Shown here one piece after another: positions 1-64,000 of a stretch of 64,000 nucleotides of DNA (its first letter is position 1; every line of letters starts with the position of its first letter). The notes beneath the pieces are model-generated. The model was not told the origin of the DNA. It made no database searches and worked only from the letters and a program-made list of their open reading frames with translations. Source of the DNA: Peptococcaceae bacterium (GTDB lineage Bacteria; Bacillota; Dehalobacteriia; UBA4068; UBA4997). The translations under genes and the position numbers were made by a program. The stretch covers positions 1 through 64,000 of the forward strand of contig JAAWKH010000002.1 of assembly GCA_022797295.1 (NCBI GenBank), in the 5' to 3' direction.

Positions 1-1
1 G

Positions 2-145
2 GGCACAACCCCGCCGGCTGATGAAAACCAGACTGAGGGCACAACCCCACCAGCTGATGAAAACCAGACTGAGGGCACAACCCCGCCGGCTGATGAAAAT
101 CAGACTGAGGGAGATAACTCCGGTGATGATGTAGACCAGACTGAG
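2..145 (+). repeat. 36-bp coding tandem repeats at the window edge
   Basis: Three near-identical 36-bp units (2-37, 38-73, 74-109) encode GTTPPADENQTE and differ only at a few third positions. A diverged fourth unit (110-145, GDNSGDDVDQTE) follows. The array is in frame with the adhesin and runs off the left edge, so its copy number is unknown. Near-identity at the DNA level suggests recent expansion by slippage or recombination. Confidence 0.93.
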
Positions 146-3100
146 GGTGATAACTCTAATGGGGATGAAAGTGAGAACACAACCACCAATGGTGATCAGC
201 CGACTTCTGGTTCTGAAAATCAAACTGGTGGTGACGTTGCAGGTGATTTAGATCAATCTACTGGCAACGTTGATGAGAATAGCTCAACCGAGGGTGAAAA
301 TCCAGAGGATAATGACGCTCATAATGATGTTTCTCAGAATACGGAATCAACTCAGGATGATGTGGCTCAAAATGGTGCAGATGGGCCAACTGGCGACGCC
401 GTAAGCTCAAGCGGTGAAGCTGGCGATGAGATTGATCCTGTTTCTGGTGGCGGTTCCAGCTTTAATGTGTTTCATACTGTGTTGGCAGACACTTATCCGC
501 CGCTGAATGATTATCCGCCGACCTACTGTGAGCAAACTGCGCATGAACACAGTGAAGAATGCTACATGGTGGTTTACATGTGTCGGCAAGAGCCTGTGGC
601 CCAAATTGGTGATAAAACATTCACTGATTTGCAGGCAGCAGTTGATGCCGCGGAAAATAACAGCGAGATTGTTCTGCTAAAAGATTTTGCAGTTGAGAAA
701 ACTGTTAATATTAGCGGCAAAACGCTGACCATTAATTTAAATGGTCAAACGGTTACTTATAACGGCCTTAAAGATACCGTTTTGTTTGATGTTGCAAACA
801 GTGCTAATTTTACTATAACTGGCGCAGGCAAACTGTATAGCTCTGCTAATGGTATTGAAGCGTTGGTTAAAGTGCAAAATGCTGTTTTCAATTTGCAGGA
901 TGGCGTTTTGACCAATGAAAACGGTTATCGAGCTATTAATGCTTTTGCTGGCAGCAAAGTCTATATGACCGGCGGCGAGTTAAGCGGCGTTAAAAATGGC
1001 TCTGCTGGCGCTGGCGTGCTGGTGTTAGGCGACGGTTCGTTTGAAATGACCGGTGGTGTTATTGAAAATAATAACTCTACAAACTATGGCGGTGCGATTA
1101 GAATTCTTGCTGGTGGCAATGTTCATATTGGTGGAGAGGCCAGAATTGTCAATAACACAGCCCAGAAAGGTCATGGCGGTGATGATGTTTGCTACAGCAT
1201 TTGTACTAATGATAGTCAGTTTACATTTGATAAAGATAGCAACTGCTATATCGAGGGTATTAAAGACTATAATGCAGATACGAAATATTTACAGGAACTT
1301 GTTAAATCTGACAATCCTGTACTGGATAGAGATTTGACTGTGCTGGGCAATATTACTGTTGACAAAAAAACGACTCTTGATTTGGATGGCCACAAAATTG
1401 TTTATGCCGGCAGCAGCAAACAATTATTTACTGTTGGCAAAGGTATTGAATTTACTATTTTGGGTAATGGCGAGCTGAGCAGCACCGTGAATAATCTGGA
1501 GGCTTTTGTTTTTGTTGACGGTGGCACTTTGAACCTGCAAGGCGGCACATTTACAAATACCAATGGCATCCGGGCAATTACCGCAGTTAATAAAGCAGTG
1601 GTTAATATGTTCGGCGGCGAGCTGAGCGGTGTTAAAAATGGTTCTAATGGCGCTGGCGTGCTGGTAAAAGATGGCAGTCAGTTTAATATGACTGGCGGCG
1701 CTATCACTAACAATCATTGCACAAACAATGGCGGCGGTGTTTTCATTACTGGCGCGGAAAGTTCCGTAAATATTTCGGGCAGTGCGGTGATTGCTGGCAA
1801 CATTGCTGATGGCAATGGCGGCGGCGTTTACGTTGCTAGTGGTACTCTGGAAGTTGCTGGCGGTGTGATTGGCTCTCAGGTTATGACAATCGCTGACGCT
1901 AACATTTCTAATACTGATTTTGGCAAACCGCAGGCGGGCCAGCCTGTTGATGGCAACTATGCCAACAATGGCGGCGGCGTTTACGTTGAGAAAGGCGCTT
2001 TGACTGTTAGCGGTGGCTCAATTAGTGGCAACGGAGCATTTTGCGATGAGGCCAAATACAACAATTATGTTGATAAACATGATTCAAAAACGGCTTCTAA
2101 AGATTTGGTTGAGCTTAACGGCAATGGCGGCGGTGTTTTTGTTGGCGATAATGTCACGTTCAATATTAATGGTGGCAACATCAGCGGCAATACCTCCTAT
2201 GCGCGGCCTGGCATTAAAATTCGCAATGAATACTATGCCAATATTGACGATGGCGGCGGCGGTGTGTATACCAGAAGTAATTTGAATATGACTGGTGGCA
2301 CAATCAGCAATAACGTTGCTTATGCCGGCGGCGGCGGTATCTATGTGGATGGCCCCAAGGGGCAGGACGCTGTTTTCACTATGTTTGATGGCCTTGTTGA
2401 TGGAAACGTTGCAATCAAAAACGAGGGCGGCGGCATCTATATTGGTACTGTAAAAGATAATAAAATTTCTGGCGGTGTTATTAGTAATAATATCACCAAA
2501 ACGGAATTTGACTGGGGCGGCGGTGGCATTTTTGTGCAGACTAGCGCAAAATTGACAATAACCAATGCTGACATTAAAGCCAACCTGGCGGAAGGCTTTG
2601 GTGGCGGCGTGGCCGGTTGCCCGTCCGGTGATATTTATCTGCTGGCAATTCAAGGCGCGGCTATCTATGACAATGTTGCGCACGGTGAAAATATGACCCA
2701 GCGCGATAGTGCTGATAATAAGACTGATGATTTGGAAGCGAAGAGAAATCCAGTGTTTATGCATGATGCTCGCTATCAGGATTACTTCTGCGCCAGAACC
2801 AGTTTTGTAAGCGGCTTGATGATGGCTGATGGCAATGGTGAAAATGGACTTAATGCCAACTGGATTGGCACCTGCGATTATAAGCCGGTGACTATTCAAA
2901 ATGACGCTTTTGCAATGGCCTCAGAAATGATGGGCCTTACGGCACGGCCGAGTGCAGAAGATAAAGCCGAAGCTGCTGAGCGGGCTCAGGTTAAAATTTA
3001 TGGTAACGTTGCCAACACCCATGGCGGTGGTATAATGAGCAATGGCACGCTGTTTATGGGCTTGGCCAATGTGAATGGTTCTTACACGGAATTGGATCTG

Positions 3101-5527
3101 AATGTTGTTAAAAAATATCAGACTGTTGACGGGAATGATCTTTCTATTGAAGATAATGCTTTTAGATTCCTGCTTTTGTCTGAAAAGCCTGTGAGAGGCG
3201 AGGGCAACAAGCTTTCCTGGAATCCCGATACTGTTATCAGTGAGGAAACCAATGATGAAGCTGGCAATGTTCATTTTACTTTGCATAACTACTTTGACGA
3301 GGCGGGCAAATATACTTTATATATTGTAGAACAGCCTGGCGATAACAGTAATGTTATCTATGATGATATTACTATGTATCAGGTTAATGTTACAGTAACT
3401 AAAACTAGCGAACAAATTACTTTGCCAACGCTTGGTGGTCAAATTGTAACGCTGTATAAATATGAAGTTAAGCCTGAAGATGTGGTTATTCTAAAGGATG
3501 ACGGGGCTGGTACAAATGGCGATGTTAATGATATTATTTTTGTTAACAAGCTTAAAAAGGAAGAACCAAAGCCGGAATACACCCAGCTTACTGTAAAAAA
3601 AGTTTGGGTTGATGAGGACAACAAGGATAAACAGCGCCCGGCACAAATTGAGGTACGGCTGTTGCAAGACGGCAAAGAATTGACTGGTGACGAATATTTG
3701 CAGGTACTTAGTGCAGATAATGGTTGGACTCACACCTGGACGAATTTGCTGAAATCTGATGGCAAAGACACAACTCACACTTACAGTGTGAAAGAGGTTA
3801 ATGTGCCAGATGGTTACACTTCTATCATAGCTACTGATGGAACTAAGGTAACTATTACCAACACCAAGCAAAATCCTGGCACTATCACCATTCCTGTTAG
3901 CAAGCAATTTACTGGCCGTGATGTTCAGGCCGGCGATGTGTTTACATTTGCTATTTTCTCTAGCCAGTTGAATGAAGCAAAAGATGTTCCAATGCCTGGA
4001 GTGACCCAAATTGATCTTGATTTGAACGCTAGCAACACGTTTGAATTTGGCCCGATTTCCTTTAACAAGGCTGGCGCCTATTACTATGTTATTAAGGAAA
4101 CTCGTCCGCAGGGTGAAGACACTGTGGCTGGCGTAACCTATGACCCAACATTGTATCGGGTGACGGTTGATGTTAAGGATGTTAATGGCAATTTGGAAGC
4201 TAAAGTAATCAAGCTGGAACATCGGGAAACCACTCATACCGATTGGGTAGAACTTAAATCTGATGAAAAAGGTATTGATTTGACGCAAGCTGAAATTGTG
4301 TTTGAGAATACTTATTCTGTAACAGAAATCGACCGTTATTTTATGGCCAAAAAGGAACTGGCAAATGGTAAGTTGATTGAAGGACAGTTTACATTTGTAC
4401 TGACCGCAGAGGGTTCCCGGGCTTGGGGTAGCACCGGAAATTACACTTTGGATAGGGTTCAACCGATGCCCGCAGACGCTCAAACTGCAAGCGACGGGAA
4501 ACTCTATCGTGAAAAGACTAACGGCGAGGGCGGCTTTGTGACCTTTAATGGTATTCACTTCGCCAAAGAAGCTGCTGGCAGCGATCCAAAAGTTGGTATG
4601 GAATATCACTATATTATTCGTGAAAAACAACCAACTGTTGATGGTACTTATGCTGGTCAGCCTTTGGAGGGTGCTGAGAAGAATGAACAAGGCCAGTGGG
4701 TTTACAATAACATCGTTTATGACAACTCGGTGAAGAATTTGTATGTTCACGTATATGTTGAGGATAATTCTCAGTTTGATGAGAACGGCGCTCAGGTTGT
4801 TGAACAGCAAATTGTTCGCGCAGTGGTTCATGACAGCGATCGTGAAGCGACATTCACCAACACAGTAACCCCGGATAAGCCTTTGCCGCAGCCTGGCAGT
4901 TTGACTGTTGGCAAACAGGCGGTTGGCCCGGCCCCGGCAGGTGCGGAGTATACATTCACGGTTACTCTTACTTACCCTGACGGTAGGGAGGAAACCAGAA
5001 CATTAACAATGCCTGCTGGTGAAACCAGAACCATCAATGATTTGCCTGAAGGCACAACTTACACTGTTGAGGAAGTAATCCCAACTGGCGTTAGCCGTAT
5101 AGAATACAACTATTCTGATGGCAACAATGCTGATGGCGCTTCTAACAGGGGCGTTATAAGCGCGCCGGGTGAGGCGGATTCTGTGACAGTCACCAACTAT
5201 TATCCGACGCCGGAAACTCCAACACCGGAGAATCCGGGTGATGATAATCCTGGTGGCGACGAGCCGGATTTGCCGAATCCCAATGATCCAGAGTCGCCTG
5301 ATGAGGTGACGATTGTGGACGAGGGTGTGCCGTTGACCTATGTTAAGGTTTACGAGCCGGAAACTGAGGAATACGTTTACCTGCCGGAGGATGAAATTCC
5401 GTTGTCGTATATGGATATTCCCCGGACTGGTGATGAAAGCGGCACCGGTTGGCTTGCTCTGTTGAGCGTGCTTTCGCTGTTGGGTTTGGCATTCTTGATT
5501 GTCAAAAAACCTAAGCACCAAGCATAA
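2..5527 (+). CDS. Giant cell-wall-anchored adhesin, 5'-truncated by window edge
   Basis: The reading frame is open from the first base to the stop at 5525-5527, giving 1841 visible residues with the true start upstream; the GTG at 362 is internal. In order: 12-residue acidic Thr/Pro repeats (GTTPPADENQTE); a Cys/His cluster (C176, H181, H183, C187, C194); a long Gly/Asn-rich right-handed beta-helix region (about residues 200-990, many GGG-V/I and MTGG motifs); a pilin-type isopeptide domain (nt about 3155-3555); a CnaB-like domain (LTVKKVWVDEDN); two more pilin-type domains (SKQFTGRD; AKKELANGK); a DUF7601/CnaB-like domain (LTVGKQAVGP); a Pro-rich wall spacer; and the sorting signal IPRTG (nt 5417-5431), a hydrophobic stretch and tail KKPKHQA. 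The family role is a sortase-linked surface adhesin with self-crosslinked stalk domains; the ligand is unknown. The IPxTG signal departs from canonical LPxTG. An intrinsic terminator follows. Confidence 0.9.
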   Translation, partial: GTTPPADENQTEGTTPPADENQTEGTTPPADENQTEGDNSGDDVDQTEGDNSNGDESENTTTNGDQPTSGSENQTGGDVAGDLDQSTGNVDENSSTEGENPEDNDAHNDVSQNTESTQDDVAQNGADGPTGDAVSSSGEAGDEIDPVSGGGSSFNVFHTVLADTYPPLNDYPPTYCEQTAHEHSEECYMVVYMCRQEPVAQIGDKTFTDLQAAVDAAENNSEIVLLKDFAVEKTVNISGKTLTINLNGQTVTYNGLKDTVLFDVANSANFTITGAGKLYSSANGIEALVKVQNAVFNLQDGVLTNENGYRAINAFAGSKVYMTGGELSGVKNGSAGAGVLVLGDGSFEMTGGVIENNNSTNYGGAIRILAGGNVHIGGEARIVNNTAQKGHGGDDVCYSICTNDSQFTFDKDSNCYIEGIKDYNADTKYLQELVKSDNPVLDRDLTVLGNITVDKKTTLDLDGHKIVYAGSSKQLFTVGKGIEFTILGNGELSSTVNNLEAFVFVDGGTLNLQGGTFTNTNGIRAITAVNKAVVNMFGGELSGVKNGSNGAGVLVKDGSQFNMTGGAITNNHCTNNGGGVFITGAESSVNISGSAVIAGNIADGNGGGVYVASGTLEVAGGVIGSQVMTIADANISNTDFGKPQAGQPVDGNYANNGGGVYVEKGALTVSGGSISGNGAFCDEAKYNNYVDKHDSKTASKDLVELNGNGGGVFVGDNVTFNINGGNISGNTSYARPGIKIRNEYYANIDDGGGGVYTRSNLNMTGGTISNNVAYAGGGGIYVDGPKGQDAVFTMFDGLVDGNVAIKNEGGGIYIGTVKDNKISGGVISNNITKTEFDWGGGGIFVQTSAKLTITNADIKANLAEGFGGGVAGCPSGDIYLLAIQGAAIYDNVAHGENMTQRDSADNKTDDLEAKRNPVFMHDARYQDYFCARTSFVSGLMMADGNGENGLNANWIGTCDYKPVTIQNDAFAMASEMMGLTARPSAEDKAEAAERAQVKIYGNVANTHGGGIMSNGTLFMGLANVNGSYTELDLNVVKKYQTVDGNDLSIEDNAFRFLLLSEKPVRGEGNKLSWNPDTVISEETNDEAGNVHFTLHNYFDEAGKYTLYIVEQPGDNSNVIYDDITMYQVNVTVTKTSEQITLPTLGGQIVTLYKYEVKPEDVVILKDDGAGTNGDVNDIIFVNKLKKEEPKPEYTQLTVKKVWVDEDNKDKQRPAQIEVRLLQDGKELTGDEYLQVLSADNGWTHTWTNLLKSDGKDTTHTYSVKEVNVPDGYTSIIATDGTKVTITNTKQNPGTITIPVSKQFTGRDVQAGDVFTFAIFSSQLNEAKDVPMPGVTQIDLDLNASNTFEFGPISFNKAGAYYYVIKETRPQGEDTVAGVTYDPTLYRVTVDVKDVNGNLEAKVIKLEHRETTHTDWVELKSDEKGIDLTQAEIVFENTYSVTEIDRYFMAKKELANGKLIEGQFTFVLTAEGSRAWGSTGNYTLDRVQPMPADAQTASDGKLYREKTNGEGGFVTFNGIHFAKEAAGSDPKVGMEYHYIIREKQPTVDGTYAGQPLEGAEKNEQGQWVYNNIVYDNSVKNLYVHVYVEDNSQFDENGAQVVEQQIVRAVVHDSDREATFTNTVTPDKPLPQPGSLTVGKQAVGPAPAGAEYTFTVTLTYPDGREETRTLTMPAGETRTINDLPEGTTYTVEEVIPTGVSRIEYNYSDGNNADGASNRGVISAPGEADSVTVTNYYPTPETPTPENPGDDNPGGDEPDLPNPNDPESPDEVTIVDEGVPLTYVKVYEPETEEYVYLPEDEIPLSYMDIPRTGDESGTGWLALLSVLSLLGLAFLIVKKPKHQA

Positions 5528-5538
5528 AGCAAAAATAA

Positions 5539-5576
5539 AAAAAATATCCCTTGGCTAAGCCAGGGGATATTTTTGT
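5539..5576 (+). terminator. Intrinsic terminator of the adhesin gene
   Basis: The hairpin AAATATCCCTTGGC / GCCAGGGGATATTT has a short TAA loop and a following T-rich run. It starts 12 bp after the adhesin stop codon. Confidence 0.85.
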
Positions 5577-5581
5577 GGGGG

Positions 5582-5627
5582 AAAAAATTATGACGGCGTT
5601 TTGTTTGAAAAATGCCGTCATAATTTT
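5582..5627 (-). terminator. Terminator of the thrS/membrane-protein operon
   Basis: A perfect 14-bp stem (5584-5597 with 5614-5627, core ATGACGGC/GCCGTCAT) is flanked by A/T tracts, so it can act on both strands. It lies 4 bp beyond the stop codon of the minus-strand gene and is its most likely terminator. Confidence 0.8.
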
Positions 5628-5630
5628 ATA

Positions 5631-6137
5631 TTAAGCTTCTTTTGTTTCTGCCAATTCTGTTTGTAGCAGTTGCTTCTGCTGCTCCAGATAGTCGGCAAGT
5701 TTTATTTCAGCGAAAACATCAGGTTGGTTTTTGGTTTGGCGGATGGTGGCCCGTTTGCCAAACCAGCTGAGTGCTTTAAGCTGCTTGCTGCATTGTTCCA
5801 GCCCAGCCAGATAGGCGGCTTTATCGTGATTTTGCTGGTAAGCCTCCTGGGCGTTATAAAGCTGCTCTGCAATTTGGTGCAGCCGCTTGGTTAACCACCA
5901 AATTAAGCCGATTGTAAGCAATGCGAACACGGCTAAGGCCACGGCGGCAAATTGCAGGATTGGCAAGCGCAACTCCAACATCAGATAGGCGAGGCCTAGG
6001 GCAATGGCCCAAAGGGGAATGCTCCGCAGGCGTTGTTCTTTGGGTTGTAACAAAATTAACAGCGCCACGCCTAGCAGTGCAAAACACCAGGCCAGTTTGT
6101 TATCTAAAGGGGGAAAGGTTGTATCAACAATTTCCAT
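5631..6137 (-). CDS. Small membrane protein of unknown function
   Basis: A 168-residue protein I do not recognise. The N-terminal half holds about three hydrophobic segments (LAWCFALLGVALLILL; a stretch near residue 40; AAVALAVFALLTIGLIWWL). A cytosolic-looking, Gln/Lys/Glu-rich, probably coiled-coil tail (about residues 85-168) follows. The start lies 11 bp downstream of the thrS stop, so it is probably co-transcribed with thrS. A paired terminator follows at once. No functional assignment is justified. Confidence 0.7.
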   Translation of the reverse strand: MEIVDTTFPPLDNKLAWCFALLGVALLILLQPKEQRLRSIPLWAIALGLAYLMLELRLPILQFAAVALAVFALLTIGLIWWLTKRLHQIAEQLYNAQEAYQQNHDKAAYLAGLEQCSKQLKALSWFGKRATIRQTKNQPDVFAEIKLADYLEQQKQLLQTELAETKEA

Positions 6138-6148
6138 AATCTGCCAGC

Positions 6149-8077
6149 CTAAAAGATTTGGCCGCGGGCCTTGGCTTCTGCTTCAGCCTGGGCGATAAAA
6201 TCAGCCACGGGCATTACGGTGCTTTCCTCGCTGCCGCGCTTGCGCACTGCCAGTGCGCCGGCCTCAGCCTCCTTAGCGCCGATAACCAAAATATAGGGTG
6301 TTTTCAGATTACGGGCTTCGCGGATTTTGTAGCCGATTTTTTCATTGCGCAGGTCAGTTTCCACACGCAGACCAGCCCCGCGCAGCTGTTCGGCTACAGA
6401 CTGGGCGTAATCGTTTTGATGTTCGGTTATGGTGAGAATACGGGCTTGCACCGGGCTCAGCCACAGCGGGAATGCGCCGGCGTAATGCTCGGTTAAAATG
6501 CCGATGAAACGCTCAATGCTGCCAAAGCAGGTGCGGTGAATCATCACGGGGCGGTGCTTTTGGTTATCCTCGCCGATATAGGTCATATCGAACCGTTCCG
6601 GCATTACAAAATCCAGCTGAATGGTGCCGCACTGCCAGGTGCGGCCAATGCTGTCGGTCAGGTGAAAATCCAGCTTGGGGCCGTAAAAAGCGCCGTCGCC
6701 CTCGTTAAGCTGGTAGGGCATATTGATTGATTGCATAGCCTCGCGCAGGGCCTGGGTGGCTTCCTCCCAAACCGCTTCGTCTCCGGCGTGGTCCTCAGGC
6801 ATGGTGGAGAGTTCCACATAGTAGCTGAAGCCAAACTGTTTGTAAACGGTGTCAATCAAATTGATTACGCCGATAATTTCCTGTTTAATCTGCTCCGGCA
6901 GCATAAAGATATGAGCGTCGTCCTGCCAAAAGGCGCGCACACGCATCAGGCCGTGCAGCGCGCCGGAAAGCTCGTGCCGGTGCACCAGGCCAATCTCGCC
7001 AACGCGCATAGGCAGCTCGCGGTAGCTGTGCATATTATGCTTGTAGGCTAAAATGCCGCCGGGGCAATTCATCGGTTTGATTGCATAATCCTCGCCGTCA
7101 ATCTGAGTGAAGTACATATTTTCCTTGTAGTGATCCCAATGTCCGCTGCGCTCCCACAGGCTGCGGTTTAGGATAACCGGGGTGCGGATTTCCACATAAC
7201 CGGCTTTGGTGTGCAGCTCCCGCCAGTAGGCCTCCAGTTGGTTGCGCAGCACAATGCCGTTGGGCAGGAAGATGGGGAAGCCTGGGCCCTCGTCCACAAA
7301 GGTGAAAAGCCCCAGCTCTGCGCCCAGCTTGCGGTGGTCGCGCTTTTTGGCCTCCTCAATGCGGAACAGGTAAGCGTCCAGCTCTTTTTTGTCCGGGAAA
7401 GTGATGGCGTAAATACGTTGCAGCATTTTGTTTTTAGCGTCGCCACGCCAGTAGGCGCCGGCAAAGCTCAGCACAGCGGCTGCTTTAATCAGGCCGGTGG
7501 TCGGCAGGTGCGGGCCGCGGCAGAGGTCGGTGAAATCTCCCTGGGTGTAGGTGCTGATGACGGCGTCCTCTGGCAGATCGTTAATTAAAATCTGTTTGTA
7601 ACCCTCGCCGCGCTCAGTGAAAAAGCTGAGAGCCTCCGCACGGGGAAGCTCCTGCCGCTGGAAAGGCAGATTCTCCTTGGCAATTTTCAGCATTTCCTGC
7701 TGAATGGCCTCCATATCCTCCGGCACAAAAACATGGGAGCTATCCACATCATAGTAAAAACCCTCTTTGATGGCCGGGCCGATGCCAAACTGAGTGTCGG
7801 GGAACAAACGCTTAATGGCTTGGGCCATAATGTGGGCAGAGCTGTGCCAAAACACTTTTTTGCCCTCTTCATCATCAAATGTGAGGATTTGCAGCTGCAA
7901 ATCTCCCTCCAGGGGCAAGGCTAAATCCACGATTTTTTCCTCGCCTGCAACGCCAATTTTGGCGGCCAGCGCTTTTTTGGCCAGCTTGCTGCTGATGGAT
8001 TTGGCGATTTCCAGCGCAGTTTGGGCCTGGGCGAATTCTTTTATCTGACCGTCCGGGAACGTAACTTTTAAGCTCAT
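6149..8077 (-). CDS. thrS: Threonyl-tRNA synthetase
   Basis: Charges tRNA-Thr in the cytosol. The 642-residue length is normal. Visible parts are an N-terminal TGS domain (residues 1-62), the editing domain with H78 and H82 (HSSAH), the class II catalytic core with the zinc-site segment KPMNCPGG and motif-2 region RVGEIGLVHRHE, and a C-terminal anticodon-binding domain (ARILTITEHQNDYA). The start is fixed by the conserved MSLKVTFPDG beginning. Unlike many Bacillota thrS genes, it shows no T-box leader: only about 45 nt separate the predicted transcription start from the ATG. Confidence 0.98.
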   Translation of the reverse strand: MSLKVTFPDGQIKEFAQAQTALEIAKSISSKLAKKALAAKIGVAGEEKIVDLALPLEGDLQLQILTFDDEEGKKVFWHSSAHIMAQAIKRLFPDTQFGIGPAIKEGFYYDVDSSHVFVPEDMEAIQQEMLKIAKENLPFQRQELPRAEALSFFTERGEGYKQILINDLPEDAVISTYTQGDFTDLCRGPHLPTTGLIKAAAVLSFAGAYWRGDAKNKMLQRIYAITFPDKKELDAYLFRIEEAKKRDHRKLGAELGLFTFVDEGPGFPIFLPNGIVLRNQLEAYWRELHTKAGYVEIRTPVILNRSLWERSGHWDHYKENMYFTQIDGEDYAIKPMNCPGGILAYKHNMHSYRELPMRVGEIGLVHRHELSGALHGLMRVRAFWQDDAHIFMLPEQIKQEIIGVINLIDTVYKQFGFSYYVELSTMPEDHAGDEAVWEEATQALREAMQSINMPYQLNEGDGAFYGPKLDFHLTDSIGRTWQCGTIQLDFVMPERFDMTYIGEDNQKHRPVMIHRTCFGSIERFIGILTEHYAGAFPLWLSPVQARILTITEHQNDYAQSVAEQLRGAGLRVETDLRNEKIGYKIREARNLKTPYILVIGAKEAEAGALAVRKRGSEESTVMPVADFIAQAEAEAKARGQIF

Positions 8078-8121
8078 AATCTACACCTCGTAAATTTTGA
8101 AATAATATTTTTTATCTTTTT

Positions 8122-8150
8122 ATTATAATATAACTCTTTTCTTTTGTCAA
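8122..8150 (-). promoter_or_regulatory. Sigma-A-type promoter of thrS
   Basis: On the minus strand, TTGACA (8145-8150) and TATAAT (8122-8127) are separated by exactly 17 bp, a consensus match. The -35 overlaps a plus-strand TTGTCA (8144-8149) that lies 19 bp from TATAAT (8169-8174) and may drive the chrA pair. Confidence 0.85.
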
Positions 8151-8211
8151 ATAATGTGTTATATTTATTATAATATTTGCTAAAGATTTTGCAAAAAAGG
8201 GGAGTTGGGCA

Positions 8212-8850
8212 ATGACAAATGAAGTTGCAAATCAGCCTGCCGCCAGGCTGTGGGAATTATTTAATGTTTTTGCGCAGATTGGCCTTTTCACCATTGGCGG
8301 CGGTGCGGTGATGCTGCCTTTCATCCAAAAGGCGGTGGTGGAGGACAAACGCTGGCTGAACGATGAGGAATTTGCGGATATGCTGGCCATCACCAACAGT
8401 GCGCCGGGGGCTTTCACCATCAACGCTTCCATTTATATTGGCTACACCCAACGTGGGCTGATTGGCTCCACGGCGGCTATGCTGGGTATGGTCACGCCCT
8501 CCATTGTGATTATCCTGATTTTGGCCTACTTGATTTTGCAGGGGCAAAGCGTGGAATGGTTGCAACAGTTTTTCGCCGGGGTGCGGCCGATTGTGGCTGC
8601 TCTGCTGCTGGACGCGGCGCTGAAGCTGCGCAGCACAATGGTTAAAACCAAGTTTGACGTTTGCCTGCTGCTGCTAGGCTTGGCTATGCTGCTGTTGGCC
8701 TCGATTAATACGGTTTTGGTGATTATCTGCGGGGCGATTTTTGGTGTGCTGTATCCGCGAATTCGTCGCTATCGCCAGGCGGAGCAGTTGCCAAAGGATG
8801 ACCCTACGGTTTCAAAAACGGACGCTAAGGCGGAAAAGGAGGCTGATTAA
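8212..8850 (+). CDS. Chromate transporter family protein, first half of a pair
   Basis: A 212-residue member of the short-chain CHR (ChrA) family. The CHR signature is visible as FNVFAQIGLFTIGGGAVMLP near the N-terminus, followed by hydrophobic segments and a charged tail after about residue 183. Short CHR proteins are usually encoded as adjacent pairs that insert with opposite topology; the second half starts on the next base. The start has a Shine-Dalgarno (AAGGGGAG) and follows the region divergent from thrS. The family link to chromate or sulfate-like oxyanion transport is established; the substrate here is unknown. Confidence 0.9.
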   Translation: MTNEVANQPAARLWELFNVFAQIGLFTIGGGAVMLPFIQKAVVEDKRWLNDEEFADMLAITNSAPGAFTINASIYIGYTQRGLIGSTAAMLGMVTPSIVIILILAYLILQGQSVEWLQQFFAGVRPIVAALLLDAALKLRSTMVKTKFDVCLLLLGLAMLLLASINTVLVIICGAIFGVLYPRIRRYRQAEQLPKDDPTVSKTDAKAEKEAD

Positions 8851-9384
8851 ATGCAGATTTTGTTGCAGCTTTTCCTGACCTTTGTTTTTATTGGTATCCT
8901 GAATTTTGGCGGCGGCTATGCGATGATTGCTTTCATCCAAAACCAGGTGGTGGATGTGCACGGCTGGTTGACCTTGCAGGAATATACAGATATGCTGGCC
9001 ATTTCCCAATCCACGCCGGGGCCGGTGGCCGTCAACACCGCCACTTACACCGGCTTTAAAATCGGCGGCTTGCCCGGCGCTTTGTTGGCCACCTTTGGTC
9101 TGGTTGTGCCGGCCTATTTCATAATATTAGGCTTGATGTATATTTTGCGGCATAACCCGGACAATCCGCTGTTGCGCCAAATTATTTCCGGCGTGCGGCC
9201 GATGGTGGTGGCTTTGACGGCTGGCTCCGCCATTTTGCTGGCCTTTGAAAATATCGGCTCCTTTTATGAGCTGGTCTTGTTTTTGCTGGCTTTTCTGCTG
9301 TTGCGCTTTTTTAAGCTGAACCCAATCATTCTGGTTTCAGTGTTCGGCATTTGGGGCATTGCTTACGCTAATATATTTGTGTGA
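8851..9384 (+). CDS. Chromate transporter family protein, second half of a pair
   Basis: A 177-residue short-chain CHR protein with the same motif plan as its neighbour (LNFGGGYAMIAFIQNQVV, then SQSTPGPVAVNTATY, a conserved CHR segment). Its ATG directly abuts the stop codon of the first half, with AAAAGGAGG inside that gene's end as ribosome-binding site, so translation is probably coupled and the two likely work as a heterodimer in the membrane. Confidence 0.9.
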   Translation: MQILLQLFLTFVFIGILNFGGGYAMIAFIQNQVVDVHGWLTLQEYTDMLAISQSTPGPVAVNTATYTGFKIGGLPGALLATFGLVVPAYFIILGLMYILRHNPDNPLLRQIISGVRPMVVALTAGSAILLAFENIGSFYELVLFLLAFLLLRFFKLNPIILVSVFGIWGIAYANIFV

Positions 9385-9463
9385 ACACTTAGAGATTGCT
9401 TGGCTCAGTTTAGATTAGCGGCTAGTTGATTTGATAGTTGTTGAGATCTAAGGAGGAATTGCT

Positions 9464-10042
9464 ATGTTAAATGAAGAGTATTATGATGAAGATATTGTGG
9501 ATAATTCCGTTGATGAGTGCGGCGACCTGGCGGATAAGGAAATTCGCGACGCCCGATTGCTCTCGCTGCTTACTGATGCTGAAAAATATCGTCAGCAGCG
9601 GGCTTACGGAATTGAGGCCCAGCTTTTGGCTCATGCTTTGAAGCTTAAACCGGATGATCCGATGATTTGGAACAAGCTGGGACGAGCTCACCGCGCCGCC
9701 GGTTTTTTGGACAAGGCTTTGGAGTGTTATGAAAAGGCCCTGGAGATGAATCGGGAGGATCCCTGGGCTTTTGGGAATATCGGTGCGGTTTACATTGCCA
9801 AGGAAGATTTTGCCAAGGCTTGTGATTTTTATGCTAAGGCCGTGCAGTTGGCGGATCTTAATCAGCAACAGAACGACCCGGATTATGCGGTTATTTTGGC
9901 CAATTACGCTTTTGCGCTGGGTAAAAATGGCGATAAACGTCAGGCCGCCAAGTTGCTGAAAGAGGCGGAAAAGCTGGGCTACACCGGCGGCGCGGCTGTG
10001 CGTAAACAGCTGAAACTCTCCATTTTCGACAGGTTGTTTTAG
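9464..10042 (+). CDS. Tetratricopeptide-repeat protein
   Basis: A 192-residue soluble protein. After an acidic N-terminus (about residues 1-40), at least three TPR-like helix pairs can be read: PDDPMIWNKLGRAHRAAGFL, then KALECYEKALEMNREDPWAF, then AVYIAKEDFAKACDFYAKAV. TPR domains bind protein partners; the partner is not evident. The start follows AAGGAGG at good spacing. It converges with queF, with only 4 bp between the stop codons, and no terminator is visible there. Confidence 0.8.
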   Translation: MLNEEYYDEDIVDNSVDECGDLADKEIRDARLLSLLTDAEKYRQQRAYGIEAQLLAHALKLKPDDPMIWNKLGRAHRAAGFLDKALECYEKALEMNREDPWAFGNIGAVYIAKEDFAKACDFYAKAVQLADLNQQQNDPDYAVILANYAFALGKNGDKRQAAKLLKEAEKLGYTGGAAVRKQLKLSIFDRLF

Positions 10043-10046
10043 CAGG

Positions 10047-10541
10047 TTAGCGGTTGTTTACAGCCTCCGGGTACATATCATGCCAAAGCAGCCGGTCTGC
10101 TGCGGCTTTTTCCCAACGGGTGCCGGGCTGGCCCCAGTTGCAGTAAGGGTCAATGGAGAGGCCGCCGCGGGGCAGGAATTTGCCCCAAACCTCAATATAT
10201 TTGGGTTGGAGCAAATTGCGCAGGTCTTTCATAATAATATTGATACAGTCCTCGTGAAAATCGCCATGATTGCGGAAGCTGAACAGATACAGCTTTAAGC
10301 TTTTGCTTTCCACCATCAATTTGTTTGGTACATAACTGATATAAATGGTGGCGAAATCCGGCTGACCGGTGACGGGGCATAGGCTGGTGAATTCCGGGCA
10401 GTTAAATTTAACAAAGTAATCGTTGTCCGGGTGCTTGTTGGCGAAAGTTTCCAAAAGCTGCGGGGCGTAGTCGGTGGGATAGGCCGTTTTGGCGGCTCCA
10501 AGCTGGCTTACGCCTTGCAGCTCGTTTGCATTACGGCTCAT
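10047..10541 (-). CDS. queF: NADPH-dependent 7-cyano-7-deazaguanine reductase
   Basis: Reduces preQ0 to preQ1, the base inserted into tRNA by Tgt. It is 164 residues, the short unimodular YkvM type. The thioimide-forming cysteine is C55 in [13 protein letters not shown], with the conserved aspartate at residue 62, and HGDFHE supplies the conserved His/Glu. Its ATG overlaps the queC stop by 4 bp, so it is last in the queD-queE-queC-queF operon. Product and operon agree with the preQ1-type aptamer upstream of queD. Confidence 0.96.
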
Positions 10542-11260
10542 TTTGTTTCATCTCCATTGTTTGTTGGTTTTTGGGGATAGGCAAGAGGATCCTCCACGCC
10601 GTTTATGCGAAATGCCTCCTGACGGTCGCGGCAGGTTCCGCACTCGCCGCAGGGCTCGGCTCCGCCCTCGTAGCAGCTCCAGGTCAGGTGATAAGGCACG
10701 CCAAAGTGCAGCCCATGAGCAATTACGCCGGCCTTGTTGTCCTGCACAAATGGGGCAATCAGCTTTAGCTGGCCGCCGGTGCCCTGTTTGATTGCTTCCG
10801 CCATAGCGTGGTTAAAGGCCTCGCTGCAATCTGGGTAGGCAAAGCCGGCCGCGTCGTCTGCGTGTGCGCCATAGTAAAGCCGGTTGCAACCGTGGGCGAT
10901 GGCTACACTGGCCGCGACGGATATAAACACGCCGTTGCGGAACGGCACATAGGTGCTCACCGGGCCGTCGCCTGTTGCCAGCTGTTCAGCATAATCTGTG
11001 TGCGGAATGGCCTTGGCTGAGCCCTGCAATAAAGCGTTATCGCTAAATTGGAAAATATTGCTTAAATCCAGCTGCAAATGCTTAACCTGATACCATTTGG
11101 CCACATCCGCGGCGGCTTGCAGCTCTCGTTGGTGCTTTTGACCGTAAAACATGGAGAGGGCCAGAACATTTTCAGCGCCTAAGTCGCGCACGGCCCAGGC
11201 CAGGCAAGTTGTACTATCAATGCCGCCAGAGGTCAGCACCAAGGCTTTTTGGTTTGTCAT
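10538..11260 (-). CDS. queC: 7-cyano-7-deazaguanine synthase
   Basis: Converts 7-carboxy-7-deazaguanine to preQ0 using ATP and ammonia. The 240-residue protein has an N-terminal PP-loop ([12 protein letters not shown]) and a C-terminal zinc-binding Cys cluster (C in LTWSCYEGG plus CGECGTC). It lies between queE (59-bp gap) and queF (4-bp overlap). An AAGGAG-type Shine-Dalgarno lies upstream of the ATG. Confidence 0.97.
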
Positions 11261-11319
11261 CGGAAAAAACTCCTTTCAAAATAGCAAAAAATAATTATGT
11301 AAAATTAAATTAAGATTTT

Positions 11320-12000
11320 TTAAACGCCGCGCGCCTCCGGCGGCCAAATGAATTTGTGCAGTTGAAGTTGCAAATTAACGCCGTTCAACTGTTTTTGGCG
11401 CATAAATTCCACCATTGCCGCTGGCTCAATTTGGCCCCAAACTGGGCTTAAATAAACGCCAACTTTGTCAATTAGCCGTAGCTGGCGGATAATCTGTTCC
11501 GCTCGCTGGAGGTCTGCCGGGCTGCCACAGACGAACTTTACCACATCCTGCTTGTCCAACAGCGTAAGCTCCTGCGGGCGCATTTTTTCCTCCATACCGC
11601 TGCCGGGCAATTTGTAATCTACGGTGAGGGCAGGGCGGTTTGCCAGGGCTAACACCGGCCCTAGCGGTTGGCTGCCGTTGGTTTCAATCTCCACAAAAAG
11701 GTCTTTGTCTGCCGCCAGCTGCTCCAGCAAGGTTAAGATGTGGGGTTGGCGCAGAGGTTCGCCGCCAGTTAAGGTTACGTTGCGCACTTTGCTTTGTTTG
11801 ATAAATTGATATATTTCATCATTACTCAGCTGTTCGCCGGGGCCGTTTGTTGGGATATTATCCGGCCAGGCCCAGGCTGTGTCGCAGTAGGAGCAGCGCA
11901 GGTTGCAGCCAAAAAAGCGGATAAAAACCGCCAGCTGGCCGGCCCGGCGGCCCTCGCCGTTGATACTGACAAACTTTTCCGCAATATTATAGCTGGGCAT
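11320..12000 (-). CDS. queE: 7-carboxy-7-deazaguanine synthase (radical SAM)
   Basis: Radical-SAM enzyme converting 6-carboxy-tetrahydropterin to 7-carboxy-7-deazaguanine. The cluster motif is CNLRCSYCD (CX3CX2C) near residue 30, followed by the TLTGGEPLRQ segment. I take the ATG at 12000 (MPSYNIAEKF), giving 226 residues and a 14-bp overlap with queD; the frame stays open for 18 more residues inside queD, but those look like out-of-frame queD coding. A GGAGG lies about 12 nt upstream. Confidence 0.93.
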   Translation of the reverse strand: MPSYNIAEKFVSINGEGRRAGQLAVFIRFFGCNLRCSYCDTAWAWPDNIPTNGPGEQLSNDEIYQFIKQSKVRNVTLTGGEPLRQPHILTLLEQLAADKDLFVEIETNGSQPLGPVLALANRPALTVDYKLPGSGMEEKMRPQELTLLDKQDVVKFVCGSPADLQRAEQIIRQLRLIDKVGVYLSPVWGQIEPAAMVEFMRQKQLNGVNLQLQLHKFIWPPEARGV

Positions 12001-12436
12001 TGGTGGCGTTATCCTCCGTTTCAAAATAGGCGGCGCAGTTTTTTGGCGTTTCATAAACCCAAACCTTAGCTGGTTGAACGCCCTGTTGTTGCAAGGCTTG
12101 ATAAAACCAGCGGGCTAGTTCCTCCGCTGTGGGGCGGAAAGGAACCGGCGCCAGCGCAAAGCCCTCGGCTTGCAAAGCGGTTACCGTGGCCGGTTGCAGG
12201 CTGCCCTCCTCATAGATAAATTTGTGGTCAAATTGAGCGGCCAGCTCTTTTAGGCATTGCTTCAGGCCGGCAAAATCCAGCAGCATGCCACGCTCCGGCC
12301 CGTTGGTGTTCAGTTGGGCGGCTTGCACCTCCGCTCGCACTTTCCAGCGGTGGCCGTGCAGGTTGCGGCACTGGCCGGGGTGGTTGGCTAAAAAATGGGC
12401 TGCGTCAAAGCTGGCCTCGGCCTGCAAACTATACAT
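11987..12436 (-). CDS. queD: 6-carboxy-5,6,7,8-tetrahydropterin synthase
   Basis: First dedicated step of deazaguanine synthesis, from dihydroneopterin triphosphate. The 149-residue PTPS-fold protein has zinc histidines in FDAAHF and NLHGHRW, a catalytic cysteine in GQCRNLHGH, and the C-terminal glutamate in VYETPKN. It is first in the queDECF operon. The leader between promoter and ATG is about 140 nt and contains a candidate preQ1 aptamer and terminator, so end-product control is likely. Confidence 0.95.
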   Translation of the reverse strand: MYSLQAEASFDAAHFLANHPGQCRNLHGHRWKVRAEVQAAQLNTNGPERGMLLDFAGLKQCLKELAAQFDHKFIYEEGSLQPATVTALQAEGFALAPVPFRPTAEELARWFYQALQQQGVQPAKVWVYETPKNCAAYFETEDNATNAQL

Positions 12437-12501
12437 AAATTCACGTTCCTTTCATTAAAATATAAATGCTTTGTGATAAAAAACCGTTAATTTTTTATAC
12501 C

Positions 12502-12529
12502 AAAAAAAGGGCTTGAAGCAGCCCTTTTT
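12502..12529 (-). terminator. Regulatory intrinsic terminator in the queD leader
   Basis: On the minus strand, AAAAAGGGCT / AGCCCTTTTT with a GCUUCA loop is followed by a U-run. It sits between the queD promoter and the queD start, directly after the aptamer. Its 5' arm (GGGCUGC) is also complementary to the aptamer loop (GCAGCCC), so the two pairings are mutually exclusive. Confidence 0.8.
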
Positions 12530-12565
12530 AGTGTTTTGTTTATTGACAGGGGCTGCGACTGTCAG
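12522..12565 (-). ncRNA. Candidate preQ1-I riboswitch aptamer
   Basis: Minus-strand RNA: P1 stem GACAG/CUGUC (12559-12563 with 12545-12549), loop UCGCAGCCC, an A-rich tail containing AACAAAACA, then GGG able to pair with the loop CCC as a pseudoknot. The loop UCGCAG and tail AACAAAACA closely match the Thermoanaerobacter tengcongensis preQ1-I aptamer as I remember it. It lies between a promoter and a terminator upstream of queDECF, whose product is preQ1. Odd points: the tail before GGG is longer than usual and the loop is about one nucleotide shorter. Confidence 0.7.
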
Positions 12566-12585
12566 TCTATAAATGGTTATTTATT

Positions 12586-12614
12586 ATTATAACACAGCAA
12601 ATTGGCAAAAGCAA
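12586..12614 (-). promoter_or_regulatory. Promoter of the queDECF operon
   Basis: Minus-strand TTGCTT (12609-12614), 17-bp spacer, TATAAT (12586-12591). It starts 4 bp after the yqfD stop codon and places the start point just upstream of the aptamer. Confidence 0.75.
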
Positions 12615-12617
12615 TAG

Positions 12618-13781
12618 TTATCTTTTGCGCTCGCCGATTTCCTCCAGGCATTCCCAACGTACTGTGGCGGCCCAAACACCGCCCTCCAACAACTGATAGC
12701 TGACTTCCTCGTTCAAAAGCTGATTTTCCTGGCCAATTTGGGCTTGCAGGCTGGCGGTGGCTTGGGCTAAAGCTTGCGCTTTGGCTTCTGCCTCAGTGTT
12801 GGTGCGCCAAAAGCAGCTTTGAGCCGTCAGCTTTTTCACCTGCAATGGCAGCTGAATTTGGCCGATGGCAAGCAGGCGTTCCGATTGCTCGCTGGCGATA
12901 GTCATATTCTCGCCCTCTGCTTTGGGAGGGAATCCCCAAATTTGCAGATTGGCCTCTCCTTTGGGCAATCTGTAGAGGCTGCGGCTTTCCGTGGCTGCCC
13001 GCAAAATTTGCTCCTGCAAGGGGGCTTCGCCATAGCCCTCATACCAAACGCGGGCTTTGATGATGGCGTCGGCCCGGCCGTCGGCCAGCGGAGAAACCAG
13101 CAGTTCGCCTTTTTGTACGGTGTCGCCGTGCTCAACCACCGCCTGGCCGTGTTTGATTAGCACATCTTCAATTAGGGCGTTGCGGTTGGCCCATATGGCG
13201 CCGATGGTGGCGTTTTCCAATTCATCTGGATAAATGGAACGTTCGGCAATTTTGATATTCATAATGGTGCCTTGTCGTTCAATATAAACCCAGGATAGTT
13301 CCTCAATATCTTGCTTTAGCTGTTTGGCTAGCTCATCAACATCAAGCAAGCGCCAGACTGCTCCCGGCCGCAGGCCCAGCTCTGCTGCTCGCAAGCGCAC
13401 AGTTTCCGTTTCAAGCTGGGTGAGCTGCTCCTGCGGTTGAATGCGCACCGCAAATACCAGCTGAGATAAGCCGGCCAGCCCCAAAGCGAAAAGCAGCACG
13501 CCGGCGGCCAGGGTTTTGCGCCGCCGCAGATAACGATAAACAAAGGGCAGGCCTTGGCTGCGTCTGGTTTTTAGATTGCAGCCGGTTACTTTGGCCATTT
13601 TTTTCAGCTGGCCCAATTCTCGCCAGGCGGCTTTAACTTCCAGCAGGTCGTCTGTTAGCCAGTTGATGTCATAAATATCAATATCTCGTTGCAAGGCCAG
13701 GTTCAGCAGGCGTTCCGGTGCGCCGCCGCTGATGTGTAGCACCACATAGCCCCTGAGCCAGCTTAAAAACATTGTCAGCAT
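12618..13781 (-). CDS. yqfD: Sporulation protein YqfD
   Basis: A 387-residue YqfD-family protein. The N-terminal segment (MLTMFLSWLRGYVVLHISGG) matches the family start; a basic stretch (YRYLRRRK) precedes one transmembrane helix at about residues 90-112, followed by an extracytoplasmic region rich in Gln/Ala. In Bacillus the gene is mother-cell expressed and needed for efficient sporulation; the molecular role is unknown. It directly follows yqfC. The usual downstream phoH-like gene is absent, replaced by the queuosine operon. Confidence 0.9.
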   Translation of the reverse strand: MLTMFLSWLRGYVVLHISGGAPERLLNLALQRDIDIYDINWLTDDLLEVKAAWRELGQLKKMAKVTGCNLKTRRSQGLPFVYRYLRRRKTLAAGVLLFALGLAGLSQLVFAVRIQPQEQLTQLETETVRLRAAELGLRPGAVWRLLDVDELAKQLKQDIEELSWVYIERQGTIMNIKIAERSIYPDELENATIGAIWANRNALIEDVLIKHGQAVVEHGDTVQKGELLVSPLADGRADAIIKARVWYEGYGEAPLQEQILRAATESRSLYRLPKGEANLQIWGFPPKAEGENMTIASEQSERLLAIGQIQLPLQVKKLTAQSCFWRTNTEAEAKAQALAQATASLQAQIGQENQLLNEEVSYQLLEGGVWAATVRWECLEEIGERKR

Positions 13782-13786
13782 AAATT

Positions 13787-14230
13787 TTAATCCTCCGTTT
13801 GGCCAGCTTGGCTGGTGTTTTCAGCTGTTTGGCTGGCTGCCTCAGGCATGTCGGCCAGCTCCTCCCGCAGCAGCTGAGCCAAATCCTCGCTGTTTAGCCA
13901 GCCGCCAGGGCCGTCGGGCGGGGCGTCAGCGTCCAACACAATGGCCAGATTGTTGATTTCACCCTCCAGGGAAACGTCCGTTTTGCTGATACTGCGCAGC
14001 TTAAAGCCGCTGCCTCTGGCAATCAAATAGCCTTCGCTGACCCGCAGGCGCACCTCTTGGGCGGAATAATTGATAATACCCCGATGATTTTCAATATGCA
14101 GGCTGACGTTGCCGATCAGGGTGACGCGGGGCAAATCCAGAGCCAATTCCTCCGGCATTTCCAAAGCTTCGGCAAACATTGCGCGCATAAACTGCCCTGG
14201 TTTTTTTATTTTGCTATTTTTTGCGGCCAA
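13787..14230 (-). CDS. yqfC: Sporulation protein YqfC
   Basis: The core LPRVTLIGNVSLHIENHRGI, then INYSAQEVRLRVSEG, matches the YqfC/YabP-type sporulation family. I choose the TTG at 14230 (147 residues): AAGGAGG lies 8 nt upstream, and the resulting N-terminus MAAKNSKIKKPGQ fits the short basic start of homologues. A longer frame reaching 14359 has no ribosome-binding site. The C-terminal Ala/Glu-rich tail (about the last 50 residues) is longer than in the Bacillus protein. yqfD follows 5 bp downstream, so they form a transcription unit. Confidence 0.88.
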   Translation of the reverse strand: MAAKNSKIKKPGQFMRAMFAEALEMPEELALDLPRVTLIGNVSLHIENHRGIINYSAQEVRLRVSEGYLIARGSGFKLRSISKTDVSLEGEINNLAIVLDADAPPDGPGGWLNSEDLAQLLREELADMPEAASQTAENTSQAGQTED

Positions 14231-14352
14231 AAGAGGCGCCTCCTTTTTATATAAACATTTAGCGATTGACAAGGCCACTTTAGTGGACGCTGCCAGTGAC
14301 ATGAAATTTGCTTTAATATATATGCCCGTTGGCTTTGAAAAATGCTTTGTTA

Positions 14353-14381
14353 TTGACAAGAGCGATTAATGGAGTTATACT
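14353..14381 (+). promoter_or_regulatory. Promoter of the methionine/one-carbon operon
   Basis: TTGACA (14353-14358), 17-bp spacer, TATACT (14376-14381). The predicted start near 14388 leaves only about 32 nt before the ATG at 14420, too short for a cobalamin, SAM or THF riboswitch. Confidence 0.85.
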
Positions 14382-14419
14382 TACTAATATGTTTTTTTTG
14401 TAGATTGGGAGGGATAAAA

Positions 14420-15076
14420 ATGCAGGCGATTATTTTAGGTTGCGGTTCGTTGTTGAGCCATATTGAGGCGGCTCAGGCCAAAATGCAGACTGATTTTCCG
14501 GTGGTGGAGTTAGACCGAAAATATCACGTTGACCCAAGGCAAATGCAGCAGGAGATTTTGACCAAATTGCAGCAGCTACCGGCGGAGGTGGACACTGTGC
14601 TGGTGGCGATGGGCTTTTGCGGCGGCTCCTGGCAGGGAGTGCGGCCAGGCCGGCGTTTGGTTATGCCGCGGGTGGATGATTGTGTGACGTTGCTTTTGCA
14701 CACGGACGACAGCCCGAATTTCAATTTGAAGCAGGGGCGGCATTTTTATCTGCGGGACAGCGACCGTGGCGAGCATTCTCTGGCGGCTATGCAGCAGCGC
14801 CTTTGCGAGCAGCACGGCGATGAGCAGGGGGCGGCGATTTTCCGCTCCTGGTTTGCTAACTATCGGGAAGCGGATATTATCGACACTGGCGCTTATGACA
14901 GCCAGGCGGCGGATTTTTTGGCGGAGGCCAGCCAAAATGCCGAGTTGGCGGGTTGCCGTCTGAACCATGTGCCAGGCAGCAATTTGCTGCTGGAAAAATT
15001 GGTGAGCGGCCGTTGGGACGAGCAATTTGTGGTGGTGGAGCCAGGCCAGGCCGTGGAACTAAACCTGTTTGTTTGA
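14420..15076 (+). CDS. DUF1638 domain protein, putative corrinoid/methyltransferase accessory
   Basis: A 218-residue soluble protein of the DUF1638 type: N-terminal MQAIILGCGSLLSHIE, the Gly/Cys segment VAMGFCGGSWQGV, then PRVDDCVTLLL, and a late NHVPGSNLLLEKL. The start at 14420 has GGGAGGG at proper spacing; an upstream in-frame ATG at 14369 overlaps the promoter. DUF1638 genes are known to sit beside corrinoid proteins and methyltransferases; the biochemical role is not established. Here it leads an operon with a MetH reactivation domain, MetH and an MTHFR fusion, and its end overlaps the next start by one base. Confidence 0.82.
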   Translation: MQAIILGCGSLLSHIEAAQAKMQTDFPVVELDRKYHVDPRQMQQEILTKLQQLPAEVDTVLVAMGFCGGSWQGVRPGRRLVMPRVDDCVTLLLHTDDSPNFNLKQGRHFYLRDSDRGEHSLAAMQQRLCEQHGDEQGAAIFRSWFANYREADIIDTGAYDSQAADFLAEASQNAELAGCRLNHVPGSNLLLEKLVSGRWDEQFVVVEPGQAVELNLFV

Positions 15077-15786
15077 TGGAAATAATTATGGAAGCTAAGG
15101 AAATTACCACTTTGCAGGTGGAGCAGTCGGAGGTTTTGCGTTATCTGCGTTGGCCGATGACAAAACCATTGCCGCCGGAGCTGGCGGATGATTTGGCCCA
15201 AGCGGAAGCGGCGGTTTTGGCGGCTGCTCAACCGCGTTTTGTTTATAAGCAATTTGCTTTGCTGCCGGAAGATGATGTGGTGGCGGGCCGCTCATTGCAA
15301 GGCGCCAGCCTGCGCTTGGCCGGGCGGGATATTGCCTGCCTGTTGCGGGGTTGTTCCGCCTGTTTGCTGTTGGCCGCCAGCTTGGGCCGGGCGGTGGATG
15401 AGCTAATCCGGCGGGCGCAAATTCGGGATGTGGGCCAAGCCTTGCTTTTGGACGCCTGCGCCAGCGCGGCGGTGGAAAATCTGCTGGAGCAGTTGCAAGC
15501 TGGATTGGCGGCGGAATTGCAGGAACAGGGTTGGCAGCTGACAGCCCGTTTCAGCCCTGGCTATGGCGATTTGCCTTTGGATTGCCAGGCCCAGTTTTGC
15601 GCCACGTTGGACGCTGCCCGGCGCATTGGGCTAACAGTTTCCAGCAGTGGCTTGCTATTGCCGCGCAAATCAGTCACGGCGGTTATTGGCCTTGCGCAGC
15701 AGGAGCTTCGGGCGGAGCAACGGGATTTAAGCCGGCACAACTGCGCCGCCTGTCGGCTGTTGGATTGTCCTTATCGGCGTAAATGA
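15076..15786 (+). CDS. Stand-alone methionine synthase reactivation domain
   Basis: A 236-residue protein equivalent to the C-terminal activation domain of MetH, which uses SAM and a reductant to remethylate oxidised cob(II)alamin. The SAM-binding signature RFSPGYGDLPL is clear, and the C-terminus carries a clostridial-type Cys tail (CAACRLLDC). The ATG at 15076 overlaps the DUF1638 stop (TGATG), suggesting translational coupling; an ATG at 15088 is the alternative. The adjacent MetH ends at its B12 domain, so this gene supplies the missing module in trans. Confidence 0.88.
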   Translation: MEIIMEAKEITTLQVEQSEVLRYLRWPMTKPLPPELADDLAQAEAAVLAAAQPRFVYKQFALLPEDDVVAGRSLQGASLRLAGRDIACLLRGCSACLLLAASLGRAVDELIRRAQIRDVGQALLLDACASAAVENLLEQLQAGLAAELQEQGWQLTARFSPGYGDLPLDCQAQFCATLDAARRIGLTVSSSGLLLPRKSVTAVIGLAQQELRAEQRDLSRHNCAACRLLDCPYRRK

Positions 15787-15817
15787 TTGACAAAATTAAA
15801 TAATGGAGAGATTGGGA

Positions 15818-18217
15818 ATGAACAAACAAGCTTTTAAGGAGCGTTTGGCTCAGCAGGATTTTATGCTGTTGGACGGCGCTATGGGAACGCAGCTGATTGA
15901 GGCCGGTTTGCAGTTGGGGGATAATTCTGAGCTTTTTGCGCTGGATAGGCCGCAACTGTTGGTGGATATTCACCGGCGTTATATTGCGGCGGGAGCGGAT
16001 ATAATTTACGCCTGCACTTTTGGGGCCAATGCGCATAAGCTGGCGGGCAGCGGCCGCACTCCGCGGGAGGTGATAAGCCGGGCTGTGGAGCTGGCCAGGC
16101 AGGCCGCCGCAGGTACAAACACGCTGGTGGCGTTGGATGTGGGCTCCTTGGGCGAGCTGCTTGAACCTGCCGGTACTCTGCACTTTGAGCAGGCCTATGC
16201 AGAGTTTAAGGAGATGGTGCAGGCTGGGTTGGATGCTGGCGTGGATTTGCTGGTGTTTGAAACGATGACTGATCTTTACGAGCTGAAAGCGGCTCTGCTG
16301 GCTGCTCAGGAAAGCTTTGCGCCGGGCCGGGAACTGCCGGTTCTTTGCACGATGACCTTTGATAAGAACAACCGTACTTTCAGCGGCGTTCATGTGGAGG
16401 CAATGGCCTGCCTGTTGAACGCTTTGTCGGTGGACGCGATTGGTGTAAATTGTTCGCCTGGCCCGCAGGGTTTGTTGCCGGTGGTGCAGGAGCTACGCCG
16501 GCATACCAATCTGCCGCTGATTGTGAAAGCCAATGCTGGCTTGCCCAACCCGCAAACCGGCGCTTACGACATTACGCCGGAGGAGTTTGCCGCCCAAATG
16601 CTGCCTTTTGCGGATTTGGGAGTGCAGCTGTTGGGCGGCTGTTGTGGCACTGGCCCGGCATATATTGCAGCATTGCGCCAGGCTTTGCAAAATCGCCGGC
16701 GGGGTGAGCGGCCTCAGGTGAGGCAGGCGGCGGTCTGTTCGCCCACTCGCACGGTGTATCTTGACCGGCCGCTGATTGTGGGCGAGCGTTTGAATCCCAC
16801 CGGCAAAAAGGTGTTTCAGCAAGCGTTACGGGAGCAGAATTTGGATTATATTCTGGCCCGCGCGATTGAGCAGCAGGAAGCCGGGGCGGATATTTTGGAT
16901 GTAAACGTGGGGTTGCCCGGTTTGGATGAGCCTGCTATGCTGGCCCGCGTGGTCAAGGCTTTGCAAGGGGCGGTGGATTTGCCTTTGCAGATTGATTCCT
17001 CTGACCCGGCGGCGATTGAGGCGGCCTTGCGGGTTTGCAATGGTAAGGCCATTGTTAATTCTGTAAATGGCAAGCCGGAAAGCTTGTCTGCCATTTTGCC
17101 GCTGGTTAAACGTTATGGAGCGGCGGTGATTGGGTTGACGCTGGATGAAAACGGCCTGCCGCAAACGGCTGAACAGCGGCTGCAAATTGCCCGGCGGATT
17201 ATGGAAGCGGCGTTGGCCGAGGGCATTCCCAAGGAGGATATTTATATTGATTGCCTAACGCTGACGGTTTCCGCGCAGCAGGAGCAGGCGCGGGAAACGC
17301 TGGCGGCCATTCGGCTGGTTAAGGAGCAGCTGGGGCTGAAATGCGTGTTGGGTGTTTCCAACATCTCCTTTGGCCTGCCGAACCGGGAGTTGATTAATCA
17401 AACCTTTTTGAGTATGGCTTTGCAGGCTGGGCTGGATTTGGCGATTATCAATCCTAACATTGAAAGTATGACGGACACGGTGGCGGCGGCCCGCGTGCTG
17501 CTGAACTGCGACGAAGGCAGTGCGGAATATATTGCCGGCCAGACGGTTGTTGAACCAAAGCAGGCTGAGCTTGCGGCGCAGTCTGCTGCCGATTTGCCGC
17601 AACAGTTGACGGAGGCCGTGCATAAGGGGTTGCGCGGCGAAGTGCGCCAGTTGACGGAGCAGTTGTTGGCAGAGCAGGAGCCAATGCAGCTGATTAATGC
17701 TTTGCTGATTCCGGCGTTGGATGCTGTCGGCCAGCGTTATGAGCGGGAGGAAATTTTTCTGCCGCAGCTGATTAATGCGGCGGCGGCGGCCAGCGAGGCG
17801 TTTGAAGTCATCAAGGCCCAGATTATTAAGCAGGGCCGCGCTGGTGTGGCTAAGGGCAAAATTTTGCTGGCCACGGTGTTTGGTGATATTCACGATATTG
17901 GCAAAAATATTGTCAAGGTTATTTTGGAAAATTACGGCTATCAAGTAATTGATTTGGGCCGGGACGTGCCGGTGGAGCGGGTTGTGTCGGAAGCCAAGGC
18001 GCATGATATTCGGCTGATTGGCTTGAGCGCCTTGATGACCACCACCGTGGTTAGTATGGAGCAAACCATTGCGGCCCTGCGGGAAAGCGGGCGCCCCTGC
18101 CAGGTGTTTGTGGGCGGCGCGGTGCTGACTGCTGATTATGCTGCGAATATTGGGGCGGATTTTTACGCTAAGGACGCCGCCCAGGCGGTGCAGATTGCCA
18201 AGCAGGTGCTTGGTTAA
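15818..18217 (+). CDS. metH: Cobalamin-dependent methionine synthase lacking the activation domain
   Basis: Transfers methyl from 5-methyl-THF to homocysteine through cobalamin. The 799 residues comprise a homocysteine domain (1-300; zinc ligands in GVNCSPGP near 209 and GGCCGTGP near 273), a pterin-binding TIM barrel (about 310-560), the four-helix cap (about 580-670) and the B12 Rossmann domain with DIHDIG near residue 690. It stops after that domain, about 400 residues shorter than E. coli MetH. The ATG at 15818 follows GGAGAG at good spacing; an ATG at 15803 lacks a ribosome-binding site. Confidence 0.95.
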   Translation: MNKQAFKERLAQQDFMLLDGAMGTQLIEAGLQLGDNSELFALDRPQLLVDIHRRYIAAGADIIYACTFGANAHKLAGSGRTPREVISRAVELARQAAAGTNTLVALDVGSLGELLEPAGTLHFEQAYAEFKEMVQAGLDAGVDLLVFETMTDLYELKAALLAAQESFAPGRELPVLCTMTFDKNNRTFSGVHVEAMACLLNALSVDAIGVNCSPGPQGLLPVVQELRRHTNLPLIVKANAGLPNPQTGAYDITPEEFAAQMLPFADLGVQLLGGCCGTGPAYIAALRQALQNRRRGERPQVRQAAVCSPTRTVYLDRPLIVGERLNPTGKKVFQQALREQNLDYILARAIEQQEAGADILDVNVGLPGLDEPAMLARVVKALQGAVDLPLQIDSSDPAAIEAALRVCNGKAIVNSVNGKPESLSAILPLVKRYGAAVIGLTLDENGLPQTAEQRLQIARRIMEAALAEGIPKEDIYIDCLTLTVSAQQEQARETLAAIRLVKEQLGLKCVLGVSNISFGLPNRELINQTFLSMALQAGLDLAIINPNIESMTDTVAAARVLLNCDEGSAEYIAGQTVVEPKQAELAAQSAADLPQQLTEAVHKGLRGEVRQLTEQLLAEQEPMQLINALLIPALDAVGQRYEREEIFLPQLINAAAAASEAFEVIKAQIIKQGRAGVAKGKILLATVFGDIHDIGKNIVKVILENYGYQVIDLGRDVPVERVVSEAKAHDIRLIGLSALMTTTVVSMEQTIAALRESGRPCQVFVGGAVLTADYAANIGADFYAKDAAQAVQIAKQVLG

Positions 18218-18245
18218 ATATATTATAAAAAGGGGAAACGAAAAA

Positions 18246-20102
18246 TTGGGAGAAAAATCTTCGGCTAAAATTGACGTTCGGGAATATTTGCAGAGTGAGA
18301 CGTTGCTTTTTGACGGCGCGATGGGCACCTATCTGAGCCAGCTAAGCAGGGCTGGGTTGGAAAAGTGCGAGCTGGCCAATTTGCAACGGTCGCAGCAGGT
18401 TTTGCAGGTGCACCGGGCTTACTTGCAGGCTGGGGCTAAGGCGTTGAAAACCAACACATTTGCCGCTAATCCGGCCGCTTTGGCTAATGATGTTGCACTT
18501 TTGCAGCAGGTTATCAGCGCCGGCTGGCGGTTGGCCAATCAGGCGGCGCTGGAGCTGCCTGAGGCGGAGCGTCCTTTCATCTTTGCGGATATTGGGCCGT
18601 TTGCCGCTGCCGCGGAGGCTGGGCTTTGCCTGGATGTGCAAGCTGGCTTGCGGCCGGTGGTGGATTGTTTTTTGCAGCTGGGCGCAGAAAATTTTCTGTT
18701 TGAAACTTTTAGTGATGAAGCAGGGCTGCCGGAGCTGGCGGCCTATATCAAGCGGCAGTGCCCGCAGGCTTTTGTGGTGGTTTCCTTTGCCATTCAGCCC
18801 GACGGTTACACGCGCACCGGCCGAGCCGGAGCGGAGCTTTTGCGGACGGTGCAAGCTTGCCCGCAGATTGACGCGGCTGGCTTCAACTGTGTTTCTGGGC
18901 CGTATCATCTGGGTAAATATTTGCAGGAGCAGCAGCTTCAGCCGGCAGATGGCCAGTTGCTTTCCATAATGCCCAACGCGGGTTATCCCACCGTTATCAA
19001 CAACCGAACCTTTTTTGGTAACAATCCAGAATATTTTGCCGAGCAGTTGGGGCGTATTGCGGAAATGGACGTTCGCTTGCTGGGCGGTTGCTGCGGCACC
19101 ACGCCGGAGCATATTGCCGCCGTGGCGGAAAGGCTGCGGCTGTTGAAGCATAATAAAGCGGAGAATAAGGCCGGCCGTTTTGTTGCAGTTGGGGACGTTT
19201 CTGTTGGTGATCTGGACGTAGCTGCTCAGAGCTTGCCAAACCGTTTTCGTAGCAAGGCGGAAGCCGGCGAAAAGCTGTTGGCGGTGGAGCTGGAGCCGCC
19301 GCAGGATGTAAACCTGCCGCAGTTTATGGAAAAAGCCAAGATTTTGCAGCAGGCAGGGGTGGATATTATCACTGTGCCGGATTGCCCGATTGGCCGGGCC
19401 AGGATGGATAGCAGTTTGTTGGCTTGCAAACTGCACCGGGAGCTTGGCGTGGATGTGCTGCCTCATATGACCTGCCGCGACCGCAATCTGAACGCCACCA
19501 AGGCTTTGCTGCTGGGCCTCAGCGTGGAGGGCGTGAACAATGTGTTGATTGTCACCGGCGACCCGATTCCAACCGCCGAACGGGATGAAATAAAAAGCGT
19601 ATTCAACTTTAATTCCCGCATGTTGGCCAAGTACATCAGCAATTTGAATGAAACTATCTTGCAAACGCCATTTTACATCTGCGGCGCGTTGAATGTGAAC
19701 GCCCGCAACTTTGATGTGCAGCTGCGTCTGGCTGAGGAAAAGCTGCAAAACGGCGTGCAAATGCTGCTGACTCAACCGGTGTTGAGCAAACAGGGGGCGC
19801 TGAACCTGCGGCGAGCGCACCAACAGCTGGGCGCTAAAATTCTGGCCGGTATAATGCCGCCGGTCAGCTATCGCAACGCTTGTTTTATGCACAATGAAAT
19901 CAGCGGTATTACTTTGGATGAGGAGTTGATTGAAAGCTACCGGGATAAAACGCCAGAGGAGGCCCGCGCCCTGGGCGTGCAGGTGGCCTGTCAGGTTGTG
20001 CAGGGTGTGGCAGAATTTTGCGACGGTTTTTATATGATACCGCCATTTAATAAAGTTGATATTATTTGCGATATTCTTGAATTACTTTGGCAGAGGCGCT
20101 AA
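18246..20102 (+). CDS. yitJ: Homocysteine methyltransferase / methylene-THF reductase fusion
   Basis: A 618-residue bifunctional protein of the Bacillus YitJ type. The N-terminal half is a homocysteine S-methyltransferase domain (LLFDGAMGT; zinc cysteines in GFNCVSGP near 212 and GGCCGTTP near 280). The C-terminal half (about 337-618) is a FAD-dependent 5,10-methylene-THF reductase, with SVEGVNNVLIVTGDP typical. It would make the 5-methyl-THF that MetH uses. The TTG start at 18246 is chosen because AAGGGGAA lies just upstream; the frame continues upstream into metH, which is implausible. Confidence 0.92.
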   Translation: MGEKSSAKIDVREYLQSETLLFDGAMGTYLSQLSRAGLEKCELANLQRSQQVLQVHRAYLQAGAKALKTNTFAANPAALANDVALLQQVISAGWRLANQAALELPEAERPFIFADIGPFAAAAEAGLCLDVQAGLRPVVDCFLQLGAENFLFETFSDEAGLPELAAYIKRQCPQAFVVVSFAIQPDGYTRTGRAGAELLRTVQACPQIDAAGFNCVSGPYHLGKYLQEQQLQPADGQLLSIMPNAGYPTVINNRTFFGNNPEYFAEQLGRIAEMDVRLLGGCCGTTPEHIAAVAERLRLLKHNKAENKAGRFVAVGDVSVGDLDVAAQSLPNRFRSKAEAGEKLLAVELEPPQDVNLPQFMEKAKILQQAGVDIITVPDCPIGRARMDSSLLACKLHRELGVDVLPHMTCRDRNLNATKALLLGLSVEGVNNVLIVTGDPIPTAERDEIKSVFNFNSRMLAKYISNLNETILQTPFYICGALNVNARNFDVQLRLAEEKLQNGVQMLLTQPVLSKQGALNLRRAHQQLGAKILAGIMPPVSYRNACFMHNEISGITLDEELIESYRDKTPEEARALGVQVACQVVQGVAEFCDGFYMIPPFNKVDIICDILELLWQRR

Positions 20103-20122
20103 ACGCTCATTTTTAGGTGCAA

Positions 20123-21850
20123 CTATACTTTACTGGTATTGGTTATATCTTCGAGAATAGCAATTTTTTCGGCAATTTCCCGGCAAACGCCGCCTGCGTC
20201 GGAGCCGCCGCTTTGGCCGTCGGCAATGTAAACGGCGATTGACCAGCGGGGTTCGTCCGCCGGGAAAAAACCGGCAAACCACACGCCAAAGTTCTGGCTG
20301 GTGCCTGTTTTGCCGGCAATACTGATTAAATCACTGGCGGCCGGCTTGCCGGTGCCTTCTTGCACGGCTTGTACCAACCATTGCTTAACCTGGCGGGCGC
20401 TTGCCGCCTGCACCACTTGTTGCGGCTGTGCGCTGGGAATTTCACTCAGCACACGGCCTTTGTCATCCAGTACGGCTTGCACCAGGCGTGGCGTGGGAAG
20501 CTGGCCGTCATTGGCCACGGCGGCCAGCAGCCGGGCCAGCATAAGCGGCGTGGCGCGGATACCTTTTTCCCCGATAGACACGTTGGCCACGTCGGCCGGC
20601 ACGGCGGGGTTGAAGCTGAGCCGGCTGGTTGAATCATCCTGGCTGAGCTTAAAGCCGCTCAGAACTTGTTCGGTTAAACCCAGGCGGTAGGCGTATTCAC
20701 CAATCAGGCTGCCGCCTAAGCTTTGGCCCAGTTGGATGAAATAGGGGTTGCAGGAGTTTCCCAAGGCGCGGCCAATGTTCTCCTCGCCGTGGCCGTCGCT
20801 GTTCCAGCAGCCCACCTGGTGCCCGTTTGGCAGGGTGATACTGCCGCTGCAATTAAAAAGATTGCCGGTGTTGTCAATGCTGATGTTATGGTCCAGCGCG
20901 GCCAGGCACAGCACAATTTTGAACACAGAGGCCGGGGGATAATAGGAGAGGGCTTTGTTAACGTAAATATCGCCCTCAGTGGCCGGTTGGCCAATATATT
21001 GATTGTAGCCCGGGGCGCTCACCATGGCCAGCACATCGCCGGTTTTTACGTCCATCAGCACTGCTGCGCCGTTTTTATCTTGCATAGCGGCCTCGGCAAT
21101 GGCCTGATAGTTGTAATTGAGCGTTAGTTGTAGGTTAAAAGTCGGTTTGCCGTTGCCAGCTGCAATATAGCGCAGTCCTTCTGAGGCAGGCCGATTTTTT
21201 TCGTCTACTGTTATGGCGATGTGGGCGCTGGTTTGTCCACGCAGTAAGGCGTCATATTGTTTTTCCAGCCCGCTTTTGCCGATATAAGCGGTGTCTTGGT
21301 TGCCCTGCCTGGTTAAGGCTTCTGCCTCGGCGGTGTTGCTGCCGCCAACATAGCCTATTAGGTGGGCGGCCAGGCCGTCGGCGCCATAGCGCGGGCGGAT
21401 GATGGTGGCGTAAATACCGTTGGTTTTGGCTAAAACCGGTTGCAGCTCCTCCAGTTGGCGCAAACTTAAATTGCGAGCTAATATGAACGGCTGACCATCT
21501 GTCAGCTGTTGTTTTAATTGACTGGAAACGGTGGCGCTGGCTTGCAGTTGTTTGTTTTTTAACAGGGTGTTTAGATAAGTAACCCAGTAGGTTTCGCTGT
21601 TCTCTGGCAGTAAACGGGGAAAAACCAGCAGCACTCGCTCCGCCCGGTTGGTGAAGCTTTGTCCGTTGCAATCCAAAATATCCCCACGGCTGTATTCGCG
21701 CTCTTCCACGGCCAAAAGCCTTTGGCGCTGCACCTGGGCGGTGTAATCAGCGGCGTGGCTGTAATTAATTTGCAGCAGCCGGCCGGCTAACAAACCAAAA
21801 ATTAACAGCAACAATCGGGATATATTGCGATGGCGGCGCAGAGAAAGCAA
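20123..21850 (-). CDS. Class B penicillin-binding protein (transpeptidase)
   Basis: Membrane-anchored peptidoglycan transpeptidase of the FtsI/MrdA family. There is one N-terminal transmembrane helix, a dimerisation region, then the catalytic motifs ASVFK (near residue 308), SCN (near 366) and KTGTS (near 516). The TTG at 21850 is preceded by GAGGTGA at good spacing, giving 575 residues; a TTG at 21880 has no ribosome-binding site. It is third in a minus-strand set after lepB and the Xaa-Pro peptidase. Its Shine-Dalgarno lies inside the 3' arm of a 21-bp hairpin, so expression may be low or conditional. Whether it serves elongation, division or sporulation is undecided. Confidence 0.92.
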   Translation of the reverse strand: MLSLRRHRNISRLLLLIFGLLAGRLLQINYSHAADYTAQVQRQRLLAVEEREYSRGDILDCNGQSFTNRAERVLLVFPRLLPENSETYWVTYLNTLLKNKQLQASATVSSQLKQQLTDGQPFILARNLSLRQLEELQPVLAKTNGIYATIIRPRYGADGLAAHLIGYVGGSNTAEAEALTRQGNQDTAYIGKSGLEKQYDALLRGQTSAHIAITVDEKNRPASEGLRYIAAGNGKPTFNLQLTLNYNYQAIAEAAMQDKNGAAVLMDVKTGDVLAMVSAPGYNQYIGQPATEGDIYVNKALSYYPPASVFKIVLCLAALDHNISIDNTGNLFNCSGSITLPNGHQVGCWNSDGHGEENIGRALGNSCNPYFIQLGQSLGGSLIGEYAYRLGLTEQVLSGFKLSQDDSTSRLSFNPAVPADVANVSIGEKGIRATPLMLARLLAAVANDGQLPTPRLVQAVLDDKGRVLSEIPSAQPQQVVQAASARQVKQWLVQAVQEGTGKPAASDLISIAGKTGTSQNFGVWFAGFFPADEPRWSIAVYIADGQSGGSDAGGVCREIAEKIAILEDITNTSKV

Positions 21851-21946
21851 AAAAATCACCTCAAATATTTTTGGGAACAATTTAAGGCGGCGTTCAATTT
21901 TGAAAACGCAGTCTTAAACGCTAACAATATTTAAGGTGATTTTTTT
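21849..21946 (-). promoter_or_regulatory. 21-bp hairpin covering the PBP ribosome-binding site
   Basis: On the minus-strand RNA, 21926-21946 pairs with 21849-21869 over 21 positions with a single G-U, across a 56-nt loop. It begins 4 nt after the aminopeptidase stop. The 3' arm contains the GAGGTGA Shine-Dalgarno of the PBP gene and ends in seven U residues directly before the TTG start. It can act as an intrinsic terminator, an RBS-sequestering hairpin, or both. Confidence 0.75.
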
Positions 21947-21950
21947 AGTT

Positions 21951-23072
21951 TTATTTTATGCAGCATACGGCCAGATTTTTTGGAAAATTAGTTAGCGGCC
22001 GCAAGCCTTTTTCCGTAACCAGGCAGGAATCCTCAATGCGGACTCCAAAGCCGGCTTGGGGCAGATAAACGCCGGGCTCCACCGTCACGATTTGCCCTGG
22101 CTGGAGAATTTCCTGGCCGTCTTTGCGCAGATAAGGGGCTTCGTGTACATTAAGACCCACGCCGTGGCCTAGCGAGTGAGAAAAATATTCGCCCAAACCG
22201 CCAGCTTCAATTATATCACGGGCGATTTTGTCTGCCTGGTGGCAGGTCATCCCCGGTTTGATTTGCTCTAAAGCGGCAGCCTGAGCCTTTTGTACTAGCC
22301 GATAGGCATCCGCTTGCTCCGGCTGCGGTTGGCCGACAATAAAGGTGCGGGTGCAATCGCCGCAATAATTTAGGTAGGTTGCGCCAAAATCCAGGGTTAC
22401 AAAATCACCGTTTTGCAGGCGATAATCAGAGGGGATGGCGTGCGGCTTGGCGCTGTTAGGGCCGGCTGCTGCGATGGTTGGAAAAGCCAAACCTTGGCCG
22501 CCGTTTTCATGCATAGCCTGTTCCAAAGCCCAGGCCAGCTCTCGCTCGGATATGCCAGGGGCAATTAACGACTGAATATCAATCAGCGCCTTGTCCGCAA
22601 TTTCTCCGCATTTTTCCAGGGCTAGGCACTCGATAGAATCCTTGTTGAGACGGGGCTGCAATGGCAGACTTCCGGCCTCCTGCATTTGGCAGGCGGGCGC
22701 GTTTTGGCTAAGCAATTCTGAAAAGCTGTGCCATTCGCTGTAGCTGAGGCAGGCGCCCTCAAAGCCTAGGTTGGCAAGCTGTTGCTCCGCACAAATTTGG
22801 CTGAGCAAGGCGGCGTGGCTTTGTCCTGGTTGCTTGCAGATAAACTCTGCCTGGGGAGCTTCGGCTTCAGCTTGGGCGATATAGCGTCCGTCGGAAAGCA
22901 GCCAGGTTTGGCGCAGGCCTACCAGCAGCAGACTATCATCGCCGGCAAAACCGGAATAATAAAAAATATTTTGCTTGTCGCTTAGTAATATAGCTTGCAG
23001 ATTTTGCGTCTGCAACAACTGACGTAGTTTTTGCAGGCGTTGTTGAAGTGGGCTGGGGATACAGCAATCCAT
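21951..23072 (-). CDS. Xaa-Pro aminopeptidase (M24B)
   Basis: A 373-residue cytosolic metallopeptidase that removes N-terminal residues before proline. The N-terminal creatinase-like domain is followed by the pita-bread domain with all five metal ligands visible: the two Asp in TLDFGATYLNYCGDCTR, His in SHSLGHGVGLNVHE, and the Glu residues in TVEPGVYLP and GVRIEDSCLV. The length and ligands match Bacillus YqhT/PepP. GAGGTG precedes the ATG. It lies 27 bp after lepB on the same strand, and a strong hairpin follows it. Confidence 0.95.
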   Translation of the reverse strand: MDCCIPSPLQQRLQKLRQLLQTQNLQAILLSDKQNIFYYSGFAGDDSLLLVGLRQTWLLSDGRYIAQAEAEAPQAEFICKQPGQSHAALLSQICAEQQLANLGFEGACLSYSEWHSFSELLSQNAPACQMQEAGSLPLQPRLNKDSIECLALEKCGEIADKALIDIQSLIAPGISERELAWALEQAMHENGGQGLAFPTIAAAGPNSAKPHAIPSDYRLQNGDFVTLDFGATYLNYCGDCTRTFIVGQPQPEQADAYRLVQKAQAAALEQIKPGMTCHQADKIARDIIEAGGLGEYFSHSLGHGVGLNVHEAPYLRKDGQEILQPGQIVTVEPGVYLPQAGFGVRIEDSCLVTEKGLRPLTNFPKNLAVCCIK

Positions 23073-23099
23073 CTTTACACCTCTTGTTTATTAAAGCAT

Positions 23100-24488
23100 T
23101 TATTCTATCATACCAAATGTGTTAAAGGGATAAATCCGCCATATGGCTTTGCCGGTGATGGTGGAAATTTTAATAAATGAAACGTCGCTGTCACGGCTAT
23201 CGTGACTGACTTGCCGATTATCACCCATTACAAAAACGGAATCGTCTGGCACCAAAGTATCCACAAAGCCGCCGGTGATTTGTCCGTCCAGATAGTCCTC
23301 ATTTAAGGGTAGGTTGTCAATATAAACCTGACCGTCGCTAATTTGCAGATGTTCGCCGGGCAGGCCGATAATTCGTTTTACATAATAAACTCCGTCTGCT
23401 TCACTGGGGGCCTGGAAAACCACAATATCACCGCGCTGCGGCGCGCCCCACAGATAAGGCAGGGGGGAGGTGATCACTTTGTCGTCCGGCTCCAGTGTGG
23501 GCTGCATAGAACTGCCGGAAACCTGCGTTGGCATCAGCACCCAAGTGCGGATAGACAGGGCCACCGCCAGAGCTAGCACAATGCAAATTAGATAGCTTTT
23601 CCAGCTGCTGCGCTTAGTTTTTGGCTCAGCTTCCGCCTCAAACTCTTCTGCGTCTTCTGTTGCCTGAGGTTCCTCTAGGTTGGCAGCTTCGTTTGCCTCT
23701 TCTGGATTATTTAGCTTTAAATAGGCGTGCTGTTTAGCCTCCCAAAAGTTGGCGTTGGCGTGGTTAGCATTGCGGCCTAGGTTTTCCGCTGCCGGTTGGG
23801 CGGCCTGGTCTGCTGTGGTTGCAGGCTCGTTTGGTTTTACTTCTGCGGCTGCATCTGTCGGTTGTTGCTCTGCCGCCGGTTTGGGTTCCGGCTCAGTGGG
23901 CAGCATCGGGGCCTCCAGCTCGCTAAGCTGAGGCAGAACTTCCTCAAAGCTCAGCGGGGGCAATTCTTCCTGTTCCTCTGGCGGAGCTTGCTCCAAGTGC
24001 TGGCGAATGGCTTGCAGACGAGTTTCCAGCTCCTGGCTGAGAGTCTGCTGTTTTTGCATAAAAAAATTGCTGTTCTGCCAGTTTTCCATCAGTCGCCGGA
24101 TGGTTTCCTGTTGATTTTGCACCGCGGCGGTGTCCTCTTCCAATCTGGAGTGCAGGCCTTTGATGTTGTTTAGCTGCTCATTGTAGGCGTGCAGAGTTTG
24201 TACGCTTTTTTGTTTGGCCAGGGCCAGTTCCAGCAGCGCGTTTTTGTTTTCCTCCTCCAACTCATTCAGCAGGGCTTTTTCGGCCTGTAGCTTTTGGCGG
24301 TTGGTTTCTTCTATATTAAGCGCTGCCGCCACCAGGGTTTGCTGGCGCTGCATTTGGCGGTTGAGGTGCTGGGTGTTGTTTTCCGTATCCTCCAGCAATT
24401 CCTTTAACTTTTGTTTATAAATGATGGTTTGCGTCAACTGCTCCTGAGCAGAGGATGGCTTGTTGACGTCTGGATGGAGATTGTTCAA
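23100..24488 (-). CDS. lepB: Signal peptidase I with a long coiled-coil N-terminal extension
   Basis: Cleaves signal peptides of exported proteins at the outer face of the membrane. The catalytic part is the last 173 residues: a transmembrane segment (LICIVLALAVALSI), SGSSMQPTL with nucleophile S327, YYVKRIIGLPGE with general base K371, and the GDNR box. It is preceded by about 290 residues: a Gln/Leu/Glu-rich region (about 20-165) that reads as coiled coil, then a Pro/Glu/Ala-rich linker. Gram-positive type I peptidases are normally under 200 residues. The TTG at 24488 follows AGGAGG; the longer frame to 24599 has no ribosome-binding site and overlaps the divergent rnhA promoter. Confidence 0.93.
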   Translation of the reverse strand: MNNLHPDVNKPSSAQEQLTQTIIYKQKLKELLEDTENNTQHLNRQMQRQQTLVAAALNIEETNRQKLQAEKALLNELEEENKNALLELALAKQKSVQTLHAYNEQLNNIKGLHSRLEEDTAAVQNQQETIRRLMENWQNSNFFMQKQQTLSQELETRLQAIRQHLEQAPPEEQEELPPLSFEEVLPQLSELEAPMLPTEPEPKPAAEQQPTDAAAEVKPNEPATTADQAAQPAAENLGRNANHANANFWEAKQHAYLKLNNPEEANEAANLEEPQATEDAEEFEAEAEPKTKRSSWKSYLICIVLALAVALSIRTWVLMPTQVSGSSMQPTLEPDDKVITSPLPYLWGAPQRGDIVVFQAPSEADGVYYVKRIIGLPGEHLQISDGQVYIDNLPLNEDYLDGQITGGFVDTLVPDDSVFVMGDNRQVSHDSRDSDVSFIKISTITGKAIWRIYPFNTFGMIE

Positions 24489-24531
24489 ATCGGTATTCCT
24501 CCTGTGGCGGCTAAAATCCGCCTGGTTTGAC

Positions 24532-24560
24532 TTGCTTGCTTGATATTTATGTGATATAAT
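24532..24560 (+). promoter_or_regulatory. Extended -10 promoter of rnhA
   Basis: TTGCTT (24532-24537), 17-bp spacer, and TATAAT (24555-24560) preceded by TGA, giving an extended -10. It lies in the divergent lepB/rnhA interval. Confidence 0.7.
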
Positions 24561-24671
24561 TAAATATAACGATTTGTTTGGCGAATGTTCGAGCAACATT
24601 TATTATATTCGCAAAAAGGCGGCGTTTTCCTGCTGCTTTTGCGTAAGTTTGCGAGAGGGGTTGGAGTTTTC

Positions 24672-25139
24672 TTGACGAAAGCATTAAATGACGAGGGATA
24701 TTTGGCCGGCGTGCAGATTTACACCGACGGCGCTTGCTCTGGTAATCCGGGGCCGGGCGGCTGGGGGGCGGTGTTGATGTTTGGCCCACACAAGCGGGAG
24801 ATTTCCGGTTTTGAGGCCAACACCACCAACAATCGGATGGAGCTGTTGGCGGCTATTTGCGCCTTAGAGGCCTTGACAAAGCCTTGCATTGTGGATTTGT
24901 ACAGCGACAGCGCCTATTTGGTGAACGCTTGGAAGCAGGGCTGGCTGGCGGGTTGGCAGCGCAACGGCTGGCAGACATCTAAAAAGCAGCCGGTGGAAAA
25001 TCAGGATTTGTGGCAGCGACTGCTGGCTGTAAGCAAAAAGCACCGCGTTACCTGGCATAAAGTGAAAGGGCACGCGGATAATCAATGGAATAATCGTTGT
25101 GATGAATTGGCGGTGGCGGAGGTTAAAAGCCACAGCTAA
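24672..25139 (+). CDS. rnhA: Ribonuclease HI
   Basis: Degrades the RNA strand of RNA-DNA hybrids. The catalytic acidic residues are in [16 protein letters not shown] (Asp), NRMELLAA (Glu), YSDSAY (Asp) and the late NNRCDELA (Asp), with HKVKGHAD supplying the conserved His loop. I choose the TTG at 24672 (155 residues), which has GGAG 5 nt upstream and gives the usual family length. The frame is open further upstream to 24585 without support. Confidence 0.94.
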
Positions 25140-25159
25140 CCGTATCTATTATTATAGAA

Positions 25160-25189
25160 AAAATTGGCCAAAATATTAGGGCCTATTTT
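25160..25189 (+). terminator. Weak possible terminator after rnhA
   Basis: Imperfect hairpin AAAATTGGCC / GGCCTATTTT with one mismatch, ending in a short T-run. It lies between rnhA and the WG-repeat gene. Confidence 0.35.
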
Positions 25190-25218
25190 AGCAATCTAAA
25201 GAGGAGTTCAGGCGAAAA

Positions 25219-27162
25219 ATGAAAATTCGGAAAAAAACTATGGCGTTGCTGCTGTTTTCCACGGCGTTTATCTGCACGGTTGGGGTCAGCGCGCTGGTGC
25301 TTTGGCAAACTGATGTGTTAAATTTGCCAAGCGGTCAACCGGTGGAGCCGACGGTTACGGAAAATCCACAGCCGGTTAGCCTGCTTTATCCGGCCTTAAA
25401 TGAGGACGGTTTTTGGGGATATATTGACGATAAGGGGAAGATGGTGTTGCCGGCGGTTTACCAGGAGGCTTTGCCTTTCACCGGCAAGGCGGCCTGGGTG
25501 AAGCAAAACGGCCTTTGGGGCGCGATTGATTTTGAGGGTAATTTTGTGGTGCCGGCGGAGTATGAGAGCATTAGCACTCAAACCCACAACGGCAGCAGTT
25601 TTGTAGCGGCTTACAACGCGCTTTCCTCGCCGGTTTATCCAGAACCGAACACGGCCCTGTTTGACCCAAACGGCGCCAAGCTTTTTGGCGTTTCCGGCCG
25701 GCTGGGTGAATTGTGCGACGGTTTAATGGCCTTTTCCCGCCAGCGGGGCGAACAGGTGAGCTGGGGTTATATTAACCCACATGGTGAAATTGTGATTGAG
25801 CCGGTTTACGCTGAGGTGGGACAAGTTTCCGGTAATTTTGCCCTGGTGCGGGATTTTGAGGGTAAGGTTTTGCTGCTGAATATTCACGCCAAAAGTGCGG
25901 CGGAGGTGCCGGAGTTGGCCGGGAATACCTTGGAATCAGCGCAGGATTTGAATTTGATTGGCAGCCGGCTGATTTTGGTGCAGCAGGATGGCAAATATGG
26001 CTATGTTAGCGTAAGCGGCGGTGTGGTTATCACTTATGCGTTTGATTGGGCGCGGCCTTTTCAGGGGGGCGCGGCTTTGGTTGGCCAGGGCGAGCTGACG
26101 GAGCTGCTGGCTCCTGACGGCACAGTGTTGGTTCCGGCTAAAAACTATGCGGCGGCGGAATATCTAGGCGCGGGGCTTTATGCTTTCAAGGAGCAAGGAG
26201 GAGCGGCCTGGCAGATTTACAATGCTCAGGGAGAGCTGGCGGTGGAGGAGCCGGTTTTTGGCTTTGGCCAGTGGCAGAATGGTCTTTGCAGCTTTTGGAC
26301 TGCTGATTACACCGGCTTTTTCAATGCGGAGGGGCAGGTGCAGCCAGGCCTGCGGTTGGATTTGCAGCCGGGCGTTTTCCGTCTGGGGCATTTATATGGC
26401 GTGAAAGATGTAAATGGCCAAACCTGGTTTGATGAGCATGGTCACACCGTTTGGAGCGTGGGGCGGGATCGTGAGCTGTTGCCTGGCGTTAATTTGCTGA
26501 CGGTGCTGGAAAACCGGGATGTGAATTATCTGGTTTACTATCCGCAGGTGGAGCTTAGCAATCGGGCGACGGACGAAGATGTTGCTGTTTGGGGGCGTTT
26601 GAACCGAGCTTTGGAGGATAACGCTCTAGGTGAATATTATGATAGTTATATGCTGCGGGATGAGCTACAATTTAGGGTGAGCGGCGATTTTGCTATTGTG
26701 AGCAGCGGCGCGGTGTTTTCGGTGGTGCAAACTTTGCGTTTGGATGATTCCTGGCAGAGTTATCAAACTGCTAACAATGGGCAGGAAAAGCAGGTGCACA
26801 CTGTCTGCTTTGATAAGGACAGCGGCCAGCTTTACAATCTGAGCGATTTGTTTAAGCCGGGGGTGAATTGGCGGGTGGAGCTGTTGGAGCCGGCACGCGG
26901 CACTTATAGCGTTAGCCAGGCCGGTCAGGGTTTGCCGGAAAATCCTGAGGTTTTGGATTTTTTGGAGCGTCGTTTGCCGCGTACGATGGAATTTTCTCTC
27001 AGCTGGAGTACGTTAACTCTTTATATTCCCCTGAGCGATGGCAGTTGCCAGCCTTTGGAAATTTACTATCAGGATATTGAAGAGCTGATTGATATGGAGG
27101 GCGAGCTTTGGCAACGGATGCGCACGGTTGATTCTCTGAACAATCTGCCGGAGAGCCGATAG
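25219..27162 (+). CDS. WG-repeat protein with N-terminal membrane anchor
   Basis: A 647-residue probably secreted or membrane-anchored protein: basic N-terminus and one hydrophobic segment (MALLLFSTAFICTVGVSAL), then WG repeats recognisable from residue about 62 (GFWGYIDDKGKMVLPAVY; GLWGAIDFEGNFVVPAEY; VSWGYINPHGEIVIEPVY; KYGYVSVSGGVVITYAFD). The C-terminal 200 residues (from about VYYPQVELSN) resemble the DUF3298/RsiV-like fold, with the TLTLYIPLSDG pattern. WG repeats form beta-propeller-like modules of unclear ligand. RBS: AGAGGAG. hemW follows 10 bp downstream, probably in one operon. Confidence 0.82.
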   Translation: MKIRKKTMALLLFSTAFICTVGVSALVLWQTDVLNLPSGQPVEPTVTENPQPVSLLYPALNEDGFWGYIDDKGKMVLPAVYQEALPFTGKAAWVKQNGLWGAIDFEGNFVVPAEYESISTQTHNGSSFVAAYNALSSPVYPEPNTALFDPNGAKLFGVSGRLGELCDGLMAFSRQRGEQVSWGYINPHGEIVIEPVYAEVGQVSGNFALVRDFEGKVLLLNIHAKSAAEVPELAGNTLESAQDLNLIGSRLILVQQDGKYGYVSVSGGVVITYAFDWARPFQGGAALVGQGELTELLAPDGTVLVPAKNYAAAEYLGAGLYAFKEQGGAAWQIYNAQGELAVEEPVFGFGQWQNGLCSFWTADYTGFFNAEGQVQPGLRLDLQPGVFRLGHLYGVKDVNGQTWFDEHGHTVWSVGRDRELLPGVNLLTVLENRDVNYLVYYPQVELSNRATDEDVAVWGRLNRALEDNALGEYYDSYMLRDELQFRVSGDFAIVSSGAVFSVVQTLRLDDSWQSYQTANNGQEKQVHTVCFDKDSGQLYNLSDLFKPGVNWRVELLEPARGTYSVSQAGQGLPENPEVLDFLERRLPRTMEFSLSWSTLTLYIPLSDGSCQPLEIYYQDIEELIDMEGELWQRMRTVDSLNNLPESR

Positions 27163-27172
27163 GAGGCGCGCA

Positions 27173-28390
27173 ATGGCTTTTAAATCTCTTTACGTGCATT
27201 GGCCCTTTTGTTTGCAGCGTTGTAATTATTGCGATTTTCTTTCGCACAATATTTTTGAGGTGCAGGAGCAGGCCGCAGCTTATCCACAGGCTTTGCGGCA
27301 GGAGCTTAGGATGTATCGCGCTTACGCGGACGAGCTGGTTTCTATTTACTTTGGCGGCGGCACGCCTACAGTTATGCCTGCGGAGGAGTTATGCTCTTTG
27401 TTGGATTTTATCCGCCAAACCTATGCTGTGCGTGCAGACGCGGAAATTACGGTGGAGTGCAACCCGGCCACGGCGGATGAGGCTTATTTACGCCAGTTGC
27501 GGCAGGCCGGCTTTAACCGCCTTTCCCTGGGCGCGCAGAGCTTTCAGCCAGCAGAGCTGCAACGGTTGGGCCGGGCCCATAGCGCGGCGGATATTGTGCT
27601 GGCGGTGGCGGAGGCGCGGGCGGCTGGTTTTGATAACCTGAGCCTTGATTTGATGTATGCCTTGCCGGGGCAGACTATGGCGGATTTGGAATTTAATCTG
27701 CGCACGGCTATGCGCTTGCAGCCGGAGCATATCTCGCTTTACTCATTGCAGTTGGATAACGATAGCCCTTGGGGACGGCAATATGCCAAAGGGTTGCTTT
27801 TGGTTGCTGATGAGGATTTGGAAGCGGATATGCTGCTTTATGCTTGGCAGTTTTTACAAGAGCACGGTTTTGTGCAATATGAGATAGCTAACTTTGCCCA
27901 AAAAGATCAGCGGGATTTTCGCAGCCGTCACAATCGTATGTACTGGCAACGGGAGGATTACCTGGGGGTTGGCCTGGGCGCTTCCTCATGTCTGTTTTTG
28001 CGGCGTTGGCAGAATGTGGGCGGGCTTTCCGCTTACATCAACAGCCTGCTTAATCTGCATCGGCCGCCGGTGGAGGAGGAAGAGCTGACCATGGCCCAGT
28101 GTATGAGTGAGGTTATGTTTATGGGCCTGCGTCAAACGGCTGGCGTGGATATTTACCCGGTGATTGAGCGTTTTCGGGTTGACCCCTTGCGCTTTTATGC
28201 CAATGAGCTGCCGCCGCTTTACGCCGCCGGCCTGTTGGAATATCTGGAGGACGCGCACAGCCTGCGTTTGACGCAAAAGGGATTGGTTTTGGCTAATCAG
28301 GTGTTTATGGCTTTTATTAAGGATGAGATGGAGGATATTCAGCTTTGCCAGCAGCCAAAGGCTGGTGGGGCTGCGGATATAGAGATATAA
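27173..28390 (+). CDS. hemW: Radical SAM heme chaperone HemW / HemN-like protein
   Basis: A 405-residue radical-SAM protein. The cluster ligands are C13, C17 and C20 in HWPFCLQRCNYCDF, followed by YFGGGTPTVMP and the HemN-type C-terminal domain (MFMGLRQTAGVD). Bacillota proteins of this length encoded just upstream of hrcA are usually HemW, a heme-trafficking chaperone rather than a true coproporphyrinogen oxidase. AGGAGG precedes the ATG. The promoter of the heat-shock operon follows. Confidence 0.92.
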   Translation: MAFKSLYVHWPFCLQRCNYCDFLSHNIFEVQEQAAAYPQALRQELRMYRAYADELVSIYFGGGTPTVMPAEELCSLLDFIRQTYAVRADAEITVECNPATADEAYLRQLRQAGFNRLSLGAQSFQPAELQRLGRAHSAADIVLAVAEARAAGFDNLSLDLMYALPGQTMADLEFNLRTAMRLQPEHISLYSLQLDNDSPWGRQYAKGLLLVADEDLEADMLLYAWQFLQEHGFVQYEIANFAQKDQRDFRSRHNRMYWQREDYLGVGLGASSCLFLRRWQNVGGLSAYINSLLNLHRPPVEEEELTMAQCMSEVMFMGLRQTAGVDIYPVIERFRVDPLRFYANELPPLYAAGLLEYLEDAHSLRLTQKGLVLANQVFMAFIKDEMEDIQLCQQPKAGGAADIEI

Positions 28391-28426
28391 TATATATAGA
28401 AAATAAAAAAAACTTGCCTTTGGATA

Positions 28427-28455
28427 TTGACAAATTCAGGGTATGGTGCTATTCT
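28427..28455 (+). promoter_or_regulatory. Promoter of the hrcA heat-shock operon
   Basis: TTGACA (28427-28432), 17-bp spacer, TATTCT (28450-28455). The CIRCE operator begins 4 bp downstream, over the expected start of transcription. Confidence 0.88.
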
Positions 28456-28459
28456 ATTA

Positions 28460-28486
28460 TTAGCACTCGATAGGTTAGAGTGCTAA
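28460..28486 (+). promoter_or_regulatory. CIRCE operator (HrcA-binding site)
   Basis: A perfect TTAGCACTC-N9-GAGTGCTAA inverted repeat. HrcA, encoded immediately downstream, binds CIRCE and represses the operon until heat shock titrates GroE. Confidence 0.97.
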
Positions 28487-28525
28487 CAAAAAAACGCGAA
28501 ACCAAAATGCAAAGGAGGAAGCCTG

Positions 28526-29596
28526 ATGGATGAACGAAAAAAGCAGATTTTGCATGCTTTAATTCGGGATTACGTTGATGTGGGCGAGCCGGTGGGCTCC
28601 CGGACGATTGCCAAAAAATATGGTTTGGGCGTTTCTCCGGCGACTATTCGCAATGAAATGTCAGACCTGGAGGAAATGGGCTTTATTATCCAGCCCCACG
28701 CCTCGGCTGGGCGAGTGCCCTCAGACAAGGGCTATCGCTACTATGTTGATAATTTGATGGAGCCGGAGGAAAAGTTGCTTTCAGATGAGGAGCAGCAGCG
28801 GTTGGCAGATTTTTTTGACGGTTGTGCGGCGGAGCTGGAGCAACTGTTTCAGCAAAGCTGCAAGTTGCTTTCTAATATGACAAATTACACTGCTATGCTG
28901 GTTAAGCCAAAGCTTTCGGAGAGCGTTTTGGAACGTTTTAAGCTGGTGCGTTTGAATGAAAATCAGCTTTTGGCGATTATGATAACCGACGATGGCAAAA
29001 TTCACAATAAGATAATGAAGCTGCCGGTTACACTTTCCGATCTCAATTTGGCGGAGGTGGAGGCGGTGTTGCAGGAGCGTTTGCTGGGGCTTTCTCTGGC
29101 CCAAGTGGCAGATTCGCTGACGATGGAAATTGCCCGTCACTTGTTGCAGCAGCAATCCCGTTTGCAGCAGGCTTTGGCTTTGTTGCAGGAGCTGTTGCTT
29201 GATTACAGCCGGACTGACCAGGACAGCAGCTTGCTTATTCAAGGCACGCTGAACCTGTTGAAGCAGCCGGAGTTTCATGATGTGGACACCGTGCGAGAGC
29301 TGTTTACCGTGTTGGAAACTGACGAGGTGGTGAAGGAACTGCTTTTGGTGGCCTCCAAGCAGCGACATGGCACAGTGGTTTATATCGGCGACGAGTTGAA
29401 TTCACAGGGAATGTCCGCTTGCAGTATGGTGACCACGCCTTTTTACGTGAATGGGGAAAAGGTGGGCAGCATTGGCGTGCTGGGGCCAACCCGCATGCCT
29501 TATCCTAAGGTGATTGCTTTGGTGGAACAGATTGGCCAGCAGGTTAGCCGGAAAAGCGGCGGCCGGGCCATTGACAATTATAATAAGGAAGATTAA
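28526..29596 (+). CDS. hrcA: Heat-inducible transcription repressor HrcA
   Basis: A 356-residue repressor, first gene of hrcA-grpE-dnaK-dnaJ-prmA. The N-terminal winged helix (ERKKQILHALIRDYVDVGEP; GLGVSPATIRNEMSDLEEMG) and the C-terminal dimerisation/IDD region (TTPFYVNGEKVGSIGVLGPT) are conserved. AAAGGAGG precedes the ATG. The CIRCE site 40 bp upstream indicates autoregulation. Confidence 0.97.
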   Translation: MDERKKQILHALIRDYVDVGEPVGSRTIAKKYGLGVSPATIRNEMSDLEEMGFIIQPHASAGRVPSDKGYRYYVDNLMEPEEKLLSDEEQQRLADFFDGCAAELEQLFQQSCKLLSNMTNYTAMLVKPKLSESVLERFKLVRLNENQLLAIMITDDGKIHNKIMKLPVTLSDLNLAEVEAVLQERLLGLSLAQVADSLTMEIARHLLQQQSRLQQALALLQELLLDYSRTDQDSSLLIQGTLNLLKQPEFHDVDTVRELFTVLETDEVVKELLLVASKQRHGTVVYIGDELNSQGMSACSMVTTPFYVNGEKVGSIGVLGPTRMPYPKVIALVEQIGQQVSRKSGGRAIDNYNKED

Positions 29597-29649
29597 GGTA
29601 ATAGCAATAAATTGGCTTTAAAAATGGCAGAATACAGAGGTGAGATTTA

Positions 29650-30291
29650 ATGGATAAGGAAAAACAAAATATGGAGGTAAACGGTGAGCAGCCGGAAGAG
29701 CAGGATGTGGCTGTGAACACTGAACCTGAGCCGGCTACTGCTGAGGCAACCGCGACAGAAGCCGCGCCGGAGGCTGAAGAACCGCCGCCGGAGGAGGCTC
29801 TGGCTAAGTTGGCGGCCGCTTATGCAGATTTGGAGCGGCAAAATCGGCAGCTGGCGGAGGCTAAGCAGGCGTTGGAAAACCAGCTGACCCGTTTGCAGGC
29901 TGATTTTGATAACTTCCGCCGGCGCACCAGGCAGGAAAAAGAGGATTGGCAACGCAACAACACGGCGGCCTTTTGCACGGAGCTTTTGCCGATTACCGAC
30001 AACTTTGGCCGGGCTTTGCAGGCAATGAAAGCCAGCGAGGCGGACGCCGGCCACAGCGCCGGGGTGGAGATGATTGCCCGGCAGTTGGCTGAGCTGATGG
30101 CGGCCAAGGGCGTGGAGCGGATTCCGGCTCTGGGTGAGGATTTTGACCCCAACTGGCACGAGGCCATTGGCCAAACGCCGGTGGAGGATGAAGCACAGGT
30201 TGGCAAAGTGACTGCGGAATTGCAAGCGGGCTATCGTATTGGCGATAAGCTTTTGCGGGTGGCCATGGTGCAAGTTGGCAGCAAAAATTAA
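29650..30291 (+). CDS. grpE: DnaK nucleotide exchange factor GrpE
   Basis: A 213-residue GrpE: a disordered Glu/Ala/Pro-rich N-terminus (about 1-50), a long coiled-coil helix (LADLERQNRQLAEAKQALEN) and the family core LQADFDNFRRRTRQEKE, ending in the beta-domain near HEAIGQTPVED. It releases ADP from DnaK. It lies between hrcA and dnaK. Confidence 0.96.
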   Translation: MDKEKQNMEVNGEQPEEQDVAVNTEPEPATAEATATEAAPEAEEPPPEEALAKLAAAYADLERQNRQLAEAKQALENQLTRLQADFDNFRRRTRQEKEDWQRNNTAAFCTELLPITDNFGRALQAMKASEADAGHSAGVEMIARQLAELMAAKGVERIPALGEDFDPNWHEAIGQTPVEDEAQVGKVTAELQAGYRIGDKLLRVAMVQVGSKN

Positions 30292-30308
30292 GTTATATAA
30301 ATTTAATA

Positions 30309-30329
30309 AAAAATATAAATTATATTTTT
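30309..30329 (+). other. AT-rich palindrome before the dnaK ribosome-binding site
   Basis: AAAAATATAA-A-TTATATTTTT is a perfect palindrome around one base, ending directly before the dnaK AGGAGG. In RNA it could form a weak hairpin acting as an mRNA processing or stability element between grpE and dnaK. It lacks the GC core of a strong terminator. Confidence 0.4.
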
Positions 30330-30345
30330 AGGAGGTAACTTTATT

Positions 30346-32190
30346 ATGGGTAAGATTATCGGTATCGATTTAGGTACAACTAATAGCTGTGTGGCGGTTA
30401 TGGAGGGCGGCGAGGCCGTTGTTATCCCAAATCCTGAAGGAGCCAGAACTACTCCATCGGTGGTGGGCTTTAACAATGGCGAGCGTTTGGTGGGCCAGGT
30501 GGCCAAGCGTCAGGCTATCACCAAGCCGGACCACACCGTGATGTCTATCAAACGGCATATGGGCAAAAAATATGAGGTTAAAATTGATGATAAAGCATAT
30601 ACCCCGCAGGAAATTTCCGCCTTTGTGTTGCGTAAACTGAAAGAGGACGCGGAAGCTTATCTGGGCGAGCCGGTTACTCAGGCGGTTATCACCGTGCCGG
30701 CGTATTTCTCCGACGCGCAACGTCAGGCAACCAAGGACGCTGGCAAAATTGCCGGCCTGGAGGTTATGCGTATTATCAACGAGCCCACCGCGGCTGCTTT
30801 GGCTTACGGCTTGGATAAGGCCGACGAGCAGAAAGTGTTGGTTTTTGACCTGGGCGGCGGCACCTTTGACGTTTCCCTGTTGGAAATTGGCGACGGTATT
30901 TTCCAGGTGTTGGCTACTTCCGGCAACAACTTCCTGGGCGGCGATGACTTTGATAAGAAGATTATGGATTATCTGCTGGCTGAGTTTAAAAAGGCGGAGG
31001 GCATTGACCTTTCCGGCGACAAACAGGCTATGCAGCGGTTGCGTGAAGCGGCTGAAAAAGCCAAGATTGAGCTTTCCGGCGTGCTGAGCAGCAATATCAA
31101 TCTGCCTTTCATTACAGCAGACCAGAACGGCCCCAAACATTTGGATATTAGCCTGACTCGCGCTAAGTTTGATGAGCTGACCGCTGATCTGGTGGAGAAA
31201 ACTATGGGTCCAACCCGTCAGGCTTTGAGCGACGCCGGCATTGCGGCTTCCGATGTTGACCGCGTGTTGTTGGTTGGCGGCTCCACTCGTATTCCCGCCG
31301 TGCAGGATGAAATCCGCAAGCTGATTGGCAAGGAACCGCACAAGGGCATTAACCCGGATGAATGCGTGGCTTTGGGCGCGGCTATTCAGGGCGGCATTTT
31401 GAACAAAGAGGTTAAGGACATTGTGCTGGCTGACGTTACTCCGCTTTCTTTGGGTATTGAAACCCTGAACGGCGTGTTCAGCAAGATTATTGACCGCAAC
31501 ACCACCATTCCGGTAAGCAAATCGCAGATTTACTCCACCGCGGCGGATAACCAGCCTTCCGTTGAGGTGCATGTGTTGCAGGGCGAGCGCGAAATGGCCG
31601 CTGATAATAAATCTCTGGGCCGCTTCACCTTATCCGGCATTGCTCCGGCTCCGCGTGGTATTCCGCAGATTGAGGTTAGCTTTGATATTGACACCAACGG
31701 CATTGTGCACGTTAGCGCCAAGGATTTGGGCACCGGCAAGCAGCAGGATATTACCATCTCTGGCAGCAACGGCTTTAGCGACGCTGAAATTGACCGTATG
31801 GTTAAGGAAGCTGAGCAGTACAAGGAAGAGGACGAAAAACGCCGGCAGGCTGTGGAAGTGCGCAATCAGGCGGATTCTATGATTTACCAGACGGATAAAG
31901 CCTTGAAAGAACTGGGCGATAAAGTGACCGATGAGGAAAAAGAAGCCATTGAAAAGGCCAAAGCGGAATTGAACGAGGCTTTGCAGGGCGACGACACTGA
32001 GAACATTAAAAACAAGCTGGAGGCGCTCACTCAGGCTTTCTACAAGGTAAGCGAGAAGCTCTATCAGCAAGCGGCGGCAGAGGCCCAGGCGCAGCAGGCG
32101 GCTGGCGGCGCTGAAGCCGAGGCGGCGGCCAAAGAAGATGAAACCGTGGTTGACGCTGATTACAAGGTTGTTGACGACGATAATAAATAA
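30346..32190 (+). CDS. dnaK: Chaperone protein DnaK (Hsp70)
   Basis: A 614-residue ATP-dependent chaperone. The nucleotide-binding domain shows [29 protein letters not shown] and [11 protein letters not shown]; the substrate-binding domain begins near residue 380; the Ala/Glu-rich C-terminus ends [20 protein letters not shown] precedes the ATG. It works with GrpE and DnaJ from the same operon. Confidence 0.99.
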
Positions 32191-32213
32191 AAGCATAAGC
32201 TGGATTGAGGGAT

Positions 32214-33380
32214 ATGAGCAATAAAGATTATTACGCAGCCTTAGGCGTTTCCAAAACGGCGACTGAGGCGGAAATCAAAAAGGCCTATAAGCAGCAGGTT
32301 AAAAAATATCATCCAGATTTAAACCCAGACAGCAAAACGGCCGAGGCCAAGATGAAAGAAATCAACGAGGCCTACGACGTGCTTTCCGACGCTGACAAGC
32401 GCGCTCGTTACGACCAATTTGGCGCGGACGGGATGAATGGCGCTTACGCCGGTGGAGCTGGCGGCTTCGGCGGGTTTGGCGGCGCGGATTTTGGCGATAT
32501 TTTTGATATGTTCTTTAATGGCGCCGGCGGTGGGCGGAGCGCCCGGCGGCAGAATATGGCCCGGCAGGGCGATGATGTGCGCCTGGATGTTAAGGTGACC
32601 TTTGAGGAAGCGGCCAAAGGCGCAACGCGCGAGGTTCCGCTGACGCGCTCTGAGAATTGCCCGGATTGTGGCGGCAGCGGTGCTAAGGCGGGCACTGGGC
32701 GCATAACCTGCTCTCATTGCGGAGGCAGCGGCCAGGTGAGCAGCACGCAGACAACGCCGTTTGGGCAGTTCCAGACGGTGAAAGCCTGCCCGCGCTGCGG
32801 CGGCAGGGGCAGCGTGGTGGAAACGCCATGCCCAACCTGCTCTGGCAATGGGCGGGTGCGCAAGCAGCGCAAAATCAAAATCAATATTCCGGCGGGCGTG
32901 GATAATGATTCACGCTTGCGGATGTCCGGCGAGGGCGAGGGCGGCTTTAACGGCGGCCCCTCTGGCGACCTTTACATTTTTATCACAGTGGAGCCGCATA
33001 AATACTTCCGCCGCAACGGCGATGATATTCTCTGCGACCTGCCGATTACGATGGTGCAGGCGGCCCTAGGTGATGAGGTGGAGGTGGAAACTTTAGATGG
33101 CAAGGTGAAGCTGACCATTCCTGAGGGCACCCAAAGCGGCACTTCTTTCCGTTTGCGCGGCCGGGGTTTCCCCAAGCTGCGCGGCTACGGCAAGGGCGAC
33201 CAAAACGTGAAAGTGAGCGTGATTACGCCAAGCGGCCTGACTGCGGAGCAAAAGGATTTGCTGCGGCAGTTTGCGCAGGCGGGAAGTGGCAAAAAGCCGG
33301 ATAATAAAGGCAAAGGTAAGGAAAATAAACCCAAAGGGTTTTTCAACAAAATAAAAGACAGCATCTCCGACAATAAGTGA
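32214..33380 (+). CDS. dnaJ: Chaperone protein DnaJ (Hsp40)
   Basis: A 388-residue type I J-protein: J domain with the HPD motif in KKYHPDLNPDS, a Gly/Phe-rich region, four zinc-finger repeats (CPDCGGSG, CSHCGGSG, CPRCGGRG, CPTCSGNG) and a C-terminal substrate domain. I take the ATG at 32214 (MSNKDYYAALGVSK). A TTG three codons upstream is possible because the GAGGG lies very close to the ATG. Confidence 0.96.
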   Translation: MSNKDYYAALGVSKTATEAEIKKAYKQQVKKYHPDLNPDSKTAEAKMKEINEAYDVLSDADKRARYDQFGADGMNGAYAGGAGGFGGFGGADFGDIFDMFFNGAGGGRSARRQNMARQGDDVRLDVKVTFEEAAKGATREVPLTRSENCPDCGGSGAKAGTGRITCSHCGGSGQVSSTQTTPFGQFQTVKACPRCGGRGSVVETPCPTCSGNGRVRKQRKIKINIPAGVDNDSRLRMSGEGEGGFNGGPSGDLYIFITVEPHKYFRRNGDDILCDLPITMVQAALGDEVEVETLDGKVKLTIPEGTQSGTSFRLRGRGFPKLRGYGKGDQNVKVSVITPSGLTAEQKDLLRQFAQAGSGKKPDNKGKGKENKPKGFFNKIKDSISDNK

Positions 33381-33406
33381 GAATGGCTGAGATAAGGTTG
33401 GTTAAA

Positions 33407-34402
33407 ATGATTTGGCAGGAAGTTAAGCTATACCTTTTGGGCGCAAGTTCGGTGGGGGCAGAAATGCTCGCCGCCGAACTTTTGCGTTTGGGCGTGGCCG
33501 GATGGCAGCAGCAATCTGCCAGCGAGCTGCGCAATTATTTACAGGATGAAAGTTCGCCTTTTGATTATGCTGCGGCTGAGCTGCAAAGCGCGGCGGAAGC
33601 GGCTGACGATACCGTGGCGTTTACTTTGTATCTGGCGGACGACGAGCAAGGAGCGCAGATTTTGGCGGCTTTGCAGCGGCTGGCTGCGGCGCCGGAAACT
33701 TTGGGATTGCAAAGCCTGAGGATGCAGGTGAACCGTCGCAGTTCCGAGGAATGGGAGGATAACTGGAAGCAATATTACAAACCTTTCAAGGTGGGTAGCC
33801 GTTTGGTGGTTTGCCCCAGCTGGGAGGAATATGCGCCGCAGGCTGGGGAGCTTTTGCTGCGGATTGAGCCGGGCGGTAGCTTTGGCACCGGCCAGCACCA
33901 AACCACGCGTTTGTGCTTGGAGCTGCTGGAAAGCTGTCTGGCGGAGCAACCAGCGGGCGCAAAGCTGTTGGATTTGGGCTGTGGCACTGGCATTTTATCC
34001 ATTGGCGGTTTGCTGCTGGGGGCAAAATCAGCCGTGGCGGTGGATATTGAGGAGCACTCTGCTAAGGCGGCGGCAGAGAACGCGGCCTTAAATGAACTGC
34101 CGCCGGAGCGATACCTTACGCTTTGGGGGAATATTTTGACGGATGAGGCCCTTTTGGCGCAGGTGCGGGCTTGCGCCCCTGCTTCTGGTTATGATATAAT
34201 TGTAGTAAATATTGTGGCTGATGTGATTATGGCGATGAGCCCGCTTTTTGCGCAGCTTTTGGCCGGGCAGGGGCAGGTTATCTGTTCTGGCATTATAGAG
34301 AACCGCCGGGCTGAGGTTTTGCAAACCTTGCAGGCTTTGGGGCTGCGCTTGCAGGCGGAGCGGCAAGACGGCGGTTGGTGCTCAATGCTGTTTGCGCTTT
34401 AA
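33407..34402 (+). CDS. prmA: Ribosomal protein L11 methyltransferase
   Basis: A SAM-dependent methyltransferase that modifies L11, the usual last gene of this heat-shock operon. The SAM motif is LLDLGCGTGILSIGG and the catalytic-site segment is VVNIVADVIM. The ATG at 33407 (MIWQEVKLYLLG) gives 331 residues and matches the family N-terminus. A GTG at 33377 overlapping the dnaJ stop is the alternative. Confidence 0.93.
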   Translation: MIWQEVKLYLLGASSVGAEMLAAELLRLGVAGWQQQSASELRNYLQDESSPFDYAAAELQSAAEAADDTVAFTLYLADDEQGAQILAALQRLAAAPETLGLQSLRMQVNRRSSEEWEDNWKQYYKPFKVGSRLVVCPSWEEYAPQAGELLLRIEPGGSFGTGQHQTTRLCLELLESCLAEQPAGAKLLDLGCGTGILSIGGLLLGAKSAVAVDIEEHSAKAAAENAALNELPPERYLTLWGNILTDEALLAQVRACAPASGYDIIVVNIVADVIMAMSPLFAQLLAGQGQVICSGIIENRRAEVLQTLQALGLRLQAERQDGGWCSMLFAL

Positions 34403-34450
34403 GTTGGCCTGAAAAATCGGCCGCGAAAGTGAGAGGGGAGGCTGAATATT

Positions 34451-35743
34451 GTGGCAGTTTTGTTTAAGAATGTTCGTTATTTAACGCCTGATTTTCAGGT
34501 GCAGGAGGGCTTTGTTGGGGTGCAGGGCCGGGATATTGCTTATCTGGGCGCTGATGAGCCGCCGGAAGCTGCGGCTTACGATATGGTGATTGAGGGGCGC
34601 GGTAAGTTGCTGTTGCCAGGCCTGGTGAATACGCACACCCATTTGCCGATGACCTTGCTGCGGGGATATGGTGAAAATCTGAGCTTGCAGGATTGGCTGT
34701 TTACGCGTATTTTCCCTTTTGAGGCCAAGTTGACCTCCGAGGCGATTTACTGGGCTACTAAGCTGGCGTTGGCGGAATCACTGCGCTTTGGCGTTACCTC
34801 CTGCACGGATATGTATATGGATGTGAACGCGATTTGTCGGGCGGTGGATGAAACCGGCTGCAAAATTAACGCCGACTTGATGGGCACGGTAGGCTGCGAC
34901 GATACGCATGAGCAGCCTTTTGCCGGGGCGGCGGCAGCCCTGCGCGAATGGCACGGCCGGGACGAGGGGCGCATTTTGCTGGATAGCTATATCCACGCGG
35001 AATATACCACTAGCGAGGAACGCTGTCGATTGATGGCGGATTTGGCTAAGGAGCATAATTTGAACATGGATTTGCACCTTTCCGAAACCAAGCTGGAGCA
35101 TGAGGAGTGCAAGCAGCGGCATGGTGGGCAGACCCCGACGGCCTATTTTGCCAGCTTGGGCGTTTTTGACCAGCCCGCCACTGTGGCCCACGCAGTTTGG
35201 GTGGAGCCTGCGGATATTGAGATTTTGGCGGCCAAAGGGGTGACGGTGGCCCACAATCCGGTGAGCAATTTGAAGCTGGCCAGCGGCGTGGCTCCGGTGC
35301 CGGCCCTGCTGCGGGCTGGGGTGAATGTGACCTTAGGCACCGACGGCGTGGCCAGCAACAACAACCTGAACCTTTGGGAGGAAATGAAGCTGATGGGCTT
35401 GCTGCACAAATGGGGCAGCCAGAACCCAATGGTGATTACGCCGCAGGAGGTTTTGGCGGCGGCCACCATCAACGGCGCACGGGCCCAGGGGCGCGGCAAC
35501 ACCGGCAAGATTGCTGTGGGCAAGCGGGCGGATTTGCTGTTGCTGAACATTGACCAGCCGCATTATCAGCCGTGTTATGATATATTGAACAATTTGGTTT
35601 ATGCGGCGCAAGGCGGCGATGTGACGCTGACGATGGTTGATGGCCGGATTTTGTATCGGGACGGCGAGTTTACCAGTTTGGATTATGAAAAGGTTGTTTT
35701 TGAGGTGGAAAAACAGCGGCAGGCCATTTTGGCCCAGCTTTAG
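34451..35743 (+). CDS. mtaD: 5-methylthioadenosine/S-adenosylhomocysteine deaminase
   Basis: A 430-residue amidohydrolase that deaminates S-adenosylhomocysteine and/or methylthioadenosine, clearing the by-product of SAM-dependent methylation. Metal ligands include H62 and H64 in NTHTHLPMTLLRGYG, later His in DLHLSET and VAHAVWV, and the Asp in LGTDGVASNNN. The GTG start at 34451 follows GGGGAGG at 9 nt. It sits after the PrmA methyltransferase, with the immunity-type island next. Confidence 0.9.
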   Translation: MAVLFKNVRYLTPDFQVQEGFVGVQGRDIAYLGADEPPEAAAYDMVIEGRGKLLLPGLVNTHTHLPMTLLRGYGENLSLQDWLFTRIFPFEAKLTSEAIYWATKLALAESLRFGVTSCTDMYMDVNAICRAVDETGCKINADLMGTVGCDDTHEQPFAGAAAALREWHGRDEGRILLDSYIHAEYTTSEERCRLMADLAKEHNLNMDLHLSETKLEHEECKQRHGGQTPTAYFASLGVFDQPATVAHAVWVEPADIEILAAKGVTVAHNPVSNLKLASGVAPVPALLRAGVNVTLGTDGVASNNNLNLWEEMKLMGLLHKWGSQNPMVITPQEVLAAATINGARAQGRGNTGKIAVGKRADLLLLNIDQPHYQPCYDILNNLVYAAQGGDVTLTMVDGRILYRDGEFTSLDYEKVVFEVEKQRQAILAQL

Positions 35744-35761
35744 GTCGCTTGGGAGGATATT

Positions 35762-37285
35762 ATGGCAGATTTGGCAGAAGCAAAGGAGCTCTACACCGAG
35801 GCGGAGCTGGCGGCAGTGCAGGCGCATATCAAGCGGTATTTTGGTGATTTTCAACAGTCGATTAAGGAATATGAATCGCCGGATATTTGCTTGGAAATTG
35901 CGATTATTCCACCGCGGCCTGAGCATAATTATTACACATTGGCGACGATTGGCATGGGAGCGCACCGGATGAATGTGCCGGAGGATGAGCCGGAATTGGA
36001 GCGGGCGGAGCTGCTTATCAATCTGCCGCCGGATTGGCTGCTGACGGATGAGGTTGTTCATGATGAGGAGCACTTTTGGCCGGTTCGTCTGTTGCGCCAG
36101 ATGGCCCGGCTGCCGATTGTGGATGACGCTTGGTTTGATTGTGGGCATATTGTACGCAACGACGGCGAGCCTTACGCGGAAAGCACGCGTTTGTGCAGCG
36201 TTTTGCTGCTGAGCCCCGGCGTTTTTGGCGAGCCCTCTTACAGCTGCGTTTTGCCGGGCGGTGAGCCGGTTAATTTTTATCAGTTAATTCCGCTTTACCA
36301 GGAGGAGCTGGATTTTGCTCTGGAAAATGGCTTGGATAGATTTCTGGAGCAAGCGCCTGATGAGCTGCTTGAGGTGATTGGGCCTGATCGACCGAATATT
36401 ATTTTGGATGCGGCAGAAATTGGCTATGATGATGCGCTGATGGAAGAAGCGGCGGAGCATTTGGCAATTATCCAGGAGAAGCAGTTGGCTGTTGATGAGC
36501 TGGCGGCGTATAATCATTTGGCTATTTACTTGCGTTGGTGCCTTGAGCGTGGATTGATGGGCAATCCATTTTTGGTTAAACATCAGGAGGCGGCTTTGGC
36601 GGTGCAAATTGGCCAAAGTCCTGATTTGCGTCTGCTGTTGCGAGATAATGCAGATTTGCAAGGCCGTCTGCGTTTAGATTACTTTAACCAGGAGGGCACG
36701 GCCTTTGCCCGCTGGTATAGCTGGGGCAGCCGGGCGACGCCTTACGCCTATCGCAAGGACGTTGAGGCTTATGCTGAAAAATACTTTGGCTTGGAGCGCA
36801 TTGCCAGCGGCGAATTTAAAGGTTCGGCTTATCTGTTTGTGCCGTGGACTGAGCAATATTATCAGGATATGGCGGCGGTTATTGACGGGCGTTTTGCGGA
36901 ATGGCGGGCTTTGCCGGAAAATCAGGCGCAGAAGCCTGTCAAGCCGATGGCGATTAAACCTGAGGATATTAAAATGCTGCTGACTGATTGGGATGGGCCG
37001 CTGGGCTGCTTTGCTAGCGACCGTATTGTAGTGGACGGCTGCAAGGTTGGCGAATGTTATCGTTTGCAGCCGGAGCGCGGCAACGAGGGCTGGGATAGCG
37101 GCTGGAATTTTTTCGCCGGTGATGAAGATGAAGAATATTTAGATGACAGCCGGCACTGTGATTTTTATGATTTGAACTTGCTTTGTAATTATGACCCGGA
37201 TATTCTGCCGCTGCTGAAAAAACCTTATGGCACTTGGCTGGGACGTGACGAGGATGGAGCGTTTAGGGAGTTGGAAGATGAGTAA
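35762..37285 (+). CDS. SUFU-DUF2185 composite protein, probable toxin-immunity protein
   Basis: A 507-residue cytosolic protein. Residues about 20-195 match the bacterial Suppressor-of-Fused domain (YYTLATIGMG; LINLPPDWLL; WPVRLLRQMARLP; then CGH, and LIPLYQEELDFAL). The middle (about 195-395) is less clear; NHLAIYLRWCLERGL near residue 248 resembles DUF7832-type helices. Residues about 402-500 match DUF2185/Imm33 (SDRIVVDGCKVGECYRLQP; DSGWNFFAGDE; NYDPDILPLLKKP). SUFU and DUF2185 are both listed among immunity domains of bacterial polymorphic toxin systems. It overlaps the next gene, an Imm17-type protein, by 8 bp. No cognate toxin is in the window. Confidence 0.85.
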   Translation: MADLAEAKELYTEAELAAVQAHIKRYFGDFQQSIKEYESPDICLEIAIIPPRPEHNYYTLATIGMGAHRMNVPEDEPELERAELLINLPPDWLLTDEVVHDEEHFWPVRLLRQMARLPIVDDAWFDCGHIVRNDGEPYAESTRLCSVLLLSPGVFGEPSYSCVLPGGEPVNFYQLIPLYQEELDFALENGLDRFLEQAPDELLEVIGPDRPNIILDAAEIGYDDALMEEAAEHLAIIQEKQLAVDELAAYNHLAIYLRWCLERGLMGNPFLVKHQEAALAVQIGQSPDLRLLLRDNADLQGRLRLDYFNQEGTAFARWYSWGSRATPYAYRKDVEAYAEKYFGLERIASGEFKGSAYLFVPWTEQYYQDMAAVIDGRFAEWRALPENQAQKPVKPMAIKPEDIKMLLTDWDGPLGCFASDRIVVDGCKVGECYRLQPERGNEGWDSGWNFFAGDEDEEYLDDSRHCDFYDLNLLCNYDPDILPLLKKPYGTWLGRDEDGAFRELEDE

Positions 37286-37475
37286 ATGGGATATTGTGGC
37301 CGCCGCCTTTGGCCTGCTGTTGATTGTGGGCTCAGTGCGGAATTGGAATTGGCTGTGCGACCCAACCGGCGCTCCTTATGCTTATCTGTTTGGCCGCGGT
37401 GCGCGTCGGGTAATTTTCCTGCTGCTGGGCGTGGTGTTGATTATTGTCAGCCTGTGGAGTTTGGCGTTGGGATAG
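37278..37475 (+). CDS. Imm17-like small membrane protein
   Basis: A 65-residue protein with two hydrophobic segments flanking NWNWLCDPTGAPYAYLFGRG, the layout of the Immunity protein 17 family (N-W-x-W, then FGR-GAR). The ATG at 37278 has GGGAG about 7 nt upstream and overlaps the SUFU-DUF2185 stop by 8 bp, which implies translational coupling. Imm17 proteins are membrane immunity proteins in contact-dependent or polymorphic toxin loci. The family call is by eye and the protein is short. Confidence 0.75.
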   Translation: MSKWDIVAAAFGLLLIVGSVRNWNWLCDPTGAPYAYLFGRGARRVIFLLLGVVLIIVSLWSLALG

Positions 37476-37509
37476 GCTGGTTCGGGCGATGAAATGGAGG
37501 TTGATACAA

Positions 37510-37977
37510 ATGGGCGCTTGGGGAATTAGGGCCCTGGACAGCGATGAAGGGCTGGATACGCTGGATTTTTTAGCGGAAAGTTATCTGCCGGAGCATAAAA
37601 CGCTTGATTTGGCGGAAGTGATTGCCTGGATGCGGGAGTTTGATTGCTTGGGTGAAAATCCTGATGATATTGATTTTTTTTATGACAATAACGCTATGGT
37701 GCTGGCTGAGCTTTACCTGGAGTGGCTTGACAAGGGCAAGCTGGATTTTGGGGATGAGGAAAATCCTTGGAGTAAGGTGCAGGGTTTTACTGCCACCAAT
37801 GACGATTTGGACGCTTTGCTGCGCTATTTGTACGATATTAAAAATGAGGTGCCGGATGAGGACGGCATTCGGGAGAGTGTGGAATTGTGGCGGAATGATG
37901 GCAAAAACCCGAATTTTGGGAAATGGCAGCAGCATTTGGACAATTTAATTCAGCGTTTGGAGCAGGCTAAAAAGTAA
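37510..37977 (+). CDS. DUF4259 domain protein
   Basis: A 155-residue acidic soluble protein opening MGAWGIRALDSDEGLDTLDF, the hallmark of DUF4259 (start M-G-x-W-G, then D-x-D/E-x-x-x-D). The ATG at 37510 follows GGAGG by 9 nt. Function is unknown; many members lie among immunity-type genes, consistent with this neighbourhood. It is 34 bp after the Imm17-like gene and 18 bp before the next gene. Confidence 0.8.
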   Translation: MGAWGIRALDSDEGLDTLDFLAESYLPEHKTLDLAEVIAWMREFDCLGENPDDIDFFYDNNAMVLAELYLEWLDKGKLDFGDEENPWSKVQGFTATNDDLDALLRYLYDIKNEVPDEDGIRESVELWRNDGKNPNFGKWQQHLDNLIQRLEQAKK

Positions 37978-37995
37978 TAGTCTAAAGGGGATTGG

Positions 37996-38595
37996 ATGAT
38001 GCGTAAAATATATTTTCATGAGGATGATTACTGTCAGCTTGAGGTGTTGCCGTTGTCGGCTGAGCAATTCTGCCGACGGGAGATGGGCGAAATCGAAGAA
38101 TTTGCCAAGGAACACCGGGAGGGGCCTTTTTATACGGATATATACCTGCGGGAGGAAAGCCCGGAAACATTGCTCCAGCTGAACCTGCGGCCGGAGCAGT
38201 TGACAGCGGCTTTAGATTTTTTGCCGGCTTATGATTTGGTGGAAACGGGTTACTCCAGCTATCGTGAGGAATGCCAAAGTACGCAGGCCAGAGGGTTGAA
38301 TGAAGAATTGGCCGTGTTTTGGTCGGTGGACGAAGCCGGGCTGGTGGAGGCTATTTGGCTGGCGTTTTGGGTGGAGCCGCAGGAGGCGAACGCAGCCCGG
38401 CAGCTTTTGACCGCTTTGGGGCATTTGGCTCCACTGCTTTTGGCTGATTGGGGTTGGAGCCGTTGCGTGGATTTGAGCCAGCCGGCGGAGATTGAACAAT
38501 ATGTGGCGGAGAAAGTGTTGGCCGCTCAAAATTGGCGCGATGAACTGGCGAAAATGAGGCTGTCTGAAACTGAGGAAGCTGAGAATGGCGATTAA
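37996..38595 (+). CDS. Unrecognised protein in the immunity-type island
   Basis: A 199-residue acidic, apparently cytosolic protein with no transmembrane segment. The N-terminus is MMRKIYFHEDDYCQLEVLP; a conserved-looking central block is FWSVDEAGLVEAIWLAFW; the C-terminus is Glu-rich. I do not recognise the family. AAAGGGG precedes the paired ATGs (37996 and 37999). Its 3' end overlaps the next gene by 11 bp. Position suggests another immunity or accessory component, but the sequence itself does not show it. Confidence 0.7.
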   Translation: MMRKIYFHEDDYCQLEVLPLSAEQFCRREMGEIEEFAKEHREGPFYTDIYLREESPETLLQLNLRPEQLTAALDFLPAYDLVETGYSSYREECQSTQARGLNEELAVFWSVDEAGLVEAIWLAFWVEPQEANAARQLLTALGHLAPLLLADWGWSRCVDLSQPAEIEQYVAEKVLAAQNWRDELAKMRLSETEEAENGD

Positions 38596-39397
38596 TAACG
38601 AATCCATTGGTATATCAGCCGAGGTTGCGATTGCTCAAACCTTTGGCGTGCCGATTAATCCACAATACGTGGCTAGGGCAGAACAGGAGATTGTTAATCT
38701 GCTGCTGCGCGGCGGCTGCGTGCGGCAGATTTTTGACCGTCAGCAAATGCCTTATCCGGTGGAACACGTGGCGGAGGGTGGCAGCCCGGTGGATTTTAAA
38801 CTGGCTGGCGGCCAAACGCTTTCGGTGAAAACCAATCAAAAGGGTTTGGGTCGGGTGGCTCCGCAAAAAATCGGCCAGCCAACCGCTTGGACATATTTTA
38901 ATTTCCTGGAGGAAAACGACGTTATTCCCGGTTTTACGCTGCAAAAGATGCTGGCGCATTTTAGATTGGCTGATACATATGAAAATCGGGCCTGGCTTTT
39001 TAAATGGCTTTCAATTAATTATATTGATACGCTGATTAATATGTATTGGCAAAATTTATTTGATTGTGATTATTTGTTGCTATTTTTCAATTTGGATTAT
39101 CGCCTGAACCCTTTGCTGAACCACAAGGTTTTTGGCCGTTTGGCCAGAAATCCGCTGTTTTTAGGCGGACAGTTCACCTTTACGCAAACCCTGGATAGCT
39201 GGAATGAATCTAATACCGTAAAATATAACGGCGTGGTGATTGGCAATTTTCAGGTACACCGCAACCGGGACTGTTTTAAGTTCCGCTTTGATATGGACGG
39301 CGTGATGAAAGTGTTGGGCAATGACTTGCGGCTGACAAGTTATGATGATTTGAAAATGGCTCTGAAAGAGGCCTGGAAAAATGGGAAAAACTCTTGA
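38585..39397 (+). CDS. Putative PD-(D/E)XK-like nuclease, possible orphan restriction enzyme
   Basis: A 270-residue soluble protein. Early SIGISAEVAIAQTF with E13, then PVDFKL (D70), about ten residues, and LSVKTN (K82) give an E...PxD...xxK layout of PD-(D/E)XK nucleases of the type II restriction kind; position 80 is Ser where the motif usually has an acid. The C-terminal half is aromatic and Asn-rich and more AT-rich in DNA than its neighbours. No methyltransferase is adjacent. The gene overlaps the previous one by 11 bp, and its TGA stop lies within the -35 box of the rplU promoter. Assignment is tentative. Confidence 0.5.
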   Translation: MAINNESIGISAEVAIAQTFGVPINPQYVARAEQEIVNLLLRGGCVRQIFDRQQMPYPVEHVAEGGSPVDFKLAGGQTLSVKTNQKGLGRVAPQKIGQPTAWTYFNFLEENDVIPGFTLQKMLAHFRLADTYENRAWLFKWLSINYIDTLINMYWQNLFDCDYLLLFFNLDYRLNPLLNHKVFGRLARNPLFLGGQFTFTQTLDSWNESNTVKYNGVVIGNFQVHRNRDCFKFRFDMDGVMKVLGNDLRLTSYDDLKMALKEAWKNGKNS

Positions 39398-39422
39398 CAA
39401 ATGCCGGCAGATGTGCTAAACT
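39394..39422 (+). promoter_or_regulatory. Promoter of rplU-rpmA
   Basis: TTGACA (39394-39399), 17-bp spacer, TAAACT (39417-39422). The -35 hexamer contains the stop codon of the preceding gene. Confidence 0.85.
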
Positions 39423-39427
39423 TTACA

Positions 39428-39552
39428 AGGTTATGTACCATCTAATGTACGTAAACCGCACTTGAGTTGGGTTGGCCTGGATGTTAAAAGCAGGCCGAAA
39501 AGAGCGGAAACGCCACCCACTAAGGCGAGTCTTTGGCATAGGAGGTGTAAAA
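39428..39552 (+). ncRNA. Ribosomal protein L21 leader RNA
   Basis: The 5' UTR of rplU, about 120 nt, with several stem-forming segments (GGTTGGCCTG... CAGGCC; GAGCGG... region; GGCGAGTCTTTGGCATAGG before the start). Position, length and the GGCCTG/CAGGCC pairing fit the Bacillota L21 leader element used for autoregulation. Confidence 0.65.
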
Positions 39553-39864
39553 GTGTACGCAATTATCGAGAGCGGCGGCAAGCAGTATCGCGTTAAGCAG
39601 GGCGACATCCTGCAAGTGGAGCTGTTGGCTGCGGAGGCCGGCACTGTGGTGCAGGCGGAAAAAGTTTTGGCTGTTGGCGAGGGCGAGGCTTTGCAGGTGG
39701 GCAATCCCACTGTGGCAGGCGCCAGCGTTAGTCTGAAAGTGCTGGAGCATGGCAAGGGTAAAAAAGTTGTGGTTTTCCATTACAAGCCCAAAAAGCACAG
39801 CAAAAAGAAGAATGGCCATCGTCAGCCTTTCACCAAAGTACAGGTGGAAGCTATCAACGCTTAA
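39553..39864 (+). CDS. rplU: 50S ribosomal protein L21
   Basis: The GTG start at 39553 follows AGGAGGTG and gives 103 residues (YAIIESGGKQYRV...), exactly the usual L21 length. A longer open frame back to 39472 is leader RNA. rpmA follows 72 bp later with no prp/ysxB gene between. Confidence 0.97.
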   Translation: MYAIIESGGKQYRVKQGDILQVELLAAEAGTVVQAEKVLAVGEGEALQVGNPTVAGASVSLKVLEHGKGKKVVVFHYKPKKHSKKKNGHRQPFTKVQVEAINA

Positions 39865-39879
39865 TTAAATCGTTAATTC

Positions 39880-39902
39880 ATTAATGAAATTGTTTCATTA
39901 AT
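39880..39902 (+). other. Hairpin between rplU and rpmA
   Basis: ATTAATGAAA-TTG-TTTCATTAAT, a perfect 10-bp stem with a 3-nt loop, without a following T-run. It is more likely an mRNA processing or stability element than a terminator. Confidence 0.5.
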
Positions 39903-39936
39903 TCAAATTGCCTAATATAAAAGGAGGTGGGCTTTA

Positions 39937-40200
39937 ATGGCACACAAGAAAGCAGGCGGTAGTTCTAAGAACGGTCGTGATAGCGAGTCTAAACGACTTG
40001 GCTTAAAACGTCATGATGGTCAGCTGGTTACAGCTGGTTCAATTATCGTGCGTCAGCGTGGCACACATTTCCATCCCGGCACCAACGTTGGCTTGGGCAA
40101 GGACGATACTTTGTTTGCTAAGGTGGACGGTATTGTTAAATTTGAGCGCAAAGACAAAACCCGCAAAAAGGTTAGTGTTTATGCAGTGGAAACCGCTTAG
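39937..40200 (+). CDS. rpmA: 50S ribosomal protein L27
   Basis: An 87-residue L27 ([37 protein letters not shown]). It begins directly at the mature MAHKK end, without the about 9-residue extension that Prp protease removes in most Bacillota. Consistently, no prp gene is present. AAAGGAGGTG precedes the ATG, and a strong terminator follows. Confidence 0.97.
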
Positions 40201-40233
40201 GTTTGCACCAATATTTAGCCTTGGATAAATTAC

Positions 40234-40274
40234 AGCACAGACTGGGCAATTTCTCAGTCTGTGCTTTTGTTTTT
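40234..40274 (+). terminator. Terminator of rplU-rpmA, shared with the convergent gene
   Basis: 11-bp stem AGCACAGACTG / CAGTCTGTGCT with a 10-nt loop, then TTTTGTTTTT. The T-run reaches the stop codon of the convergent acetyltransferase gene. Confidence 0.9.
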
Positions 40275-40899
40275 AGTTTAACTTATCAATTTGGCCGGAC
40301 TGAATGGCTTTTAGATTGGCGGCAATCCTCTCCGGCGGCCAGTTCCACCATTGAAGCTGCTGCAAGCGAGCAATAGTTTGCTCGTCAAATCGTTTGTGGA
40401 GAGGTTTTGCCGGAACCCCTGCTGCTATGGTGTAGGGCGGAACATCCCTTGTGACCACGGCACGCGCACCAATAATAGCGCCGTCGCCAATGGTAACGCC
40501 TGCTAAAATAACGGCTTCATAGCCCAGCCAAACATCATTGCCAATGGTGATGTCGCCCTTGTTGTCCCAGGCTGCGGCAACATTATCCGGCTGGCCTTGC
40601 CATTCCTCCCAAAAAATGGGGAAGGGATAGGTTGATAGGGAGTTGCTGGTGTGATTGGCGCTGTTGAATAAAAAACGCACTCCGCAGGCGATGGAGCAAA
40701 ATTTACCAATGACCAGTTTGTCCTGATTAACAGGATAATGGTAAAGAACATTGTTGCGTTCAAATCCGGTTGGATCATTAACAAAATCATTATACATAGT
40801 ATAATCGCCAACGCTAATATTTGGATTTGTTATGGCATTTTTAAGATAGATTGTTTGTAAATCTCCGGTACGAGGATATATTTTTTCTGGAATAGTCAT
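40273..40899 (-). CDS. Vat/CatB-type xenobiotic acetyltransferase
   Basis: A 208-residue left-handed beta-helix acetyltransferase of the streptogramin A (Vat) / CatB group. The N-terminus [20 protein letters not shown] and the insert with the catalytic histidine ([16 protein letters not shown]) are typical, followed by hexapeptide repeats ([33 protein letters not shown]). Such enzymes O-acetylate streptogramin A or chloramphenicol, but chromosomal members may have other substrates, so resistance is not shown. AAGGAGAA precedes the ATG. A possible leader peptide overlaps its start. Confidence 0.88.
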
Positions 40900-40963
40900 T
40901 AAAATTCTCCTTTGTCTGAAATAAATTGCTAACTATTCCAGCCATTACAATGCAAAGTTTCAT
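40841..40963 (-). CDS. Possible 40-residue leader peptide overlapping the Vat-like gene
   Basis: A small frame starting [15 protein letters not shown] at 40963, preceded by AAGGGTG and lying just downstream of the promoter. It runs through the Vat-like start codon (40897-40899) in another frame and ends 56 nt inside that gene. Position and overlap resemble leader ORFs of antibiotic-inducible genes, but nothing proves it is translated. Confidence 0.35.
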
Positions 40964-40994
40964 ATCATCACACCCTTTTTTTATTATGAGTAAA

Positions 40995-41023
40995 ATTATA
41001 TCATACAGCCTTGATTTTGACAA
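40995..41023 (-). promoter_or_regulatory. Promoter of the Vat-like acetyltransferase
   Basis: Minus-strand TTGTCA (41018-41023), 17-bp spacer, TATAAT (40995-41000) with TG extension. The start point near 40988 leaves a leader of about 90 nt. Confidence 0.8.
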
Positions 41024-41092
41024 GCGGAATTTTCTTCGGTGTTTTATTTTGATATTTTTACAAAAATACTTTTCTAATAGTGATTTGTGTGG

Positions 41093-41098
41093 TATAAT
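41093..41098 (+). promoter_or_regulatory. Extended -10 of the obgE promoter
   Basis: TATAAT preceded by TGG (extended -10); the -35 region (TTTTCT at 41070-41075) is poor. It lies 41 bp upstream of the obgE ATG. Confidence 0.6.
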
Positions 41099-41138
41099 AA
41101 TATCGTATGATTAATTTTTGAAATATGGAGAATAATTA

Positions 41139-42431
41139 ATGTTTTATGATTATGTGAAAATATATGTGAAAGGCGGCGATGGCGGCAACGGCATTGTTAC
41201 CTTTCGGCGAGAGAAATATGTGCCGTTGGGCGGCCCATCCGGTGGGGACGGCGGTAAAGGGGCGGATATTGTTTTTGTGGCGGATGAGAGCCTGACCACG
41301 TTGGTGGATTTTAAATATCGCCAGCATTATAAGGCCCAGCGCGGCGAAAACGGTATGCGCAAAAATATGCACGGCAAAAACGGCGAGCCGTTGATTGTTA
41401 AGGTGCCGGTGGGCACATTGGTGCGTGATGCGGAAACCGGCGAGCTGTTGGCGGATATTGTGGAGAAGAACCAGCGGGTGGTGGTGGCCAAAGGCGGCCG
41501 CGGCGGCCGTGGCAACGCCCGCTTTCAATCGGCGCGCAATCGAGCGCCGGAGATTGCCGAAAATGGCGAGCCGGGCGAGGAACGCTGGCTGCGCTTGGAA
41601 TTGAAGCTGCTGGCTGACGCAGCTTTAGTGGGCTTGCCGAACGCTGGCAAAAGCACTATCATTTCCCGTGTTTCCGGCAGCCGGCCGAAGATTGCCGATT
41701 ATCCTTTTACCACTTTGCATCCCAATTTGGGCGTGGTTAATCTGGAGCCGGGCGTGAGCTTTGTGCTGGCGGATATTCCTGGCCTGATTGAGGGCGCAGC
41801 CGACGGCGTTGGTTTGGGACACCGCTTTTTGCGGCACGTGGAGCGTTCCCGTCTGCTGTTGCAGGTGGTGGATATGAGCGGCCTGGGCGAGCTTTCACCG
41901 TGGGATGAATTTGTTGTTATTGACAAGGAGCTGGCGCTTTATCGGCAGGATTTGGCAGCGCGGCCTCGTTTGTTGCTGGCTAACAAAATGGATATGCCAC
42001 AGGCGGCGGAAAATTTGCAGGATTTTAAGCAGCATTTGGCAGAAGCCGGCGTGGATTATCCGCTTTATCAGATTTCCGCTTTGACAGGCGATGGACTGCA
42101 TGAGCTGATGTATCAGGTGTTTGAAATTTTGCAGACAACGCCAATGCCGCAAACTGTGGATTTAACAGCCGATGAGGCTGAGGGCAAAGTAACCAAGGTG
42201 GTGGAGGAGCCTGATTTTGTGATTGAGTCAGAGGAGAATGGCGTTTGGCGAGTGACTGGCAGCAAAATTGAAAAGCTGGTTGTGATGACGGATTGGGAGC
42301 ATGAGGAATCACTGCGCCGCTTGCAGAATATATTGACGAAGATTGGTCTGGATGACGCGTTGCGCCAGGCCGGTGCGCAGGATGGTGATTTGGTGCAGAT
42401 TGCCAACAGAGAGTTCGATTACGCCGAATAA
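41139..42431 (+). CDS. obgE: GTPase ObgE/CgtA
   Basis: A 430-residue ribosome-associated GTPase: glycine-rich Obg fold (YVKGGDGGNGIVTFRREKYV), G domain with P-loop GLPNAGKST, switch II DIPGLIEGA and NKMD, and a C-terminal OCT domain (residues about 340-425, WRVTGSKIEKLVVMTDWEHE). It acts in 50S assembly and stress signalling. Downstream are nadD, yqeK and rsfS, the usual order except for one inserted unknown gene. Confidence 0.98.
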   Translation: MFYDYVKIYVKGGDGGNGIVTFRREKYVPLGGPSGGDGGKGADIVFVADESLTTLVDFKYRQHYKAQRGENGMRKNMHGKNGEPLIVKVPVGTLVRDAETGELLADIVEKNQRVVVAKGGRGGRGNARFQSARNRAPEIAENGEPGEERWLRLELKLLADAALVGLPNAGKSTIISRVSGSRPKIADYPFTTLHPNLGVVNLEPGVSFVLADIPGLIEGAADGVGLGHRFLRHVERSRLLLQVVDMSGLGELSPWDEFVVIDKELALYRQDLAARPRLLLANKMDMPQAAENLQDFKQHLAEAGVDYPLYQISALTGDGLHELMYQVFEILQTTPMPQTVDLTADEAEGKVTKVVEEPDFVIESEENGVWRVTGSKIEKLVVMTDWEHEESLRRLQNILTKIGLDDALRQAGAQDGDLVQIANREFDYAE

Positions 42432-42458
42432 AAAAAGGCGCGCAGGGGAGGCTTGCTT

Positions 42459-44105
42459 GTGTTTGATTTAGAGGTGTTTGTTGGCCCGGCTGTGGTTTTG
42501 CTGGGTATGTTTATTGGTTTGCTGGGCTTTGCCATTTGGGGCGCTAGGGCGGTGCGGGAATCGGCACCGCCGGTGGAGCTGGCCCCCACCGTGGATGGCC
42601 TTTCTGTTAATGCTGATATAGAGGCGGCTGCGCCTTTGGCGGAGCTGGAGCTGCCGGATTTTGAGCAGGAAATGGAAGATGTTGAGGCGGAAGCTGCGCC
42701 AGCTCAGAATATTGAGCGGACGGCAGAATTTGCCCAACCTTTAGCTACGGCCAGTACGGTGGCCTCTTTTTCGCAGAGCTTTTGGGAGGGGCAAGAGGTG
42801 CCGCCGCCGGCGCAATCTGATTATAATGAGGCGATTGACCGAATTAAGGCTGATTTGAATGCTGCTGATGCAGCGGAGTTTAATAAGGATGCACAGGAAA
42901 CTGACCCCGACGCTTTGGCGGCTGCTAACGTGTTGGAGGCGTTGCGTTATGGTGTGACGCCGCAAACACAATCTCCTGCAACTGTTGAACCTGCTTCTGC
43001 ACCTGATTTGGTTGAGTTTGAAAATCAGGCGGAAACGGCGGAGAATTTTGTGGAAGTTGAAAATGAGGAGAATGATGAACTGACACGGGTAATCACACCG
43101 GAGCAAGCGGCGATTATTTTGCAAGATGAGGAAGCTAGGGAAGCGGCTGCTGAGCCTCAGTTGGCGGTTGAACCTTTGCCGGAGGATAATGAATCCACCC
43201 GGCTTTTGCAAGTGAATAAAGATTTGACCGATGCGCCTACGGAAGCGGCTGAGGTGCTGGAAACTGAGCCGGAGGAACTGGAAAAGACGCGGATGCACCG
43301 CCTGAATGCGGAAACAGAAGCACGACCAGCGGTGAATAGCCAAGATGACGCGGAGTCGCCTAAGTTGCAACGGATTCCGCCAGGGGTTGCCAGCAATTTT
43401 GGTTTTATTAATAATCAGGCGGCTGGCCTGGCCAGTGCGATGCAGGAACGCCAAATGCCGGATTTGTCAGCTTTGGCAGCTGAGGACGCAGGCGACACGC
43501 TGTTGCCAGAGGCTCCAATTCCTTTTGGCCCCAAAATGGCCTGGTTGGCAATTCCCGGTTTTAAGCCGTCAGAGGTTATTGCAGAGTTACGCCTGGATAA
43601 TGTGCAATCAGCCAACTGGACGATTGGTTTGAAAGAGGCCTATGCGGATAATAATTTGGTGTTTGTTTCGCCCTCTTTGGGCGGTTGGGTGATGGTTATT
43701 GGCAGAACCTTGTGGGAGCGAGCGGATATGAACCGTTCAGCGGAGAATATTCCCTGGCTGCGAGAAATTTGCCGTAAATTTGGTAACGCTTGCTTTTTCT
43801 CTACAATGAGCGGCTTGGGCAATCACGGCTGGGTGGGAATTCGCGATGGTCAAATTGCCCGCGCTTATGGCTACAGCACTGAATTGCAGGAGCTGATTTG
43901 GCTGGTGGGCGAGCCCACAGAGGAGGAAATTGCTATCAACCCGGCTTTCATTACGGAAATGCGGGAGAAATATCAGCCGGGCTTTCGGCCGGTTATTCCT
44001 GATGAAAAGCTGGTTTTGGCGGTGGCGGCGGCTTGGTCGGTTGACCCTGGCTTCCGGCGGCGGCAATATCCGGCAGATTATGGCTACCTTGGCTATATGA
44101 ATTAA
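42459..44105 (+). CDS. Acidic membrane-anchored protein of unknown function
   Basis: A 548-residue protein with one N-terminal transmembrane helix (VGPAVVLLGMFIGLLGFAIWG), about 320 residues of Glu/Ala-rich low-complexity sequence with loosely repeated segments (EELEKTRMHRLNAETEA; DNESTRLLQVNKDLTDAP), and a compact C-terminal domain (about 365-548: WLAIPGFKPSEVIAELRL; FVSPSLGGWVMVIGR; GNHGWVGIRDGQIARAYGY). The C-terminal domain looks like a conserved enzyme- or immunity-like module, but I cannot name the family. The GTG at 42459 is 7 nt after GGGGAGG. It separates obgE from nadD. Confidence 0.75.
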   Translation: MFDLEVFVGPAVVLLGMFIGLLGFAIWGARAVRESAPPVELAPTVDGLSVNADIEAAAPLAELELPDFEQEMEDVEAEAAPAQNIERTAEFAQPLATASTVASFSQSFWEGQEVPPPAQSDYNEAIDRIKADLNAADAAEFNKDAQETDPDALAAANVLEALRYGVTPQTQSPATVEPASAPDLVEFENQAETAENFVEVENEENDELTRVITPEQAAIILQDEEAREAAAEPQLAVEPLPEDNESTRLLQVNKDLTDAPTEAAEVLETEPEELEKTRMHRLNAETEARPAVNSQDDAESPKLQRIPPGVASNFGFINNQAAGLASAMQERQMPDLSALAAEDAGDTLLPEAPIPFGPKMAWLAIPGFKPSEVIAELRLDNVQSANWTIGLKEAYADNNLVFVSPSLGGWVMVIGRTLWERADMNRSAENIPWLREICRKFGNACFFSTMSGLGNHGWVGIRDGQIARAYGYSTELQELIWLVGEPTEEEIAINPAFITEMREKYQPGFRPVIPDEKLVLAVAAAWSVDPGFRRRQYPADYGYLGYMN

Positions 44106-44127
44106 AAGCGTACGTGAGGATGGGGGG

Positions 44128-44748
44128 ATGGTGATGTTGGTGCAGAAAAAACGGATTGGTATTATGGGCGGCACATTTGATCCCATTCATTATGGACATT
44201 TGGTTACGGCTGAGGCTGCACAACATCGCTTTGCACTGGATCAGGTGATATTTGTGCCGTCTGGCCGGCCTCCGCATAAGCTGTCGCACAGGTTAACGCC
44301 GGCTGCGGAGCGTTTGTTGATGACGCTGCTGGCCACGGTTCCTAATCAGAATTTTGTTGTTTCCGATTGGGAGGAGAAACGGGAGCAGATTTCCTACACC
44401 TATGATACGGTGTTGGCTTTTCATCAACAGTTTGGCGATGAAGCGGAGTTGTTTTTCATCACTGGCGCTGACGCGGTTTTGGAGATTATGCAATGGCGAC
44501 GCATTGATGAGCTGACAGATTTTTGTAGCTTCATTGCGGCCACTCGGCCGGGTTATCATTTGGATAATTTTCAGGCCTCGCCCAAGTTGACGGCTAAGTT
44601 GTTTTTTATGGAGGTGCCGGCTTTAGCTATATCCTCCAGCGATATTCGGCGGCGGGTGGCGCATGGTGAACCGATTAAATATCTGTTGCCGGAAACAGTA
44701 GAAATGTATATTTACAAGCATGGTTTATATAAGGAAGAAATAATTTGA
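44128..44748 (+). CDS. nadD: Nicotinate-nucleotide adenylyltransferase
   Basis: Makes NaAD from nicotinate mononucleotide and ATP. The 206-residue nucleotidyltransferase has GIMGGTFDPIHYGHL and the late ISSSDIRRRV motif. The start may be either ATG at 44128 or 44134; a G-rich GAGGATGGGGG lies upstream. The yqeK start overlaps its stop codon. Confidence 0.95.
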   Translation: MVMLVQKKRIGIMGGTFDPIHYGHLVTAEAAQHRFALDQVIFVPSGRPPHKLSHRLTPAAERLLMTLLATVPNQNFVVSDWEEKREQISYTYDTVLAFHQQFGDEAELFFITGADAVLEIMQWRRIDELTDFCSFIAATRPGYHLDNFQASPKLTAKLFFMEVPALAISSSDIRRRVAHGEPIKYLLPETVEMYIYKHGLYKEEII

Positions 44749-45365
44749 AAGATATATATGGTGACGAATTTTATTTGAAGCAATATGCGCCAGAGGTTGA
44801 GCTGGTGCGTTGCCGTTTGGGAGATGAGCGGTGGACTCATTCATTGGGAGTGGCGCACACAGCGCGTTTGTTGGCTGAAAAATATGGCGCTGACCCGGCG
44901 GAGGCGTATCTGGCTGGTATATGCCATGACATTGCCAAGGAGTTGCCACATGAGCAAATGCTGGCTTTGCTACAAAAATCGCCGTTAGCTGACGACGCTG
45001 AGGTGTTGCGAAATCGCCAGCTTTGGCACGCGCCGGCTGGGTCGGTTTTGTTGGCTCAGCTGCAAGCGGATTATCCTCGCTTGACTGAGGCGGTGCAAAA
45101 TGCTTGTCTGTGGCACACTTTGGGTCGGCCGGCGATGACGCTGTTGGAAAGTTTGGTTTTTGTAGCGGATTTGATTGAGCCCAGTCGAGATTTTCCTGAT
45201 TTGCCGCCTATTCGGCAAGCTGTTTGGCAGGATTTGACTTTGGGCGTTTGCGCCTGTATGCAGGGTGTGATTGGTTTTTTGGAAAGTGAAAATAATTTTG
45301 TGCATCCAATGGCTTATGAAGCTTTGGCCTATTATAAAAAAATTGACATAAAAAAGGAGTGCTGA
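44745..45365 (+). CDS. yqeK: HD-domain hydrolase YqeK (symmetrical Ap4A hydrolase type)
   Basis: A 206-residue HD-domain protein: WTHSLGVAHTARLL, then GICHDIAKELP (the HD pair), and later LWHTLGRPAMTLLESLVFVADLIEP. Family members hydrolyse diadenosine tetraphosphate to ADP. The TTG at 44745 overlaps the nadD TGA, with AAGGAAG 6 nt upstream, so it is coupled to nadD. Confidence 0.92.
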   Translation: MKDIYGDEFYLKQYAPEVELVRCRLGDERWTHSLGVAHTARLLAEKYGADPAEAYLAGICHDIAKELPHEQMLALLQKSPLADDAEVLRNRQLWHAPAGSVLLAQLQADYPRLTEAVQNACLWHTLGRPAMTLLESLVFVADLIEPSRDFPDLPPIRQAVWQDLTLGVCACMQGVIGFLESENNFVHPMAYEALAYYKKIDIKKEC

Positions 45366-45371
45366 CTTAAA

Positions 45372-45851
45372 GTGACTGAAAAAGAGAGTTTGAAAGATTT
45401 GCTTAATCAGGAAGCAGCTACGGAAACTGTTGTACCAAGCCGGGATATGGAAACCCGTGAGTTGCTGGAGGAGGAAGCGGCCGCAGCCGCTTTGGATACG
45501 GATAATCTTGACGAATTGATTAAAGCGGCCGCCGCTTTTGGCTGGGCCAAAAAGGCGCGGGATATTGTGGGCATTGATTTGCATGAAGTGTCATCTGTGG
45601 CTGATTACTTTTTGATAATGTCCGGTTCCAACAAGCCGCAGCTCAAAGCCATCAGCGATAATATTGAGGAAAAATTGGCGGAGCAGGGCTTGCGCCCGTT
45701 GCGCATAGAGGGTTATCGTGAGGCTGAGTGGATTTTGTTGGATTACGGCTCCTTGGTAGTGCATATTTTTGTGGACGAACAGCGTGATTATTATAATCTG
45801 GAACGCCTTTGGGGCGATGCTCCGGCCTACAAATTTGAGCCGGTTAAATAA
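45372..45851 (+). CDS. rsfS: Ribosome silencing factor RsfS
   Basis: Binds L14 and blocks subunit joining under poor nutrition. The DUF143 core from residue about 50 is clear (SSVADYFLIMSGSNKPQLKA; EWILLDYGSLVVHIF; YYNLERLWGDAP). The 159 residues include an acidic, Ala-rich N-terminal extension of about 50 residues. The GTG start is 12 nt from AGGAG, a long spacing, so a downstream start (for example the ATG at 45450) is possible. Confidence 0.92.
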   Translation: MTEKESLKDLLNQEAATETVVPSRDMETRELLEEEAAAAALDTDNLDELIKAAAAFGWAKKARDIVGIDLHEVSSVADYFLIMSGSNKPQLKAISDNIEEKLAEQGLRPLRIEGYREAEWILLDYGSLVVHIFVDEQRDYYNLERLWGDAPAYKFEPVK

Positions 45852-45869
45852 TAGGAGGATGATATAACT

Positions 45870-46709
45870 ATGAAGAAAACGCCCCAGGTGGCTACTATCA
45901 ATGATTTATCCGGTTTTGGTCGTTGTTCTTTAACGGTGACGATACCGATTTTATCTGTGATGGGCTTTCAATGTTGCCCGCTACCGACGGCCATTTTGTC
46001 GAATCACACTGGTTATGAAAGCTATTTGTTCCGTGATTTTACGGAGCATATGCCGGCTTATCTGGATGAATGGCAAAAGCTGGATTTGGATTTTGCGGCA
46101 GTTTTTACCGGTTTTTTAGGTTCGGCTGAACAAGCGGATATTGTTAGCAATTTCATTCGTGAGGTAAAACATCGTGAAAGCGAGCCAGCGCCGTTAATTT
46201 TTGTCGATCCGGTTTTGGGAGATAACGGCAAGCCTTATATTACCTGTACGACGGAGATTTGCGAGGCTATGAAAAAGCTGGTTAGCCTGGCTGATGTGAT
46301 TACGCCAAACATCACTGAAGCTTGCTTGCTTTTGGATAAGGAATATTGCGGCGAGCGTCTTGATGAAACCGCAGCCTTAAAATTGGTTAAGGAGCTGGCC
46401 TCCTTAGGCTCCGGCAAGGTGGTGTTGACCGGTGTGCGTTCCAAGGCTGGGATGTTGGCTAATTTGGCTTTTGACGCTTCCCAAAATCACTTTTACTGGG
46501 TGGAGGAGCCGGCGGTTGAGCCTTACTACAACGGGGCAGGCGATGTTTTTGCTTCAGTGCTGTGCGGCTCGCTGCTTGCTGGTATGGATATGCAATCAGC
46601 CTTGGAGAAAAGCGCGTTCTTTGTTTATTTGGCAGCCAAGGATACAGCTGCGGCTGGTGCTCCGGTGCGCGATGGCGTGATGTTTGAAAAATATCTAAAA
46701 ATGCTTTGA
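45870..46709 (+). CDS. Pyridoxamine/pyridoxal kinase
   Basis: A 279-residue ribokinase-like kinase of the PdxY/PdxK type that phosphorylates vitamin B6 vitamers. The N-terminal TINDLSGFGRCSL, FVDPVLGDNG and the anion-hole/catalytic segment YYNGAGDVFASVL (catalytic Asp) are visible. AGGAGG lies about 10 nt upstream of the ATG. The preference among B6 vitamers cannot be told from sequence. Confidence 0.9.
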   Translation: MKKTPQVATINDLSGFGRCSLTVTIPILSVMGFQCCPLPTAILSNHTGYESYLFRDFTEHMPAYLDEWQKLDLDFAAVFTGFLGSAEQADIVSNFIREVKHRESEPAPLIFVDPVLGDNGKPYITCTTEICEAMKKLVSLADVITPNITEACLLLDKEYCGERLDETAALKLVKELASLGSGKVVLTGVRSKAGMLANLAFDASQNHFYWVEEPAVEPYYNGAGDVFASVLCGSLLAGMDMQSALEKSAFFVYLAAKDTAAAGAPVRDGVMFEKYLKML

Positions 46710-46731
46710 GAAAGCGATAGGGAAAAACTTA

Positions 46732-47661
46732 ATGAATTTGACTATGTATATAGCCTTGCTGTTGGGTTTTGCTTTGCTGCTTAAAGGGGCGGGTTGGTTT
46801 GTGGACGCGGCATCTTCTTTGGCGCGGGCTCTGCATATTCCCAGCCTGATTATTGGTTTAACTATTGTGGCAATGGGCACCAGTGCGCCGGAAGCAGCGG
46901 TGAGCATTACGGCTGCTTTTTCTGGCAGCAATGAAATTGCTTTAAGCAATGTTGTGGGCTCTAATATGTTTAATTTGTTGGCTGTGGTGGGCGTTAGCTC
47001 ATTGCTGCGGCCTGCGCTGGTGGAGCCGGCTGTGTTGCGGCGAGATTTGTTCTGGCATTTGGGATCAACTTTGCTGTTGTTGTTTTTAGCCTATAATTTA
47101 TACCTAGGACGGCTGGAGGGTTTGCTTCTGCTGCTGCTTTTGGCTGTGTATCTGCTGTTTTTGCTTAAAAATGCTCGCGGCTCTAACAGTGGTTCAGAAC
47201 CGGAGGCAGCGGAAATAGGCCTGCCTAAGCAGCTGTTTTGGTTGGTGGTCGGTTTGGCGGCGGTTATCTTGGGCGGCAATTTGGTAGTGAACAGCGCTAC
47301 GGATATTGCAACTGCCTGGGGTTGGAGTGAAACTTTGATTGGTTTGACGATTGTGGCTATTGGCACATCTCTGCCGGAGTTGGCAACCTCAGTTATGGCT
47401 GCTTATAAGGGTGATAGTAGTTTGGCCTTGGGGAATGTGTTGGGCTCCAACATTTTCAACCTTTTATTTATATTAGGACTTTCCTGCACTCTTTCACCGA
47501 TTGCCGTGTTGCCAGGTGCGCTCTGTGATATTGGTCTGCTTTGTGCAGTGGCGGCGTTGACTTTGTTTATTTGCCGCAATGACGGTCAGATTTCCCGTCG
47601 GGAAGGGGCCTTGTTGCTGGCGCTTTACCTGCTTTACACTGGCTGGCTGATTTGTCGCTAA
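46732..47661 (+). CDS. Calcium/sodium antiporter (CaCA family, YrbG type)
   Basis: A 309-residue integral membrane protein of about ten helices with two homologous halves. Each carries the alpha-repeat signature: MGTSAPEAAVS with GSNMFNLLAVVG, and IGTSLPELATSVMA with GSNIFNLLFILG. It exchanges cations across the membrane, probably Ca2+ for Na+ or H+. It follows the pyridoxamine kinase by 22 bp and ends at a terminator. Confidence 0.93.
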   Translation: MNLTMYIALLLGFALLLKGAGWFVDAASSLARALHIPSLIIGLTIVAMGTSAPEAAVSITAAFSGSNEIALSNVVGSNMFNLLAVVGVSSLLRPALVEPAVLRRDLFWHLGSTLLLLFLAYNLYLGRLEGLLLLLLLAVYLLFLLKNARGSNSGSEPEAAEIGLPKQLFWLVVGLAAVILGGNLVVNSATDIATAWGWSETLIGLTIVAIGTSLPELATSVMAAYKGDSSLALGNVLGSNIFNLLFILGLSCTLSPIAVLPGALCDIGLLCAVAALTLFICRNDGQISRREGALLLALYLLYTGWLICR

Positions 47662-47669
47662 TAAAAATT

Positions 47670-47700
47670 AATGCCGTCGCGTTGAAAGCGGCGGCATTTG
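47670..47700 (+). terminator. Terminator between the antiporter and the convergent gene
   Basis: 11-bp stem AATGCCGTCGC / GCGGCGGCATT with one G-T wobble and a 7-nt loop. Short A/T tracts on both sides allow bidirectional action. Confidence 0.7.
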
Positions 47701-47719
47701 TAGCTTGCAAGTTGTTAAA

Positions 47720-48172
47720 TTAGGTGCCAATCCATTCTTGAAAGTTCAGTTCCAGTTCCTGGCATTTGGCGTTGAAATCATCGTCAGTAGTTAGTGGACC
47801 AAAAACTTGGTCATCGGCTGTGTTAATCAGCCAGTAGCTGTAGGTGGTGTAATCCGGTTTGATTTCCTTGGTTTCCGGCACGGCAGTTTGCTTTACTGCG
47901 ATAAATTTGCCGCTGGTGGCGTAGGAAATAACAATACTTTCCACCACCGGAGTTTCTGGAGTTGCGCTTTTGCTGTTGATTATGTAAGCAGAGCGAGAAT
48001 TTTCCTTAACAATAGCGTAATTGGCCATAATCGGCGTGGTAAAATCTTCCTTGGGGCCAAATACACTGTAAATTGTTAGGGCGATGGATAACAAAATCAC
48101 AACTACTATGGTGTTACCGAGGATTTTGAAGAACATTTTAGTTTTGTTGGTTTTTTTTCTTCTCATTAACAA
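47720..48172 (-). CDS. Small single-pass membrane/secreted protein, unknown
   Basis: 150 residues: basic N-terminus (MLMRRKKTNKTK), one transmembrane segment (ILGNTIVVVILLSIALTIYSV), then an extracytoplasmic domain ending YWLINTADDQVFGPLTTDDDFNAKCQEL. That W-I-I/N-x-x-D-x-V-x-G-P-L pattern recurs in small Bacillota lipoprotein-like proteins of the DUF3997 kind; the family link is only suggestive. The TTG at 48172 has AAAGG upstream; the ATG two codons in is the alternative. Confidence 0.7.
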   Translation of the reverse strand: MLMRRKKTNKTKMFFKILGNTIVVVILLSIALTIYSVFGPKEDFTTPIMANYAIVKENSRSAYIINSKSATPETPVVESIVISYATSGKFIAVKQTAVPETKEIKPDYTTYSYWLINTADDQVFGPLTTDDDFNAKCQELELNFQEWIGT

Positions 48173-48301
48173 GCGTTACCTTTCCCGCCAGGGGCTGCAA
48201 ATGGAGCCTTGGCGATTACAAGTCACTATACTAATAAATTAAATTATACCATATTTTTAAATAAAAATCAACTTTTTTAGTAGGAAGGTTTTAAGAGGAC
48301 G

Positions 48302-48403
48302 ATGAATATTGAAAAAATTACACATAATAATCAGAATATAGCTGTGATTTCCAGTTCGGAACTGTTGATAAGCGATGTGCAGTCGGCTCTTGATTTGCTA
48401 TAG
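48302..48403 (+). pseudogene. Remnant of a DUF4180 gene
   Basis: A 33-residue frame with AAGAGG upstream: MNIEKITHNNQNIAVISSSE, then LLISDVQSALDLL, then TAG. This matches the first third of DUF4180 proteins (about 110-120 residues, ...SDVQSALDLMATVxYETGCDR...). No continuation is seen in any frame after the stop, so the rest of the gene appears deleted. It lies in the 310-bp space between the small secreted-protein gene and degV. Confidence 0.65.
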
Positions 48404-48484
48404 AAAATAATTAATATTCAATTAATATTTCAGCGTTACAATATATAATAAATCATTTAGGCAGGGCCTTGAGGTGGTATTGTG

Positions 48485-49360
48485 ATGAAAATTGGCGTTG
48501 TAACCGACAGCAACAGCGGTATTTTACCGGAAGAAGCAAATAAGCTTGGCGTTTGGCTTTTGCCGATGCCTTTTTATATTGACGGGAACTGTTATTACGA
48601 AAATGTTGATTTGACGCGACAAGATTTTTTTGCTAAGCTGGCAGCAGGGGCGGAAATTGCCACCAGCTCGCCGGCGCCGTTGGCCGTGGCTGAGCTTTGG
48701 AGTCAGGCTTTGGCGGAATGTGATCAAATTTTACATATTCCGATGAGTAGTGGCTTGAGTAGCAGTTGTGAGTTGGCTATGTCTCTGGCGCGGGAGGAAG
48801 CCTTTGTTGGCAAAGTGTTTGTGGCGGATATTGGTCGAGTGGCCACGCCAATGCACCGTTCCGTTTTGGACGCGCTGGAGCTTTTAGCGCAGGGCTTTTC
48901 GGCAGCAGAGGTTCAGCAAATGCTGGAAAAGCAGCGGGCGGATATGACTATCTACGTGATGGTTGACGAATTGAAGCATTTGGCTAAGGGCGGACGGATT
49001 AGCCATACCACGGCGGCTTTGGGTTCTATTTTGAATGTGAAGCCGGTGCTGCAATTTGATGTGGGTATGCTGAATATGCAGGCCAAGTGCCGCGGTAAAA
49101 AACGGGCCCGGCATTTGATGATTGAGGCTATGCAGGCTGATTTGCAGGGCAAATTTAAGCAACAGTGGGAGAACAAAGAGGTTCATTTGGTGGCGGCCGG
49201 CAGCGCAGATACGGCGGAAACAGAGGATTGGCTGGCCCAAATTAACGAGGCCTTTCCTGGCGTGCCGGTGATGTATGACGACCTGCCGCTGAGCCTGTGC
49301 GCGCATATTGGCGAAAATGGTTTGGGCATTGGCTGCTCCTGCCGGGTGAAGCCGGAATAA
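48485..49360 (+). CDS. DegV family fatty-acid-binding protein
   Basis: A 291-residue DegV protein. The N-terminal KIGVVTDSNSGI, the HIPMSSGLSSS loop contacting the fatty-acid head group, and the LAKGGRISHTTAALGSILNVKP motif are diagnostic. Members bind fatty acids, often feeding FakA kinase; no fakA is nearby. The ATG at 48485 is chosen over the GTG one codon upstream; GAGGTGG precedes both. Confidence 0.92.
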   Translation: MKIGVVTDSNSGILPEEANKLGVWLLPMPFYIDGNCYYENVDLTRQDFFAKLAAGAEIATSSPAPLAVAELWSQALAECDQILHIPMSSGLSSSCELAMSLAREEAFVGKVFVADIGRVATPMHRSVLDALELLAQGFSAAEVQQMLEKQRADMTIYVMVDELKHLAKGGRISHTTAALGSILNVKPVLQFDVGMLNMQAKCRGKKRARHLMIEAMQADLQGKFKQQWENKEVHLVAAGSADTAETEDWLAQINEAFPGVPVMYDDLPLSLCAHIGENGLGIGCSCRVKPE

Positions 49361-49389
49361 CCTTTCAGACAAAATTTTTCCTCCAGGGC

Positions 49390-49418
49390 TTGACAAAAAC
49401 TGAATATTTTGTTATAAT
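49390..49418 (+). promoter_or_regulatory. Promoter of infC-rpmI-rplT
   Basis: A consensus TTGACA (49390-49395), 17-bp spacer, TATAAT (49413-49418). It gives an about 300-nt leader before infC. Confidence 0.92.
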
Positions 49419-49425
49419 TCTAAAA

Positions 49426-49725
49426 GTGCTTTTGATAAGCTTAAAAGCACCAAAAAAACCAAAGCAGAAGTTTCGCTTCTCACCTGGCTGGCTCAAGCTG
49501 GCGGGTAAATATCAGCAAGCTGGTTTGCCGCTTTAAGTTGGGGCGGTGAATAGTGCTGTTATTTTTTGTGGGGAGTGATGTTTTGCCCCACTTTTTTGCG
49601 TGAACACTTAGCGATTGCCTAGTTCATAGGACAACGGCAGAGCTTAGTGTGAAGCATTTAAACCGGACGCGCTCTTTTAAGTGCAGCGACGGGTTGATTA
49701 GTGCCAATATTTGGAGGTGAAAGTT
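49426..49725 (+). ncRNA. infC operon leader (L20-leader type) with attenuator
   Basis: A long untranslated leader. It starts with the hairpin GTGCTTTT/AAAAGCAC (49426-49450), continues with GC-rich pairable segments (49490-49545), an intrinsic terminator (49568-49597) and about 130 nt more before the start. Bacillota infC operons are commonly autoregulated by L20 through such a leader. I could not match the L20-binding consensus in detail. Confidence 0.6.
49568..49597 (+). terminator. Attenuator terminator in the infC leader
   Basis: GTGGGG / CCCCAC stem with a 12-nt loop followed by six T residues, about 150 nt after the promoter and 130 nt before the infC start. It is therefore a regulatory rather than end-of-gene terminator. 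Confidence 0.85.
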
Positions 49726-50235
49726 ATTTTTAAGGAATTGCGAATCAATGAGGAAATCCGGTCTGCTGAAGTCCGTTTGGTTTCAGATAACGAGGATGAA
49801 CAGCTGGGTATTATGTCGGCGCGTGACGCTTTGCGAATGGCCCATGAAAGAGAGCTTGATTTGGTGGAGATTGCGCCGAACGGCAAACCGCCTGTTTGTA
49901 AGCTGATGGATTACGGCAAATATCGCTTTGACCAATTAAAGCGGGATAAGGAAGCCAAAAAAAATCAGCGGATTGTCAGCTTAAAGGAAGTTAAGCTGCG
50001 GATTAACATCGAAGAGCATGACTTTGAGGTGAAGGCTAAAAATGCACAAAAATTTTTGGCCGGCAAGGATAAGGTGAAAGTTACCATCATGTTCCGCGGC
50101 CGTGAGATTACTCATCCGGAGCAAGGCATTGAGCTTTGCCGCAGAATGGCGGAGCGCCTGGCCGACGTGGCCTCGGTGGAAAAAGCCGCCAAGGTTGAAG
50201 GCCGTAATATGACCATGATTTTGGCCCCCAAATAA
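49726..50235 (+). CDS. infC: Translation initiation factor IF-3 (ATT start)
   Basis: A 169-residue IF-3 (FKELRINEEIRSAEVRLVSD; then APNGKPPVCKLMDYGKYRFD). I place the start at ATT 49726, 8 nt after GGAGG. The open frame further upstream begins TTG-GAG-GTG, which is the Shine-Dalgarno itself, so it cannot be coding. A rare AUU start is well known for infC and makes IF-3 control its own translation by start-codon discrimination. Confidence 0.92.
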   Translation: MFKELRINEEIRSAEVRLVSDNEDEQLGIMSARDALRMAHERELDLVEIAPNGKPPVCKLMDYGKYRFDQLKRDKEAKKNQRIVSLKEVKLRINIEEHDFEVKAKNAQKFLAGKDKVKVTIMFRGREITHPEQGIELCRRMAERLADVASVEKAAKVEGRNMTMILAPK

Positions 50236-50287
50236 GGCTAGACAAAAAATTTAATTGAGATATATTTAGGTTTCGAGGAGGTTTATT

Positions 50288-50485
50288 ATGCCAAAGATGA
50301 AGACACGCCGTGCCGCGGCTAAAAGATTTTCGGCCACCGGCACTGGCAAGCTGAAGAGAAACAAGGCTTTTACCAGCCATATTCTGGAAACAAAATCACC
50401 CAAACGCAAGCGTAATCTGCGTAAATCCACCGTGGCAACTGAGGCCGATTACAAGCGTTTGAAGGATTGTCTGCCTTATCTTTAA
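50288..50485 (+). CDS. rpmI: 50S ribosomal protein L35
   Basis: 65 residues, [20 protein letters not shown], the standard L35. GAGGAGG precedes the ATG. It lies between infC and rplT. Confidence 0.97.
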
Positions 50486-50545
50486 GCCGCGTGGCAATGG
50501 ACAGGCAGATAGATTGAGATTTTAATTTCGGGAGGATTGTTATAA

Positions 50546-50902
50546 ATGACCAGAGTAAAAAAAGGCTTTACGAAGCATCATCGTCATAAGAAAGTATTAA
50601 AATTTGCCAAAGGTTATCGCGCTTCCAATTCCAAGCTGTTCCGCGTGGCGAATCAGCAGGTTATGAAAGCTATGAGCGACAGCTTTGCACATCGCCGCAA
50701 GAAGAAGGGTGATTTCCGCAAACTGTGGATTGCTCGTATTAACGCTGGCGCTCGCATTAACGGCCTTTCCTACAGCCGGATGATGAACGGCCTGAAGCAG
50801 GCTAATATCACCATCAATCGCAAAATTTTGGCTGATTTGGCTGTGAACGACGCTGCTGCTTTTGCTGCCTTGGCTAATCAGGCCAAAGCAGTCTTGAAAT
50901 AA
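50546..50902 (+). CDS. rplT: 50S ribosomal protein L20
   Basis: 118 residues, [20 protein letters not shown], the standard L20; also the likely repressor of this operon through the infC leader. GGGAGG precedes the ATG. Confidence 0.98.
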
Positions 50903-50944
50903 GACTGAATACTAAATTAGGAAATAAAATAACTGTGTATCCTT

Positions 50945-51748
50945 ATGGCAGAACTGATTATTAGCTCAAAAGATAATCGTAACGTTAAATTGGTGCGCTC
51001 GCTTGCTGATAAAAAAGGACGCCGCGCCAGCGGGCTGTTTTTGGCGGAGGGCGTGGCGAATATTCGCGAGGCCTTGGCCTCTGATTTGCAGGCGGAAATG
51101 CTGCTTTATGCAGATGGTTGCCAAAGCCGGCCGGCTCTGGCTGACTTGTTGGAGCAGGCAGAGGCCAAAGGAGCCAAGCTTTTGGCTTTGCAGCCCAATT
51201 TGCTGGCCGGCCTGGCCCAAACTGAGGAAAGCCAGGGGTTGCTGATGGTTTTGCGCCAGCCAGCCTGTTCGACAAAGGTTTTTGCGGCTGCGGCTGCTGG
51301 GCGTTCGGTGGCCGTTTTGGACGGCTTGCAGGACCCCGGTAATGTTGGCACTATTTTACGTACTGCTTGGGCTGCTGGTTTGGGCGGTGTGCTGCTTGTT
51401 AATGAATGTGCGGATATTTTCAGCCCCAAGGTGGTTAGGGCCGCTATGGGCGCTGTGTATCATTTGCCGGCGCTGGCCTTGTCGAACGACGAGGCCTGGG
51501 CGCTGCTGCAACAGCTGAATTGTCAGCTAGTCTGCGCAGATGCGGCAGGCCGGGATTTTCGCCTGTGCCAATGGGATGCCTCAGTGGCGTGGCTGCTGGG
51601 CCGCGAGGCCACCGGCCCTTCTGCTTTTTGGCGCGGCCGGGCGGAGCAGCTGGTTGCCATACCAATGCAAGCAGGGGTGGATTCTCTGAACGTGGCGGTG
51701 GCTGCCGGAATATTATTTTTTAGTTCTAAAAACAATGCGACAAAATAA
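50945..51748 (+). CDS. TrmH/SpoU family RNA 2'-O-methyltransferase
   Basis: A 267-residue SPOUT methyltransferase, similar to the YsgA-type protein encoded beside rplT in many Bacillota. It has an N-terminal substrate-binding domain (SSKDNRNVKLVRSLADKKGR), then the knot motifs LDGLQDPGNVGTILRTAWAAG, LLGREATGP and a late IPMQAGVDSLNVAVAAGI. It probably methylates a ribose in rRNA or tRNA; the target is unknown. No clear Shine-Dalgarno precedes the ATG. Confidence 0.9.
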   Translation: MAELIISSKDNRNVKLVRSLADKKGRRASGLFLAEGVANIREALASDLQAEMLLYADGCQSRPALADLLEQAEAKGAKLLALQPNLLAGLAQTEESQGLLMVLRQPACSTKVFAAAAAGRSVAVLDGLQDPGNVGTILRTAWAAGLGGVLLVNECADIFSPKVVRAAMGAVYHLPALALSNDEAWALLQQLNCQLVCADAAGRDFRLCQWDASVAWLLGREATGPSAFWRGRAEQLVAIPMQAGVDSLNVAVAAGILFFSSKNNATK

Positions 51749-51772
51749 GGCATTATTGTCAATCTTTTTCCC

Positions 51773-51801
51773 TTGCCGCACAGCTTTAAAAGTGCTATAA
51801 T
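51773..51801 (+). promoter_or_regulatory. Promoter upstream of yqzL
   Basis: TTGCCG (51773-51778), 17-bp spacer, TATAAT (51796-51801), in the gap after the SpoU-type gene. Confidence 0.7.
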
Positions 51802-51864
51802 ATAAATCAGACAAAGGGAATTTTCCATAAGTGGATTTATGGGCTCAAAAAGGAAGGGATTGCT

Positions 51865-51972
51865 ATGGTTATGTCGCTTACGTTGCCGGCAGACGCATTT
51901 TGGAACCTGTTTGAGAATACCGGTTCAGTTTCGGCTTATGTTTGTTATCGCAGTTTTTGCGGTGAGCTTTAG
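51865..51972 (+). CDS. yqzL: YqzL family small protein
   Basis: A 35-residue protein: MVMSLTLPADAFWNLFENTG, then SVSAYVCYRSFCGEL. The F-W-x-L-F-x-x-T-G-x-x-x-A-Y-x-x-Y pattern matches YqzL, a small Bacillota protein of unknown function. GGAAGGG precedes the ATG at good spacing, and the gene has its own promoter and terminator. Because pheS follows, an alternative reading is a Phe-containing leader peptide, but the YqzL match is better. Confidence 0.78.
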   Translation: MVMSLTLPADAFWNLFENTGSVSAYVCYRSFCGEL

Positions 51973-51997
51973 GCTGATTTTTCCCTTGTGGATACAC

Positions 51998-52047
51998 AAG
52001 CATTTTTATCCTCAATAATTTTGGAGAGGGTAAAAATGCTTTTTTAT
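51998..52047 (+). terminator. Terminator of yqzL
   Basis: 16-bp stem AAGCATTTTTATCCTC / GAGGGTAAAAATGCTT with one G-T wobble, a 12-nt loop and a T-run. It separates yqzL from pheS. Confidence 0.85.
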
Positions 52048-52074
52048 TAATGTAGGCATTGTTCGTTGTTCATT

Positions 52075-52102
52075 TTGAGTTAAGTACAACGATTGTTATA
52101 AG
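52075..52102 (+). promoter_or_regulatory. Possible promoter of pheST
   Basis: TTGAGT (52075-52080), 16-bp spacer, TATAAG (52097-52102), directly upstream of pheS and after the terminator. No T-box leader is present in the short interval. Confidence 0.5.
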
Positions 52103-52120
52103 ATTACAGAGGTAAAATAA

Positions 52121-53146
52121 ATGATTTTTGATAAAATTAAGGAAATCCGGGCGGCGATGGAGCAGGAGTTGCAGGAAGCGGCCTCCAGCGAGCAGCTACG
52201 GGATTTGAAAGTTAAATTTTTGGGCAAAAAAGGCTCAATTTCCGAAATTTCCAAATCAATGGGCAAGCTGTCGCCAGAGGAACGCCCCAAGGCTGGTCAG
52301 TTGGTAAATGAGCTACGCCAGGCTTTGGAGCAAAATTTGGCTCGCCGACAGCAGGAGCTGGCCGACAAGGCTCTGCAAGCGCAGCTGGCTAAGGAGGCGG
52401 TGGATGTTACTCTGCCAGGGCAATCCCTGAAGTTGGGCAGCAAACATCCGCTGACTTTGGTGATGGATGAATTTAAGGAAATATTTTTGGGTATGGGTTA
52501 CACCATTGCCGAGGGGCCGCAGGTGGAGTTGGATTACTACAACTTTGAGCGAATGAACCTGCCGGCTGACCATCCGGCCCGTGATATGCAGGATTCTTTC
52601 TATATCGACGCAAAGCGTTTGCTGCGTACGCACACTTCGCCGGTGCAGGCTAGGGCTATGGACAGGCTTTATCCTCAGGTGCCGGTTAAGGTTATTTCTC
52701 CTGGTGTGGTGTATCGTCGGGATGATGACGCCACTCATTCACCAATGTTTCATCAGGTGGAGGGCCTGGTGGTTGGTGAGAATATCTCTTTAGCTGATTT
52801 GAAAGGCACGTTGTTGAATTTTGTGCGCCAGATGTTTGGCGAGGAGCGGGAAATTCGTCTGCGCCCCAGCTTTTTCCCCTTTACTGAGCCCAGTGTGGAG
52901 GTTGATATTTCCTGCATGCTTTGTGGTGGCAGCGGTTGCCGCACTTGCAAGGACACCGGCTGGATTGAAATTTTGGGCGCCGGCATGGTGCACCCCAATG
53001 TGCTGAAAATGTCGGGCTACGACCCGGAAAAATATACCGGATTTGCCTTTGGGGCAGGTGTGGAGCGCATTGCTATGCTGAAATATGGCATTGATGATTT
53101 GCGTGTGCTGTTTGAGAACGACGTGCGTTTTCTGCAACGGTTTTAA
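52121..53146 (+). CDS. pheS: Phenylalanyl-tRNA synthetase alpha subunit
   Basis: A 341-residue catalytic subunit: N-terminal coiled coil, then class II motifs ([53 protein letters not shown]). It charges tRNA-Phe as an alpha2-beta2 enzyme with pheT, 27 bp downstream. AGAGG precedes the ATG. Confidence 0.98.
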
Positions 53147-53173
53147 TCGGTTTTTAGTAAATGGAGGCAAAAA

Positions 53174-55648
53174 ATGTTAGTATCTTATGATTGGCTGAAA
53201 AGATATGTGGATATAAATGTGTCGGCGGATGTGCTGGCAGAAAAGTTGACCAGCGCTGGTATTACGGTTGATTTGGTACATTATCCTGGCGAGATGCTAA
53301 GCAATATTCGGGCTGGTCGGATTATGCGAATTGACAAGCACCCGGACGCGGATAAGCTGGTGGTGTGTCAACTGGATATGGGCGAGGGCTACACGGATTA
53401 TTTGAACGAACAGGGTTGGCTGCAAATTGTTACTGGAGCCACCAACGTGCGCGAGGGGCAAGTGGTGCCGGTTGCTTTGCATAATTCCACCGTGGTTGAC
53501 AAAAAGATTACAAAATCCAAGCTGCGCGGCGTGGCTTCCTTTGGTATGCTTTGCTCCAAGGAGGAATTGAATGTGCAGCCAGCCGTGGGTGATGTTGACG
53601 GCATTTGGATTTTAGACGATATGCCGGAAATTCAGCCGGGCGCGGATTGCATTGCCGCTTTGTTGCTGAATGACCCCGTGCTGGAGTTGGATCTCACACC
53701 AAACCGCAGTGATTGTCTGAGCGTGATTAATTTGGCGCGCGAGGTTTCCGCGGTGTTGGGCACGGAGCTGCATTTGCCAGAAATCAGCTATCAGGAAAGC
53801 GAACGTCAGGTGCAGGATTTGGCCAGCATTAAAGTGCAGGACCCTGACCTTTGCCCGCGCTATCTGGGCCGTTTGGTTGAGGATTTGCAGATTGCGCCTT
53901 CGCCTTACTGGTTGCAGCACTGCCTGGCTTCAGCCGGTGTGCGTTCCATTAATAATGTGGTTGACGTTAGTAACTTTGTGATGTTGGAATATGGCTGCCC
54001 TATGCATACATTTGATTATGACACCTTGCAAGGGCATGGTGTTATTGTACGCCGGGCCAAGGCTGGCGAGCAGATTGTGACTTTGGATGAGCAGGAACGA
54101 GAACTGAACCAGGAGAACTTGCTGATTTGCGACGCGGCCGACCGCGGTATTTGCGTGGCCGGTGTGATGGGTGGTCTGAATACGGAAATTACAGAGCAGA
54201 CCAAAAACGTATTTTTGGAAACGGCTTTTTTCAATGCGGTTTCTATTCGGCGCACGGCCCGCGCTTTGGGTTTGCACTCTGAGGCTTCGCAACGTTATGA
54301 AAAGGGTGTGAACGTGGCCGCCATTGACGATGTTTCCCGTCGGACTATGCAGCTGTTGGCGGAGCTTTGCGGCGGCAAGCCGGCTGCTGGTTGCATTGAT
54401 TGCTTTGCGGAGGAGGCGCAGGCTAAATTACAGCCTTTGCAGGTTCCACTGCGCCCGGCCCGTGTTAATGCGCTTTTGGGAACTGATTTTACAGATGAGG
54501 AGATAATTTCAGCCATTGAGGCTTTGAAATTTGCTTATAATAAAACTGCCGACGGCTGGTTGGTGACAATTCCGCTTTGGCGGCAGGACGTCAGCCTGGA
54601 GGTTGATTTGATTGAGGAAGTGGCCCGTCTACAGGGTTTTGGGCGGATTCCTACAACATTGCCTTACGGCGCGATGACCGAGGGCAAACGCACTGCCAAA
54701 CAGCGTTTTGCAGAGCATGTTAAGACGACGCTGGTTGGCCTAGGCGCTAATGAGGTTATTAATTACGGTTTTGTTAGCCCGCGCGAGTGGGATAGATTGC
54801 ACTTGGCGGCGGATGATAAGCTGCGTGAAAATGTGCAGATTTTGAATCCCTTGAATGAGGAGCAAAGTGTTATGCGTACCACCTTGCTGCCAGGTTTGCT
54901 GAAAACGGCGGCTCGCAATGCCAGCCGTCGCAATCAGGATTTGCTGCTGTTTGAGCAAGGTATGGTCTTTTGGCCTAAGGCGGAGGCTGCCGATGAGCTG
55001 CCGGATGAGTTGAGCACTTTGGCGGTGCTTGGCTTGGGGCACACTCCGGCTTGTTGGCGGCAGCAGGGTGCGGCTTATGATTATTTTCAACTGAAAGGTT
55101 TGTTGGAAGCCTTGTTGGCTCAGTGCAAGGTGCATGGCGCGGTTTACAAGCCGGCTCAGCTGCCTTATCTGCACCCCGGCCGTTCTGCGGCGATTTATCT
55201 TGGTGATGATTATTTGGGCTGCTTGGGCGAGTTGCATCCCAGCGTGCAGGCGGAATATGAGCTTCCCTTGCGCCCAGTGGTTTTGGAGCTTAATCTGGAG
55301 ACGCTTTTCCAGGCGGCGGAAATGTTCCAACAGCTAAACGGCGGCGCAGTTTATCAGAAGTTGCCCAAATTTCCGCCGGCAGTGCGGGATATGGCTGTGG
55401 TGCTGGATAAAAAGGTTTCCGCAGCTGAGCTGGAGGCCAAAATGGCTTATGCCGGCGGTAAATATTTAAGCAATATTGCTTTGTTTGACGTATATGAAAG
55501 CCTGGCTTTGGGGCCGAACCGCCGCAGCTTGGCTTACAACCTGACTTTCCAGCGGCCGGACGGCACCCTGACAGTGGAGGAAGTGAACGAGGCTTTTGAA
55601 GCCATTTTGGCCGCTGTGCAGGAGCTGGGCGGCGAGCTGCGTTCCTAA
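53174..55648 (+). CDS. pheT: Phenylalanyl-tRNA synthetase beta subunit
   Basis: An 824-residue subunit: N-terminal tRNA-binding/EMAP domain (RIDKHPDADKLVVCQLDMG), B3/B4 editing domain, B5 domain, catalytic-like core, and a C-terminal FDX-ACB domain (LPKFPPAVRDMAVVLDKKVS). Full length for the bacterial type. GGAGG precedes the ATG. Confidence 0.98.
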   Translation: MLVSYDWLKRYVDINVSADVLAEKLTSAGITVDLVHYPGEMLSNIRAGRIMRIDKHPDADKLVVCQLDMGEGYTDYLNEQGWLQIVTGATNVREGQVVPVALHNSTVVDKKITKSKLRGVASFGMLCSKEELNVQPAVGDVDGIWILDDMPEIQPGADCIAALLLNDPVLELDLTPNRSDCLSVINLAREVSAVLGTELHLPEISYQESERQVQDLASIKVQDPDLCPRYLGRLVEDLQIAPSPYWLQHCLASAGVRSINNVVDVSNFVMLEYGCPMHTFDYDTLQGHGVIVRRAKAGEQIVTLDEQERELNQENLLICDAADRGICVAGVMGGLNTEITEQTKNVFLETAFFNAVSIRRTARALGLHSEASQRYEKGVNVAAIDDVSRRTMQLLAELCGGKPAAGCIDCFAEEAQAKLQPLQVPLRPARVNALLGTDFTDEEIISAIEALKFAYNKTADGWLVTIPLWRQDVSLEVDLIEEVARLQGFGRIPTTLPYGAMTEGKRTAKQRFAEHVKTTLVGLGANEVINYGFVSPREWDRLHLAADDKLRENVQILNPLNEEQSVMRTTLLPGLLKTAARNASRRNQDLLLFEQGMVFWPKAEAADELPDELSTLAVLGLGHTPACWRQQGAAYDYFQLKGLLEALLAQCKVHGAVYKPAQLPYLHPGRSAAIYLGDDYLGCLGELHPSVQAEYELPLRPVVLELNLETLFQAAEMFQQLNGGAVYQKLPKFPPAVRDMAVVLDKKVSAAELEAKMAYAGGKYLSNIALFDVYESLALGPNRRSLAYNLTFQRPDGTLTVEEVNEAFEAILAAVQELGGELRS

Positions 55649-55652
55649 TAAT

Positions 55653-58178
55653 ATGCAGAATTTGGAAAAAATGGAGATTTTAGCGCCGGCAGGTAGCCGA
55701 GAGGCTTTTTTGGCGGCTGTGAACAGTGGTGCAGACGCGGTTTATCTGGCAGCCAAAAGCTTTGGTGCTAGAGCTTACGCTAATAATTTTGAGTTGGATG
55801 AACTGGCCAATCTGTTGCGTTGGGCTCATTTACGCGGTGTGGCAGTCTATCTGGCAATGAACACCTTGCTTACGGATGAAGAGTTGCCGGAGGCTTTGGC
55901 TTTGGCGGTGCAGCTGCACAATTTGGGAGCGGACGCTTTGATTGTGCAGGATTGGGGCTTTGCTAGTCAACTGCGGCGGCTTTATCCAGAGATTACCCTG
56001 AACGCCAGCACTCAGATGACGCTGCATAATTTGGCGGCGGTGCGGCAGGCGGAAACTGTTGGTTTTGCACGGGTGATTTTGGCGCGGGAGGTTAGCCTGG
56101 CTGATATAACCGCAATTTGTGAGCAAAGTGAGACTGAAATTGAGGTTTTTGGTCACGGCGCTTTGTGTATCTGCTTTTCCGGCCAATGTTTGTTTAGTAG
56201 TCTGGTGGGTGGGCGCAGTGGCAACCGTGGCCGGTGCGCTCAACCTTGTCGGTTGAAATATCAGCTTTACCAAAAGCCGGGGCGGCCGGTGGGAACGGCT
56301 GGGCATTTGCTTTCGCCCAAGGATTTGAATGCGATTGAGTTGCTGCCGGAGTTGGCGGCGGCCGGTGTGCGCTCTTTGAAAATTGAGGGGCGGATGAAAC
56401 GGCCGGAATATGTGGCGGCGGTGACTGCCGCCTATGCGGCGGCTAAACAGGGCAAGCCATACGCGGCTCAGGCTTTGCGTCAGGCATTTAATCGGGATTT
56501 CACTCAGGCGTACTTAACCGAACAGCCAGGGCGTGATTTGATGAGTTACGAGCGCCCGAACAACCGAGGCGTTAAGCTGGGCCGTTTGGAGCAGGTGACG
56601 CCGGACGCGCTGGTTGTGAAGCTGGAGGCGCCATTGCATATTGGCGACGGCTTGGAAATTTGGGTAAGCCGGGGTGGCCGGCAGGGCTTTGTGGTGCAGG
56701 AGTTGGAGGAGCTGGGACAAGGCCGGGTGCGTTTGCCTTTGCGAGGTTTGCAGGGAGCCTTGCAGTTGCAAAACCTGGCGGTGGGCGACCGAGTTTTTAA
56801 AACGGCGGATAGTGAACTACAGGCTGCTGGCGAGGCGGCGGCTGTGGCTTATGACACGCTGCCTTTACAACTGCAATTTGTGGGTTTGCTGGATGATAAA
56901 CCAATTTTGCAGGCTGTTTATACGGCTCCAGACGGTGAAAAAACTGAGGTCAGTGTTTCGGCGGATTATCAAATTCCGCTGGCGGAAAAGCGGCCGGCGG
57001 ATTTGGCTTTGCTTCAAAAGCAGCTGGGCCGTTTGGGCGGCAGCGGGTGGTATCTGGCGGAGCTTTCCGCCTCTATGGACGAGGGGATTATGTTGCCGGC
57101 CAGTGTCTTAAATCAACTGCGGCGCGACGTGGTGCAGGCATTGGAGGCGGAAATGCTGGCCAAATGGCGGCGGCAGAGCAAATGGCAGCCAGTGCAGGCC
57201 GCCGAGAAAATGCTGGAATCGTCAGTGGAATTGCAGCCTAAGCCACAGTCGTTCAATCAGCCAGCGAAAGTCAGCCGTCCCCAGTTGGCTGTTTTGGTGG
57301 ATTCATTAGCGGCTGCGGAAGCTGCGGTTGATGCCGGAGCGGATTTGCTTTACTGGCGTGGTTGGCAGCAGCGGCCAAGCGATAAGCAGCCCACGGCACA
57401 GGAGCTAAAAAAGCTGGCTGATTTGGGCGCTTTTGGCGTTTTGCCAACCATTGCTTTGCAGGCGGAGTTGCCGCTTTGGCGCAAGCGACTGGCGGCCTGG
57501 TGGCAGGCCGGGATAGCCGGCGTGTTGCTAAACAACCTTTGGAGTTTTGAACTGCTGGCGGAAATGCCGGATTGGCGGCCTCAGTTGGTGGCCGATTTTG
57601 GCTTGAATACGTTTAATGCGGCTAGCCTGAAAGCCTGGTTGGGCAAGGGCGCTAGTCGAGTGGCCATCTCGCGCGAGCTAAATGGCAAGCAGATTGCGCA
57701 ACTTTTCCAACGCTTAGGGAAGCTGGCAAAGCCCGCGGTTGAGGTGCAGGTTTTTGGCAATTTGGAGATGATGAACAGCCGGCATTGTCCGCTGGGCGCT
57801 ATCGGTGGAGGACGCACGGCCGAGCAGCCTTGCAACGGTTTTTGCCGACAAGGTGAATTCTACTTGCAGGACGAAAAGGGATTTCGCTTTCCGGTCTGTG
57901 GGGATGAATTTTGTCGCAGTCATATCTACAATGGCTATCAGCTGTGTTTGGTGGAGGAATTGCCTCAGCTGTTGTTTTGTTCAGGCCTGGCAGTGTTGCG
58001 GCTGGATTTGCAGTATTATGCGGCGGAGAATGTGGGGCAGATTTGCCAAATTTGGCGTAAGGCGCTGAGTTTGGCCGAAGCTGGTAAAGAGGCTGGCCTG
58101 CCTAATCTAAAACAGCAGTTGGCGGAATGTACGGCTGCAAAATTTACGAAAGGACATTTTTTTCGCGGCGTAGAGTGA
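55653..58178 (+). CDS. U32 family peptidase / RlhA-type RNA hydroxylase
   Basis: An 841-residue protein: an N-terminal U32 barrel (MEILAPAGSREAFLAAVNSG) with the family Cys signature near residue 169 (GALCICFSGQCLFSS, then GRCAQPCR), a DUF3656 beta-domain around 400-510, and a second barrel-like half ending with another Cys-containing block (NSRHCPLGAIGGG; CNGFCRQGE). Relatives such as E. coli RlhA hydroxylate a cytidine in 23S rRNA, so a protease role is doubtful. The ATG at 55653 follows the pheT stop by 4 bp; the ATG at 55671 is possible. Confidence 0.9.
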   Translation: MQNLEKMEILAPAGSREAFLAAVNSGADAVYLAAKSFGARAYANNFELDELANLLRWAHLRGVAVYLAMNTLLTDEELPEALALAVQLHNLGADALIVQDWGFASQLRRLYPEITLNASTQMTLHNLAAVRQAETVGFARVILAREVSLADITAICEQSETEIEVFGHGALCICFSGQCLFSSLVGGRSGNRGRCAQPCRLKYQLYQKPGRPVGTAGHLLSPKDLNAIELLPELAAAGVRSLKIEGRMKRPEYVAAVTAAYAAAKQGKPYAAQALRQAFNRDFTQAYLTEQPGRDLMSYERPNNRGVKLGRLEQVTPDALVVKLEAPLHIGDGLEIWVSRGGRQGFVVQELEELGQGRVRLPLRGLQGALQLQNLAVGDRVFKTADSELQAAGEAAAVAYDTLPLQLQFVGLLDDKPILQAVYTAPDGEKTEVSVSADYQIPLAEKRPADLALLQKQLGRLGGSGWYLAELSASMDEGIMLPASVLNQLRRDVVQALEAEMLAKWRRQSKWQPVQAAEKMLESSVELQPKPQSFNQPAKVSRPQLAVLVDSLAAAEAAVDAGADLLYWRGWQQRPSDKQPTAQELKKLADLGAFGVLPTIALQAELPLWRKRLAAWWQAGIAGVLLNNLWSFELLAEMPDWRPQLVADFGLNTFNAASLKAWLGKGASRVAISRELNGKQIAQLFQRLGKLAKPAVEVQVFGNLEMMNSRHCPLGAIGGGRTAEQPCNGFCRQGEFYLQDEKGFRFPVCGDEFCRSHIYNGYQLCLVEELPQLLFCSGLAVLRLDLQYYAAENVGQICQIWRKALSLAEAGKEAGLPNLKQQLAECTAAKFTKGHFFRGVE

Positions 58179-58196
58179 TATAGGACAAATAATATT

Positions 58197-60572
58197 ATGG
58201 AAAATAAACAGAATTACATGGAAAAATATCGGGAAAAGCTGGAATATTCCAAAATTATTGCGCGTCTGGCTGAATATGCTAGCTTTGCGCCTGGCCGAGA
58301 GCTTTTGGAGGCCTTGACCCCTTTGCCCAGCTTGAGCCAGGCCAAAGAGGCGATGGCTGCCACCACGGAGGGCGTGGAGCTGTTGCGGCTTTATCCCACT
58401 TATTCTCTGGGGCCGTGTCGTGATATTCGGGACAGCTTGCGTCGCCTGGAGTTAGGCGGAGCTTTGGGTGTGGAGCAGTTGATTGCGGTGGGGGACCTTT
58501 GCCGGTCTTCTCGCTTGAATAAAGATTTTTTTTCTCACGTTAAGGGTCATTTTCCGCAGCTGACGGAGTTGGCCCGCGGCTTGGGGCTTTTCCGTACGAT
58601 TGAGAATGCGCTGGACAAGGCTTTTACGGCGGATGGGCAGGTGGCGGACGCGGCCAGCGACCGGTTGTTTGGCATTCGGCGGCGAATTCGCACTTACGAG
58701 CAGCAAATTCAGGACAATTTGGAGAATTTCATTCGCAACCCTAACACCGCCAAATTTTTGCAAGAGCCGATTGTTACGATGCGCGCCGGTCGTTTTGTGG
58801 TGCCTGTGCGGCAGGAGTGCCGCAGCAGTGTGGCCGGTTTGGTGCACGATGTGAGCAGCAGCGGCGCCACCTTGTTTGTGGAGCCGTTGGCTGTTATGCA
58901 AGCCAACAATGAGCTGGCCCGCCTGCACGCAGAAGAGGAGGAGGAAATTGCCGCCATTCTGCGGGCCCTTTCAGTGTTGGTCGGCTCCCACGCGGAGGAG
59001 CTGGCTTACACTCTGCATTCATTGGCTCAGCTGGATTTTATTCAGGCTAAAGCGCGTTTAAGTGCGGAAATGCGCGCCTCTGCCTGCCAGTTGAATGATA
59101 ATGGCCAAATTAATCTGAAGCAGGCCAGACACCCGTTGATTAAGGGGGCGGTTGTGCCGATTGATTTGCGTTTGGAGCCGCGCTTGAAAGTGATGGTGAT
59201 TACCGGCCCGAACACCGGCGGCAAAACGGTTACTTTGAAAACGGTTGGCTTGCTGACTTTGATGGCCGAGGCGGGGCTGCATATCCCGGCGGAGCCAGGC
59301 AGCACTTTGGGTTTTTTTAAGCAGGTTTTTGCGGATATTGGCGATGAGCAAAGCATTGAGCAAAGCTTGAGCACCTTTTCCGCACATATGAGTAATATTG
59401 TCAATATTCTGCACCACGCCGGCGCTGACTCCCTGGTGTTGCTGGACGAGCTTGGTTCAGGCACCGACCCGACGGAGGGCGCGGCGTTGGCGATGAGTAT
59501 TTTGGAATATCTGCACCGCGGCTGCGGCAAAACATTGGCTACCACGCATTACAGCGAGCTGAAAAGCTTTGTTTACAATAAACAGGGTTATATCAACGCC
59601 AGTGTGGAGTTTGATGTGGAAACTTTGCAGCCCACTTACCGGTTGCTGATGGGCATTCCCGGCAAGAGCAACGCTTTTCAGATTGCGCAAAAGCTTGGCT
59701 TGCAGCCTGAGATTGTGCAGCGCGCCAACAGCTTTTTAACAGCGGACGAGCAGCAGGTGGCGGATTTAATTAGTTCTCTGGAAGCCAATAAGTTGCAGGC
59801 GGAGCAGGCGGCCCATGAGGCAGATTTGCGCTTGGCAGAAATTGTGGAGCAGCAACGGCAGCTGAAAGAGCAGGCGCGAGAGCTTGAAAATCGGGAAGCG
59901 GAGATTATTAGCAAAGCCCGTTTGCAGGCGGCGGAGCTGGTGAAGGAAAGCCGCCGGGAGGCGGAAGAGCTTTACCAGAAGATGAAGCAGGAGCTGAAAG
60001 CGGCCGGCGCGCAGGCTCACAACAAGGAGGTTCAGGCGGCCCGTAGCAAAATGCAGAAATTGCAGGACAACCTGCAAAGCAATTTGCCGACCAAAAAATA
60101 TCAGGGCGACGCTCCGGCTAAGGTGACTGTTGGGCAGAGTGTGGAAATTCCCAAGCTGCACCAAAGCGGCATTGTGGCCACTTTGCCGGACGCTAAGGGC
60201 GAATTGCAGGTGCAAATTGGCGTGATGAAGGTTAATGTGCAGCTGTCTGATTTGCGTATTGACCAGCGTTGGGTGGAGCGCGAGCGCACTGGTGGCACCA
60301 AGCAGATGATTCAGAATAAATCTCGCAGTATTAATTCGGAAATTGACCTGCACGGACTGACGGTTGAGGAAGCGACTTACGCTTTGGATAAATATTTGGA
60401 TGACGCGTTTTTGGCTAATTTGCACCAGGTTCGCATAATTCACGGCCGCGGCACTGGCGCGCTGAAAGCGGGCCTGATGCCTTATCTGAAAAAGCACCGT
60501 TTGGTGGCCGGCATTAAGTCTGCCGATTACAATGAGGGCGGCTGGGGCGTTACCGTGGTTGAATTGAAATAA
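58197..60572 (+). CDS. mutS2: Endonuclease MutS2
   Basis: A 791-residue MutS paralogue without the mismatch-recognition domain: clamp helices, ATPase with Walker A ITGPNTGGKTVTLKT and Walker B LVLLDELGSGTDPTEG, a coiled coil (about 520-620), a KOW-like region, and a C-terminal Smr nuclease domain (IDLHGLTVEEAT; IIHGRGTGAL). It is linked to suppression of recombination and to rescue of collided ribosomes. Full length. A terminator follows. Confidence 0.97.
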   Translation: MENKQNYMEKYREKLEYSKIIARLAEYASFAPGRELLEALTPLPSLSQAKEAMAATTEGVELLRLYPTYSLGPCRDIRDSLRRLELGGALGVEQLIAVGDLCRSSRLNKDFFSHVKGHFPQLTELARGLGLFRTIENALDKAFTADGQVADAASDRLFGIRRRIRTYEQQIQDNLENFIRNPNTAKFLQEPIVTMRAGRFVVPVRQECRSSVAGLVHDVSSSGATLFVEPLAVMQANNELARLHAEEEEEIAAILRALSVLVGSHAEELAYTLHSLAQLDFIQAKARLSAEMRASACQLNDNGQINLKQARHPLIKGAVVPIDLRLEPRLKVMVITGPNTGGKTVTLKTVGLLTLMAEAGLHIPAEPGSTLGFFKQVFADIGDEQSIEQSLSTFSAHMSNIVNILHHAGADSLVLLDELGSGTDPTEGAALAMSILEYLHRGCGKTLATTHYSELKSFVYNKQGYINASVEFDVETLQPTYRLLMGIPGKSNAFQIAQKLGLQPEIVQRANSFLTADEQQVADLISSLEANKLQAEQAAHEADLRLAEIVEQQRQLKEQARELENREAEIISKARLQAAELVKESRREAEELYQKMKQELKAAGAQAHNKEVQAARSKMQKLQDNLQSNLPTKKYQGDAPAKVTVGQSVEIPKLHQSGIVATLPDAKGELQVQIGVMKVNVQLSDLRIDQRWVERERTGGTKQMIQNKSRSINSEIDLHGLTVEEATYALDKYLDDAFLANLHQVRIIHGRGTGALKAGLMPYLKKHRLVAGIKSADYNEGGWGVTVVELK

Positions 60573-60649
60573 ATTTCAATTTCCAACTTAAAGAACGTTA
60601 TAAGGAACAATGCACAGGTCACGAACGTGGACTGTTGACAACAAATAAA

Positions 60650-60698
60650 GGCTGAGTATCAAGCACCAAGAAAGTGCGGGATACTCAGCCTGTTTTGT
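60650..60698 (+). terminator. Strong, probably bidirectional terminator after mutS2
   Basis: An 11-bp stem GGCTGAGTATC / GATACTCAGCC enclosing a second GCAC/GTGC stem, followed by TGTTTTGTTG and preceded by an A-rich stretch. It serves mutS2 and possibly the convergent HAD-gene unit. The rest of the 186-bp gap (60573-60649, 60699-60758) shows no gene. Confidence 0.8.
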
Positions 60699-60758
60699 TG
60701 TTCGGGTTGACTTTGTTATCTTGTGAATAGGTCGAATATATCATATCCAATTATAATT

Positions 60759-61430
60759 TTATTCTGGCAGATTAAGTTCAGCGTAAGTTTTTATCAGGGT
60801 AAGGCTGGTTTGATATTCCTCGGCCAAGGCTTGCATTTCAGCAAGCGGCGATTTTTCATCATAGATAAAGACTAAAGGCATACCAAGCTTTAGCACGGTT
60901 TTAGCGGCGGTGCGGGAATCCTCAAAAACTGCCACCCGCTGTTTGGGCAGGCCGAAGCGTTGGCAGGCTTGCAGAAAAATGTCCGGTTGGTTTTTGCCGC
61001 TGCCAACCTCCGGCGTGGTCAGCAGAAAATCAAAAATGCTTTCCAGCTGTTGGCTGTGTAGCATAGTTTCCACCTGAGGCCGGTCAGTCATAGTGGCAAT
61101 GCACATTTTTTTGCCGTTCTGTTGCAGTGCTTTCAGCAGCTGGCGCACGCCTGGCAACAGGGGAATGTCCTGAGCGTAATGTGCGTCCATTTCCTGCTGA
61201 AGCTGGTCAAATATTTGCTGTGTGGTTAGCTGCGGAATAAACTGCTGAGCAAAAACCTCGGCTGCCTGCCAAAGGTCTGCGCTGGCCAGCAACTTTTCCA
61301 AATTGTTGGGCATTGGCACGCCGTTGGTTTGAAACAGGTTTATAGGTAAATCCCGCCAATATTGCATTGAGTCAACCAGGGTGCCGTCCATATCAAAAAT
61401 AACTGCGTCAATGTTTTGCCAATTCAGCAT
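60759..61430 (-). CDS. HAD superfamily phosphatase / phosphoglucomutase-like
   Basis: A 223-residue HAD hydrolase, subfamily I, of the beta-phosphoglucomutase/Gph group. Motif I is IFDMDGTLVDSM, motif II threonine is in IATMTDRP, motif III lysine in GSGKNQPDIF, and motif IV in VAVFEDSRTA. The substrate cannot be told from sequence. It is last in a minus-strand series with a nitroreductase and two membrane proteins, though 42 bp separate it from the nitroreductase gene. Confidence 0.88.
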   Translation of the reverse strand: MLNWQNIDAVIFDMDGTLVDSMQYWRDLPINLFQTNGVPMPNNLEKLLASADLWQAAEVFAQQFIPQLTTQQIFDQLQQEMDAHYAQDIPLLPGVRQLLKALQQNGKKMCIATMTDRPQVETMLHSQQLESIFDFLLTTPEVGSGKNQPDIFLQACQRFGLPKQRVAVFEDSRTAAKTVLKLGMPLVFIYDEKSPLAEMQALAEEYQTSLTLIKTYAELNLPE

Positions 61431-61472
61431 TTTTATTTGCTCCTTATCTTTTATATTTTTAAGGATTGTCCT

Positions 61473-62066
61473 TTATTCATTCAGCCATTCGGTCAGCTGT
61501 TCCATTGCCAGACGCGGCCGGGCCGGCGGATTTTCCGCGGCATAGCCTAAGGCCAGCGCAGCATAAAGCTCTCCTTCAGCGTTTAAAGCGGCGCAAAGCT
61601 CTGGATAAGCAAAATAGGTGTCGCAAATCCATAGGCTGCCAAGGCCAAGCTCAGTGGCGGCTAGTGTCATATTTTGCACAGCCGCGCCGATAGACTGGGC
61701 GTTGCAAATTTCAGCAACACGTTCATCTGTTGTTAAGCTAGCTTGCAGGCTTTGGCCAAGCGCGTTTATAATGAAGATAAGCACTGGCGCTTTTTGCATT
61801 ATGTGTAGGGTGTTATAAGCGCTGGCCAAATACGGCGCGCTTTCCGGTAACAAAGGCTGTTGGGCTTCTCTTTGCAGGCCATGCTCCATTGCCAGCAGCA
61901 ATCTTGCTTTGGCAGGCCCGGTGCAGACAATGAAACGCCAGGGTTGGCGGTTTTTGCTGGAGGGGGCTAAAACGCCGGCTTGCAGCACTTGCTCCACCAG
62001 CTCCCGTGGCACAGGTTTACTTTGATATTTGCGAATGCTGCGGCGGTTTTGGATAGCGTTTAGCAT
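61473..62066 (-). CDS. Nitroreductase family flavoprotein
   Basis: A 197-residue FMN-dependent oxidoreductase: FMN-binding RRSIRKYQSKPVP and LAPSSKNRQPWRFIV at the N-terminus, and LAATELGLGSLWICDTYFAY, then AALALGYA, near the C-terminus. It reduces nitro compounds, quinones or similar electrophiles; the natural substrate is unknown. It starts 7 bp after the upstream membrane-protein gene ends. Confidence 0.92.
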   Translation of the reverse strand: MLNAIQNRRSIRKYQSKPVPRELVEQVLQAGVLAPSSKNRQPWRFIVCTGPAKARLLLAMEHGLQREAQQPLLPESAPYLASAYNTLHIMQKAPVLIFIINALGQSLQASLTTDERVAEICNAQSIGAAVQNMTLAATELGLGSLWICDTYFAYPELCAALNAEGELYAALALGYAAENPPARPRLAMEQLTEWLNE

Positions 62067-62073
62067 TTTTTGG

Positions 62074-62628
62074 TCAGCTCGCTTTCTTGTGATTATCGTT
62101 TGGCTCGGTTGGGCAGGGAAAGGCGCAGATTGCTGCTAAATGCAGCCTGTCGTATATGTTCAGCTCACGCGAGCGGGCATAGATAATCGTAATTTTGTCG
62201 CCGGGCTTAAAATTGCCGCTGCACCGGCTGGGCGGAATATGAAAACCGGCGGGTTTGCTGTATTTAGGTCTTTTGCTGCTGGTTAAAGGCAGTGTATCGG
62301 CGATGCTGTAGTTATTTTTTTGTATTTTGGTAATGTAGCCGGTTTTTTCTGCGGTTTTGCCTTTGGCCAGTTCAGCCGTTGCTCGCCAGCAACGTATATA
62401 ATATAGACTGGCAAATATAAATAAGGCGGCCCAAAGGGCGGGAAAAATTAGGGCAAACAGGCTTTTTAGGCCAAATCTGCTCACTCCGTTTATAATTAAA
62501 TAGGTTGGGGCGGCGATTACCAGGCCAAAATAGATTAAAAGAAGCAGGAATTGCAGAATTGAAATAAACTGCTTTTGGCGGACGTAGGACTTGAAGCATC
62601 TGACATAAAAATCGTTAATATCATTCAT
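62074..62628 (-). CDS. Two-helix membrane protein, unknown
   Basis: 184 residues: two hydrophobic segments (FISILQFLLLLIYFGLVIAA; FALIFPALWAALFIFASLYYI), then a soluble domain with GYITKIQKNNYSIADT and FKPGDKITIIYARSRELNIYD. The latter pattern resembles small cell-surface DUF3592-type domains, but I do not assign it. It overlaps the upstream 106-residue gene by 8 bp, so the two are probably co-translated. Confidence 0.7.
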   Translation of the reverse strand: MNDINDFYVRCFKSYVRQKQFISILQFLLLLIYFGLVIAAPTYLIINGVSRFGLKSLFALIFPALWAALFIFASLYYIRCWRATAELAKGKTAEKTGYITKIQKNNYSIADTLPLTSSKRPKYSKPAGFHIPPSRCSGNFKPGDKITIIYARSRELNIYDRLHLAAICAFPCPTEPNDNHKKAS

Positions 62629-62941
62629 TAGGTTTGGCTCCGTTTGAGGCTTGTTTTTGCTGGGCAGCCGGCTTTTTTTGTTGGGGCAAGAACATTAACA
62701 CAAGCAAGCCAAGCAGCCAAACGGCAACATCTAGCATTTCATTTTGGCCGCGGGTGAACAGGCAAACGGCAATGCAAAGGCCGCCGGAGATGATGAAGCC
62801 AAACGCCATTGGGTAATGGGCGGTGATTTTGGGCGGGTGCTGGCAGCGGCAAAAAAGCTGTTGATAGCGATGAAATTGCCAAAGTATGTAAAGGCCTAGC
62901 AAAATGTTTACAACACCCAAAATAACTCCCAACCAGACCAC
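62621..62941 (-). CDS. Small three-helix membrane protein, unknown
   Basis: 106 residues with three hydrophobic segments (GVILGVVNILLGLYILW; FGFIISGGLCIAVCLF; VAVWLLGLLVLMFL) and a Lys/Gln-rich tail. The resemblance is to small Bacillota DUF3899/DUF3784-like membrane proteins, not strong enough to name. AAAGGAA lies right against the GTG at 62941, so the TTG at 62932 may be the real start. Confidence 0.65.
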   Translation of the reverse strand: MVWLGVILGVVNILLGLYILWQFHRYQQLFCRCQHPPKITAHYPMAFGFIISGGLCIAVCLFTRGQNEMLDVAVWLLGLLVLMFLPQQKKPAAQQKQASNGAKPNE

Positions 62942-62982
62942 TTCCTTTCTATTTATTTTATTGTAGCATAAAGCGATTTGTA

Positions 62983-63011
62983 TTGCAATATTTGGCGAGG
63001 CGGATTATAAT
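62983..63011 (+). promoter_or_regulatory. Promoter of the copper-amine-oxidase-domain gene
   Basis: TTGCAA (62983-62988), 17-bp spacer, TATAAT (63006-63011), 36 bp before the GTG start. Confidence 0.8.
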
Positions 63012-63046
63012 ATTAATGAAAGATTTTGGCATAGGATGGTGATATT

Positions 63047-64000
63047 GTGAGGAAGTTAATTGGAATGACGTTGATATTGGCCTGGCTTTTACTTCCAGCT
63101 TTGGCTTGGGCGGCTGATTTGGCTGGTGCAGAGGAGCAGAAAATGCCAGATTTTTTGGTGCGGATACCATTGCAGCCATATGATGAGCACTATGCCAATG
63201 ACGCTCCGTTTAATCAGCCCTTGGAGAAGCGGCTTACATATTACGTTAATGGAGAGGCCCGGCAGACGGAGCAGCCGCCGCTTTTGGAAAATGGTCAAAT
63301 TTTGCTGCCATTGCGTTTGGTTGCGGAGGCCTGCGGTGCGGCGGTTAGTTGGGATGAGGGCCAACAGCAGGCCAGCCTGAGTTTAAGCAGCCAAACGGCA
63401 AGCGTGCAGCTAGGGCAGTTGATAATGTTGGTGAATGGTGTGGACAAGCCTTTGCAAACTGCTCCAGTTTTGCAGGACGGCGTTTTATATCTGCCCTTGC
63501 GGGCGGTTGGCGAGGCTTTGGGTAAGCAGGTTAGCTGGCAAAAGCGTTTGGGGCAGGGCTTTGTTATTGTAGCAGATTCGGCTGCTGATTTTGCAGAGCG
63601 GTCGCAGTTTAATGCACTTTTGGCTCAAACTTATTTGGCTGAAAGCCTGACGGCCAGACAGGGCCGGCTTTTGGATGTTGGTCAGGCGATGATTTTGTGG
63701 CGGGACATCGAGGGTGTTTATTATCGTAACTGGGTAGCACTGAATGAAGCGGTGGCATGTCACGATTTTACCGGAGCGCAGCCGGAGGAGACGACGGCTT
63801 TGGCGGCTAAGTTGGGCTGTCGTTTTCAGTTTTACGATCCGCCGGCTCCGTATCCTGAGGCTTTGGTGGCAGTTTATGATGACGGCGATGCTAAAATTGT
63901 TTTCGACGTGCCTGTTTGGCACAGCTTTGATGCTTACATTTTGGGCGACTGTGTTTATATTACGGAACAAAGTAGTGTTGGTGAGCGTTTTTGGCGGGTA
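63047..64000 (+). CDS. Secreted copper-amine-oxidase N-terminal-domain protein, 3'-truncated
   Basis: The frame starts at GTG 63047 (AGGATGG upstream) and stays open to the window end, 318 codons. A signal peptide is evident (MRKLIGMTLILAWLLLPALA, then WAA). Two halves of the copper-amine-oxidase-like N-domain follow: LPLRLVAEACGAAVSWDEGQ and LPLRAVGEALGKQVSWQK, the SLH-like fold common in Bacillota surface proteins. Downstream sequence (residues about 185-318: YYRNWVALNEAVACHDF; ALVAVYDDGDAKIVF) is not recognised. The function of the full protein cannot be judged from this part. Confidence 0.88.
   Translation, partial: MRKLIGMTLILAWLLLPALAWAADLAGAEEQKMPDFLVRIPLQPYDEHYANDAPFNQPLEKRLTYYVNGEARQTEQPPLLENGQILLPLRLVAEACGAAVSWDEGQQQASLSLSSQTASVQLGQLIMLVNGVDKPLQTAPVLQDGVLYLPLRAVGEALGKQVSWQKRLGQGFVIVADSAADFAERSQFNALLAQTYLAESLTARQGRLLDVGQAMILWRDIEGVYYRNWVALNEAVACHDFTGAQPEETTALAAKLGCRFQFYDPPAPYPEALVAVYDDGDAKIVFDVPVWHSFDAYILGDCVYITEQSSVGERFWRV

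Follow-up and report, generated by a model that had tools for sequence, protein, structure and literature searches.

A predicted sigma-G-type promoter across a hairpin that buries the Shine-Dalgarno sequence of a penicillin-binding protein gene from a spore-former related to Candidatus Avidehalobacter

Described systems

A gene that is translated from one transcript and silent in a longer one is already known in principle, from gene e and I-TevI of phage T4 and from sigG of Bacillus subtilis. In T4 gene e (lysozyme) and I-TevI, the ribosome-binding site of the long early transcripts is covered by a stem. The DNA encoding the 5' strand of that stem contains a late promoter, and the late transcripts, which lack the strand, are translated (as described in portions of PMC3014915 and PMC2988022). 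For B. subtilis sigG, portions of PMC5942855 put forward a hairpin of 20 or more pairs that blocks translation of spoIIG read-through RNA and cannot form in RNA started at the forespore promoter of sigG itself; another, small hairpin there acts on sigG's own mRNA.

The locus described here is the start of a class B penicillin-binding protein (PBP) gene in a 64,000-nucleotide stretch of bacterial DNA, called the window below. As in those accounts of T4 gene e and I-TevI, the predicted PBP promoter lies in the DNA encoding the 5' strand of the stem. The T4 arrangement is an experimentally demonstrated early/late switch of a phage, whereas the PBP arrangement is predicted and belongs to a bacterial sporulation gene; the PBP hairpin also has a U-tract suggesting termination, unlike the T4 stems as portrayed in the same portions. 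With sigG, so far as the cited portions describe it, the locus shares a hairpin of 20 or more pairs that is missing from the predicted own-promoter transcript; it differs in gene, in lineage, in having a sigma-G-type and not a sigma-F-type promoter, and in its terminator features. Among the best full-text matches in the open-access literature, judged by title and the start of the abstract, none described such a device for PBP or dacF genes, or a sporulation promoter located within a terminator. Thus, the PBP gene as a site of the device, its conservation, and the overlap of promoter, terminator and translation lock look new.

The host and the gene order

The assembly behind the window comprises 1.9 Mb in 48 contigs. 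By PBP identity the closest named record is a Bacillota MAG (88%); Candidatus Avidehalobacter gallistercoris is among the other named records (58%). The genome encodes a sigma-G homologue (431 bits, below the cut-off of 457), and SASP genes, the standard sigma-G targets, occur in 40 of the class's 43 genomes, the window's among them. Judged by this gene content the organisms are spore-formers, and the host is a spore-forming relative of Candidatus Avidehalobacter.

On the minus strand, signal peptidase I is followed by an M24 aminopeptidase (21951..23072, by Pfam; a possible source of read-through), the hairpin, and the class B PBP (20123..21850, TTG start codon at 21850-21848). The gene context given in the earlier note stands: the aminopeptidase stop codon lies directly upstream (TAA, 21953-21951), and the downstream product, described there as a cell-wall transpeptidase, has the dimerisation and transpeptidase domains of a PBP. 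The genome encodes three PBP_dimer proteins; one of the other two is encoded ahead of MinD-like and RodA-like genes, which makes the PBP of the window an additional class B PBP. Matches to it at E<=1e-20, a threshold that admits any class B PBP, were found in 101 of 101 genomes, its own included, and at E<=1e-60 in 32 of the 43 genomes of the class. The gene upstream of PBP varies among families (recognised by eye outside the window). In three congeners, short sigma-factor matches (70-81 bits with the sigma-G model) lie just 3' of PBP on the same strand, at G002:C3:26045-26350, G004:C33:28715-29020 and G003:C202:6289-6594.

A hairpin over the ribosome-binding site

Sequence and fold agree on a minus-strand hairpin made of a 21-nt 5' arm (21926..21946), a 56-nt loop (21870..21925) and a 3' arm (21849..21869). 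The 21 pairs, one of them G-U, the loop length and the Shine-Dalgarno sequence (SD) GAGGTGA inside the 3' arm (21856..21862) are all as previously claimed. The seven U that end the arm (21849..21855) are also present, but they do not lie just before the TTG start codon, since the final two are its TT. The MFE of the transcribed (minus) strand, -36.6 kcal/mol, compares with a mean of -15.1 for shuffled sequences (z -7.9), and none of the 200 shuffles matched it; the plus strand folds at -37.6 (z -7.5). The stem is mostly A-U, with three G-C among its 21 pairs.

That the ribosome-binding site is hidden, another claim of the earlier note, is borne out by a computed SD opening cost of 19.3 kcal/mol, against a median of 2.9 over 262 gene starts of the same genome. 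Seven of these starts, the window's PBP among them, reach 8 kcal/mol. SD burial as a trait of forespore genes generally was considered and rejected: the SASP median is 3.8 kcal/mol, and 4 of 44 reach 8.

The loop also contains the small stem GCGTT/AACGC, for which a role as a competing fold had been suggested. The stem is real; the regulatory role was rejected, as the stem comes from a palindromic repeat dispersed through the genome, one copy of which (21879..21918, minus strand; BLAST and pattern search) is inserted in the loop and absent from the same loop of the closest congener (L029). The repeat, TTTAAGGCGGCGTTT..AAACGCCGCCTTAAA, is often intergenic and occurs on contigs C5, C16, C17, C18, C20, C23 and others; BLAST finds six further places in the genome with E below 0.002, and its perfect palindromes number five, versus one for a reversed control pattern. 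For the whole hairpin, BLAST over both arms returned its own place and the reverse complement of it, and nothing elsewhere in the genome; a strict hairpin pattern, unable to match even the window's own long loop, gave 0 matches. In one congener (L032), the region separating the aminopeptidase gene from the PBP hairpin contains a long near-perfect inverted repeat, GCGGGTATTGATA..TATCAATGCCCGC.

Conservation of the buried SD

Fifty PBP orthologue loci (L028-L057 and L063-L082) were considered, with the start assignable by eye in 37. Left out of the orthologue counts were L053, L056, L063, L065, L067-L069, L071 and L078-L082; L031, almost identical to L030, is outside the set of 36 but inside the set of 35 used for opening costs, which omits L048 and L057 (no -10 assigned). 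L058-L062, named records duplicating genomes already counted, were excluded. The 263 or 262 control starts include PBP itself, except in the T-run count. Start codons, and the -10 positions used for opening costs, were set by eye, and the relatives are not independent.

Upstream structure with z <= -2 was found in 26 of 36 orthologues and in 15 of 119 controls (70 nt; 105 nt for the window). The SD opening cost is at least 6 kcal/mol in 24 of the 35 sequences and at least 8 in 20. The stem over the SD is kept in many relatives despite differing sequence: the paired arms read TCACCT/AGGTGA in the genus, CATCCT or CACCCT with GGGTGG in other families, and others elsewhere. Covariation in relatives, which the earlier note had proposed as a check, was found. 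In 14 alignable sequences, compensatory changes affect 4 of 9 pairs (16 cells), as many being reached in 0 of 500 shuffles; the count of pairs with double changes was matched by 6 of 500, and the number of further pair types is unremarkable (as high in 184 of 500). Paired cells make up 97.6%, a value biased upward because the 14 sequences were picked for folding alike, versus at most 58.7% when the arms are slid by 1-3 columns.

A near-perfect dyad that overlaps a predicted promoter, as this one does (see below), could also be a DNA operator, with a repressor binding the palindrome. The spacing between the arms is highly variable, however, and the compensatory changes in the arms keep complementarity to the SD, which is unexpected for a fixed operator; this reading is considered extremely improbable.

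A predicted forespore promoter

A sigma-G-type promoter-like motif, absent from the earlier note, runs across the 5' arm: GCATA, 18 nt, CACCTTA. The predicted -35 element GCATA (21957..21961, minus strand) lies in the last aminopeptidase codons and aligns with G[CTA]ATA of relatives. The -10 element CACCTTA (21932..21938, minus strand), assigned by alignment and model, is the strand that pairs with the SD in read-through RNA. Six nucleotides usually separate the -10 element from the start; on that spacing, transcription would begin at about 21925 (21923..21927, minus strand). The aligned PBP upstreams share G[CTA]ATA, 17-18 nt, and CA[CT]NNTA.

Promoters were scored with a two-box model trained solely on SASP upstreams of the same class, which avoids circularity. 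In the window it matches GCATAA-17-CACCTTAA at 9.4 bits in a 130-nt scan; a 100-nt scan gives 2.7 bits, since the repeat inserted in the loop places the promoter beyond its reach. Scores of at least 8 bits were obtained for 27 of 36 PBP upstreams, compared with 33 of the 263 control starts and 9.2% of 720 shuffles (PBP versus control, Mann-Whitney p 5e-14, with relatives that are not independent). By eye, 23 of the 27 matches are at the aligned site, the best match lying elsewhere in L030, L046, L047 and L055; the promoter of L052 is at the aligned site but too close to the start codon to work as drawn. The top control match belongs to a GerW/YtfJ-like sporulation gene (113 bits, cut-off 116.3). 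Unsupervised models converge: GcATAa-N16/17-cAnAaTAg from SASP upstreams (38 of 44 upstreams after near-duplicate removal) and GtATAa-N15/17-ccAnncTA from the 36 PBP upstreams. A strict promoter pattern is found in 13 of 44 SASP upstreams, and in SASP upstreams of the window's own genus the motif is not clearly visible. Three relatives (L048, L053, L069) have neither a deeply buried SD nor a promoter of 8 bits; L053 and L069, scored afterwards, gave opening costs of 2.6 and 3.1 kcal/mol and promoters of 7.5 and 5.7 bits. The SD of L057 is buried at 15.6 kcal/mol; its best promoter score, 6.5 bits at a different place, is unconvincing.

Thirty sigG loci of the class were compared, 6 of them without a readable start. 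GG[CT]AATA was seen by eye in 16 of the 24 readable upstreams, mostly with GTATA about 15 nt upstream (L083-L111), and is not shared by the PBP -10 elements; the -35 elements of the two sets are alike. Since the sigG upstreams are sigma-F-like and the PBP upstreams are not, sigma-G is the preferred, not a proven, factor for PBP. Burial of the SD at the sigG loci (L083-L111) is shallow, with a highest opening cost of 7.4 kcal/mol. A sigma-A promoter for PBP was rejected, a simple sigma-70 (sigma-A) scan having found no site on the minus strand from 21850 to 23160.

In intrinsic terminators that overlap an SD and in SD-hiding riboswitches, a single stem includes the SD, and U residues follow it. 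A terminator-like structure hiding the SD before a cell-wall gene is the usual look of a regulated leader, be it a riboswitch, a thermosensor or a protein-bound attenuator, and such a leader would sit on a PBP mRNA starting upstream of the hairpin. The empty sigma-70 scan and the forespore-type promoter inside the hairpin both speak against this, as do loop lengths from a few bases to 56 nt and the lack, among the 14 aligned sequences, of any conserved part resembling an aptamer. No Rfam family reached its gathering score in the window, the sole weak match being a microRNA family (28.3 bits versus a cut-off of 90), and a riboswitch was rejected on this ground. A regulated leader is therefore regarded as very unlikely; unlike SD-hiding riboswitches, the PBP locus has no aptamer that could be found, and control is proposed to act by the choice of start site and not by a ligand. 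The idea in the earlier note that the hairpin is a leader on PBP's own mRNA is not supported: with a promoter across the 5' arm, PBP's own transcript should start inside the hairpin, the very case named there as speaking against it.

Two predicted transcripts and a proposed read-through lock

The reading preferred here, which is judged likely, is a compact read-through lock for a forespore gene, in which a sigma-G-type promoter lies across the hairpin that holds the SD and the U-tract. A polymerase arriving from the upstream housekeeping gene would transcribe both arms, and the hairpin would then hide the PBP SD; hairpin and U-tract would probably end many of these read-through transcripts at the start codon. 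Read-through RNA with the whole hairpin should be untranslatable and is perhaps terminated, and PBP would accordingly stay silent in growing cells. A forespore polymerase starting near 21925 would make RNA without the 5' arm, leaving the SD readable. Identical bases would thus serve as the -10 element in DNA and as the anti-SD strand in read-through RNA.

Computed opening costs are consistent with these steps. In the window, the SD is predicted to lie within a stable stem of the longer transcript, and the promoter is placed so as to exclude the 5' strand. Across the relatives, the median cost drops from 9.1 kcal/mol when the RNA is read-through (35 sequences) to 1.9 when it starts at the promoter (31 computable); L032, L033, L052 and L074 have no promoter-started value, the assumed start being inside or past the SD. 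As the -10 box is in the 5' arm or the loop, the predicted start comes after the 5' arm. Where the loop is shortest (relatives L032-L034 and L043), transcription is assumed to begin at the first SD base or one base inside, so the true start may be 1-2 bases earlier. In the window's own promoter-started RNA, part of the SD is still paired, now with the inserted repeat (5.7 kcal/mol), and forespore translation may be damped as a result.

Possible termination

A run of at least four T ahead of the start codon is present in 22 of 36 PBP orthologues versus 33 of 262 controls. Separate terminators were found in 1 of the 22 with a T run versus 9 of the 14 without (p 1.8e-4) in the region after the upstream stop codon, a limit chosen after a first count, admitting stems within the upstream coding sequence, had given 7 of 22 versus 10 of 14 (p 0.039); neither p corrects for relatedness. 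What appears to be conserved is protection from transcription arriving from upstream, whichever of the two means provides it. The few G-C pairs in the stem make its strength as a terminator uncertain, and a simple terminator scan, covering loops of 3-8, does not report the window's hairpin. Of the dual role first proposed, to terminate transcription and to hide the start, the hiding is upheld by opening cost and covariation; termination is suggested indirectly, by the U-tract and the near-exclusion of separate terminators.

The hairpin could be a plain intrinsic terminator of the upstream gene, overlapping the SD because the genome is compact, with a burial that has no function of its own. The near-exclusion suits this explanation, as termination is then probably part of what is under selection, and so does L036, in which the stem ends upstream of the SD and leaves it out of the terminator. 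However, the stem stays with PBP while the upstream gene differs among families, and the SD is buried even where the U-tract is weak (8.8 kcal/mol in L041, 9.1 in L055, 15.6 in L057 and 6.5 in L070). A plain terminator also leaves the internal promoter unexplained, and it is considered an unlikely account next to the read-through lock.

The PBP upstream of L036 (G003) has a strong G-C-rich terminator that itself holds promoter-like boxes, GCATAA-17-AAACCTAA (11.0 bits). With the SD outside the stem, it presents a promoter within a terminator without the translation lock.

A DacF-like gene and other loci

A promoter of at least 8 bits combined with an opening cost of at least 6 kcal/mol (also at least 10) and a fall of at least 5 is found at 2 of 262 gene starts (the window plus 240 kb of contig C1): PBP and a DacF-like D-Ala-D-Ala carboxypeptidase on contig C1 (L153:9185-10412, plus strand; opening cost 15.9 kcal/mol, promoter 8.8 bits). 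The latter sits behind the cluster of PBP, MinD-like and RodA-like genes and is predicted to have the same promoter-in-hairpin start. It is termed DacF-like because its orthologue lies 1-1.3 kb before a sigma-G/F-like sigma factor gene in several relatives, dacF being located before spoIIA. Among 30 orthologues examined, the SD is buried in 7 of 7 of the genus, the window's own included (9.4-15.9 kcal/mol), and the promoter model finds none in 2 of these 7; outside the genus the opening cost reaches 8 kcal/mol in 5 of 23. In the portions of PMC3789822 that treat it, dacF is sigma-G-controlled.

Two further gene starts were noted. The SD of a Gate-domain protein gene (L160:8020-8601, plus strand), which we take to be SpmA-like, is part of a stem (11.4 kcal/mol). 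The 5' arm of this stem includes CATATGCCTA, which may be the -10 box of a mother-cell sigma factor in a promoter-in-hairpin arrangement. For the gene of a 92-aa protein without a family match (L158:5670-5945, minus strand), a sequence complementary to the SD, TCACCTCC, precedes a TATAAT-like box, and the SD opening cost in read-through RNA is 17.8 kcal/mol.

Implications

A wider proposal, held tentatively and with less than even confidence, is that the PBP start is one instance of a reusable cassette of 40-100 bp in spore-forming Bacillota. In such a cassette one hairpin would act as terminator, translation lock and forespore promoter, and the -10 element would double as the anti-SD strand, so that the gene is readable only by the forespore polymerase. 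It may guard several spore-wall genes behind housekeeping genes, as suggested by PBP across families and beyond the class and by the DacF-like gene in the genus. The signature to scan for in other spore-formers would be a sporulation -10 box complementary to its own gene's SD. A terminator-like hairpin over a start codon may conceal a promoter and need not be a riboswitch. If the arrangement is true, promoter, terminator and ribosome-binding site are compressed into the same bases, and this would account for a spore-stage cell-wall enzyme being encoded directly behind a housekeeping gene and yet silent during growth.
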